Position numbers and translations under genes: made by a program. This document shows positions 1 to 33,972 of a DNA stretch of 33,972 nucleotides, in pieces (positions within the stretch are counted from its first letter, which is position 1; each line of letters opens with the position of its first letter). Origin of the DNA: a virus. Where the stretch lies: positions 1-33,972 of the IMG/VR virus record IMGVR_UViG_3300009504_000018. The stretch is one strand, 5' to 3'. Below the pieces are notes generated by a model, which was not told the origin of the DNA, ran no database searches, and saw nothing but the letters and a program-made list of their open reading frames with translations.

Positions 1-1
1 C

Positions 2-1453
2 CTGGCTAAGGGCGTGAAGCGGCGCAGCAAGCAGCTACACCTTTGGGAGAAGGAGACCGCAGACCCGGCCGCAGAACGCAGCCGCGCAACAATGTGGGAC
101 GTTCCTAGATTCGCCGAGTATCACGGCTACCACATTATCGTGACCGAGAATGTGGTAGATGCTCGCCAGTGGGTCATGTGGGACGCCTGGATTCTGGCAA
201 TGACGAGCTTGGGGTACGATTATCACGTTGTTTACTTCAACAGCATGTTCGCCCATCTCGATCCGCGCCGAGTGGAGAGCCTGACCGACTTTGCGCCGCA
301 GAGCCGCGACCGCATGTACGTCGTCTTCTGGAAGCGGGGCAACAAACGGCCCGATCTGGACTTTCGTCCCCGCGCCCACTGCGCCCGCTGCGAACAAGAA
401 GTCGAGGCGGTTCAGTCTTGGAAGCGAACCAAGACGGTGCAAGCCCTGGGCGGCCGTTGGGGGCGGTATGGCGACCAGTACGTCTACGCCTGCCCCAACT
501 GCGCGGATATTGTTCAGCCTTTCTTCTTTGCCGCTTACAACGCCATTGACTGGAGCTTGCCCTCAGAACGGATCGGCGACCGGCAACGGCCGTTGAAGGA
601 AAAGACAATCCAGCGCATCGAGGAAGGCTTGCGCCGATTCGCGGGGCAATATCTGATGGTTCAGTTGGCTTATGGTCGCCAAAGTAATTGCGCCGTTCCC
701 ACTGGTGGGGCCATGTTCACCCAAACAACGGCTGAGACTGTGGGATTAGCTATGCCGTTTGTGCTTAACACTCTTCACGGCGGGACAACGATCCGTGATA
801 TGTCAGAGGCTATGCAAACCCAAACAGCGCGACAGGGCTTGGGGTTAGCTATGCCATTTCTCTCCATTCAGTACACCCCAGGTTACAACAAGAGCGTTGG
901 CGAGCCGCTGGGCGCGGTGACGGCGCAAGATCATCATGCGCTGGTGCAGCCGATGCCGTTTATTTCTGTCCAGCGCATTCACAACAAAAGCAAGGGGATA
1001 GGCGATCCTCTGGACACATTCGTTGCGGGCGGCAACCATCACGGCCTGGTTATGCCCGCCCCCTTTATGACCAGTTATTACGGCAGCGGTGGGCAGATTC
1101 GCGGCCTCGATGAAGCAGCCGGAACAATGACTGGCAATGACCGGCACGGCCTGGTTATGCCTTTCCTGTTGGGTTACGCCAACAGCGAATCTCCGGCCCG
1201 TTCGGCCGTTGAGCCGCTGCGAACGATGCACACTGAGAACGGGCAAGGGCTGGCCCAGCCTGCGCCAACGGCGAAGGTAGACGATTGCCACTTCCGCATG
1301 TTGCAGCCGCACGAAGTAGGGCGGGGGATGGCCTTTCCTGACAGTTATCGGGTATTAGGGACAAAGCGCGACCAGGTGCGTCAGTATGGGAATGCAGTGA
1401 CGCCGCCTGTCATGCGTATGATTCTGGAGCGGTGCGCGGCAACGCTCCAGTAA
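2..1453 (+). CDS. C5-cytosine DNA methyltransferase, 5'-truncated by the window edge
   Basis: This enzyme should transfer a methyl group from S-adenosylmethionine to cytosine in DNA. The frame is open to the window edge, so the motif I SAM loop and the catalytic PCQ-type motif IV lie upstream. Visible, counting from the GTG at 14, are the ENV motif VI (TENVVDA, residues 44-50), the motif VIII region (PQSRDRMYVV, 95-104), a CxxC...CxxC zinc pair (C123/C126 and C160/C163), and the C-terminal motifs IX/X (RMLQPHEVGRGMAFPDSY and QYGNAVTPPV). Between about 215 and 416, where target recognition should lie, there are six imperfect repeats of about 33-36 residues, each ending in a GLVMPF-like string. 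It is the first gene of a DNA-modification operon. The family is secure; the target sequence is unknown. Confidence 0.9.
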   Translation: MAKGVKRRSKQLHLWEKETADPAAERSRATMWDVPRFAEYHGYHIIVTENVVDARQWVMWDAWILAMTSLGYDYHVVYFNSMFAHLDPRRVESLTDFAPQSRDRMYVVFWKRGNKRPDLDFRPRAHCARCEQEVEAVQSWKRTKTVQALGGRWGRYGDQYVYACPNCADIVQPFFFAAYNAIDWSLPSERIGDRQRPLKEKTIQRIEEGLRRFAGQYLMVQLAYGRQSNCAVPTGGAMFTQTTAETVGLAMPFVLNTLHGGTTIRDMSEAMQTQTARQGLGLAMPFLSIQYTPGYNKSVGEPLGAVTAQDHHALVQPMPFISVQRIHNKSKGIGDPLDTFVAGGNHHGLVMPAPFMTSYYGSGGQIRGLDEAAGTMTGNDRHGLVMPFLLGYANSESPARSAVEPLRTMHTENGQGLAQPAPTAKVDDCHFRMLQPHEVGRGMAFPDSYRVLGTKRDQVRQYGNAVTPPVMRMILERCAATLQ

Positions 1454-1468
1454 GGGAGAGAATGAATC

Positions 1469-1600
1469 ATGATTTGGTTAATCGGACTGGTAATTTTCGT
1501 GTTGTGGGCGTTGGTCTTATTTGTGGTAATGGCTTGTATGGTTGTTTCCGGCCGTCAGGAAAAGGCCGGGCAAGACACAAGCGGCGTAAAAACATTATGA
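1469..1600 (+). CDS. 43-residue single-pass membrane protein
   Basis: This short gene encodes MIWLIGLVIFVLWALVLF followed by more hydrophobic residues and a polar tail, which is one N-terminal transmembrane helix (about residues 2-26) with a 17-residue hydrophilic C-terminus. A GGGAGAG ribosome site lies about 8 bases before the ATG. Its TGA overlaps the ATG of the next gene as ATGA, the same coupling used along the operon, which is the main reason to accept so short a gene. The function is unknown. Small membrane proteins in phages can be holins, superinfection-exclusion factors or anchors, and nothing here decides between them. Confidence 0.72.
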   Translation: MIWLIGLVIFVLWALVLFVVMACMVVSGRQEKAGQDTSGVKTL

Positions 1601-2070
1601 ACCAAATGGATACCCCCGTACCGCCTGAGCTTTTAGACCTTCTTCGTTTTATGTGTCAAACGTGGGCGAAAATAGATGAATGGGCGTATGCCCACGTTGA
1701 GCCTGACTCTCTCATTCACTACCCCGTTGTTCAAGGGACGCGCAACCAGATCGATTTACGGCGCATAGGCGAACAGAATTATGATGTAACAAACATCCGC
1801 AAAGCGGTAGATTGGATACTAAAGCAAGAGACGGCAAAAAGGCCGGAATTTAGCTATTTTGATTTCAAGCCAGAAATAGCTACCGACATTGACCGCGCAT
1901 CTGGCGAATGTCGCTGGACGCTTGAGGAGACGGATTGGTACAGCATGTGGAACGGCGAATGCGGCGCGGTTTGGTCTTTGGAGGTTGGCGGGCCGACTGA
2001 GAATAAGATGGCCTACTGTCCGCAGTGTGGACGGCCGTTGGTTGAAGTTGCAGAGGACGAAGAAGAATGA
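1597..2070 (+). CDS. Unknown protein with C-terminal zinc-ribbon-like motif
   Basis: This is a 158-residue soluble protein with no family I recognise. The ATG at 1597 is chosen because it overlaps the stop of the preceding small membrane gene (ATGA); a longer frame from 1432 would run across that gene. The last third holds GEC...YCPQCGRPL, with CPQCG matching one half of a zinc ribbon and an earlier Cys (GECGAVW) as a possible partner. The C-terminus is acidic (EDEEE). It ends in an ATGA overlap with the adenine methyltransferase gene, so the two are probably translationally coupled. A helper role in DNA modification is inference from position only. Confidence 0.75.
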   Translation: MNQMDTPVPPELLDLLRFMCQTWAKIDEWAYAHVEPDSLIHYPVVQGTRNQIDLRRIGEQNYDVTNIRKAVDWILKQETAKRPEFSYFDFKPEIATDIDRASGECRWTLEETDWYSMWNGECGAVWSLEVGGPTENKMAYCPQCGRPLVEVAEDEEE

Positions 2071-2723
2071 ACAATGCCCAACTAATTAACCAAACAAGTC
2101 TGACGGTTGAACATTATACGCCGCCTGAGATTATTGCTCTTGTTCACCAGATGTGGGGTGAGGATGGAATTGATTTCGACCCGGCTTCTTCGCCGGTCGC
2201 TAACCAAACGGTTCGCGCCCGCGTTATTTGCACGGCTCCAAAGTGTCACCAGATCGGCGTGACTGTCGGGCTGCCGCTGATGAACACGGATGATAGGGGC
2301 GGGCTTGATGTGGGATGGCACGGCCGTGTCTGGCTTAACCACCCGTTCGGCCAGCCGGTCGCGCCGTGCAAAACGGATTGCGTCAAAGCCTCCTGCCGTA
2401 AGCGTGGCTATCACGTAACGCATGGACTGCCGGGCAGCAGTAATTGGATCAATAAGTTTCTGGCTGAGTATCGCGTTGGGCGGATGGAAGAGGGGATCAG
2501 CATCCAGTATGCAGCTACCAGCGAAGCGTGGTTTCGGCCGTTGCATAACTACGCCCGTTGTTGGATATATGGCCGGACAAACTACATGGACGCTGACGGC
2601 CGTCGGCAGATGGGGGCGACGAAAGGTAGTTGTCTGGTTTATGTGGGGCGACGTTGGGCTGAGTTCCAAAGTATTTTTTCGGATATTGGACGGGTTGATT
2701 TAGCCGGCGCTGACTGGATGTAG
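2067..2723 (+). CDS. Phage Dam-like N6-adenine DNA methyltransferase
   Basis: The 218-residue protein resembles the phage Dam family (PF05869 type), which methylates adenine N6. It has YTPPEII (residues 17-23), DFDPAS (36-41), GRVWLNHPFG (86-95) and an SNWINKFLAEY segment (125-135). In the catalytic position the usual NPPY appears as NHPF, a conservative but unusual variant. Between that motif and NWINK lies a Cys/His-rich insert (C101, C105, C110, H116, H119) that may bind metal. The start is fixed by the ATGA overlap with the gene before. The neighbouring C5-methyltransferase and the downstream DpdA-like gene make this a multi-modification locus. The family is likely; catalytic activity with NHPF is not proven. 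Confidence 0.82.
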   Translation: MNNAQLINQTSLTVEHYTPPEIIALVHQMWGEDGIDFDPASSPVANQTVRARVICTAPKCHQIGVTVGLPLMNTDDRGGLDVGWHGRVWLNHPFGQPVAPCKTDCVKASCRKRGYHVTHGLPGSSNWINKFLAEYRVGRMEEGISIQYAATSEAWFRPLHNYARCWIYGRTNYMDADGRRQMGATKGSCLVYVGRRWAEFQSIFSDIGRVDLAGADWM

Positions 2724-2731
2724 GTACATCA

Positions 2732-3235
2732 ATGTGGAATGAAACAGATTTGAATCAAATTTTGGCGGGCAACCCTGATTTGGCTCTGGTTGATGGCGAG
2801 CGTAGTTACCAGCTTGATCGGGGTGGTTCATTCAATACGAAGGTTGCCTCAGCTCCCGCCCGGCCACAGCCACGGCTTACGCCCAGCGGCTTGACTGGCC
2901 CGGAGCGCCGGTTTGCCCTACAGATTCTTGAGCCAGGCTTAACGACTGAGTTCGTTTTCTGGTTGTACGAGCCAGAGATACGGATGAAGGGTCAGACGTA
3001 CACGCCGGACTTCTTCGCCCTGGGCGTTGACGGCGTGACGCGGCTGTATGAGATCAAGGGCGCGAAGAAGTTGGGCAGCCAGGATCGCAGTTCGGCAAAG
3101 ATTCGGTGGGCGACGGCCGTCTATGGCAGCGACCGGATTAAGTTCTTTTGGGCGAAAGAGAAAGATGACGGCGGTTGGCTTATCCGCGAGGTTAAGACGA
3201 GCGTAGCGCCGGCGCGGTGTTTGAGGGATGGGTAA
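2732..3235 (+). CDS. PD-(D/E)XK endonuclease, DUF1064-like
   Basis: The 167-residue protein carries the nuclease core as GPERRFALQI (E58), YTPDFFAL (D93) and YEIKGAKK (E107-x-K109). This order is typical of the small phage endonucleases grouped as DUF1064 or VRR-like proteins, which cut DNA or resolve branched DNA. The N-terminal 50 residues are low in complexity and Pro/Ala rich. It lies between the adenine methyltransferase and the YaaA-like gene, two genes before the HerA-type ATPase, so a nuclease-translocase pairing is possible but is inference. The spacing to the gene before is 8 bases with a weak ribosome site. Confidence 0.82.
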   Translation: MWNETDLNQILAGNPDLALVDGERSYQLDRGGSFNTKVASAPARPQPRLTPSGLTGPERRFALQILEPGLTTEFVFWLYEPEIRMKGQTYTPDFFALGVDGVTRLYEIKGAKKLGSQDRSSAKIRWATAVYGSDRIKFFWAKEKDDGGWLIREVKTSVAPARCLRDG

Positions 3236-3236
3236 T

Positions 3237-3746
3237 ATGAATAATGCTCTTGCTTTGATTTCCTGCTGTAAAAGCAAATTGGATACAAGGACGGCCGTGC
3301 CTGCGTACCAACTGTACACCAGCCATCTGTTTAAGGCGCAGTACAACTACGCCACGTTGGTTTTAGGATTGCGGCCCAACAGGATTTACATTCTGTCCGA
3401 CTATTACGGGTTAGTTCGCAGCGATCAACCTATCACGCCTTACAAGGCGGCGACATTAGCCAAAATGAGCCGGGATGATAAGGTTTTTTGGTTACAGCGC
3501 GTTTGGGACGGCCTCGGTATTCCCCTGGCCTTTGCGGGGCGTGGGGCCACCTTGCACCTGATGGCCGGGCAGCTTTATCGCCGTTTTATGGTTTCTGGTT
3601 TGGATGAGCGTGGCGTGATCTGGCGCGTTCCCCACCCGCAGTCATTCGGTTACGGTCAGCAACTTTCCTGGTATCAATCTCAAATTAAATCGAAACAAGC
3701 GTCCTGGATATGGCAACGGCCGTTACCCGCGAAGTATTTATCATGA
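3237..3746 (+). CDS. YaaA/DUF6884-like protein
   Basis: The protein opens LALISCCKSKLD, followed by AYQLYTSHLFKAQYNYA and IYILSDYYGLVRSDQPITPY. That series is typical of the DUF6884 group, distantly related to the YaaA (DUF328) fold. I choose the ATG at 3237 (169 residues) because the GAGGG ribosome site at about 3223 is well spaced for it; an in-frame ATG at 3228 sits almost on that site. The stop overlaps the next start as ATGA. YaaA-type proteins bind DNA, and from memory one family member acts in the bacterial 7-deazaguanine DNA (Dpd) pathway. With a DpdA-like gene in the same operon, a role in base modification is plausible but unproven. Confidence 0.75.
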   Translation: MNNALALISCCKSKLDTRTAVPAYQLYTSHLFKAQYNYATLVLGLRPNRIYILSDYYGLVRSDQPITPYKAATLAKMSRDDKVFWLQRVWDGLGIPLAFAGRGATLHLMAGQLYRRFMVSGLDERGVIWRVPHPQSFGYGQQLSWYQSQIKSKQASWIWQRPLPAKYLS

Positions 3747-4600
3747 ACAACAATTTTCTTAATCTGGAAACGTCTGAAATATGGCAAATCACGCCTGATG
3801 ATTTGATCGGTAACTCGATTGCCATCCTGGGAATTAACGGCAGCGGTAAGAGCAACTCGGCGGCCGTGTTGATGGAGGAGGCTTTAGCGTCGGGCATTCC
3901 CATCATCGTGATTGACATTGCCGGTGAATACCACACCCTGCGCGAACGGTACGACCATGTGACGGTTATTGGCCGGTCGCTTAACGCAAAATTTTGCGAG
4001 GTTGATTTACTGGTGGATATAGAGAATGTCTGCGACGTGGCCACAAAGGTTTACGCCAATGCGGTTAGCGTCGTCTTCGACATGAGCGGAATCAAGCAGG
4101 TGGATCGGTTCATGCTGCTCAATTATTTCCTGACAACTATCTGGGAGTTGTCGGCCCAACTGCGCATCCCCACCATGATATTTTTGGAGGAGGCGCACAA
4201 TTGGATACCGCAGCAGGGGCGGACGAGCGCGACTGATGTGGTCATTGATATGGCGTGCGAAGGGCGCAAGCGGGGCATTTCGCTGGTGATGATTGGGCAG
4301 CGGAGCGCCCGCATTGACAAGGACACGCTCACCCAGGCCAAGATAGGGATTTTACACCGAGTTAATCACCCACTGGACATGAAGGTTTACATTGACATGA
4401 TTCCTCGCCCGCCGCGCTATGTGCGCGATACGGTCTACAAGCTGCGAGACGGCGAGGTGATTGTCCTGTACAAGGAGAAAGTGCTGCGGGTGCAGATGCG
4501 CCGCCGCCACACCCGTCACCCAGGGGCTACGCCGACAATGGATATGATTCCGGCCAAGAGCAAGCAACTGTCTTTGCTGGACTTAATGGGGGCGGCATGA
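3743..4600 (+). CDS. HerA/FtsK-type P-loop ATPase (DUF87-like)
   Basis: The 285-residue ATPase has Walker A GINGSGKS (residues 30-37), the HerA-family DIAGEYH string (58-64), Walker B MIFLEEAHNW (145-154) and a GQRSARID segment (185-192) at the sensor position. The RKRG at 175-178 may supply an arginine finger. HerA-like proteins form hexameric rings that move double-stranded DNA, often with a nuclease partner such as NurA. No NurA is visible, but a PD-(D/E)XK nuclease lies two genes upstream. The start at 3743 follows the ATGA overlap, not the upstream ATG at 3710. It is short for HerA and lacks the N-terminal HAS barrel domain. Its phage role (repair, packaging, defence or anti-defence) is open. 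Confidence 0.85.
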   Translation: MNNNFLNLETSEIWQITPDDLIGNSIAILGINGSGKSNSAAVLMEEALASGIPIIVIDIAGEYHTLRERYDHVTVIGRSLNAKFCEVDLLVDIENVCDVATKVYANAVSVVFDMSGIKQVDRFMLLNYFLTTIWELSAQLRIPTMIFLEEAHNWIPQQGRTSATDVVIDMACEGRKRGISLVMIGQRSARIDKDTLTQAKIGILHRVNHPLDMKVYIDMIPRPPRYVRDTVYKLRDGEVIVLYKEKVLRVQMRRRHTRHPGATPTMDMIPAKSKQLSLLDLMGAA

Positions 4601-4797
4601 AATCAAAAGTTAAGTGTGACTGGATTATTGCCTATGACGGTTCGCACGGCCGTAACGCCTACGCTGTCGAATGTAAGCGGTGCGGCGTCATGCAGCGGTT
4701 TGTTACGCCTATCTCGTTGGATGTCTATTTAGCGGCAATTCGCGCTTTCCAGAATATTCACGCGAATTGCAAGCTGGAGAAGGTAGAGACGACATGA
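4597..4797 (+). CDS. Small unknown protein with CxxC
   Basis: This is a 66-residue protein with a CKRCGVMQRF segment in the middle and another Cys near each end (C7 and C58), possibly a small metal-binding fold. ATGA overlaps bind it to the ATPase gene before and the gene after. I recognise no family. The coupling and codon use like its neighbours make it a credible gene. Confidence 0.68.
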   Translation: MKSKVKCDWIIAYDGSHGRNAYAVECKRCGVMQRFVTPISLDVYLAAIRAFQNIHANCKLEKVETT

Positions 4798-5153
4798 GGA
4801 AATCAAAGACGTACCAGGGATTGATGGAGATTGCGATTGTAGAGACGCCTAATGCGGCCGTTGAATGCCGAGATAGTGTTTTCATCCGGTATACGCCTGA
4901 GAGTAACGGGATTGGTCCCGTTTTGTCGGTTACGCAGCGGGAGACGCCGCCGACTGACGCGGAGATGAACCGTTGGGCGGGCATATTTAAGCAGTTCCAC
5001 CCGCGCATAGCGGGGGACGCTTTGATAACCGATGGCGGTTCAGTGAATGGTTATCATATCCGTCGCATCTCGATGCCAGCGGAATACCCTCTCCCCAAGA
5101 AGGCGATCAAACAAGAGGAAGAAACAAATGAACCAGAAGAGACGATGGGCTAA
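4794..5153 (+). CDS. Unknown protein, 119 residues
   Basis: The start at 4794 is fixed by an ATGA overlap; an in-frame start at 4680 would run inside the previous gene. The protein has a globular-looking N-terminal part (MEIAIVETPNAAVECRD...) and a charged tail rich in Lys and Glu (KQEEETNEPEET). No family is recognised. Its C-terminal end overlaps the next gene by 26 bases, in line with operon packing. Confidence 0.66.
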   Translation: MRKSKTYQGLMEIAIVETPNAAVECRDSVFIRYTPESNGIGPVLSVTQRETPPTDAEMNRWAGIFKQFHPRIAGDALITDGGSVNGYHIRRISMPAEYPLPKKAIKQEEETNEPEETMG

Positions 5154-5631
5154 ACGAGGCCGAAAAAACAACCCAGATGATATTGTAATGATAGTGAATG
5201 GGAGAATTGTTACCATCGCTGAGGTTTTGGCAGCCAAGAGAAAGAACAATGAAAGAAATCTTTCTTGGAAACGCATGGAGGGGTTTCGCGTTATCCCCTG
5301 CTGGGTGTGGGTTTTTGATAATGGCCCGACATTCCCTTTTGGGGGGACATGGTTATACGTTAGAACATCCAGGTGCGATTATCGGATAGGCAAAGATTAT
5401 CATTCCTTTGGTATTAAAGAACAGATAATGAGCCAGTTCCTCCAAGACGGTCTTTGTTACGAGGAGTGGAAACGTACCTTTTTGAATACGTATTCCAAGC
5501 CAGACGCGAAACTGCCGGGACGACCAAACGCGACGGCGCTTGGGTGGGCTGTTGTGTATAGGAGGAAGCTGGAGCGGGTTTTTGCGGAAAAATCGTTAGC
5601 CTATGAATATGCGCGTGAGGTTTGTCCATGA
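5128..5631 (+). CDS. Unknown basic protein, 167 residues
   Basis: The ATG at 5128 is preceded by AGAGGAAG at a good distance; the longer frame from 5047 lies mostly inside the gene before. The first 20 residues are strongly basic (MNQKRRWAKRGRKNN), which could contact nucleic acid. The middle is rich in aromatic residues (PCWVWVFDNG, GGTWLYVRT). The TGA overlaps the next gene as ATGA. I recognise no family. Confidence 0.66.
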   Translation: MNQKRRWAKRGRKNNPDDIVMIVNGRIVTIAEVLAAKRKNNERNLSWKRMEGFRVIPCWVWVFDNGPTFPFGGTWLYVRTSRCDYRIGKDYHSFGIKEQIMSQFLQDGLCYEEWKRTFLNTYSKPDAKLPGRPNATALGWAVVYRRKLERVFAEKSLAYEYAREVCP

Positions 5632-6077
5632 AACTCATTCGAGGAGTCACAGTACATCAGCCCTGGGCATGGTGTATCAGTATGGCGGCCGTTGATCCTG
5701 AGCGGTATAAGCGGATTGAAAACCGGACGTGGGCGCCGCGCAACCATGTTGGGCATTACCTGGCAATTCATGCCGGGAAACGGGTTGACGATACGGCCTG
5801 GGAGATGATCCGGGAAATTGCTCCTGAAATATGGCTGCCCAAAGTGGCGGAGTTGGAATTAGGCGCGATTGTGGCGGTCTGCCGCCTCGCCAGGGTGATC
5901 GAGGATCAGTTGCAGGCCCCAGAAAGCCAGCGTCGTTGGCTGTTTGGGCCGAAGGGCTGGCTGTTGGAGGATGTGCGAATGATAGACCCTGTGCCGTGCC
6001 GCGGAGCGCAAGGGCTGTGGGAATTACCGCCGCTTGTGTATGGGCAGGTGCGCTCGAACTGGCTCAAAGGGAAATGA
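5628..6077 (+). CDS. ASCH-domain protein
   Basis: The 149-residue protein starts MKLIRGVTVHQPWAWCISMA and continues IENRTWAPRNHVGHYLAIHAGK. The HQPWAW and IENRTW strings are hallmarks of ASCH domains, a beta-barrel related to PUA that binds RNA or modified nucleotides. Later strings include GAIVAVCRLARVIED and WLFGPKGWLLEDVRMI, as in family members. ASCH and the related EVE and PUA folds include readers of modified bases, so its place in a DNA-modification operon, two genes before the DpdA-like gene, is suggestive. That link is inference. The start at 5628 is chosen from the ATGA overlap. Confidence 0.82.
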   Translation: MKLIRGVTVHQPWAWCISMAAVDPERYKRIENRTWAPRNHVGHYLAIHAGKRVDDTAWEMIREIAPEIWLPKVAELELGAIVAVCRLARVIEDQLQAPESQRRWLFGPKGWLLEDVRMIDPVPCRGAQGLWELPPLVYGQVRSNWLKGK

Positions 6078-6424
6078 GTATGCTTTACATTGAACGGGTT
6101 AGCGACGCTGGGGGCGGGATGTGGGTTTTGTTTGAGCACGGCCGTTTCCACCAGCCGATTGTTATATTGACTGACCACCAGGCGCAGCGCATTGCCTCAG
6201 AGATTGCGAGTAAGGTGGCCGTTGATACGGATGCCCCTATGCTGGTTGGCGACTTAGCCAGGCGGGTTAAAGAGCGGCGCACGGAGCTGCGCATAAGTCA
6301 GGCGGAGTATGCGGCCAAGTTGGGCGTCAGTCGGAATTATCTCAGCATGATTGAGCGGGGGAAGGCTGACAACATCAGCCTGGGGATTTACCGCACGATC
6401 ATGGCTGATTTACAGGGCGCGTGA
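6074..6424 (+). CDS. XRE-family helix-turn-helix regulator
   Basis: The 116-residue protein has a C-terminal XRE domain at about residues 60-112: DLARRVKERRTELRISQAEY, then AAKLGVSRNYLSMIERGKAD. The SQAEYAAKLGVSRNYLSMIE stretch is the helix-turn-helix. The N-terminal 58 residues (MWVLFEHGRFHQPIVIL...) are of unknown type. The start is set by the ATGA overlap with the ASCH gene. It probably binds an operator near this operon. Candidates in the window are the palindromes at 7407-7427, 9833-9857, 10138-10170 and 11174-11199, but none can be assigned from sequence alone. Confidence 0.88.
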   Translation: MSMLYIERVSDAGGGMWVLFEHGRFHQPIVILTDHQAQRIASEIASKVAVDTDAPMLVGDLARRVKERRTELRISQAEYAAKLGVSRNYLSMIERGKADNISLGIYRTIMADLQGA

Positions 6425-7341
6425 TGTTTCTTTTTACCGGCATCAACCCACGTTGGCAGTTATTCCCCTGGCTTCCCGCTGGCCTGCATGTCATGTACAG
6501 CGCCGGGGGAATGTGGGATAACGAGCGGGGCGAATGGCGCTCACGGCCGTTTCCACGTCTGGCCGGTATGCGCTGGTTAGACTGCGGGGGATTCACATTA
6601 CTCAACAGCTATGGCGACTATCCGTTTTCAGTCGCCGCTTACGCTAACCTGGTAGCCAGGCTGAAGCCCACTTTCTACGCCACAATGGATTACCCGTGCG
6701 AGCCGGAGATTAACCGGACGCTGACGCTTACCGACAATAGGACGCGCATCGAAGCGACGGTTGAGAATGCGGCCCGGCTGCTGGCGATGGAGAGTATGAT
6801 CGGGGTTGGCACGGCCGTGCCTGTCATCCAGGGGGATACGTTGGCTGAGTACCTTTACTGTATTGAGTTGTACGCGCAGCGGGGGTTAATTCGGCCGTAC
6901 ATGGCCGTAGGGTCTATGTGCAAGCGTAGCAACGACAAGCAGATTTTGGCCTTGCTGCCCGCCATCTACCAGGCGGCGACGGCCGTTGGGGTGGAGCGGC
7001 TGCACCTGTTCGGCCTGAAACTCTCCCGGATGTTACGGCCGTTGGATGGCTTGATCTGGTCGCGGGATAGCGCGGCCGTCCTCTTCGCCCAAAACAAATT
7101 CATGCGCGGCAAATTCAGCGGCCGTAGCTGGGCGAAATCGAAGGGCGACAAGAAGGCGGCCTTCGGCTATTTCTGGGACAGCGCTCATGAAGATAGCCTG
7201 TTGTACAGCGCGATTCAGCCGGGCGTCTGCCCGGATTGTGGGGGAATGGATGGCTGCTCGCCGTGCGAAGAGTTCGACTTGTGGGGCTGCCCAGATTGCG
7301 GCTTTAGTTGGGACGGCCAGCAGCCTATTTTAGCGGCCTGA
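6424..7341 (+). CDS. dpdA: DpdA-like DNA 7-deazaguanine transglycosylase (TGT superfamily)
   Basis: The 305-residue protein matches the phage/bacterial DpdA branch of tRNA-guanine transglycosylases, which swap guanine in DNA for a 7-deazaguanine base such as preQ0. Visible motifs are LDCGGF (52-57), FYATMDYPCEP (84-94, with D89 a likely catalytic acid), VPVIQGDTLAEYLYCIELY (132-150), YMAVGSMCKR (159-168), LHLFGLKLSR (193-202) and SRDSAAVLFA (213-222, D215). A C-terminal Cys set (C269/C272, C278/C281, C289/C292) forms a double zinc ribbon. No folE, queD, queE or queC gene is visible, so precursor would come from the host or from genes outside the window. It overlaps the XRE gene by one base; GTG at 6421 is an alternative start. 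It is the last gene of its operon. Confidence 0.84.
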   Translation: MFLFTGINPRWQLFPWLPAGLHVMYSAGGMWDNERGEWRSRPFPRLAGMRWLDCGGFTLLNSYGDYPFSVAAYANLVARLKPTFYATMDYPCEPEINRTLTLTDNRTRIEATVENAARLLAMESMIGVGTAVPVIQGDTLAEYLYCIELYAQRGLIRPYMAVGSMCKRSNDKQILALLPAIYQAATAVGVERLHLFGLKLSRMLRPLDGLIWSRDSAAVLFAQNKFMRGKFSGRSWAKSKGDKKAAFGYFWDSAHEDSLLYSAIQPGVCPDCGGMDGCSPCEEFDLWGCPDCGFSWDGQQPILAA

Positions 7342-7371
7342 TCCGGCCGTCCCCGTCCATTTTCTGCAATC

Positions 7372-7401
7372 TTGACAATTCAAGCGAATTGATGCTATAA
7401 T
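7372..7401 (+). promoter_or_regulatory. Strong sigma70-type promoter
   Basis: TTGACA (7372-7377) and TATAAT (7396-7401) are both perfect, with an 18-bp spacer and an extended TGC before the -10. It follows the end of the dpdA-like gene and should drive the operon 7452-9714 from a start near 7408. The promoters of the two RNA cassettes at 16553 and 32671 have the same layout. Confidence 0.88.
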
Positions 7402-7406
7402 TCCTT

Positions 7407-7427
7407 CGTCAGTTAATTAGACTGACG
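7407..7427 (+). promoter_or_regulatory. Palindromic operator or 5' hairpin at the transcription start
   Basis: CGTCAGT and ACTGACG form perfect 7-bp arms around TAATTAG, placed exactly where RNA from the promoter at 7372 should begin. A dimeric repressor bound here would block initiation. The same bases could instead form a protective 5' hairpin in the mRNA. Confidence 0.65.
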
Positions 7428-7451
7428 TTGGTCAAGCAAGAGGGCTGAAAG

Positions 7452-7844
7452 ATGAGAATCGCACACGATTACACCCACAACAGTTCAGAGATTATCGAAG
7501 TCGGCGCCGTTCTGGTTTTGAACAAGGCCGAGCGTCAGCAGTTCGCCAAGCGGGTTGAGGGCTGGTGTGGGGGAGAGACTGTTTACGTTTCTCTGCCATT
7601 TTCAGGAATGGTGGAAAGCGACCGGGCTACTTTCATGCAGACGGGGCAGGTCGAGCTGCATTACTGGACTGAGAAAGATGGTTCGTACTTAGACGATGAA
7701 AGTGAATTGCGGATGCTTGAATCCATGTTGGCCGACGACATGAATGGGGTGCGCCGGTTGGCTAAGGTGCGCGACCGCCGCCAGCCCTCGAAGCCTTCTT
7801 GGTTACGGGCTGATTTTTGGGATCGGGTTTTATTGGCAAGTTGA
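7452..7844 (+). CDS. Unknown protein, 130 residues
   Basis: This is the first gene behind the strong promoter at 7372, with a leader of about 44 bases and a GAGGG ribosome site about 10 bases before the ATG. The sequence (MRIAHDYTHNSSEIIEVGAV...) looks soluble and acidic in the middle, with a basic stretch KVRDRRQPSKPSWLRADFW near the end. I recognise no family. Its lead position behind a strong, operator-controlled promoter suggests an early-expressed accessory function, such as host takeover or anti-defence, but this is inference. Confidence 0.75.
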   Translation: MRIAHDYTHNSSEIIEVGAVLVLNKAERQQFAKRVEGWCGGETVYVSLPFSGMVESDRATFMQTGQVELHYWTEKDGSYLDDESELRMLESMLADDMNGVRRLAKVRDRRQPSKPSWLRADFWDRVLLAS

Positions 7845-7846
7845 AA

Positions 7847-7879
7847 CAGGCGTAGCAGAGGCCGTTATTGGCCTGCCTG
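7847..7879 (+). other. Intergenic hairpin
   Basis: Two nested stems, CAGGC/GCCTG outside and AGGCC/GGCCT inside with a GTTATT loop, lie between the stop at 7844 and the ribosome site of the next gene. There is no T-run, so it is more likely to tune mRNA stability or translation than to terminate. Confidence 0.4.
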
Positions 7880-7898
7880 GAATTATATGGAGGTTGAC

Positions 7899-8054
7899 AT
7901 GTCTGTATTGGAAGCAATGTCGTTAGTGCGGAAAAGATTTGGTTTGAAGATGGTTGGCGTTCACGTCAGCCAGCGCGCCAAGCGCCGGCCGTCTGGCGCG
8001 GTGATTGGCGTCATAGTGGGCGATGTTGCCTACTACCTGGTGAAGGGGGAGTGA
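7899..8054 (+). CDS. Small basic protein, 51 residues
   Basis: A GGAGG ribosome site lies about 6 bases before the ATG. The stop overlaps the next start as TGATG. The product (MSVLEAMSLVRKRFGLKMVG...) is basic in the middle (SQRAKRRPSG) and ends in a weakly hydrophobic AVIGVIVGDVAYYLVKGE. The motif and ribosome site make it a good short gene; I cannot name a function. Confidence 0.72.
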   Translation: MSVLEAMSLVRKRFGLKMVGVHVSQRAKRRPSGAVIGVIVGDVAYYLVKGE

Positions 8055-8284
8055 TGAAAAAGCAGATTAAAGAATTGCGTAAAGGCGACCGTTTCCACCA
8101 TCCGCGTCAGGAAGACCTGCCCGGCGTGGTCTGCACGGTTGAGGATACGGATTACGACGATATTCAGATTTCGCGCAGCGATATGCGCGCCCCATACATC
8201 GAGCATTGGCGCAAGCATGGACAGTATGCGCAGGCTTGCCCAGAGAAATGGGTTGATCTGGTTGAGAATCTGGTTGAGAATTAG
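8054..8284 (+). CDS. Small unknown protein, 76 residues
   Basis: The ATG at 8054 overlaps the TGA of the previous gene; an in-frame GTG sits one codon upstream. The sequence (MKKQIKELRKGDRFHHPRQE...) looks like a small beta-rich protein: the KGDRFHHP start followed by PGVVCTVEDTDYDDIQI resembles short SH3-like folds. It ends with a direct repeat, LVENLVEN. No family is recognised. Confidence 0.7.
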   Translation: MKKQIKELRKGDRFHHPRQEDLPGVVCTVEDTDYDDIQISRSDMRAPYIEHWRKHGQYAQACPEKWVDLVENLVEN

Positions 8285-8298
8285 AGAGGATTGGAAAA

Positions 8299-8694
8299 AT
8301 GAACCTAAAAATTGACAAAGACATTATGGCTAAGGTCGTATCCAAATCAGTAGCTGCGGGGGTTTTTCTTCCCCATAACCAGCCGCCGACACTGCGGGAG
8401 CTGGCTCAGGACTTTGATTCCTGGCCTTTTAGCCATGACCATTGCCCCGTTTGCGACGCATTGCGCGAAGATCAGCCAAATTCCCGCGCAAACGAAATAT
8501 CGCCTGAGCAGCAGTTGCGGAATGTGGCCGGGGCGCTGCTAGACCATACGGAAATTGAGAGCGAAAGTAACGGCCAGGGATATGCGGCTACTATGGATGT
8601 CATCGCCCTAACCGGCCGTCAGTTGGCCGAGATGGTGATTGCTTATTTGAACGGCGATTTAAGCCCAATTGACGCGGGCGATCTGCCATTTTAA
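8299..8694 (+). CDS. Unknown protein with CPVC motif, 131 residues
   Basis: AGAGAGGA precedes the ATG at a normal distance. The sequence contains a DSWPFSHDHCPVCDALRED segment, with a CxxC flanked by His and Asp, and a helical C-terminus (ALTGRQLAEMVIAYLNGD). The CxxC with nearby histidines could bind zinc. I do not recognise the family. Confidence 0.7.
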   Translation: MNLKIDKDIMAKVVSKSVAAGVFLPHNQPPTLRELAQDFDSWPFSHDHCPVCDALREDQPNSRANEISPEQQLRNVAGALLDHTEIESESNGQGYAATMDVIALTGRQLAEMVIAYLNGDLSPIDAGDLPF

Positions 8695-8747
8695 TTGATA
8701 GACTTTGCCGAGACTGACAAACGGTGGAGAAGGAGGATATGGAGAAT

Positions 8748-9092
8748 ATGGCGACAATTTATAAGGGGCAAGGGGTGGCGGTAGAGAGTGAACCGGTTTA
8801 TCGGGTTTACCGCTATGCACCTGACGGCCAGCGGCATCTTGTAGGCAGCAGCGAGGATGCTGAGATAGCGACGGCCTGGGCTAAGAGTTTGGAAGAGGGG
8901 GGGGAGATGCCCAGCGACTTGCTAACTCAAACAGAGGCGGCAAAGTTGACGGGCATCAGCCTAAAAGCGGTTAATTCGGCCGTGCGCGACGGCCGTTTGA
9001 CCGGCTACCCCAATTACGCGGCCACAAATCCGCGCAAGGGTCGGACTTTAGTTAGTCGCGCTGAGGTTATGGAGGTTTGGCATGTTTCCTAA
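8748..9092 (+). CDS. MerR/excisionase-type helix-turn-helix protein
   Basis: The C-terminal half (LTQTEAAKLTGISLKAVNSA, then VRDGRLTGYP and RTLVSRAEVMEVW) is a winged helix-turn-helix of the kind in excisionases and MerR-like DNA-binding proteins. The N-terminal half (YRVYRYAPDGQRHLVGSSED...) looks like a small beta domain. Starts are possible at 8724 (GTG), 8739 and 8748 (both ATG); AAGGAGG at 8730-8736 gives the best distance for 8748. It overlaps the next gene by 11 bases. It may regulate the adjacent control island or act in recombination, but no integrase is visible here. Confidence 0.75.
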   Translation: MATIYKGQGVAVESEPVYRVYRYAPDGQRHLVGSSEDAEIATAWAKSLEEGGEMPSDLLTQTEAAKLTGISLKAVNSAVRDGRLTGYPNYAATNPRKGRTLVSRAEVMEVWHVS

Positions 9093-9714
9093 ATTGATTA
9101 TCTTCGACGTAGACGACACGCTGACGCCGCGTTACCAGCCCATCATGTACCATTGGGCGCGGGACTTCTTCAGCGGCGTTGGGGCGGCAATGGGGGCCAA
9201 GTTCGCCCTGGCGAGCAACCAGGGCGGCGTGGGGATGCGCTATTGGATGGAGACGGCCAATTTTGGCCGGCCGCAAGATAGGCCAACGGCCGAAGAAGCG
9301 GAGAAGCGGCTGGAGCAGGTTGCTTTGGCTATTACGCAGTTAAGCGGCCGTGAGGTTCGCGTTTACGTTGCGTTCGCTTACCAGGCGAAGCGCACCGGCA
9401 AATGGTCGCCCATCCCGCCCGGCTTAGAGGACGATCCGCGCTGGTGGCCTGACTGGCGCAAGCCTAACCCTGGGATGATGCTGGCCGCGGCCGCCGATTG
9501 GGGCGTAGACCCTGCGCAATGTCTGGTTGTGGGGGATAACATTGGCGACGCGAATAACCTGGCGGCGCGGAAGGCGGGCATGGCCTTCATTGAGGCTGAT
9601 AAATTCTTTACGAATATCAAGGCGGCTTTGGACATTCGTGGACAGTTGACCGCTACTGTTCCTGTTCAAGAGGCTGCGGCGGCCCTCGTAGCGGCCTTGA
9701 AACGCAAGGGGTGA
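9082..9714 (+). CDS. HAD-superfamily phosphatase
   Basis: The 210-residue enzyme has all four HAD motifs: FDVDDTLTP (nucleophile D9, acid D11), LASNQGGVG (S45), WRKPNPGMM (K127) and VVGDNIGDANN (D152, D156). The layout, with SNQGGVG and KPNPGM, resembles the HAD class IIIA group that includes histidinol-phosphate and heptose-bisphosphate phosphatases and polynucleotide 3'-phosphatases. In a phage the 3'-phosphatase role in nucleic-acid repair is attractive, as is a nucleotide phosphatase role, but the substrate is not visible. GGAGG lies about 6 bases before the ATG. It is the last gene before the non-coding island. Confidence 0.87.
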   Translation: MFPKLIIFDVDDTLTPRYQPIMYHWARDFFSGVGAAMGAKFALASNQGGVGMRYWMETANFGRPQDRPTAEEAEKRLEQVALAITQLSGREVRVYVAFAYQAKRTGKWSPIPPGLEDDPRWWPDWRKPNPGMMLAAAADWGVDPAQCLVVGDNIGDANNLAARKAGMAFIEADKFFTNIKAALDIRGQLTATVPVQEAAAALVAALKRKG

Positions 9715-9729
9715 AGCGTCAGCGATAAG

Positions 9730-9799
9730 CAAAAGCCCCGTCGCCGCTATTCTGTATCCGACGTAGGAACGTTGGACTTCGCGGCTGACAGGGCTTTTG
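9730..9799 (+). terminator. Long stem, possible bidirectional terminator or structured RNA
   Basis: CAAAAGCCC and GGGCTTTTG close a stem continued by GTC/GAC and GCCGC/GCGGC with one C/A mismatch and a bulged U. The 33-base apex (9748-9780) contains a further CCGACG/CGTTGG hairpin. The A-tract on one side and T-tract on the other fit a terminator for the operon ending at 9714. The size and inner hairpin also allow a folded RNA. Confidence 0.6.
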
Positions 9800-9832
9800 G
9801 TCATTTTAGCATATTTTTTCCCATATACTTAC

Positions 9833-9857
9833 CGTACATATTATATAAATATGTACG
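9833..9857. promoter_or_regulatory. Perfect AT-rich inverted repeat, likely operator
   Basis: CGTACATATT and AATATGTACG are perfect 10-bp arms around ATATA. It lies about 40 bases before a strong terminator and inside AT-rich DNA unlike its surroundings. A dimeric regulator site, or an easily melted element of an origin, are the likely readings. Confidence 0.6.
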
Positions 9858-9894
9858 CCAAGTGTGAAGGAGTGCGAAAATTGCAACCCTTCAG

Positions 9895-9928
9895 CGCCCA
9901 GGTTTTGCACAACAAACCTGGGCGTTTT
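9895..9928 (+). terminator. Intrinsic terminator
   Basis: CGCCCAGGTTT and AAACCTGGGCG form a perfect 11-bp stem with loop TGCACAAC, followed by TTTT. Just upstream GAAGG...CCTTC (9867-9893) can form another hairpin, so a short RNA of roughly 70 bases could start near the inverted repeat at 9833 and end here. Confidence 0.78.
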
Positions 9929-9935
9929 ACCCCCA

Positions 9936-9987
9936 CCTTCTATAGGCGCTCCTTCTATACCCGATCCTTCTATGGGGTTCCTTCTAT
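9936..9987. repeat. Four direct repeats of CCTTCTAT (iteron-like)
   Basis: CCTTCTAT begins at 9936, 9951, 9966 and 9980, giving spacings of 15, 15 and 14 bases. Each copy is followed by A or G and G/C bases. The spacers differ. No CRISPR-like length or coding pattern applies. Short regular repeats in an intergenic island are typical of replication-initiator or regulator binding arrays. Confidence 0.6.
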
Positions 9988-10039
9988 GGGGGTCTTCGAC
10001 CGCGACGCGACCCGCGCCGCATTTTCCAGAGGTAGAAGC

Positions 10040-10085
10040 CCCATTTTCCCCCACTTTTGGCGCGTGGGGGTTTCGGGTAAATGGG
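10040..10085. other. Two-part GC-rich hairpin
   Basis: An outer stem CCCATTT/AAATGGG and an inner stem CCCCCAC/GTGGGGG enclose TTTTGGCGC, with an asymmetric internal loop. It lies just before the promoter at 10110. It may be an upstream terminator lacking a T-run or a structural part of the island. Confidence 0.45.
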
Positions 10086-10109
10086 TGTGTTGGCGGCGAC
10101 TGGAGCGGA

Positions 10110-10138
10110 TTGACTTACAAGGCGATCTGATTTACATT
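10110..10138 (+). promoter_or_regulatory. Sigma70-type promoter
   Basis: TTGACT (10110-10115) and TACATT (10133-10138) are spaced by 17 bp. The -35 matches 5 of 6 and the -10 matches 4 of 6 consensus bases. The adjoining operator repeats support a regulated promoter. Confidence 0.6.
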
Positions 10139-10174
10139 AGTAGCGGACGCTACTAGCAACCGCTACTAGCGGAC
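10138..10174. promoter_or_regulatory. Operator: inverted and direct repeats of CGCTACTA
   Basis: TAGTAGCG-GA-CGCTACTA is a perfect 8-bp-arm palindrome at 10138-10155. CGCTACTAGC occurs at 10148-10157 and again at 10161-10170, and the second copy is flanked by an AGCGG that completes another half-site. The cluster covers the -10 end and start of the promoter at 10110, the usual place for repressor sites. Confidence 0.62.
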
Positions 10175-10223
10175 AATAATTTGATTGGGTGTAGCAGCCC
10201 GCATATAGAATGGACGGTAAAGG

Positions 10224-10254
10224 TTGACAGTACAGCCCACCCCCACATTATTAT
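10224..10254 (+). promoter_or_regulatory. Probable promoter of the small-RNA units
   Basis: TTGACA at 10224-10229 is perfect. The -10 is less clear: CATTAT (10246-10251, spacer 16) or TATTAT (10249-10254, spacer 19). It lies directly upstream of the first hairpin-terminator unit. Confidence 0.5.
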
Positions 10255-10258
10255 TCGA

Positions 10259-10325
10259 TCCCGCTTGCGGGAATGTCGTTTTGCTGATCAATGGCGGTCG
10301 TGTGTTTGCGCACGGCCGTTTTTTT
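10259..10325 (+). ncRNA. Small-RNA-like unit A with intrinsic terminator
   Basis: The unit opens with the hairpin TCCCGC-TT-GCGGGA (10259-10272, which may fold with a CUUG tetraloop) and ends with the stem CGGTCGTGTG/CGCACGGCCG (loop TTTG) followed by seven T (10319-10325). A TTGACA promoter lies just upstream. The whole is about 67 bases. A 17-codon frame starts inside at 10291 but has no ribosome site. Confidence 0.55.
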
Positions 10326-10345
10326 GTTGGAAAATTACATCTGAT

Positions 10346-10420
10346 TCCCGCAAAAGTTCAGACAATTCCGCGGGAGAAAGGCTCTCAGCGGCGCAGGTCA
10401 ACCCGACATGCGCCGTTTTT
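10346..10420 (+). ncRNA. Small-RNA-like unit B with intrinsic terminator
   Basis: This unit repeats the plan of unit A: TCCCGC (10346-10351) pairs with GCGGGA (10370-10375), and a terminator stem CGGCGCA/TGCGCCG with inner GTC/GAC (10389-10415) is followed by TTTTT. The first-stem arms are identical to those of unit A, so the two RNAs could also pair with each other. No clear separate promoter is seen, so it may be made by read-through of unit A. Confidence 0.5.
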
Positions 10421-10596
10421 GCATTGATTCCACTTAGGGCGCAGCCTCCGCCAACGTCAGGCGGGTTCAAGGCTCACGGATGCCACCGGCAGGCGCAATT
10501 GTCGGCGTAATGGCGCCCGAATTAAATATGTTTGACTGACATCGCAGCCGTTACCTTACGTGAAGGTTTGTCGGAAGAAAGACGGCTCTAGTAATA

Positions 10597-11145
10597 ATGA
10601 GTAAGCTAGAACTTTACGGCCGTTATCTTTGGTCTCTTCTTCAGCACAAGTGGTTTGTCTTTCGCGCCGGCCGGATGGCTGGCGTTCCTCTATGGCGGTT
10701 GGTTGTGCATGATTGGCAAAAACTGTCCCCATGGGAGTTTGCTGGATACGCCCTCTATCCCAGGGGCGAGGCTGATATTGAGCCGGAAAAGGTTGTGGCT
10801 TACGCTTACGCCTGGCTGCACCATGAGAATACCGCCCCCCACCATTGGGGGTATTGGATACCGCGCAGCGGGCCGCTAGTGGGACGGCCGTTACCGATGC
10901 CCGAAACCTACGTGCGCGAGATGATCGCCGACTGGCACGGGGCCAGCCGGGCTTATGTAGGCACATGGGATATTACGGGCTGGCTCAGGGACAACGGCCC
11001 GCGAATGCAGCCATTTTTACACACTGAAACAATAGCAACCATTGAGCGGGTCATGTGGGAATTGGGTTATCGGCGGTACAACGCTTTAGGCCAGCCGATT
11101 TTACACACCAATGACGAGGGTTTGTTGTGGAATTTTGTTAGCTAA
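10597..11145 (+). CDS. DUF5662-like protein
   Basis: The 182-residue protein begins MSKLELYGRYLWSLLQHKWF and continues with GVPLWRLVVHDWQKLSPWEF, LHHENTAPHHWGYWI and EMIADWHGASRAY. The spaced histidines and aspartates (HD, HH, HH, DWH) match the DUF5662 phage family and look like a metal-binding helical fold, possibly related to HD hydrolases. That biochemical reading is inference. It stands alone between the control island and the terminase operon, with only a weak ribosome site. Confidence 0.72.
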   Translation: MSKLELYGRYLWSLLQHKWFVFRAGRMAGVPLWRLVVHDWQKLSPWEFAGYALYPRGEADIEPEKVVAYAYAWLHHENTAPHHWGYWIPRSGPLVGRPLPMPETYVREMIADWHGASRAYVGTWDITGWLRDNGPRMQPFLHTETIATIERVMWELGYRRYNALGQPILHTNDEGLLWNFVS

Positions 11146-11173
11146 ATCCCCCCACCCTGTTTTATTTGGGCAT

Positions 11174-11199
11174 AATGTCTATACATTCGTATAGACATT
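11174..11199. promoter_or_regulatory. Perfect 11-bp-arm inverted repeat before the terminase operon
   Basis: AATGTCTATAC and GTATAGACATT flank ATTC. A -10-like CATAAT (11171-11176) overlaps the left arm, with no good -35. A dimeric regulator site at the late-gene start, or an RNA hairpin in the late leader, are both possible. Confidence 0.62.
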
Positions 11200-11253
11200 G
11201 GGAATAAGGACAAAAAACAGGCTGAGAATGTTGAGGATTGTTGAGGTTTGAGT

Positions 11254-11904
11254 ATGGACGGCCGTGGTAAATTGGTTAAGGAATTAGAGGAACAGCGAGA
11301 AGCTGCCGCCCGCGAACGCGCAGAGCAGCAGGTCAGTTCTGTTTCCAATTTGTCGCCAAAAGAACGGATTTTCCTTATCGAGTTCTTGACGCATGGCAAT
11401 CGAACCCGCGCAGCGAAGGCCGCCGGGTACGCGCATCCTGATCGGGCTGGGAGTCGCCTGGCAAAGTCGGATAAGATCAGAAATGCGGTTGACGAATTTT
11501 TCCACCAGGAACAGATGGGAGCTGCGGAAGCCGTCCAACGTCTCAGCCAGCAAGCGCGGGCTGATTACGCTAACTATCTGATCTTCGATCCGATAAGTCA
11601 GGAAACCCGCATTGATATGGAGCGGCTGCTAAAGGACGGCAAAGGCCACCTCATCAAAAAGATTGGTTGGACGCGAACCGGCCAGGACTCGGCGGAGCAA
11701 GTCGTAGAGTTCTACGACGCCTTCCAGGCGTTGGTTTATGTCGGCCGTTACCACAACCTGTTCAACGAAAAGCCGAGTAACGTTCAGGTTACGCTTGACC
11801 TGACGCAGCTTGATTACACCAAACTGACCGACGAGCAGGTCGAAGCCCTGCAACGGGGAGACGATCCCGTTAAGGTTTTGCTTGGGGGGTATTTAGCCAA
11901 ATGA
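11254..11904 (+). CDS. terS: Terminase small subunit
   Basis: The 216-residue protein has an N-terminal coiled segment, then LSPKERIFLIEFLTHGNRTRAAKAAGYAHP and RLAKSDKIRNAVDEFF, the helix-turn-helix layout of Terminase_2-type small subunits that recognise packaging sites and form a ring. The C-terminal half (RADYANYLIFDPISQET..., EKPSNVQVTLDLTQLDY) follows family form. The ATG at 11254 has TTGAGG about 8 bases upstream. It overlaps the large subunit gene by ATGA. Confidence 0.88.
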   Translation: MDGRGKLVKELEEQREAAARERAEQQVSSVSNLSPKERIFLIEFLTHGNRTRAAKAAGYAHPDRAGSRLAKSDKIRNAVDEFFHQEQMGAAEAVQRLSQQARADYANYLIFDPISQETRIDMERLLKDGKGHLIKKIGWTRTGQDSAEQVVEFYDAFQALVYVGRYHNLFNEKPSNVQVTLDLTQLDYTKLTDEQVEALQRGDDPVKVLLGGYLAK

Positions 11905-13592
11905 TGCCGTCCCTTTCCCCCACCCTATCGCGCAACCAGCGTCTGCAAGTGCAGCAGAATGCGCGGGCTGAGTATTACCGTCGAATGCAGAAACGGCCGA
12001 AGCAACGGCCGTTGCGTGAATATCAGTATGACGCGGTGGGCTACATTGAGGATAAATTAGGCTGGACGCCCTGGGGCGGTACGGCCGAGCAGCCCGGCCA
12101 GGTGCAGATCATCGAGACTTATGAACTGGCCCTGCGCCAACTGCATGAGCGGGACGCCTGGGAGAAGGGGGAGCTAACGGCCGACCAGCTTCAATACTGG
12201 CAGCCGGGTCAGGTTATCAAAAACTGGATTCGCGTTCCGGCCGGACACACTGTGGGCAAGACCAAAATCGCTTCCGGCCTGGTGAATCATTTCTTCGACT
12301 CATTCCCACCCGCCATCATCTACACATTCGCCCCCACCTGGGAGCAGATTCATGATCTGCTCTGGAAGGAAATCAAGACAGACCGGCGCGGCAAGGGGCT
12401 GCCGGGGCGCATCCTGGATATGGAGTTGAAGGTAGACGATAACCATTTCGCTAAGGGGCGGGCTACCAACAACTCAGGCGGCTCCGGCACCGAGCGGGTG
12501 CAGGGTCAGCACGGCCGTTACTTGATGTTCGTATTGGACGAAGCGGAGGGTATTCCGGCGTTTGTCTGGAATGCGGTCAACAGTATGTCCAGCGGCGGTA
12601 TTGTCATTGTGCTGATGCTGGCGAATCCGCGCACCCGATCCAGTCGCTTCCACAAGGAACGCGAGTCGGATAATGTGGCCTCCTTTCAGCTTTCATGCTT
12701 GTGGCATCCTAATGTGCTGGAGGGCAAAGATATTGTGCCAGGCGGGGTAAGGCGGGATTGGGTGGATAAGATGATTGACAACGAGTGCGAAGTTGTCACC
12801 CAACATAATCCAGACAAATACACGTTTGAAGTCCCGTGGCGGCCGGGGATTTTTGAGCCGTCCCCCGAATTTATGTTTCGCGTGTTGGGGATTGCCCCCA
12901 GCGCATCGAGCGACCGGTCATTTGTCCCTTACGGCCGTTACCAGACGGCCGTGCAGTCGGAGGAGAAGGAAACAGAGAGCGACTTCGCCTCGATGGGGAT
13001 AGACGCGGCGCGGTTCGGCACCGACTACGGCACACTGTACATTCGTCATGGGGCGAATGCGTGGCGGGCGGGCAAGTTCTATCAGGCCCGCAAGGACGTT
13101 TACGTAGGGGCGGTGAAGCAGGAAGCGGTGAGGCTGGCTGAGGCCGGCGTGACGCGCCTGCACATCCGCGTAGACGGCACAGGCGGCTTCGGGGCGGGCG
13201 TTGTGGATGATCTGTTGGCTGATCAGGATATGCGCGACCTGTTTGAAGATTACCAGGTCGTCGAAGTCCACTTTGGCGAGTCGTCCAGCGGTAACGCCAT
13301 GTTGGGCGGCGAGTATCAATTAGCTGACGGCTATGACAACATTATTACCGAGATGTACGCCCATGCGGGCGAGATTATGAAGGGGTTGACTATTCTCAAA
13401 TCGCCCCCTGAGCTAGAAGATGATTTGTGCGACCGGCTCTATGGGCCGGTGAACCGCGAAGGGCGGACATTATTCAAATTGGAAGACAAAGAGAACTTTC
13501 GGAAACGGCACGGCCGTTCCCCCGATGATGGCGACGGCTTTGTATTGGCGGTCGCGCCGGAGTTCCTCTTTGGCTCTTGGGGTATGTGGTAA
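11901..13592 (+). CDS. terL: Terminase large subunit
   Basis: This is the packaging motor and nuclease. The ATPase half shows a Walker A variant PAGHTVGKT (residues 113-121) and Walker B YLMFVLDEAEG (207-217). The nuclease half shows ASMGIDAARFGTDYG (361-375, D366), RVDGTGGFGAGVVDDL (421-436, D423) and a C-terminal SPDDGDGFVLA that supplies the last acidic residues. It is full length at 563 residues. The Walker A with an extra residue pattern (AGHTVGK) is like other terminases of the group that read GRGVGKS-type loops. The start overlaps the small subunit stop. Confidence 0.95.
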   Translation: MMPSLSPTLSRNQRLQVQQNARAEYYRRMQKRPKQRPLREYQYDAVGYIEDKLGWTPWGGTAEQPGQVQIIETYELALRQLHERDAWEKGELTADQLQYWQPGQVIKNWIRVPAGHTVGKTKIASGLVNHFFDSFPPAIIYTFAPTWEQIHDLLWKEIKTDRRGKGLPGRILDMELKVDDNHFAKGRATNNSGGSGTERVQGQHGRYLMFVLDEAEGIPAFVWNAVNSMSSGGIVIVLMLANPRTRSSRFHKERESDNVASFQLSCLWHPNVLEGKDIVPGGVRRDWVDKMIDNECEVVTQHNPDKYTFEVPWRPGIFEPSPEFMFRVLGIAPSASSDRSFVPYGRYQTAVQSEEKETESDFASMGIDAARFGTDYGTLYIRHGANAWRAGKFYQARKDVYVGAVKQEAVRLAEAGVTRLHIRVDGTGGFGAGVVDDLLADQDMRDLFEDYQVVEVHFGESSSGNAMLGGEYQLADGYDNIITEMYAHAGEIMKGLTILKSPPELEDDLCDRLYGPVNREGRTLFKLEDKENFRKRHGRSPDDGDGFVLAVAPEFLFGSWGMW

Positions 13593-13600
13593 GAGGTGAT

Positions 13601-15133
13601 ATGAGCCAGAAACAACAACAACCCGTCGTATACGTTTTGTCGCCGACCGGCGCTGATGGCGCGACAAAATCTATCAATTATTCTCAGGTAACTTCCCAGG
13701 ATTTGGGGCGTTGGTTTGGGCAGGAATATGAAACAGACCCGCGCAAGCTGTTTGGCGCGGTGGGTATCCTGTACCGCTGCATTAAATTGATTGCCGATGC
13801 AGTGGCCAATATGCCCCGCGTAATCATGGACGTTGAAGGCCATGTTTTGACAGCGGCCAACACCCCCACCCCCATGCTCGATCAAGATGAACGGCCCATA
13901 CCGCATGATAACGAACTGCCGTTTGACATTGACCTGGATGACCTGCTATGGCGGGCGACGGCCTCTACACAGTTGTTGGGCGCGTCCTTTTGGCACAAGG
14001 AAAAGAACCGGGTGCGGCTCAAGAAGGTTAAATGGTTGGACCCGGCGACCATTACGCCTGTCTACAACGATCAAAGCGGCCTGGCTAAATTCGAGCGGCG
14101 CATTAACGGCCGTTTACAGCCCATCCCTATCCCGGTAGAAGATATGGTTTGGGTTTTCTTGCCCGGCATTCAGGAATCTGGCCCAGGCGAAGCGCCGGGG
14201 ATGGTGGCCGCCCGGCAAGCTGGCATTCTCAACAACATGGACAAGTTCTTGGAGATATTCTTCAAGAACGGGGCCATGCCGACCACAATTGTTCTCAGCA
14301 GTAAAGTTATTCAAGACCCGGACAAGAGCCGTGTTAAGAGCTACCTTGAACGGGCGTTACGGGGGATGGGTAACGCCTTTGGTATTGAGGTATTAAGCGA
14401 CACCTTCCGCTTCGAGAAGCTCACCCCTCCGCTCAAGGAGATGGTGATCCCCGACATCACCGACGATAAACAGCAGCAGATAGCCTACACGATGGGCGTA
14501 CCGATGAGCCTTATCTTTTCAGGCGCGGCCAATTACGCTACCGCTGAAAAGGATGACCTGCATTTTTACACTAAGACGGTTGTGCCGGCCGCGTTGTTTA
14601 TACAGGCCAAGATTAACAAGCGGTTGTTTACCCCGTTGGGGATGCGGATGCAGTTCCGGCCGGACATGCTGGAGATATTCCAGCAGCTAGAGGCTGAGAA
14701 GGTGACGGCCTACGCGCAATTGTTCGACCGGGGCGTGATAGATGAAGACGAGCTGCGGGCAGCGGCAGGCTTACACCCGCGCAGCCTGGATAGACGACCA
14801 ACAATAGCGCCTACAGATATTTTGGACGCTGATAAGGAAAGGGAGATAGCTGAGAGTGCAAAGCGCGTTGCCAGCAGCAACCAGGCGCGGCTAAAACAGA
14901 CGCAATTGGACGACCTGGCACGATGGCAGCGCAAGACGCTCAAAGCGGTTAAGACGGGCAAAACGGCCGCTTCGGTGGCCTTTGAGTCGGATGCGCTGAC
15001 AGCGTTCGATATGGCGTTGGTGCGCAATGGGTTACGACGGGCCAACAGCGTCGAGGAGGTGAAAGCGGCGTTTGCCGCTCCCTTTCGCACGGTCGCGCAC
15101 CCAGATACGGCCGCGCCAAGCCCTACTAGCTAA
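13601..15133 (+). CDS. Portal protein, HK97 family
   Basis: The 510-residue portal forms the dodecameric DNA gate at one capsid vertex. Family strings include FGAVGILYRCIKLIADAVAN near the N-terminus, WLDPATITPVYNDQSGLAKF, FKNGAMPTTIVLSSKV and the clip/stem region GVPMSLIFSGAANYATAEKD with FYTKTVVPAALFIQAKINKR. A ribosome site AAGAGGTG lies just before the ATG at 13601; an in-frame upstream start at 13577 lies inside terL and is less likely. The tail is rich in Ala and Lys and overlaps the head morphogenesis frame. Confidence 0.93.
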   Translation: MSQKQQQPVVYVLSPTGADGATKSINYSQVTSQDLGRWFGQEYETDPRKLFGAVGILYRCIKLIADAVANMPRVIMDVEGHVLTAANTPTPMLDQDERPIPHDNELPFDIDLDDLLWRATASTQLLGASFWHKEKNRVRLKKVKWLDPATITPVYNDQSGLAKFERRINGRLQPIPIPVEDMVWVFLPGIQESGPGEAPGMVAARQAGILNNMDKFLEIFFKNGAMPTTIVLSSKVIQDPDKSRVKSYLERALRGMGNAFGIEVLSDTFRFEKLTPPLKEMVIPDITDDKQQQIAYTMGVPMSLIFSGAANYATAEKDDLHFYTKTVVPAALFIQAKINKRLFTPLGMRMQFRPDMLEIFQQLEAEKVTAYAQLFDRGVIDEDELRAAAGLHPRSLDRRPTIAPTDILDADKEREIAESAKRVASSNQARLKQTQLDDLARWQRKTLKAVKTGKTAASVAFESDALTAFDMALVRNGLRRANSVEEVKAAFAAPFRTVAHPDTAAPSPTS

Positions 15134-15932
15134 CGGAGCCATTAAGAACGAAAGAGAGGACGATCTTGTCCTGGGGATGGTTGAGGACACGGCCGTACTA
15201 GAAATATCGGCGGCGTTTGATGAGCAATGGACGGCCGTGCAGGGCGTCCAGGGGGGCGCGACGGTTGAAGCGTTGACGGCTCTATGGACGGCGGCGCTAT
15301 TAGCCAGCAGCCCCGCGTTATACGACGCGCTGCTGAAGGCGGTCGAAGATGCTTTGGGCGTTGGGGCGGCTAACGCCATCGCCCAGGGTACGGCGTTATT
15401 GAGCCAATCTAGCTCGGTCTCTATTTCCTGGCAGCTTGTGGCTGAAGCGGCGAAGGAGTTTGCTGAACAGTACACGTTCGACCTGGTAAAGGGGATTAAC
15501 GAGACGACGGTTAAGGGGCTGCAAAACGCTCTCTCTAAATGGATTGAGAGCGGGGGGGAGTTATCCGAACTCACGAACAGCTTACGGCCGTTCTTTGACG
15601 ATACGGATATAGCCTACAAGCTGCGCCGACTGTTCAATGTGGATCGCTCTGAGTTGGTGGCCACTACGGAAGCGACGCGGGCTTACGTCGAAGGCAAGGT
15701 GCGCAGCTACACCGAGATGGGTCTGGCTGACAATCCACCGGAGAAACGACCGGTAGATGATTCTCATCCCGGCTGCCGCTGCGACGTGGGGCTGGTGGAG
15801 GATGCGGACGACCGCTCATGGTGGTGGGTGTGGTATACGGCTAGAGACGATTACGTCTGTGATATTTGTTGGCCGCGCCATTTGAAGCGGGTTGGCCTGG
15901 CTAAGGCTGCGCCGGAGGATGGCGGTGGTTAA
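15072..15932 (+). CDS. Head morphogenesis protein, Mu gpF/SPP1 gp7-like
   Basis: The central string FNVDRSELVATTEATRAYVEGK followed by DDSHPGCRCDVGL is the hallmark of Mu gpF/SPP1 gp7-type minor head proteins, which sit with the portal and help head assembly or DNA entry. The start is uncertain. A TTG at 15072 lies 12 bases after a good AGGAGG inside the portal gene, while the first in-frame ATG (15177) has only a distant GAGAGGA. A second Cys pair (VCDICWPRH) near the C-terminus may bind metal with the HPGCRC Cys. Confidence 0.82.
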   Translation: MPLPFARSRTQIRPRQALLANGAIKNEREDDLVLGMVEDTAVLEISAAFDEQWTAVQGVQGGATVEALTALWTAALLASSPALYDALLKAVEDALGVGAANAIAQGTALLSQSSSVSISWQLVAEAAKEFAEQYTFDLVKGINETTVKGLQNALSKWIESGGELSELTNSLRPFFDDTDIAYKLRRLFNVDRSELVATTEATRAYVEGKVRSYTEMGLADNPPEKRPVDDSHPGCRCDVGLVEDADDRSWWWVWYTARDDYVCDICWPRHLKRVGLAKAAPEDGGG

Positions 15933-16323
15933 TTTCAAGATAACGCTGTCGGGCGACGAGGTTACGCGAATCTTGGTGGCATTAGCATCGCCGGAGTTCT
16001 TACGGCCGGCGCATGATCGGGCTGGGGCGCGTATTGTGGCTTTCATGAAGCCGTATCCCCCCCCACCCCCCAACAGTTCCTACCGGCGCACCCAGACGCT
16101 TGGCCGACGCTGGATTGTGGCTCCAACTGAGCGGACGTTGTTCGGAATGCGGACAATCATCGGCAATAACACGGTGTACGGGCCATACGTGCAGTCTGAG
16201 GGGAGACAAGCGCAGGTGCATCAGGGTCGTTGGCAGACAGACGCGGACGCAGTGAGGGCGACGGCCAATGATATTTTGGCTGATTTTGTCAGAACGATTG
16301 AGGCGAGGATCAGGAACGCATGA
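15919..16323 (+). CDS. HK97 gp10-like neck/tail-completion protein
   Basis: About 134 residues. The KPYPPPPPNSSYRRTQTLGRRW segment and NNTVYGPYVQSEGRQAQVHQ are typical of the gp10-like proteins that join head and tail, although the order in this genome (before the capsid gene) is unusual for one. GGAGG at 15914 sits too close to the ATG at 15919 and would serve a GTG at 15925 better, so the start is uncertain by two codons. It overlaps the genes on both sides. Confidence 0.7.
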   Translation: MAVVNFKITLSGDEVTRILVALASPEFLRPAHDRAGARIVAFMKPYPPPPPNSSYRRTQTLGRRWIVAPTERTLFGMRTIIGNNTVYGPYVQSEGRQAQVHQGRWQTDADAVRATANDILADFVRTIEARIRNA

Positions 16324-16556
16324 AGGAAATCCCATTAGCCTGCCCGAAATGTCAAACGCCTATGCCCCAGGCGCGTCTGGTTGTTATCTCCGGTCAAATA
16401 TGGCTGGACGTGGGCGTGATGTTGGTTGAGCGCGGCCGGCGGCATTGTCACGCCTGCGGCCATGTCTTTCATTGGACACGGCCGTCCAATGGCAAAACCA
16501 TGCAGTTGATAGCGGCTATGGAGCAATCGAGCGGCAGCCAGCCAATGACAGATTGA
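16320..16556 (+). CDS. Small zinc-ribbon protein, 78 residues
   Basis: Two Cys pairs, CPKCQTPMP near the N-terminus and RRHCHACGHVF in the middle, form a zinc ribbon. The start overlaps the previous stop as ATGA. The last codon lies two bases before the promoter of RNA cassette 1, so the gene ends its operon. A role in transcription or capsid assembly is unknown. Confidence 0.72.
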   Translation: MKEIPLACPKCQTPMPQARLVVISGQIWLDVGVMLVERGRRHCHACGHVFHWTRPSNGKTMQLIAAMEQSSGSQPMTD

Positions 16557-16582
16557 CACGAATAGAACCAATATGCTATTAT
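16553..16582 (+). promoter_or_regulatory. Promoter of RNA cassette 1
   Basis: TTGACA (16553-16558), an 18-bp spacer and TATTAT (16577-16582) preceded by TGC make an extended -10 promoter. The same layout recurs at 32671 with changes that keep the promoter bases (TTGACG, TATCAT). It begins inside the last codon and stop of the zinc-ribbon gene. Confidence 0.85.
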
Positions 16583-16588
16583 CGTAGC

Positions 16589-16726
16589 GACAACGGCCGT
16601 ATAAATAGGCCGGGCAACCGGGAACATTGCCACCCGGCAGCCCCATAAGGGCTGAATCAATATAGTGTTTTGCGAGCTTACCGCCGCATTTTCTCAGTAA
16701 TGAGGGAATGCGGCTTTTTTGTTTTT
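16589..16726 (+). ncRNA. Conserved structured RNA, cassette copy 1
   Basis: From a start near 16589 the RNA contains stem P1 CGGCC/GGCCG (16594-16612). A second hairpin follows, either GCCGGG/CCCGGC (16609-16638, exclusive with P1) or GGCAA/TTGCC (16613-16631, compatible with P1) with a CCGGG loop that could pair with the downstream CCCGG. Then come AGCCC/GGGCT (16639-16653), a conserved TGCGAG-TTACC linker and a terminator. It matches the copy at 32707 almost base for base in the hairpin core. I do not recognise a known riboswitch or RNA family. It may be a leader controlling the capsid gene or a free small RNA. Confidence 0.75.
16683..16720 (+). terminator. Intrinsic terminator of RNA cassette 1
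   Basis: GCCGCATTTTCTCA (16683-16696) pairs with TGAGGGAATGCGGC (16701-16714) over 14 bp, two of them U-G wobbles, with loop GTAA, followed by six T. The capsid polyprotein ATG lies only 19 bases after the T-run, so read-through would be needed to make that mRNA from this promoter. Confidence 0.88.
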
Positions 16727-16739
16727 GGGAGAAATGCGT

Positions 16740-19217
16740 ATGTCCCCAGATGAAGAATTGGAACTGGAAACGGCCGCACAGTCGGACGACCAACCAGGCG
16801 AACAGTTGACGGAGGCGCAGGCTGTTAGTGACGCTTCTAGCGGAACAGCAGGAACGCCAGCCGCAAGCGGCAATCAAAGCCCTCCCCCTGCGCAGAAGTC
16901 GCTTACCATTGACCAATTGGCCGAGACTGTTTGGTCTGGCTTGCGGGTTATGTTCACGCCGCCAGCCGAAGCGGAGCCGGAAATACCTCTTTACCCCCAT
17001 GACTTCCACATTGAAACGATGTTGACTGACCGGGTGATTGTAACAATTTATCTGGATCAATCGCCCTGGAACGCTTCGTACAGCATCCCCTACACCATGA
17101 ATGGCGACCAGGTTGTCTTTGCGTCCCGCGAGCAATGGGAGAAGGTGCAGCGGGAATGGGTGGCGGCCAAGCGGCTGGAGAATACGGCCGTTTACCTCCC
17201 TAACTCCGATTCATCCATTAAGACGGCCGTGTCTGGTCATATTGGCACGGTAGAGGGGATGCTCATTCGTTTTTCTGACCCTGACGACCCCGATTTGACG
17301 GGGGATTATTTCGACGCTGAAACCGATTACGGGCCGCATACAAAGAGCATCGTTTATTACGATCACGGCCTGGATGAGATTGTGGGCGTTAAGAGGCTAG
17401 GAGCTTCTGTGCAGTCGTCAGCCACATTGAAGATGACTGACGTGGGCGTGTGGGTGCAGGCGCAACTTGACCTGCGCGACGAGTATGAAGCGGCCGTCTT
17501 TGGCCTGGCCCAGAAGGGCAAGATGGGTTGGTCAAGCGGAACGGCCAGCCATCTATTCAAAAAGACCCCTGTGAAGAATTCGCGGGGCGCTATTGTCAAT
17601 CGAATTACTCATTGGCCGTTGGGCATTGACGCTACGCTGACCCCCACCCCGGCCGAATTTAGAAATGAGGCGAAGGCGCTTACCGGTAAAGCCATCAGCC
17701 TCAAAACTTATCATGAAGTCACGGCCGCCCGGCCCAACCTAAAGGCGTTGTCACAGGCATCGCGCAGCGATGCGAGCGCAGACGCGACGGGAGAGGTTAA
17801 GCGGCATGATCAAAAACCCCTTAAATCTGGCGGCAATGGCCGCCAATCTCATACCCAATTGGAGGAAATTGATATGCCCCCCGAAGAACTCGAAAAACTG
17901 CTCAAGCAGGTAGCCGATCAAGCGGCGACCAGCGCAGCCAAAACGTTTGCCGATGGTCTGCAAGCAGAAGTCGGCGCATTGAAGACGGCCGTAGCGACGA
18001 TTACCGACGCTCCGGCTACTAACGGCGTTGGCCATGACACGCCCGCCGCTGATGAAACGCAGGATGACGCCCGCAAAAACCTCAACACCTTCTACCAGAT
18101 GCGCTTCGGCAATGAAGACGACGCGCTGCGCCAGGTTAAGAAGGAAGTTGTCGGCGGTGAATACCGTCAGGTTGTGTTGGATCAGACCCGCGCTTTCACC
18201 AAATTCGTTCGCCTCGGCGACGGCCGTTTGAATACCCAGGAACGGGAATTGCTGGATACTCAGATTTTCCCCGACGAGGCTATTAAAACGCTGGTCAAAC
18301 AAGATCACTCCGTCAAGTCCATGAAGGACATGATGGTGGCGGCGCAAGGCGACCTGGGCGGCTTTGCCGTTCCCCCGCCGATGCAGGCCAGCATCTCCGC
18401 CCGTTTGCCCGGCTTAACGGCCGTGCGCGGCGGCGGCGCGACTGTGGTCAACCTGATCAACGGGAACAGCGTGCCGGTGCCTCAGTATGACGGCGGCAAT
18501 GACCGGTACGTCGGCGCCCTGCGCGGCGAATGGGGCAGCGAAGGCCAAGCCCCCGGCGAACAGAACGCCAAGCTGAAGGAAGTAAGTGTGGAAGCCAATA
18601 TCTACACCTACAAAATCCGCATGAGCATGACCCTCGTCCAGGACGCGGCCAACCTCTTGCAGATTGTTGAGGATGATATTGTCAACACCCTCTCCATTGA
18701 CGAGGATGAAGGCTTCCTGATTGGTAATGGCGTTGGTAAACCCCTGGGCTGGCTGCCTGGCGGCGCTAACACCCTTGTCCTGAAAGAGGTTATCTCTGGG
18801 GCGGCTGCGACTTTGACAACCGCTGGCGTGCGCAAGCTGAAACGAGGCGTGGCCTCTCAGTACCGCGCCCGCGGGTCGTTCGTGGGTAACTCTGATACCT
18901 ACGGCGACATCGAGAATCTGACCATCTCTGGCACTGGCTCTGATCTGGCCTTCCCCAGCCTGGCCGACAATGGCCTGCTGCTGCGCCAGGCGGCCCGCGA
19001 AAGCGAGGCTATGCCTGATGTGGCGGCTGGCGCGTTCCCCCTCCTGTTTGCGGATATGGCCGCTTACTGGATTGTGGAGAAGTTCGGTCTGACTGTGGCC
19101 CGCTTCCAGGACTCTGGCACGGGCATCAACCGGGTTGAACTGCAAGTTCGCAAGCGCGTTGGCGGGCGACCGGTGGAATTGTGGCGGGCGGCCGTGCAGA
19201 AGGTTGCGGCTCCCTAA
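16740..19217 (+). CDS. Prohead protease-scaffold-major capsid polyprotein
   Basis: An 825-residue protein. About residues 165-330 are an HK97-type prohead serine protease (YYDHGLDEIVGVKRLG, VQAQLDLRDEYEA, KGKMGWSSGTASHLF with S265/S266, HWPLGIDATLTPTPAEF). Residues 379-510 form a helical scaffold-like delta region (MPPEELEKLLKQVADQAATS). From about 510 the HK97 major capsid fold follows (AQGDLGGFAVPPPMQASISA, YTYKIRMSMTLVQDAANLLQ, DEDEGFLIGNGVGKPLGWLP). Protease, scaffold and shell are usually separate genes. Self-cleavage near 379-510 would free the shell protein. The ATG at 16740 has GGGAGA 7-9 bases before it. An internal ribosome site (next entry) would give scaffold-capsid alone. Confidence 0.92.
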   Translation: MSPDEELELETAAQSDDQPGEQLTEAQAVSDASSGTAGTPAASGNQSPPPAQKSLTIDQLAETVWSGLRVMFTPPAEAEPEIPLYPHDFHIETMLTDRVIVTIYLDQSPWNASYSIPYTMNGDQVVFASREQWEKVQREWVAAKRLENTAVYLPNSDSSIKTAVSGHIGTVEGMLIRFSDPDDPDLTGDYFDAETDYGPHTKSIVYYDHGLDEIVGVKRLGASVQSSATLKMTDVGVWVQAQLDLRDEYEAAVFGLAQKGKMGWSSGTASHLFKKTPVKNSRGAIVNRITHWPLGIDATLTPTPAEFRNEAKALTGKAISLKTYHEVTAARPNLKALSQASRSDASADATGEVKRHDQKPLKSGGNGRQSHTQLEEIDMPPEELEKLLKQVADQAATSAAKTFADGLQAEVGALKTAVATITDAPATNGVGHDTPAADETQDDARKNLNTFYQMRFGNEDDALRQVKKEVVGGEYRQVVLDQTRAFTKFVRLGDGRLNTQERELLDTQIFPDEAIKTLVKQDHSVKSMKDMMVAAQGDLGGFAVPPPMQASISARLPGLTAVRGGGATVVNLINGNSVPVPQYDGGNDRYVGALRGEWGSEGQAPGEQNAKLKEVSVEANIYTYKIRMSMTLVQDAANLLQIVEDDIVNTLSIDEDEGFLIGNGVGKPLGWLPGGANTLVLKEVISGAAATLTTAGVRKLKRGVASQYRARGSFVGNSDTYGDIENLTISGTGSDLAFPSLADNGLLLRQAARESEAMPDVAAGAFPLLFADMAAYWIVEKFGLTVARFQDSGTGINRVELQVRKRVGGRPVELWRAAVQKVAAP
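17828..17845 (+). other. Hairpin just before the internal capsid start
   Basis: TGGCGGC and GCCGCCA form a perfect 7-bp stem with loop AATG, 15 bases before the internal GGAGGAA site. It may expose or shield the internal ribosome site. Confidence 0.45.
17874..19217 (+). CDS. Nested scaffold-major capsid product from an internal start
   Basis: GGAGGAA (17861-17867) lies 6 bases before an in-frame ATG at residue 379 of the polyprotein, a better ribosome site than that of the long form. Translation from here would give a 447-residue delta-domain plus HK97 major capsid protein without protease. Such nested in-frame products are known in other phages (lambda C/Nu3). It explains how hundreds of capsid subunits could be made for few proteases. 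This is inference from a ribosome site and not from protein data. Confidence 0.68.
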   Translation: MPPEELEKLLKQVADQAATSAAKTFADGLQAEVGALKTAVATITDAPATNGVGHDTPAADETQDDARKNLNTFYQMRFGNEDDALRQVKKEVVGGEYRQVVLDQTRAFTKFVRLGDGRLNTQERELLDTQIFPDEAIKTLVKQDHSVKSMKDMMVAAQGDLGGFAVPPPMQASISARLPGLTAVRGGGATVVNLINGNSVPVPQYDGGNDRYVGALRGEWGSEGQAPGEQNAKLKEVSVEANIYTYKIRMSMTLVQDAANLLQIVEDDIVNTLSIDEDEGFLIGNGVGKPLGWLPGGANTLVLKEVISGAAATLTTAGVRKLKRGVASQYRARGSFVGNSDTYGDIENLTISGTGSDLAFPSLADNGLLLRQAARESEAMPDVAAGAFPLLFADMAAYWIVEKFGLTVARFQDSGTGINRVELQVRKRVGGRPVELWRAAVQKVAAP

Positions 19218-19237
19218 CCTGAACCTGAATGAATAGC

Positions 19238-19266
19238 GCGGTACGGCCGTTTAACGGCCGTACCGC
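19238..19266 (+). other. Perfect 13-bp hairpin after the capsid gene
   Basis: GCGGTACGGCCGT and ACGGCCGTACCGC pair perfectly with loop TTA. Both arms contain the octamer ACGGCCGT. There is no T-run, so an mRNA-end stabiliser or processing signal is more likely than a terminator. Confidence 0.6.
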
Positions 19267-19301
19267 CTAATGCTAAACCATAAACCCGGAGGAAAAAACA
19301 G

Positions 19302-19751
19302 ATGGGTAATTTAACGACTTTCAACCAACAGGTTTATCGCCAAGTGGCCGTTGCGCCCGGCGCGTTGACCACCGGCGATTATCCCGCCACTTTCATTGAC
19401 GTGGCTCAGTTTGAGCGGTTCGCTTTTGTCATTGACCTGGGCGCGGTTGACGCCACCAGCATTGACATGAAGGTTGTCCAGGCGACGGCCGCCGCGGGCA
19501 CTGGCAAAAAAGACGTGACTGGCGCGGCCATCACCCAGCTTGACGGCGACGACGACAACAAATCGGCGTTGATCGAAGTGGCTGTCAACAAGCTGGACAT
19601 CAACAACGGTTTCCGCTATGTGGCCGTCACCCTCACCCGCTCAGGCGGCAGCAGCAACACGGGCGCGATCACCTTCTACGGGGTCAATCCTGACGTTGCG
19701 CCTGTCACTCAACCGGCAGCCTTGCTCGAATCCGTAGCGGTTTTGGCGTAA
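19302..19751 (+). CDS. Virion protein, probable capsid decoration
   Basis: A 149-residue beta-rich protein directly after the capsid gene with a very good ribosome site (GGAGG then AAAAAACAG). It has no Cys or membrane segment, and strings like VAQFERFAFVIDLGAVDATS, GFRYVAVTLTRSGGSSNTG and AITFYGVNPDVAPV. Proteins of this shape and place in HK97-like phages are decoration or head-stabilising proteins. The family is not one I can name, so the role is inferred. Confidence 0.68.
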   Translation: MGNLTTFNQQVYRQVAVAPGALTTGDYPATFIDVAQFERFAFVIDLGAVDATSIDMKVVQATAAAGTGKKDVTGAAITQLDGDDDNKSALIEVAVNKLDINNGFRYVAVTLTRSGGSSNTGAITFYGVNPDVAPVTQPAALLESVAVLA

Positions 19752-19755
19752 TTGT

Positions 19756-19788
19756 GTAATGGGATGCGGGTAGCCTGCATCCCATTAC
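19756..19788 (+). other. Perfect 12-bp hairpin after the decoration gene
   Basis: GTAATGGGATGC and GCATCCCATTAC pair perfectly. The loop GGGTAGCCT can add two more G-C pairs. No T-run follows. It is the second of three long hairpins that each follow an abundant structural gene. Confidence 0.6.
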
Positions 19789-19808
19789 CTCATTAACGAG
19801 GTATCACC

Positions 19809-20144
19809 ATGGCGAGAACTGCTTTAACCGTAACCCAGGTAACACGCGCTGGCGTGGCCTTACCCGCGGCGGCCGCTAACGCCGACGGGCATTCCGTAGC
19901 CAATGACGGCTCGGTAATTTTGCATATTGTGAATGGGGGCGGCGCTCCTATTACGGTGACAATTGTCACGCCAGGAACTGTGGACGGTTTGGCTATCGCT
20001 GACCGCGAGGTGATTGTGGCGGCCAGCGCAAACCGACTGATCGGCCCGTTCCCCCGCGAACATTACAACCAGGCAGACGGCACAGTCCATGTCAATTTTT
20101 CCGGCGTTGCCTCGGTGACGGCGGCCGCGCTGAAGGTCTTTTAG
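19809..20144 (+). CDS. Small beta-rich head protein
   Basis: A 111-residue protein (MARTALTVTQVTRAGVALPA..., GHSVANDGSVILHIVNGGGA, EHYNQADGTVHVNFSGVAS), with the alternating pattern of a beta sandwich. Similar short proteins beginning MARTALTVTQ are common next to capsid genes and are taken as head decoration or fibre parts. No ribosome site of note is visible (ACGAGGTATCACC). Confidence 0.65.
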   Translation: MARTALTVTQVTRAGVALPAAAANADGHSVANDGSVILHIVNGGGAPITVTIVTPGTVDGLAIADREVIVAASANRLIGPFPREHYNQADGTVHVNFSGVASVTAAALKVF

Positions 20145-20161
20145 GATAGGAGGCTAACCTC

Positions 20162-20731
20162 ATGATTACCGTCAAAGTGAAGCAAGCCGGACAGTATAAC
20201 GGCCCAGGCCATAAAAGACGGCCGTTCGCCCAGGTGGGCGATGTCATTGAAGTGGCGTCTGCTCCCTACGCACAATCGTTGGTAAATGATGGTCTTGCGG
20301 ATTGGTTGGATGCAGAGGAAAAAGCCGAACCAGTCCCCCCCACCCCTGCAACGGCCGTTGATGAAAGCCCGCCTTCTTCTGTGTCTCAACTGGTTGCGGC
20401 GCAGCGTGAAACCGCTTCCGCTTTACCTGTGCGCCGCAGTAAAAAAGAAGATGCGCCCAAGAATGAGCCTAAGAATAAAGCAAAGCCTGAGCCTACTCAG
20501 GAAGACGAGCCTGATGATTTCGCCACAATTATCAGAGGGATTGGATTAGGACCGTCGCGGACGCGGGAACTGCACCTGAAGGGTATTTTGACGCTGGCAG
20601 ATTTGGCCGCTGCGGATTCGGCGCGACTGGTGCAGCTCATGGAAGTGAGCCAAAAGACGATTGATAAATGGATTGCCGCGGCTCAAGCCAAATTAGAGGA
20701 AATGGCGGCGGGAACGGATGAGGAAGAATGA
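20162..20731 (+). CDS. Helix-hairpin-helix protein of the head module
   Basis: A 189-residue protein with an N-terminal small beta domain (MITVKVKQAGQYNGPGHKRR...GDVIEVASAPYAQSLV), a long disordered, charged linker (about residues 52-120, rich in Pro, Lys, Glu), and a C-terminal HhH domain (FATIIRGIGLGPSRTRELHL then ILTLADLAAADSARLVQLME). HhH domains bind DNA without sequence preference. A second HhH protein at 21772 suggests a DNA-contacting role near the head-tail joint. RBS AGGAGG lies well before the ATG. Confidence 0.75.
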   Translation: MITVKVKQAGQYNGPGHKRRPFAQVGDVIEVASAPYAQSLVNDGLADWLDAEEKAEPVPPTPATAVDESPPSSVSQLVAAQRETASALPVRRSKKEDAPKNEPKNKAKPEPTQEDEPDDFATIIRGIGLGPSRTRELHLKGILTLADLAAADSARLVQLMEVSQKTIDKWIAAAQAKLEEMAAGTDEEE

Positions 20732-21309
20732 GCGATCTGTACGTTTCGCTTGAGGACGTGCGCGAGTATGTGGACATCGGTCAGGCCGATGACAATATGC
20801 TGCTGCGCATGATCCGCGCCGCCCAAACCCATGTTGAGAAGAAAACGGGTCGCGCTTTCCTTGTACCAGCCGACAGTTCGCAAACACTCCCTATTTTTCA
20901 GGTGTTGGGCGATACCCTGCACCTGGACGAGTATGGTGAGTTAGCGGCCATTACTGAAATCGTGAACGGGGATGGGACGATTATCCCGGCCGGGTCATAC
21001 GTGACCAATCCCCCTAATCGAACGCCTTATTACGCCATCAAGCTCAAGTCTAGCAGTAATTTGTCGTGGATAGCGGGCAATGATCCTGATGAGGCCATCA
21101 CCATTACCGGCCGTTGGGGGTACAGCATAACGCCCCCTGAGGATTTGCGGCAGGGAATTATCCGGCTGGTTGCCTGGATGTACAGGCAAAAGGACAACTC
21201 AGGCGACATGGATCGTCCGGTTGTGAGTAAGGACGGTCAATTACTGCTGCCCAGCCGGTTGCCCAAAGATTTTGTTGAGTTGGTTGATGGCTACGTGAGT
21301 CCATTGTAA
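20728..21309 (+). CDS. Head-tail connector, gp6-like
   Basis: The 193-residue protein starts with the typical connector string LYVSLEDVREYVDIGQADDN then MIRAAQTHVEKKTGRAF, as in gp6/gp15-type adaptor proteins that dock under the portal. A beta part follows and then PEDLRQGIIRLVAWMYRQKD. ATGA overlap with the gene before. Order and motifs agree. Confidence 0.85.
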   Translation: MSDLYVSLEDVREYVDIGQADDNMLLRMIRAAQTHVEKKTGRAFLVPADSSQTLPIFQVLGDTLHLDEYGELAAITEIVNGDGTIIPAGSYVTNPPNRTPYYAIKLKSSSNLSWIAGNDPDEAITITGRWGYSITPPEDLRQGIIRLVAWMYRQKDNSGDMDRPVVSKDGQLLLPSRLPKDFVELVDGYVSPL

Positions 21310-21767
21310 TGCTAATTGACATACAGAACGCCATATCTGACATCGAATTATTTGTAGACGGCCGTGAGGTTCTGGCCTGGAAGTTGGACGAGGCTAAGAA
21401 CAGCGTTGAAACGGCCGATTTACCGCGCCGGATTATGCTGCCGGTGGGCGCGGATGGCGACGGGGCCACGGCCATGGAGTATATGGGCTTCAACGGCGGC
21501 ATGGTGATTACCTGGCGCATTACGGAGTTGATGTTGTGGCAGCCTATTGCCCGCGGCTATGGGCGCGGCGTCTTTGGCGACCTGGCAAAGTACATAGACG
21601 CCTATGCGCGGGCTATCAGCGCGATTCGTCGCCCAACGCCCAATTCTATGATTACGCTCTTCCAGCCAGCGGCGGGTATTTACAACTGGCCTGCTGGCGG
21701 GGCAACTGATTATTACGGCGTCAAGGTCGCATTTAGTGTGACCGAGACGATATGCGCGGAGGATTAG
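21309..21767 (+). CDS. Head closure or tail-completion protein
   Basis: The 152-residue protein starts on the stop of the connector gene (TAATG). Its place between connector and tail-tube genes, its length, and a beta-strand-rich end (YYGVKVAFSVTETICAED) match tail-terminator or minor neck proteins. No secure motif is seen. Confidence 0.6.
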   Translation: MLIDIQNAISDIELFVDGREVLAWKLDEAKNSVETADLPRRIMLPVGADGDGATAMEYMGFNGGMVITWRITELMLWQPIARGYGRGVFGDLAKYIDAYARAISAIRRPTPNSMITLFQPAAGIYNWPAGGATDYYGVKVAFSVTETICAED

Positions 21768-21771
21768 CGCA

Positions 21772-22119
21772 ATGGCTGATTTTATTTGTTTGACGACATT
21801 GGTATCGCCGGAAGACGGCCGTGTCTACGAGGGTGGCGAAACGGTCAAACTCGACAAGACCCCATCCGGCGAAATTTATACGCTCAAGCGGTTTAAGCTG
21901 TTGGCCGACATGACCGCTTTAGATGAGTTACAGGCTGTGAAGGGCGTTGGCCCGGCATTGGCCCGCAAACTGTGGGTGTACGCTGGCATTCAAACGCCAG
22001 CTGCGTTGGCCGTCGCTAATACGGCCGTTGTCGCTGAGAAGATGGGCGTGAAGCCCAATCAAGTAGAGCGGTGGCAAAAAGAAGCCTCCGCCATAGAACC
22101 TAGTGGAGGTGAATCATGA
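21772..22119 (+). CDS. Second helix-hairpin-helix protein
   Basis: A 115-residue protein. The N-terminal beta part (FICLTTLVSPEDGRVYEGGE) resembles that of the gene at 20162, and the HhH follows as LQAVKGVGPALARKLWVYAG then IQTPAALAVANTAVVAEKM, KPNQVERWQKEA. So this is a short paralogue-like relative with no linker. GGAGG precedes the ATG by about 8 bases. It overlaps the tail-tube gene by ATGA. Confidence 0.72.
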   Translation: MADFICLTTLVSPEDGRVYEGGETVKLDKTPSGEIYTLKRFKLLADMTALDELQAVKGVGPALARKLWVYAGIQTPAALAVANTAVVAEKMGVKPNQVERWQKEASAIEPSGGES

Positions 22120-22580
22120 GTTTATGCGATGGTGCAAGCGGGTCTACTTTGTTGGTGCAGTACAGCGCTGACCCGACGCTGGAATGGAACAACGCTGGTC
22201 ACACCTGGACGGACATTCGGGATGTGGCTGGTCAGTTGGATGTGGGCGGCGGCGACCGGGACGTTTCTGAATACAAAACGTTCAACGGGGTGGTGATTGG
22301 CACAACGCCGCCGGGCATGGTTGACGTCAATGCCTCGATTGTTTTTAAGAACGCCACCAATTCGTTTCTGGAGTTTTTGCTTGACCGTTGGACAAGCGGC
22401 GCCTGTTTCTACCTGCGGTGGGCGTATAACAGCGGGGCGACTGGCGCATTGCGCCGGACGGCTTTGGTGAAAGTGGTTTCCAACCCCCACACGGGCGGCG
22501 ACGCCAATAGCGCGCAGCCGCTTGTCAAACAGGTGCGGTTTGTTACGGAGCAGATACGCCGCGACACCGTACCTGCCTAA
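22116..22580 (+). CDS. Major tail (tube) protein
   Basis: The 154-residue protein (TLLVQYSADPTLEWNNAGHT, RDVSEYKTFNGVVIGTTPPG, VKQVRFVTEQIRRDTVPA) has the length, beta content and position of a siphovirus tube subunit: after the connectors, before the tail chaperones and tape measure. The ribosome site GGAGG lies about 7 bases before the ATG. It is followed by a strong hairpin. I assign it chiefly by position and fold pattern. Confidence 0.75.
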   Translation: MSLCDGASGSTLLVQYSADPTLEWNNAGHTWTDIRDVAGQLDVGGGDRDVSEYKTFNGVVIGTTPPGMVDVNASIVFKNATNSFLEFLLDRWTSGACFYLRWAYNSGATGALRRTALVKVVSNPHTGGDANSAQPLVKQVRFVTEQIRRDTVPA

Positions 22581-22602
22581 TTAGTCTCCTCACTCTCCCT
22601 AT

Positions 22603-22635
22603 GGCGGGCGGCTGACCCTTAGTTAGTCGCCCGCC
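22603..22635 (+). other. 13-bp hairpin after the tail-tube gene
   Basis: GGCGGGCGGCTGA pairs with TTAGTCGCCCGCC (two G-U pairs, loop CCCTTAG). No T-run follows. Third of the hairpins after abundant virion genes. Confidence 0.6.
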
Positions 22636-22660
22636 CCCACCCGCTAAAAGGAATGTTACC

Positions 22661-23419
22661 ATGAGCGCTTTAAGCCCTACTCAGTTTGATGTTAAAGAGG
22701 CTGATTATCCTGGCCTGGATGGGTTGTCCGGCCATATTGCGTTTCCAGAGCCGTTTACGCTGGCTGATTTTGCGACCTGGTATAACACGCTGCGCCAGGC
22801 ATATACCGGCGACAGCAGCGATGATGGGGCGCTTATCCGGCAATTCAAGGCGGCTATGTCAATCGCCGAATGGCGCGTTGAGGGGATTGCGTATGAGCTA
22901 GTGGAGAAAATCAGCGACGATTTACCGATGGAACTGATCTCCTGGGTTACGGATTGCGCTGACGCATGTATTGCGCCGCGTATCCGCATTGAATCGCCTA
23001 AAGCGGCCGTCAAACGAGTGGCGGAGCAGGCGAAGCGGAAAGCAGCCCCCTTCTCATTTAAGACGGCTGATTACGTCTGGCGTTATCCCGATTTGGAGAA
23101 ATATGGCGACGGCCGTTTGCAAATGCCGCCCTCATTTTCGCGGCAGTATTACCGCGCCTGGGTTAAGGCTGCTCAGTTAATCATCCCCAATGGCGAAGAA
23201 GCTCAGTTGTTTAAGTACAGCTTGTTTGGTCGTTCCTGGCAATCGGCGCTTACCCTGATTACCAAATGGAATGTGCCCGGCGTGCCGAGATCGGCTTTGT
23301 CGGAGGATGGCGTGGGCGTCCCGTTGGAATTGGCGTCATGGGTCGTTGACTGCGCCGACGACTATCTGGGGGCGCGACTGAACCTAAAAAAGTTGCACAG
23401 TCCGTCCGCGATTATGTAA
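22661..23419 (+). CDS. Tail assembly chaperone, short form (gpG-like)
   Basis: A 252-residue protein that lies just before the tape-measure gene. It carries two related halves: SWVTDCADACIAPRI in the first and SWVVDCADDYLGARL in the second, each preceded by a helical block, which suggests an internal duplication. Tail chaperones of siphoviruses bind the tape measure during tube assembly and are not in the virion. AAAAGGAAT precedes the ATG. The last 10 codons (CTA AAA AAG onward) carry a frameshift site. Assignment rests on position and the shift site. Confidence 0.8.
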   Translation: MSALSPTQFDVKEADYPGLDGLSGHIAFPEPFTLADFATWYNTLRQAYTGDSSDDGALIRQFKAAMSIAEWRVEGIAYELVEKISDDLPMELISWVTDCADACIAPRIRIESPKAAVKRVAEQAKRKAAPFSFKTADYVWRYPDLEKYGDGRLQMPPSFSRQYYRAWVKAAQLIIPNGEEAQLFKYSLFGRSWQSALTLITKWNVPGVPRSALSEDGVGVPLELASWVVDCADDYLGARLNLKKLHSPSAIM

Positions 23420-23646
23420 GAGGCGTCGAGACGGACGTTCCCTGGGCGCTGGATATGGCGTCCTGGTGCCTGGATGAGAACGGCCGTCTGATTTCCTGGC
23501 CGCGGGCGGGCGGATGGCACGATCAGGATGAGTACGAATTGAAGGCGATGCGCCTGGCTCATCGCGCTTATTTGACCACTAAGTTCCCCGGTAAGTGGCA
23601 GCAGGGGGACGCTGATTTTATTCTCTGGCTGAACGAAGACGACTGA
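22661..23646 (+). CDS. Tail assembly chaperone, long form by -1 frameshift (gpGT-like)
   Basis: At A AAA AAG (23386-23392), read as CTA AAA AAG in the zero frame, a -1 slip continues in the frame that begins GTT GCA CAG and runs to the TGA at 23644-23646. The product is 244 residues of the short form plus 84 new residues (VAQSVRDYVRGVETDVPWAL..., ending FILWLNEDD). This matches the gpG/gpGT pattern nearly universal in siphoviruses. The 84 residues would have no good start of their own. Confidence 0.85.
23386..23392 (+). other. -1 ribosomal slippery site A AAA AAG
   Basis: The heptamer is in the correct phase (A of CTA, then AAA and AAG) and is the efficient type known from dnaX. The shifted frame is open and leads into the T-part of the chaperone. 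Confidence 0.85.
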
Positions 23647-23656
23647 GACTGATCAC

Positions 23657-26638
23657 ATGACGCGCAACACGAAGGTTGGCATTCAAATAGAGTCGTCCTG
23701 GCGGGGGGATGGCGTAGAACAAGCAAAGCGGGATTTGGGCGGCGTAGAACAAAGTTTCGGCCGTCTAAAAAACGTTGCTTTGGGCGTGGCGGTGGGGGCC
23801 AGCGCGGCGATTACGGCATTCCTGGCCGATTCTATCCGCAGCTACCAATCGTTTGAACAGACAATGGCGAACGTCGCGGCCGTTAGCGGCGCGGCGGGCA
23901 AAGAATTAGCCCTGCTGGAAAAGACGGCTAAGGATTTGGGAGCCACAACCAAATTTACCGCACAAGAGGCTGGGGAGGGTATGGCCTTCCTCGCCATGGC
24001 CGGTTTCCAGGTCAACGACATTATTGGCGCTATGCCAGGGGTGCTGCAATTAGCGGCCGCGGCTAACCTCGACCTGGGACGAGCCGCCGACATCACCTCC
24101 AATATCCTTACCGGGTATAACAAAACTGTTGACGAGGTTGGACACGTCAACGACGTGCTGGTTAAGGCTTTCACCAGCGCGAACGTCAACCTTGTCCAAT
24201 TGGGCGAGGCGATGAAATACGCTGGCCCGGTCGCCAGCGGTATGGGCATTGACTTCGAGGAAGCGGCGGCGGCCATTGCATTGATGGGTAATGCGGGTAT
24301 TCAGGGCAGCATGGCGGGCACGTCGCTGCGGAATGCCCTCACACGACTGGCAAAGCCAACCAGCGAGGTAACAGAAACGTTGTCGCGCTTGAATGTGACG
24401 ACGACTGATTCTAACGGCCGTCTCCTCTCCCTGACTGAAATTGTACAACAATTAGAGCGCAGCGGGGCCAGTACCACCGACATGATGGCTATCTTCGGGC
24501 AGCGGGCAGGCCCGGCGATGGCCGCGCTCGTTGACCAGGGCAGCAGTGCATTAGCCGACTTCACGGCCATGCTAGAGGACAGCGGCGGGACGGCCGACCG
24601 GGTAGCGACCACTCAACTAGACACGCTGGAAGGGCGCGTGACGCTCATGTCTAGCGCCTGGGATGGGCTGAAAATTGCCACCGGCGACGCCCTGGTCGAA
24701 TTGCTGCGGATACCCGAAGCTGTAGAGCGCTCTACCGAGGCTATTGGCCGATTGACCGAAGGGGTTAGAGCCTATCACGCCATCGCTAATGAGGCGTTTG
24801 CCGAACAATTAGGCGATATGGTTGCGGACAACCTGGCAGCGGCTGACAGCATCGAGGATATTGAGGCGCATATAGCCAATGTAATGTCATCTATGGCTGT
24901 TTCAGTTGAAACAGGCAAAATGACATGGAAGAGTTTGCTGCCCATCCTGGGCGACGTTGAGGCTCAACAGCGTAAGTTATCGGCGCAGCTGCGGCGCGAA
25001 TTGGCGGCCGGGTTGAAGGAAGCAACTCTGGCAACGATTGAGTTGCAGGGGGGCGCGAAAGATTTAGACGAGGTTCTATGGCAACTGTTCGGCCGTGACG
25101 CCCGTTGGGTGGGCGATGAAATTTGGATTCATAACACCTTCGTCGCCACGCAAGAGGAGTTAGCCCAGTACATCGAGGCCATGCGCGCCGCATCGTTCGA
25201 CCAGGCTCTATTTAACTCGCAGACGCGAACGGGCGTCGAGATGATCGAGGATACCGGCGTAGCGGCTCTGACCGCAGCGGAACGTCTGCGGCAGATGTAC
25301 GCCGATGTGCAAGCTGCGTTTTGGAACAACAGCCCCGTTGACCAGCGATACACCGAAGAGGACGACATGGCGGCGTATTGGGCGGCGCGGATGGAACGCG
25401 CTGACGCAATTACGGCCTCATTCTCCCAATGGGAGTCTGTCTTCGGCCAAATAACGCAGAATGCAACCCGATCTACATTCGGGTTAATTGACCGGCTGGC
25501 AGAGCAGCAGGAACGTTTGGATAACGCAACCGGGACATGGGTAGAAACCTGGCGCGACCACAGCGGCGAAATTGCCAGCATCAGTGAACAGTTGGCGAAT
25601 GACATAAGCGGCGGGCAGCGTCGGTCGCTAGAGAACATCTTACGGACAACAACAGAAGGCAGCGCGGAATGGCTGTCGGCCTGGCAGCGGTTGCAAGGCG
25701 GCCTGACTGAATCGCAGCGGCAGGAGTTGTTGGCGCGGCGCGGCGAACTAGAAGCGGCTCATGGCGAGTTTGTCAATGTTTACACCGGCGACGCACGGGC
25801 CGCCAGAGAAGCCCAGGAAGAGATAGACCGCATCAACCAGGCGATCAGCCAGGGTTATCGGGAGATGGTGCTGGAAATCATCCTGGCGAATTTTAGCGGC
25901 GTCTTCACTGAGGAGGTGGGTCAGGCGGCCCTTGATTTGGGACTTATGACCCAAGCCCAGGTTGACGCCAGATTGGAGGCGGAGCGTTACCGGCAGGAGG
26001 TTGACAAGCTCATTGGCCTGTTTAGTGAGGAGTTTGTTGCTGACGATGGGACTGTTTCTCACAGCATCCGCAATGTGGATGGGCTGACGCAGGCTTATCT
26101 CCTGCTTGAATCGGGGATGGCGGACACGGCCGGCGAAGCGTTCGAGATGATTTCCAGCTTGACGGAAGTCGGCGAGGAAGCGCAGCGGGTCAATGTATCA
26201 GCTATTACGCCGCTGCGCGACAACATCGAACAGATGCCCGACAGCGTGTTGATAGAGCTGGGTATTTTGGGTGAAGACGGGACGCTGTACACGCTCGATA
26301 CGATTGAACAGCGGCTGAGCAATCTAGGACAAGGGGTATCTATCCCGATCACTACCAATTCGTCTGGCCTATCGTGGGGCGGTACGACCTTGCCCATTGT
26401 GCCACAAGCGCAAGGCGGCGACTGGATGGTGACGCGCCCCACCCTCTTCCTGGCGGGCGAAGCTGGCCCGGAGGAGGCTCATTTCCGGCCGTTGTGGAAA
26501 AATGACGCTGGCAACGGCCGTAACGTGGAATTTAATGCGCCTTTGGTGAATGTGGAACAAATGAACGCATCTGATCCGCTGGACGTTCACGAAATGGCGT
26601 ACACGGTTAAGGACATTATAGAGAGGAGCATTCGATGA
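23657..26638 (+). CDS. Tail tape-measure protein
   Basis: A 993-residue protein whose N-terminal third has the classic TMP core: FEQTMANVAAVSGAAGKELA, LGATTKFTAQEAGEGMAFLA, AGFQVNDIIGAMPGVLQLAA, ITSNILTGYN and IQGSMAGTSLRNALTRLA. Hydrophobic segments near residues 36-56 and 340-350 and long helical stretches follow. At roughly 0.15 nm per residue the tail should be near 150 nm. It sets tail length and enters with DNA. No peptidase or lysozyme domain is evident. Confidence 0.94.
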   Translation: MTRNTKVGIQIESSWRGDGVEQAKRDLGGVEQSFGRLKNVALGVAVGASAAITAFLADSIRSYQSFEQTMANVAAVSGAAGKELALLEKTAKDLGATTKFTAQEAGEGMAFLAMAGFQVNDIIGAMPGVLQLAAAANLDLGRAADITSNILTGYNKTVDEVGHVNDVLVKAFTSANVNLVQLGEAMKYAGPVASGMGIDFEEAAAAIALMGNAGIQGSMAGTSLRNALTRLAKPTSEVTETLSRLNVTTTDSNGRLLSLTEIVQQLERSGASTTDMMAIFGQRAGPAMAALVDQGSSALADFTAMLEDSGGTADRVATTQLDTLEGRVTLMSSAWDGLKIATGDALVELLRIPEAVERSTEAIGRLTEGVRAYHAIANEAFAEQLGDMVADNLAAADSIEDIEAHIANVMSSMAVSVETGKMTWKSLLPILGDVEAQQRKLSAQLRRELAAGLKEATLATIELQGGAKDLDEVLWQLFGRDARWVGDEIWIHNTFVATQEELAQYIEAMRAASFDQALFNSQTRTGVEMIEDTGVAALTAAERLRQMYADVQAAFWNNSPVDQRYTEEDDMAAYWAARMERADAITASFSQWESVFGQITQNATRSTFGLIDRLAEQQERLDNATGTWVETWRDHSGEIASISEQLANDISGGQRRSLENILRTTTEGSAEWLSAWQRLQGGLTESQRQELLARRGELEAAHGEFVNVYTGDARAAREAQEEIDRINQAISQGYREMVLEIILANFSGVFTEEVGQAALDLGLMTQAQVDARLEAERYRQEVDKLIGLFSEEFVADDGTVSHSIRNVDGLTQAYLLLESGMADTAGEAFEMISSLTEVGEEAQRVNVSAITPLRDNIEQMPDSVLIELGILGEDGTLYTLDTIEQRLSNLGQGVSIPITTNSSGLSWGGTTLPIVPQAQGGDWMVTRPTLFLAGEAGPEEAHFRPLWKNDAGNGRNVEFNAPLVNVEQMNASDPLDVHEMAYTVKDIIERSIR

Positions 26639-28044
26639 GACGGCCGTTGACCATTTACATTGCGTATGAAGACGGCAGCAGCCCCATCTATGTCGCCCAT
26701 CCAACAGAGAATTTACTTGTTGAGTTGGAGATGTACGACCCAGGCGCTCCCGATCAGGATGTTGTGCAAATCGTTGAGGAAGCGCGGGACGGCGCAGAGA
26801 TTGCCTCTGCGAATATACGTAACCCCACCGGTCGGATTGTCGGGTTGATCCCCCAGACGGACGAGGCTGACAATTATCGTCAGATTCTGGCCGATTTGCT
26901 GGAGCAGGCCCGCGACTACCAGCGAACGCGCTTAGGCAAGCGGGTTTTTCTGTACGAACAACGCTCCGCTAATAGTCCGGTGTGGCGATCTGAAATTGTT
27001 GCCGGCCGGTATCGCAGCGATGCTTCTGTAATAGAGGAAATCGGCATGACCGGCCCGCAACGACGGCTGACGATACTCTTTACCCGTCGTTACTATTGGG
27101 AGGGTGACGAGGTCGCTCTACCGCTAACAAATCGGAATGGGACGGCCGTGACAACGCCTCTTTCAATTTCAGGGCATCATGACGCATCTAACGATAACTT
27201 TGTTTCGTTAGGGCCAGTTGCGGGGGAGATGCCGACCCCGCCCATTGTAAAGATAAAAAATACGCTGGATAGCACGAATAGAATGCGCGAGGTATATCTA
27301 GCTCTCAATTCGCGCTCACTGCCCGATACATTCAGCCACATCCTCCAGGGCGAAGCGGCGGCTTCGGGGGGAACGACTGAAACGGCGGCGGCGGCCAGCG
27401 GCGGCCAGTACAGGCGTTTCACCTGGTCAGCCACAACGGAAACAGAGGCCATCAGTTGGGATTTAAGTTCATCTCTGCTAAATGCGTGCCGAGGTAACTT
27501 TTTCCGCATTATGATGTGGCTGCACAACTCTGTTTCGTTGGGCAGCAATGTCATGGAGGTGCGCTTTGATGTGCAATTCCTGCTGAGCACCATCTATCAA
27601 TCCCGGTGGGCGGCAATCAGAACTGGAAAGCGGCTGCAGGAGACTGTTTCGCTCCAACTGCCGCCCTACCTGGTGGGCGCTGGCGACCTGTATCCCTTAA
27701 AGTTGGTTATGTTCGTGAAGGCGGAGTATGCGGGCAGTAAAACGCTAGATGTAGATTTCTTGCAGCTTTCGCCGCTAGATGGTTGGCGCAAACTAACGCC
27801 CAAAGGGTACGGCGCCGCCAATGGGGTGACGTTGACGGACGACATGACGACCGGACACGTATACACTGAGGGCTGGGCTACGGCCGGTAAAACCGGCCAT
27901 TACCTGTCAGATGGCCCGCCGATGATGTTACGGCCGCGCCAGGCGCAGCGGTTATATTTCCTGATGGGCGGCATGAGCAGCGATACGATAGCGCGGACGG
28001 CGACTGTCCAGGTTAGCTACCGCCCGCGACGGGTGGCGATATGA
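26635..28044 (+). CDS. Distal tail protein (Dit-like)
   Basis: A 469-residue protein directly after the tape measure (ATGA overlap). The N-terminal part, up to FTRRYYWEGDEV, is of the distal-tail style (LADLLEQARDYQRTRLGKRV, VWRSEIVAGRYRSD). The rest is beta-rich with a low-complexity EAAASGGTTETAAAASGG linker (about 237-255). It likely forms the ring that joins the tube to the tip. The family is not certain. Confidence 0.75.
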   Translation: MRRPLTIYIAYEDGSSPIYVAHPTENLLVELEMYDPGAPDQDVVQIVEEARDGAEIASANIRNPTGRIVGLIPQTDEADNYRQILADLLEQARDYQRTRLGKRVFLYEQRSANSPVWRSEIVAGRYRSDASVIEEIGMTGPQRRLTILFTRRYYWEGDEVALPLTNRNGTAVTTPLSISGHHDASNDNFVSLGPVAGEMPTPPIVKIKNTLDSTNRMREVYLALNSRSLPDTFSHILQGEAAASGGTTETAAAASGGQYRRFTWSATTETEAISWDLSSSLLNACRGNFFRIMMWLHNSVSLGSNVMEVRFDVQFLLSTIYQSRWAAIRTGKRLQETVSLQLPPYLVGAGDLYPLKLVMFVKAEYAGSKTLDVDFLQLSPLDGWRKLTPKGYGAANGVTLTDDMTTGHVYTEGWATAGKTGHYLSDGPPMMLRPRQAQRLYFLMGGMSSDTIARTATVQVSYRPRRVAI

Positions 28045-29624
28045 CCCGTTTGTCTGTCAATTGGCTAACGCGCAATTTTGACACGCCCCTCCTTGCGCCT
28101 CGTTTGAGTTACGCCGTGCAGGATATGACGGCCCACATGATCGGCGGGCCGCGCCAGATGATGTTAGAGGTCAGCGGCAGCGAGGATGCGCTATGGGAGA
28201 CGGCCAATTTGCTGCGAGCGCCGACCACTGTCCGCGACGGCCGTCAAGAGCCTGTCTGGTGGGGATATGCCTCAGAGGTCTCCATACCATCTGGGGAATT
28301 TATGGTAGGCATACGCCTGGATGAAATGGCTAATCGGGTGGCTGTCGCTTACACCCACGCGATGGATGGGGGAACATTCTCATTGCGGGAAACGACCCCA
28401 TTTGCCGAAAATCCGGCCAGCATCGCCGAATATGGCATCAAGGAGCTACTGCATGGCGCGGCGGCTGAGTCGCCGGGGAGCGCCTTGAATTTGCGGGATA
28501 GCCTGTTAGAGGCGGTGGGGTTGCCTGTGCCTCTAACAAATCGGAAATCGGGCGCTGGCGGCTTTGGCCGCATTTACTGCCGGGGCTGGTGGGATACGCT
28601 GTCCTGGCGGTATTACTCGCAAACATCCGGCCGGGAGGCGCATGAAGGCGGCGCGACAACGGCCGTGCCAATTGGCGGGGAGGATGAGAGAGAGGTCGCG
28701 CAGTCGTTTAGCCTGACGGCTAACCATGAATGGGTTGTGCAGAGAGTGCAACTGCGCTGCCAAAAAATAGGCGCGCCCACTGACGCCCTGCGGCTGTCAA
28801 TATGCGCCAACAATAGTGGCCAGCCCGGAACTGTCTTGGAAACGGCCGACGTAGACGCCGCCAATATAGCCAACAACATGGCTGTGACCACCTTTGAATT
28901 TGACCTGACCACCCTGCTCCAATATGGCACAACCTATTGGTTGGTTCTGGCGCGAACGGGCATCAGCGACAATGAGGATTATTACCGCGTATCGGTGGAC
29001 GCTACGGGTAGTTACCCCAATGGGGCGCTCTATTACAATGACCTCATCAATAACAACTGGTACGCCGTCGATCCAGCGGAGGATTTGATCTTCGACATTG
29101 CTGGCGCATGGGAGACCAACCAACAGATCGAGGCGATGATAGCCGACTACCCCAATACTGGCTTCATCACCGGAATTAAAACGCCGTCTACGGGTCAATT
29201 CTCTAATCAGTTTCGGGGTGGAGACACAACGACAATGGCTGAGATTGAGGCTCTGCTGCGCGTGGGCGGCGCGAACAAACGGCCGTTGTTGGCCTACATT
29301 GACGTCAATCGCTTCCTGCATGTTTACGAAGCCCCCGCCCGGCCGGGATTCGGACAAGATTTGTCATGGCACCGTTTACGTAGTAACTCGGTATTAGAGG
29401 ATTCGTGGGGAGCGCCGGTGCCGCCTGAGGCGGTTATGACGGGTATGTGGGTGCGGTTGGTGGACATTATTCCCGCAACGGCTAACCTGCAAATGATTAG
29501 CGACTTATCCTCCCAATTCATCGAATCGGCCGCCTATGACGGCCGTTCTGGCAAGACATTCTATACTCCTAGAGGGCGAAGCAATCCTTTAGATATAAGC
29601 AAGCTCGGAGGGTTCTATGGCTGA
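28041..29624 (+). CDS. Tail hub/tip protein with sugar-binding-like insert
   Basis: A 527-residue protein, coupled to the gene before by ATGA. The ends (MTRLSVNWLTRNFDTPLLAP, GGPRQMMLEVSGSEDALWE and KRPLLAYIDVNRFLHVYEAP) look like a tail hub subunit of the Tal/gp-J-like position. A central part (about residues 216-355: VAQSFSLTANHEWVVQRVQL, ICANNSGQPGTVLETADVDA, YGTTYWLVLARTG) matches the choice-of-anchor/carbohydrate-binding type of beta domain seen in many secreted proteins. The insert may help bind host surface sugars. Function by position. Confidence 0.72.
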   Translation: MTRLSVNWLTRNFDTPLLAPRLSYAVQDMTAHMIGGPRQMMLEVSGSEDALWETANLLRAPTTVRDGRQEPVWWGYASEVSIPSGEFMVGIRLDEMANRVAVAYTHAMDGGTFSLRETTPFAENPASIAEYGIKELLHGAAAESPGSALNLRDSLLEAVGLPVPLTNRKSGAGGFGRIYCRGWWDTLSWRYYSQTSGREAHEGGATTAVPIGGEDEREVAQSFSLTANHEWVVQRVQLRCQKIGAPTDALRLSICANNSGQPGTVLETADVDAANIANNMAVTTFEFDLTTLLQYGTTYWLVLARTGISDNEDYYRVSVDATGSYPNGALYYNDLINNNWYAVDPAEDLIFDIAGAWETNQQIEAMIADYPNTGFITGIKTPSTGQFSNQFRGGDTTTMAEIEALLRVGGANKRPLLAYIDVNRFLHVYEAPARPGFGQDLSWHRLRSNSVLEDSWGAPVPPEAVMTGMWVRLVDIIPATANLQMISDLSSQFIESAAYDGRSGKTFYTPRGRSNPLDISKLGGFYG

Positions 29625-32286
29625 TCCGCGATCTGATTTACTGAATTCACTGAAACCTTTCATCCTGTCCTGGATCGGGGAAGGCATGAAGGGTATTGGC
29701 GGCGGCGCGCCGTCGCCGCATGATTTGAATAGCAGCCATCATTCCGGCCAGTTGGCTGACGCGCAAGCTCCGCAATTCCTAAAAACAGACGGGACGCGGC
29801 AACTAACGGGCAATATGACCGTTGCGTCTGGCGTGAAAATAGACGGCGTAGACATTAGCGCCCTGGCGGCGGCGTCTTTCCTGGTTTTGGGGCACAGCGG
29901 CGAAATGACCGGCGAACGAACGGCCGCCGCGGGTGACGGCGTGGCGTTTGACGATGGCGGCGCGAAGGCGTCTCTGACAATTAGGATGCGGCTGGCGACA
30001 ACGTCCGGCCTGTCGTTTAACTCAGGCGGATTGCAGCTCGACGACAGCGTGGCGGGTAATGGATTGACCATCGCTAGTAAAATTTTGGCGGTTGGAGCGG
30101 GCGACGGCATTACGGTTAATACCAGTAATGTCGCTTTGACAACGCCGGGGTCATTGTCTGTCAGTTCTAGCAATAATGCCACGGGCAGCCACACCCACGC
30201 CGTTACCAGTTCCAGCAACCCTGGCGCAGCGGCCAGCCTGCTGGCTACAAATTCTTCTGGTCATTTGCAGTTGGTTTCGCTGGCGTTAGGGGTTAATGGG
30301 TTGGTCGTTGGAAGCAACCAATTGATTGTTAATAATAGCCGGGTCGGAATTGGCACAGACGATCCGGCCAAGCTGCTGCACGTTTTTGCGGCCGGCAGCG
30401 ACTCGCAACTGCGGCTGAGTTACGACGCGACCAACTATACGGATATTTTCACTACGTCAGGCGGTAGTCTGACGGTTGAACCGACTGGAGACGTTGTCTT
30501 TAACCCAGGCGGGAAAGATTTACTGCCGTTTACGGCGTATGACCTGAATATCGGGGCATTGTCGAAGAAATATCTAACCGTTCACGCCGCCGAGCTATGG
30601 GTCGAGACGCTGGTGGCGCAAAATACGATGGCGACCATTGGCGGCCGTATTCTGGTAGGCCCCACAACCATTTTGGAAGCGGATGTAAACACGTCGCAAA
30701 CATTTGTTGTCGTCAAACATAACCAGATGCAGGAAGACGACGTCGTATACCTGGAAGCTGACGGGAAGGTGGAGTTTATGAAGGTGACGGCCGCGCCCAC
30801 CGGAAGCGGTCCCTACACCTACACGGTGCAACGTAACCTAGATGGCAGCGGGGCGAATGATTGGTTCGCCGGGGACGCTCTGTTTAACACAGGCCAACAG
30901 AATGATGGGTTTATAGACATCTACTCAATCCGCGGCGTTAAGAGCGGTTCGCAGGCGGGACCAACCATTGTGGGTAATGTGCGCCAATCGGCCACATTTA
31001 ACGACTGGAATGAGCATTGGGCGATTGGCAACCTCAACGGCATTTACGGTTACGGCAGCGATACGTATGGTTTTGCGGCCGGTAAATATGCGACTGGTCA
31101 CGCCTGGGTCGCGGCTGATCAAACGAACGGCTTCCGCATCATGCACGGCAACAACCAGGTGGCGCGTTGGTTCGCCGGGGCCAGTGGCGAGTTTGCGGCT
31201 GGCGATATTTTGATCGGCCGTGTCGCGGCTGAACAGGATAACCTGGTTATCAAAAGCGGCGGGATTGCCTTGCGGGTCAACACGACCGAGCGGATCAGCC
31301 TGTCGTCGGCTGGTATCCTGACTATAAACGATTCGACCGGGGCGGCCGTCTTCACCTTCGACGCGGCAGACGGGGCGGAATTCACCAAGCCGTTGACGCT
31401 GTCCGCGTCGGGGGGCATTTATCAGGGAACGGGAACGTTCGCCAGCCCCACAACCGGCTTGAAATTGTGGAATGATGGGGGTATTGGGCGACTGACCACC
31501 TACCGTAATGGCAATTGGCAAATCTCTCTAAATGCAACGGGGAATCTTATCGCGGGTAATGGCAGCGTTGTGTTGAATAGGGCTGGCCTATCCCTGGCTA
31601 TGTTCAATAATTCAGGAGGCAGCACACCACATCCAGGCGTACTCACCTTCAATCATGACACAATTAATCATGGTATCTACGGCTGGTATCAAGGCGCCGA
31701 TCCAGTATACGGCATGTACTTTTTTGTGGGTGGGAATGTTGGCTCGAAAGCGAGTATTGATTTGATTTCTGCGCCTGCATCAGAAAGATCGTTAATCCGA
31801 ATCGCCACAAACCATATGGAGCTAGACGAAGGCGCGCCCCTGATTACGGGCAGCAGAGCAATGGGAGCGCGAGTGCGTCGAAATACAGGTCAATCTGCAT
31901 CTCATCAGACGTGGGTAAGCGTTAGCTTCACGCATGCACGGTTTGACAACTTCTTGGAAACGGCTCATTGGTCGTCTACCACTAACCCGACTCGGCTGAC
32001 CTGTCGCAATGCGGGCGTTTACTTGATTATCGGTCATTTGGCCTGGTCTAATAATTCGACCGGCGTTCGGGTTGCAGAAATCCGGGTGAATGGCTCAAAT
32101 TCTATTTGCGCTGATTCCAAGCCTGCTCATGGCGAAACGTCTACACGGCACGCGCTGTCAGCAATCTACAATCTCAACTTAAATGATTATGTGGAGCTGC
32201 GCGGTTACCAAAACTCTGGGGGGGACCTGAACATAGTTGTTGGTGAACAATTTAGTCCTGAATTTTCAATGATTAGAATTGCTTAG
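29617..32286 (+). CDS. Tail fibre with C1q-like tip
   Basis: An 889-residue protein. The N-terminus (about 1-80, with HDLNSSHHSGQLADAQAPQF and RQLTGNMTV) is the repeated fibre-anchor style found in many phages. A shaft of beta-strand repeats follows (SGLSFNSGGLQLDDSVAGNG, VGIGTDDPAKLLHVF). The last about 145 residues (VRRNTGQSASHQTWVSVSFT, RLTCRNAGVYLIIGHLAWSN, YNLNLNDYVELRGYQNSGGD) match C1q/TNF-like jelly-roll tips that bind receptors. It overlaps the hub gene by 8 bases. The tip is likely the receptor-binding part. Confidence 0.82.
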   Translation: MADPRSDLLNSLKPFILSWIGEGMKGIGGGAPSPHDLNSSHHSGQLADAQAPQFLKTDGTRQLTGNMTVASGVKIDGVDISALAAASFLVLGHSGEMTGERTAAAGDGVAFDDGGAKASLTIRMRLATTSGLSFNSGGLQLDDSVAGNGLTIASKILAVGAGDGITVNTSNVALTTPGSLSVSSSNNATGSHTHAVTSSSNPGAAASLLATNSSGHLQLVSLALGVNGLVVGSNQLIVNNSRVGIGTDDPAKLLHVFAAGSDSQLRLSYDATNYTDIFTTSGGSLTVEPTGDVVFNPGGKDLLPFTAYDLNIGALSKKYLTVHAAELWVETLVAQNTMATIGGRILVGPTTILEADVNTSQTFVVVKHNQMQEDDVVYLEADGKVEFMKVTAAPTGSGPYTYTVQRNLDGSGANDWFAGDALFNTGQQNDGFIDIYSIRGVKSGSQAGPTIVGNVRQSATFNDWNEHWAIGNLNGIYGYGSDTYGFAAGKYATGHAWVAADQTNGFRIMHGNNQVARWFAGASGEFAAGDILIGRVAAEQDNLVIKSGGIALRVNTTERISLSSAGILTINDSTGAAVFTFDAADGAEFTKPLTLSASGGIYQGTGTFASPTTGLKLWNDGGIGRLTTYRNGNWQISLNATGNLIAGNGSVVLNRAGLSLAMFNNSGGSTPHPGVLTFNHDTINHGIYGWYQGADPVYGMYFFVGGNVGSKASIDLISAPASERSLIRIATNHMELDEGAPLITGSRAMGARVRRNTGQSASHQTWVSVSFTHARFDNFLETAHWSSTTNPTRLTCRNAGVYLIIGHLAWSNNSTGVRVAEIRVNGSNSICADSKPAHGETSTRHALSAIYNLNLNDYVELRGYQNSGGDLNIVVGEQFSPEFSMIRIA

Positions 32287-32305
32287 TACAAAAGGAAAAT
32301 AAACG

Positions 32306-32674
32306 ATGAAAACCCAGCTTACTCTCACTGTCGAACAGTTAATTGCCGCCGATAGCGCCCTGGTCAGATTGCAGGAGACTGCATTGCCCGCGCCGGTGGC
32401 GTTCAAAATCGGCCGTATCATCCGCGAGGCGCGCCGGGAGCGCGTCACGGCCGAGGAAACCCGGCAGGCGTTGGCCCTGAAATACGGCCAGGCGGAAGAC
32501 GACGGCTCAGTAACCATCCCGCAGGAAAGAATAGCGGAGTTCGTTGAGGAGCTACGGCCGTTCTTGCAGACAGAGGTCACCCTCGCCGCCGCCCCCATCT
32601 GCCTGGCAGACTTAGGGGATGCGCCGGTAACGCCGGGCGAGATAGACGCCCTGGCCTGGATGCTTACCGATTGA
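32306..32674 (+). CDS. Small fibre-associated protein
   Basis: A 122-residue helical protein (MKTQLTLTVEQLIAADSALV..., IIREARRERVTAEETRQAL, ALKYGQAEDDGSVTIPQERI). Similar short proteins with a KYG...DG...IP...EFxxEL pattern lie in other tail modules; I cannot name the family. RBS AAAGGAAA precedes the ATG. It ends inside the promoter of cassette 2 (TTGACG covers its TGA). Confidence 0.68.
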   Translation: MKTQLTLTVEQLIAADSALVRLQETALPAPVAFKIGRIIREARRERVTAEETRQALALKYGQAEDDGSVTIPQERIAEFVEELRPFLQTEVTLAAAPICLADLGDAPVTPGEIDALAWMLTD

Positions 32675-32700
32675 CGCGCATAGAACAACCATGCTATCAT
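32671..32700 (+). promoter_or_regulatory. Promoter of RNA cassette 2
   Basis: TTGACG (32671-32676), 18-bp spacer and TATCAT (32695-32700) preceded by TGC. The layout is the same as at 16553, with sequence between the boxes also shared (ATAGAAC). Confidence 0.83.
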
Positions 32701-32706
32701 CTTGAT

Positions 32707-32841
32707 GATAACGGCCGTGCTAATCGGCCGGGCAACCGGGAAGATTGCCACCCGGCAGCCCCCACGGGCTGAAATGACATAGCGTACTGCGAGTTTACCG
32801 CCGCATTTCCTCATGGGAGGAAATGCGGCTTTTTTGTTGGA
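32707..32841 (+). ncRNA. Conserved structured RNA, cassette copy 2
   Basis: The parts match copy 1: P1 CGGCCG/CGGCCG (32712-32730), hairpin GGCAA/TTGCC (32731-32749) with loop CCGGGAAGA, the downstream CCCGGC (32751-32756), AGCCC/GGGCT (32757-32770) and the TGCGAG-TTACC linker. Loops differ from copy 1 (TGCTAAT for P1, CCAC for the third hairpin) while the stems stay. This supports a selected RNA structure. It precedes the adhesin gene. Confidence 0.75.
32800..32835 (+). terminator. Intrinsic terminator of RNA cassette 2
   Basis: GCCGCATTTCCTC pairs perfectly with GAGGAAATGCGGC (13 bp, loop ATGG) followed by six T. Compared with copy 1, two U-G pairs became U-A and C-G, changes that preserve pairing. 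The next gene starts 43 bases beyond. Confidence 0.9.
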
Positions 32842-32878
32842 TGTCCTGTACGGATGTTCATGAGGGCTAGAGGAAACA

Positions 32879-33972
32879 ATGGCGAAAGCAGAGATTGTTA
32901 ATCTGGAAATGCACAGGGGAGATCAGGGGGCTGGCTCTACATTCTCTTTTGTGCACGGCCGTTTGGCCAATGAGATAGTGCAGGCCAGATTCTACGTCAG
33001 GGATCGCGTTCCCCAGCCCAATAAGCAAAATGTTATCTTTTTTGCGATTCGTTGGACGGAACGGCCGGGCGATTGGACGGTTGAGGATGAGACGGCGACG
33101 GTCGTCGTCCGCGCTGCGGACACGGACGCCATGCCTAGCGGCAATTGGTATTACGACGTCGAGTTCATTCTCAGTAATGGAGACATCATAACGCCCCAAC
33201 GCGGGCGGTTTGAGTTGATTGGCGACATCGTTACCGACATGGCCGGTACGCCTGCCCCTGCCCCATTTTACTATGTTACAGCGTCCCAAAAATGCGCCCT
33301 CGACCATGCGCCGCACGCATCGTGCGAAAATCCCTTCGTCACGGTGAATGACTTTTACGCCAATATGTCGTCCCTTCATTCGGTGACGCAGTTCCGGGCC
33401 AGCTGGCAGAGCCAGACCGGGTATGTGGGGGGGATGCCCGGCGGGGTGCTGATTACCGACGTGTACATTATTCGCCTGACCCCCTGGGATGATTTGACTA
33501 ATTTCCAACTTGGCCGAGATGGGCAACCGGGTTGGTTGGTGGGGAATCATCAGCACAATTTGCTTGAGCCGTTACCGGCCGGGGAGACGAGCGCGGTGCG
33601 GCGGGTAACGGTCAACAAGTATGTTGATCAGCCCATCTCCCTGCTGGCGACGTGGGATCAGGGGGACGCGACCCAGGGCGAAGCGCTGATCCTGGTGGAT
33701 TGGCGGACGCTGCACTTCAAATCGCTGTACGCGGAAATTACCTACGACGGGCCAACGGGGCAGACGATTATCGGGACTGTGCCGGGGCATTCAATTATTA
33801 CGGGCGTTTGGGTAGTGCGAACTGTGCCATTTTCCTGGAGTCCACTGCCGCCTATCCCGCCGAAAACTGTCTATACTGACGGGGCGCATTTTCGGGTTGG
33901 TAAAAGCGGGGCGTTGTCCTGGCTTGTGGCCAATGGCGACCACAACCTGGCTGAGGCGATTCCGGCCGGGGA
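32879..33972 (+). CDS. BppU-like adhesin/baseplate protein, 3'-truncated by the window edge
   Basis: The frame is open to the window end (364 codons visible). The N-terminal 115 residues (FSFVHGRLANEIVQARFYVR, GNWYYDVEFILSNGDIITPQ, RGRFELIGDIVTDM) match the N-terminal domain of upper-baseplate proteins, which anchors receptor-binding proteins. A beta-repeat follows twice: LITDVYIIR...WLVGN..HNLLEPLPAGE (33446-33588) and IITGVWVVR...WLVANGDHNLAEAIPAG (from about 33793). GAGGAA precedes the ATG. The second RNA cassette controls or precedes it. Confidence 0.8.
   Translation, partial: MAKAEIVNLEMHRGDQGAGSTFSFVHGRLANEIVQARFYVRDRVPQPNKQNVIFFAIRWTERPGDWTVEDETATVVVRAADTDAMPSGNWYYDVEFILSNGDIITPQRGRFELIGDIVTDMAGTPAPAPFYYVTASQKCALDHAPHASCENPFVTVNDFYANMSSLHSVTQFRASWQSQTGYVGGMPGGVLITDVYIIRLTPWDDLTNFQLGRDGQPGWLVGNHQHNLLEPLPAGETSAVRRVTVNKYVDQPISLLATWDQGDATQGEALILVDWRTLHFKSLYAEITYDGPTGQTIIGTVPGHSIITGVWVVRTVPFSWSPLPPIPPKTVYTDGAHFRVGKSGALSWLVANGDHNLAEAIPAG

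Follow-up and report, generated by a model that had tools for sequence, protein, structure and literature searches.

Which bases of phage DNA would be altered, and into what, by an operon that combines a C5-cytosine methyltransferase, a Dam-like methyltransferase and a DpdA-family transglycosylase? The question is raised by positions 2-7341 of a 33,972-nucleotide stretch of DNA (IMG/VR record IMGVR_UViG_3300009504_000018), referred to here as the window. The window, a linear and incomplete viral contig, probably comes from a phage of Chloroflexota bacteria, and gene absences given below refer to the genes examined in it. An earlier note, made from the sequence alone, had proposed layered cytosine, adenine and 7-deazaguanine modification as a putative protection against many restriction systems, with preQ0 taken from the host or with final steps performed by genes of the operon that had no assigned function. 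The reading favoured here, by little more than an even chance, is that of a cassette for modifying phage DNA, in which DpdA and a DUF6884 protein would together give 7-amido-7-deazaguanine (dADG).

Organization of the operon

The genes of the operon all lie on the + strand and are packed tightly, with overlaps of 4-8 bases between most neighbours (2067/2070, 3228/3235, 3743/3746, 4597/4600, 6074/6077 and 6421/6424). A sigma-70 promoter consensus, TTGACA-N18-TATAAT, is found on the + strand at 7372-7401, just 3' of dpdA, with a 12/12 match and TG before the second hexamer. It is the only 12/12 match to this consensus and, from its sequence, is predicted to start the next transcription unit. Because the genes overlap and the sole 12/12 promoter comes only after dpdA, the description of the locus as one operon is well supported; profile searches and open reading frames also recover every gene that had been named in it.

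The C5-cytosine DNA methyltransferase (2-1453; PF00145 7e-10, phrog_116 7e-31) holds as a family assignment, although only its C-terminal part is visible. The contig begins inside the gene, leaving the catalytic N-terminal half with the PCQ motif outside the visible sequence, and the PF00145 match covers only profile positions 270-322, the C-terminal motifs. Its target-recognition region contains about five repeats of 33-36 amino acids (PF...EPL.T.T...HGLV), as seen in the translation. A small protein with C-terminal zinc-ribbon-like cysteines is encoded at 1597-2070 (phrog_10312 3.6e-11; start picked by eye). The Dam-like DNA methyltransferase (2067-2723) has a Cys-rich insertion and carries NHPF in place of an NPPY-type catalytic motif. 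Its earlier designation is upheld by phrog_111 (1e-24) but not by the Dam profile, where it falls below the cut-off (PF05869 19.5 bits vs 28.1). Both NHPF and PCK..C.K..C are kept in homologues from Vibrio and Pseudoalteromonas phages, and the protein is assigned by its motifs to an unusual NHPF subfamily of adenine methyltransferases; the activities of both methyltransferases are predicted.

The methyltransferase genes are followed by a PD-(D/E)XK nuclease that is TnsA-like or resolvase-like (2732-3235; YTPDF...YEIKG), with two weak matches (PF08722 0.0062, phrog_190 0.0012), and, after the DUF6884 gene, by a HerA/FtsK-type ATPase (DUF87; 3743-4600; PF01935 1.1e-14, PADLOC HerA 1.8e-23). Three small genes of no assigned function, read as open reading frames with overlapping ends, span 4597-5631 (4597-4797, about 4794-5153 and about 5128-5631); profile scans of two of them gave no family match. 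The ASCH-like protein (5622-6077; phrog_3193 1.9e-31) has no Pfam ASCH match, and its homologues in Erwinia and Dickeya phages carry ASCH annotations. It is possibly a reader of modified nucleic acid. An XRE-family regulator with an XRE helix-turn-helix (6074-6424; PF01381 2e-9) precedes dpdA.

The DpdA-family transglycosylase

The product of dpdA (6421-7341; phrog_1279 1.7e-19) is confirmed as a DpdA-family DNA transglycosylase by the curated profile PF23859, at 45.4 bits against a cut-off of 27 bits. Conserved D54, D90, Q137, G164, H195 and D216 align with TGT catalytic motifs, the equivalence of catalytic roles to E. coli Tgt (general base Asp, nucleophile Asp, base-binding Asp/Gln/Gly) being read by eye, and the C-terminal tail (residues 269-296) gives a zinc-ribbon-like match. 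The best structural match to the AF2 model (pLDDT 79.9) is 7ui4, the DNA preQ0 insertase DpdA (Z 20.6, rmsd 3.5, 243 aligned, 19% identity), compared with Z 19.8 and 9% identity for tRNA TGT. Since these Z scores lie within 1 unit, they secure the TGT fold, and it is identity and profile that decide the subfamily. Sequence and model together predict that DpdA inserts preQ0 into DNA. Viral contigs scanned with the single window DpdA or DUF6884 sequence gave no matches; alignments were required for both.

DUF6884 and its linkage to dpdA

The gene at 3228-3746, earlier called YaaA-like, encodes a single-domain protein of 172 amino acids whose DUF6884 identity is secured by the curated profile PF21818 (1.5e-25; 90.4 bits against a cut-off of 30). 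The protein has the YaaA "cantaloupe" fold (5caj, Z 9.4 across 153 residues). It also resembles AF0587 at Z 7.8, a value that can reflect merely a common arrangement. It is a divergent copy: its CxxxK motif reads CCKSK and its LSAxxG motif reads LSDYYG, with Asp for Ala. The match to the PADLOC DpdC profile is weak (0.0016), while other phage DUF6884 proteins reach 1.3e-8. Because it is a single domain of 172 amino acids, and does not have the length or architecture of DpdC (about 310 amino acids), it is named DpdC-like rather than DpdC. DUF6884 has been placed in bacterial DpdC by published work (PMC11888242), and bacterial DpdC converts dPreQ0 to dADG by hydrolysis (PMC12839542).

Among viral contigs retrieved by DUF6884 alone, five that are unrelated to one another (L107, L108, L113, L122 and L176) have DUF6884 adjoining a divergent dpdA. 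In L113 and L176 the pair lies inside full queD/queE/folE/queC operons, and in L122 the run continues into Vut_1 (YhhQ-family), a preQ0-transporter-like gene. The divergent DpdA group is related to the DpdA family of the window (hhalign 96.1%, E 4e-9). Four of the linked dpdAs were used to build the A8 profile, so the high A8 scores of DUF6884-linked dpdAs are not evidence; as a background check, no second A8-type dpdA was found near 80 DpdA loci. In myxophage Mx4, DUF6884 is fused to DpdB (3.6e-123).

Officially, DUF6884 is a family without a function, and DNA repair is the current guess. It could be a repair protein of the YfjM kind, acting on DNA lesions or by base flipping and having no connection with DpdA here, leaving phage DNA with dPreQ0 only and methylated bases. 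A role in DNA repair has been proposed for YfjM by Pfam curators (PMC11701544). Most sampled DUF6884 lineages have no dpdA nearby, and DUF6884 occurs in 0/50 viral records carrying the window's DpdA family. Records without an adjacent dpdA contained no PF01702 TGT, a Pfam search that also misses the divergent dpdAs themselves. Five independent adjacencies to dpdA, two of them within complete preQ0 operons, together with the fusion to DpdB, argue against a repair role, which is considered unlikely. In the window itself, DUF6884 lies 2.7 kb from dpdA, which, like the divergence of this copy, counts against a joint role of the two.

The earlier suggestion that a gene of this operon performs the final step survives in a specific form, with DUF6884 as the DpdC-like enzyme: dpdA linkage and the Mx4 fusion speak for it and the 0/50 count against it. 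In the favoured dADG pathway, certain guanines of the replicated phage DNA would be swapped by DpdA for preQ0 from a source outside the window. DUF6884, with its one domain related to the DpdC/YaaA fold, would then convert the inserted base within the DNA, hydrating the nitrile of preQ0 to an amide and so yielding dADG; we infer this substrate, reaction and product, and the same job for the window's divergent copy. The C5 and Dam-like methyltransferases would add independent marks, the ASCH-like protein may read the modified DNA, and the XRE protein would control the operon. Least certain is the part of HerA, which may replace DpdB as a motor that aids access to DNA.

More broadly, and with a probability put just short of even, single-domain DUF6884 would be a phage-wide minimal DpdC family converting preQ0 already in DNA. 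DpdA and DUF6884 would then be the smallest known dADG pathway, combined in the window with HerA replacing DpdB and two methyltransferases. DUF6884 was rejected as a general source of dADG in DpdA-only phages, being absent from the dADG-containing phages 7-11 and MED16 and from the 50 DpdA contigs. Since phages 7-11 and MED16 contain dADG without DUF6884, a second route to dADG exists, and DUF6884 leaves these phages unexplained. If the proposal is true, an unexplained family would gain a testable function in 7-deazaguanine chemistry and a candidate place in one of the routes by which phages make dADG, and DpdA with DUF6884 would form a compact pair of proteins for producing dADG in DNA. Further phage 7-deazaguanines (DpdL/M/N) were reportedly described in a 2023 paper, where an earlier mention of DUF6884 is possible. 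The biosynthesis of dADG in phages is an open question (PMC6884629; PMC8306585).

Supply of preQ0

The cassette could instead be silent for guanine, with no preQ0 reaching DpdA and only methylated bases formed, as in phage Orion, which has a singleton DpdA and unmodified DNA (PMC6884629). As the earlier note had seen, queuosine-precursor genes are lacking: folE, queD, queE and queC were not found among the window proteins scanned from this partial contig. Its suggestion of host preQ0 has become doubtful. In Chloroflexota genomes that carry a related terminase, the QueC matches were weak and partial (up to 27.5 bits), none of them convincing, and there was no Vut_1 match; preQ0 might then be salvaged, or guanine left unmodified. 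QueC in Anaerolineales was likewise set aside: 86/101 genomes "match", but the listed matches are weak and mostly partial, the best reaching 41.9 bits against 181 and 243 bits for phage QueCs. The cassette is absent from the stretches read around related terminases of two Chloroflexota genomes. On the other side, the catalytic residues of DpdA are retained, a Vut_1 transporter-like gene adjoins dpdA in six loci of window-DpdA relatives, and an Anaerolineales genome with a 57% identical DpdA carries Vut_1 (183 bits). A silent cassette is an improbable outcome.

Defence, other nitrile products and tRNA

HerA-nuclease pairs are known defence parts, and the operon has such a pairing. It might be a phage-borne restriction or exclusion island, DUF6884 included, in which the methyltransferases protect and the TnsA-like nuclease and HerA cut unmodified DNA. 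The window DUF6884 matches the PADLOC candidate PDC-M57A (3.3e-23), and HerA and TGT co-occur in BRC systems (PMC12839542). The nuclease, however, has just 167 amino acids and is as like phage resolvases as TnsA, HerA is a bare ATPase domain, and the ten operon proteins scanned with PADLOC gave no match to the restriction proteins DpdD-K, all of which makes an island quite unlikely. HerA as a usual DpdA neighbour was not retained either; the sole candidate, in L095, is an ORF that overlaps an opposite-strand ORF and is not relied on.

There is only a slim chance that DUF6884 makes another nitrile derivative, such as the amidine (dG+) or an adduct with an amino acid, in the manner of ArcS. The substrate of ArcS is preQ0 in tRNA (PMC11298593), the ArcS-domain protein of phage nt-1 matches AF0587 (3e-8), and AF0587 is the fold neighbour noted above, a likeness that also counts for the favoured reading. 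Bacterial DpdC, the characterised DNA enzyme of this kind, yields the amide (PMC12839542), and among the genes of the L113 and L176 operons none was recognised as an amidotransferase. It is very improbable that tRNA, and not DNA, is the substrate of the TGT-like protein: the TGT fold is common to both, but a Pfam scan gave no PF01702 match, the nearest solved structure is a DNA DpdA and the gene sits in a DNA-methyltransferase operon, so that in silico the protein does not look like a tRNA-modifying TGT, the grouping that the earlier note had named as counter-evidence.

Comparison with known systems

The window DpdA belongs to the same curated family (PF23859) as the singleton DpdAs of mycobacteriophages and Rhizobium phages and shares their catalytic motifs. 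As in the window, these singletons are often found beside DNA methyltransferases (RHph_TM3_3_3, phiLM21). The window protein is only 21-33% identical to most members, has DCGG where members have DSGG and carries the zinc-ribbon-like tail; its operon has DUF6884 and no adjacent Vut_1 gene. The bacterial dpdA-dpdB-dpdC module for dADG likewise has a TGT-like DpdA, a DUF6884/YaaA-fold protein and an ATPase nearby. Its DpdC is longer than the window DUF6884 (310 being the PADLOC model length), and the window has HerA instead of the ParB-like DpdB, to which the scan of ten operon proteins against the Dpd system (dpdA-K) also gave no match. The phage preQ0 operons with DpdA (9g, CAjan and nt-1) provide phage-encoded DNA guanine exchange, as is predicted for the window, but encode preQ0 synthesis genes, none of which is visible in the window; CAjan and 9g are both without DUF6884. 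Although Mx4 differs in the fusion of its DUF6884 to DpdB, and a TGT was not found in its record, its C5-methyltransferase matches that of the window, and Mx4 and its relatives (L006, L131 and L154) have DUF6884 with a nearby ASCH-like protein (by eye only in Mx4), as the window does.

Gene arrangement of the window

The window is the entire IMG/VR record, has a linear topology and is probably a fragment. Genes at 2-7341 all run in the same direction, mostly overlapping by a few bases, and a perfect extended sigma-70 consensus lies 3' of dpdA. Family searches confirmed the operon genes named in the earlier note: the C5-cytosine methyltransferase (present as its C-terminal part), the Dam-like methyltransferase, the YaaA-like protein as DUF6884, the HerA-type ATPase, the ASCH-like protein, the XRE regulator and DpdA; the nuclease it had listed matched a PD-(D/E)XK family weakly. 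The remainder encodes the head and tail of a tailed phage, with terminase and capsid genes; within this module lie two helix-hairpin-helix-like proteins, at 20162-20731 (Pfam match) and 21772-22119 (recognized by eye).

The catalytic half of the C5-methyltransferase lies off the contig, and its target-recognition region contains about five repeats of 33-36 amino acids (750-1290). The Dam-like protein (2067-2723) carries NHPF in place of Dam's NPPY. Its homologues from phages of Vibrio and Pseudoalteromonas share both NHPF and a Cys-rich insertion (conserved as PCK..C.K..C...RG.H), which rules out a decayed gene and, judged from sequence, makes the protein a putative methyltransferase of a conserved subfamily. 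Approximately 200 Vibrio phage records hold this subfamily.

DpdA and possible preQ0 supply

DpdA of the window (6421-7341, + strand) belongs to PF23859, which in our searches takes in mycobacteriophage, Rhizobium-phage and related singleton DpdAs and does not cover those of 9g, CAjan, 7-11 and MED16. Phage matches comprise 375 records. The closest relatives of the window protein come from an Anaerolineales MAG contig (57% identical) and from viral contig L026 (51%); the L026 gene (L026:8001-8816), the nearest viral relative, is interrupted by an in-frame stop. Structure comparison of the predicted model (pLDDT 79.9; its tail is unreliable) gave TGT matches throughout, with the DNA preQ0 insertase 7ui4 at the top. 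The catalytic aspartates are retained.

Two genomes from the phylum of the Anaerolineales MAG carry TerL copies with 51-52% identity to that of the window; together with the DpdA match, this points to Chloroflexota as the likely host. No convincing QueC was found in these TerL- or DpdA-related genomes, and the Anaerolineales genome has a member of Vut_1, to which the preQ0 transporter YhhQ belongs. Six independent loci with a dpdA of the window's family (L003, L027, L029, L034, L073, L097) have a Vut_1-like gene immediately beside it, on one side or the other; Pfam confirmed this gene in all five loci tested. This adjacency suggests preQ0 salvage. Earlier work had already reported YhhQ homologues in phages but did not tie them to any phage group (PMC6884629).

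Genes for PAPS-reductase-like ATPases are repeatedly found close to dpdA (L029:9594-10418, L122:4064-5251, Gilgamesh gene 116, RHph_TM3_3_3 EVB37_084), with further candidates by motif or weak match (L184:1780-2643, L186:5571-6257). These ATPases may help to supply the precursor.

Association of DUF6884 with dpdA

Bacterial DpdC contains DUF6884 (PMC11888242), and DpdC hydrolysis converts dPreQ0 to dADG (PMC12839542). Viral contigs were queried with DUF6884 alone, dpdA playing no part in selection; two scans gave overlapping sets of 11 and 61 loci, forming 18 clusters at 60% identity. This count includes the window and excludes L176, which can be read only under an altered genetic code.

A divergent dpdA directly adjoins DUF6884 in L107, L108, L113 and L122. 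The order is queD-queE-folE-MTase-queC-dpdA-DUF6884 in L113; in L122 a PAPS reductase-like gene, dpdA, DUF6884 and Vut_1 follow one another, with an N6/N4 methyltransferase further on. Four adjacencies in 17 lineages give a binomial estimate of 3e-10 to 3e-4 at chance rates of 0.0006 to 0.02, which were assumed rather than measured. No Pfam model catches the divergent dpdAs. Three of the four are recognized by motifs and weak profile matches (2e-4 to 6e-3), and that of L107 by motifs and a single-sequence match only (0.0014); compared as profiles, the group matches the window's DpdA family (96.1%, E 4e-9).

L176:3683-7747 reads sensibly only when TGA is translated as glycine (code 25), in which case it encodes queD-folE-queE-queC-DUF6884-dpdA-ParB_N, with Pfam support for all except dpdA; by its gene content it reads as an operon complete for guanine modification, in a phage whose host is recoded. 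The DUF6884 nearest to that of the window (40%), in L172, directly follows a gene with TGT-like motifs (L172:4700-6471), which reached 12.9 bits, weak support, in one targeted test and had no match by hhalign. DUF6884 is also fused to DpdB in myxophage Mx4 and two relatives (fusion loci L006:5858-7471, L131:2860-4476, L154:1740-3356). In L131 and L154 an ORF close to the fusion matches the ASCH-like protein of the window, although other ORF calls overlap it.

Starting from DpdA instead, no such association emerged: DUF6884 was found in 0 of 50 records holding the window's DpdA family, and phages 7-11 and MED16 have dADG and lack DUF6884. The window has the sole PF23859-DUF6884 pair found, with 2.7 kb between the genes, and its DUF6884 (3228-3746, + strand) is divergent in sequence; the case for the window therefore relies on other phages.

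Comparison with known enzymes

The DUF6884 model (pLDDT 88.9) matches YaaA (Z 9.4) and archaeal AF0587 (Z 7.8, weak by itself). AF0587 is in turn matched in sequence (3e-8) by a DUF5591 protein of phage nt-1, which on our own reading of PMC6884629 is that phage's ArcS homologue; the structural and sequence matches may concern different domains. Because ArcS transfers lysine onto preQ0 in tRNA (PMC11298593), the predicted fold would fit a nitrile-converting role for DUF6884.

Follow-up and report, generated by a model that had tools for sequence, protein, structure and literature searches.

To our knowledge, late-gene control is understood in few phages, chiefly those of Proteobacteria and Firmicutes. 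In phage lambda, the constitutive-looking promoter pR′ is followed by a short 6S leader, the intrinsic terminator tR′, and then the late genes; a late leader of this Q-dependent type also has a QBE in its promoter DNA, a sigma-dependent pause, and a Q-family antiterminator that the phage encodes. The put RNAs of phage HK022 permit read-through with polymerase alone, via the β′ zinc-binding domain. Lambda Q loads at a promoter-proximal pause and controls the late genes (PMC7171158); the terminated pR′–tR′ product is constitutive, and StxS, from the pR′–tR′ region of Stx phages, is a working sRNA (PMC7873438). HK022 carries two similar put RNAs of ~70 nt with stem-loops, putL lying right at the transcript start (PMC9378689). 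In Gram-positive operons, conAn and EAR are structured RNAs at the operon start that serve as processive antitermination signals (PMC8955417).

The window analyzed here is a virus record of 33,972 bases from a tailed phage that encodes both terminase subunits (small and large), a portal, a Phage_capsid-family protein, and a tape measure. Its large predicted genes lie on the + strand; because one gene is cut at the window end, the record is probably a fragment. An earlier note on this DNA described, just before the capsid gene, a promoter, a structured RNA, a terminator, and a ribosome site in that order, and sequence prediction at 16553–16740 bears that order out (cassette 1):

16553–16582, + strand: promoter, TTGACA-N18-TATTAT, TG before the −10, 11/12
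16594–16598/16608–16612, + strand: P1 hairpin, CGGCC/GGCCG; loop differs between copies
16613–16631, + strand: alternative hairpin P2′, GGCAA/TTGCC (in RNA, GGCAA/UUGCC)
16618–16622/16633–16637, + strand: P2 hairpin, CCGGG/CCCGG; conserved 10-nt loop AA(C/G)ATTGCCA
16638–16643/16649–16654, + strand: P3 hairpin, CAGCCC/GGGCTG; loop differs between copies in length and sequence
16671–16682, + strand: conserved linker 5′ of the terminator, TGCGAG(C/T)TTACC
16683–16720, + strand: intrinsic terminator, 14-bp stem (16683–16714), GTAA loop (4 nt), T6, −22.1 kcal/mol
16740–19217, + strand: major capsid protein gene; SD GGGAGA at 16728–16733, further in-frame ATG at 16734

The cassette 1 promoter is the second-best σ70 match on the + strand of the window. 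By consensus, its RNA would start at ~16589 and end at ~16720 (~132 nt), with a leader of ~96 nt predicted to form three short hairpins. The capsid ATG lies 20 nt past the T-run, and this 20-nt stretch contains no promoter-like site that we could find. Since the nearest promoter scoring at least 10/12 is 5′ of the terminator, capsid transcription must read through it. The earlier label of capsid polyprotein goes beyond the data: the gene product is a protein of 825 aa whose C-terminal third is the Phage_capsid domain.

The second copy is present in the window, with ~80% identity from promoter to T-run; this stretch (32666–32838) is the sole other convincing match in the window (cassette 2):

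32671–32700, + strand: promoter, TTGACG-N18-TATCAT, TG before the −10, 10/12
32712–32717/32725–32730, 32736–32740/32751–32755, 32756–32761/32766–32771, + strand: predicted hairpins P1–P3
32800–32835, + strand: intrinsic terminator, 13-bp stem (32800–32829), T6, −23.5 kcal/mol
32879–33970, + strand: gene behind cassette 2; SD GAGGA; runs into the window end

Cassette 2 ends 44 nt 5′ of the 32879 gene, whose position suggests a virion-type product. The copies resemble each other from slightly 5′ of the −35 as far as the T-run, with unrelated flanks on both sides; promoter, leader, and terminator are thus kept as one unit. The mutually unrelated upstream ORFs (16320–16556 and 32306–32674) both terminate Thr-Asp-stop, their TGA falling within the duplicated −35 hexamer (16554–16556 and 32672–32674), so that the duplicated unit carries the gene end too.

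With moderate confidence, we propose that the cassettes are off-by-default, factor-dependent antitermination gates for late operons, of the λ pR′–tR′ kind, with a ~132-nt RNA as their terminated product. Host RNA polymerase would initiate at the strong cassette promoter, make the three-hairpin leader, and usually halt at the intrinsic terminator, freeing the short RNA. A putative antitermination factor, of phage or host origin, would engage the complex via the conserved leader RNA or via conserved promoter-proximal DNA, and the factor-bound polymerase would continue past the terminator, reaching the capsid and tail genes at cassette 1 or the 32879 gene at cassette 2. With one kind of gate at both sites, a single factor could switch both. 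The bulk need for capsid, set beside a terminator in its path, suggests such a gate, as does the twofold occurrence of a strong promoter that has a strong terminator ~100 nt behind it.

The promoter–RNA–terminator–gene order had led the earlier note to weigh an attenuator, a put-like leader, and a small RNA, which we judge to be the right set. As independent small RNA genes, the cassettes would make a trans-acting RNA of ~132 nt with the terminator forming its 3′ end; their late-gene position would be incidental, or the terminator would insulate. The conserved unit extends exactly from promoter to T-run, it exists in two gene copies with a strong promoter of their own, and StxS provides a precedent in which the terminated pR′–tR′ leader product is a working sRNA, so that a gate need not be excluded. 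Set against this, an sRNA gene at this position would shut the capsid operon off unless read through, and it has no homologue found elsewhere. Among the phage gene starts, no antisense target of the conserved single-stranded tail rose above shuffles: the best tail duplexes scored −20.1 and −19.3 versus shuffled mean bests of −20.5 and −21.4. We consider this reading unlikely.

Divergence between the copies is unevenly distributed. None of the 32 paired positions in P1–P3 differs, versus 19/64 unpaired leader positions (Fisher p = 1.6e-4), a test with a slight circularity, since these two sequences also served to predict the stems. A 37-nt core has 1 mismatch (permutation p = 0.008), and the promoter spacer is partly conserved. 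In the terminator stem, two pairs are preserved via change (T.G to T-A, T.G to C-G). The P1–P3 pairs never change and hence show no covariation; double changes in shared leader helices number 1 observed against 1.06 expected. A candidate pairing of the P1 loop with downstream sequence (columns 13–16/79–82) was rejected, its one double change being no more than expected. With two copies from one genome, selection on RNA and selection on DNA cannot be told apart. The earlier note had named a lack of homologues with stem covariation as evidence against its proposal, and this applies in part: no homologues were found outside this genome, and pair-preserving changes occur in the terminator stem only.

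The invariant stems and P1–P2–P3 core would also fit a put-like element, in which the leader RNA would act directly on the polymerase that transcribes it, binding it and making it termination-resistant without a protein. Two similar three-hairpin RNAs of ~61 nt, beginning at ~+6, recall the HK022 put pair. A constitutive cis antiterminator would, however, leave the adjoining conserved strong terminator pointless, the hairpins number three and not two, and neither by sequence nor in Rfam do they match an antiterminator RNA already described, all of which makes this reading distinctly unlikely.

The description of the RNA as structured stands for leader plus terminator, which folds below shuffles (z −4.7 in copy 1, −4.1 in copy 2), and is weaker for the leader alone, where z is −1.1 to −1.4 across all 95–96 nt and −2.2 to −2.7 when just the three hairpins are folded. 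Most of the folding excess over shuffles comes from the terminator. Neither proposed switch gained support: GCCGGG/CCCGGC in place of P1 is 8–9 kcal/mol worse than P1+P2+P3 in both copies, and the TGCGAG linker pairs with the CGCA of the terminator arm over 4 bp only, leaving the terminator in place (pairing probability 1.0). The sole low-cost conserved alternative is P2′, a hairpin absent from the earlier note. In each copy it costs 3.2 kcal/mol relative to P2, and by prediction it would be the earlier of the two to form during transcription, before giving way to P2. An H-type pseudoknot of GGCAA/UUGCC with CCGGG/CCCGG was rejected as sterically implausible (connecting loops of 0 and 1 nt), and the two hairpins are taken as alternatives. 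Neither GCCGGG/CCCGGC nor P2′ affects the terminator, whose pairing probability at equilibrium is 1.0 in both copies, and no competing anti-terminator fold was found in either copy, competitors for the terminator arm reaching at most 4 bp.

Because alternative folds leave the terminator unaffected, a self-contained riboswitch is unlikely. More broadly, a metabolite riboswitch or classical attenuator would refold into an anti-terminator; the location 5′ of a terminator is as expected for one, and the conserved P2/P2′ competition, with P2′ predicted first, could provide a switch. Yet the terminator-arm alternatives are too short to disturb a stem that is predicted to be fully paired in both copies, no leader peptide is open in both copies on inspection, no Rfam riboswitch reached the cut-off, and capsid genes under ligand control would be unusual. 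This reading is highly improbable. Since the leader lacks an anti-terminator fold of its own, regulated read-through would need an outside factor.

Promoters and terminators are coupled far beyond chance in this window. On the + strand, four promoters reach 10/12 or better and three terminators are strong. Of these terminators, 3/3 sit <150 nt behind such a promoter, giving three pairs, whereas 100 shuffled sequences gave 0.01 pairs on average and never more than 1. The remaining pair forms a third unit:

~10224–10326, + strand: third promoter–hairpin–terminator unit; promoter 10224–10251 (16-nt spacer), hairpin 10259–10272, terminator 10293–10320

Its layout is that of cassettes 1 and 2, its sequence is unrelated, and it occupies the gap that precedes the genes for DUF5662, terminase, and portal; its RNA would be ~65 nt. 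The presence of three promoter–terminator units in one genome bears on a further reading, an ordinary strong promoter and leaky terminator that are unregulated and were spread by duplication. Promoter and terminator are indeed of common kinds, the leader without its terminator folds just modestly below shuffles, and it shows no covariation; the three units, the near-identical 37-nt core, and the invariant stems amid otherwise uneven divergence weigh on the other side. We regard it as very unlikely.

Several observations count against the gate we favor. The terminator could simply be leaky, and a cassette of this kind is missing from the terminase-related records. Searches with PF06530 and PF03589 found no Q-family protein in the record or in seven relatives, one of which gave a sub-threshold match, and neither Pfam nor PHROGs recognized an antiterminator in the scanned ORFs. 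As the record is a fragment, this is weak counter-evidence. The early operon behind the promoter at 7372 encodes unassigned small proteins, one of them (8724–9092) with an HTH_17-like stretch; these are candidate antitermination factors only, and single-sequence structure predictions for 7452–7844 and 8724–9092 were too poor to rely on (pLDDT 42 and 49).

In keeping with the earlier note, to which no RNA family with this core was known, no Rfam match over either cassette reached the gathering cut-off (best 22.3 bits versus 65). Searches by blastn gave only chance matches (E 6 or worse) in 50,697 phage records and in plasmids. Pattern scans of IMG/VR returned no cassette homologue (for one pattern, none among the matches listed), and a scan of GTDB genomes returned three matches that, when inspected, had neither hairpins nor a terminator around them; such scans demand exact matches at chosen positions and could miss diverged homologues. 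The covariance search proposed earlier gave no homologues: model R1 found no cassette in 11 records whose terminase is 48–58% identical to that of the window and which otherwise have little in common with it. Scans with the capsid and tape measure found no close relative. Covariation across independent homologues, the mark of a new structured-RNA family, was not found.

Other features of the window are recorded alongside. The octamer palindrome ACGGCCGT occurs 54 times versus 0.9 expected, spread over all codon frames as well as gaps. It is similar to the HIP1 palindrome of cyanobacteria, shows no enrichment in the terminase relatives, and may mirror the host genome. The P1 5′ arm falls within one such octamer; two others form a 13-bp hairpin right after the capsid gene (19238–19266), without a + strand T-run. 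A weak R1 match at 28653–28784 (E 0.03) was rejected, as it falls within a coding gene and depends on this common octamer. Region 7372–7450 combines a perfect promoter (12/12, TG ahead of the −10) with a hairpin behind it, CGTCAGTTAATTAGACTGACG, which lies in the 7452 operon's 5′ leader. The product of 6421–7341 is a DpdA-like protein (PF23859, E 6.8e-12) of the 7-deazaguanine DNA-modification family, and the phage also has two DNA methyltransferase-like genes. On the − strand, 9732–9797 matches the Rfam DUF3800-VIII RNA (63.1 bits versus a cut-off of 40.2) and directly follows the HAD-like gene; seven related records searched contained none. A perfect inverted repeat, TGTCTATACATTCGTATAGACA (11176–11197), lies 5′ of the small terminase gene; it is operator-like and occurs once in the window.

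A bolder form of the antitermination proposal is that the cassettes represent a new class of phage antitermination RNA, in which a duplicated three-hairpin leader would use the cotranscriptional P2/P2′ exchange and bind a factor or polymerase itself, opening the attached terminator and thereby switching on the capsid operon together with other late operons in a lineage without Q, N, or put. We hold this to be possible but doubtful.

Comparison with described systems places the cassettes near several of them. The conAn and EAR systems likewise have structured RNA at the operon start; in the cassettes the terminator sits in the leader and not inside the operon, and no ConAn1-like protein was identified. 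StxS illustrates how termination in a late leader can yield an RNA that is stable, although the cassette RNA is unrelated in sequence and has no phage target by duplex prediction. Like putL and putR, the cassettes are two similar structured RNAs of ~60–70 nt near the transcript start, before two operons; a put element, however, comprises two stem-loops in ~70 nt with the put sequence and fold, whereas the cassettes have three hairpins, another sequence, and an attached conserved terminator, and precede late, not early, operons. Relative to lambda, the cassettes occur in two copies at two operons, their leader core is a conserved multi-hairpin RNA of unrelated sequence, and no Q-family protein was found in this phage fragment. 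The defining pR′–tR′ layout of a promoter, a close intrinsic terminator, and late genes is nonetheless present by prediction, as is the order promoter, short leader, intrinsic terminator, late genes, with read-through logically required. Each cassette is a small, self-contained unit and directly testable, and a repeated gate in a phage without close relatives in collections suggests structural-gene antitermination, possibly RNA-based, beyond the Q, N, and put families.
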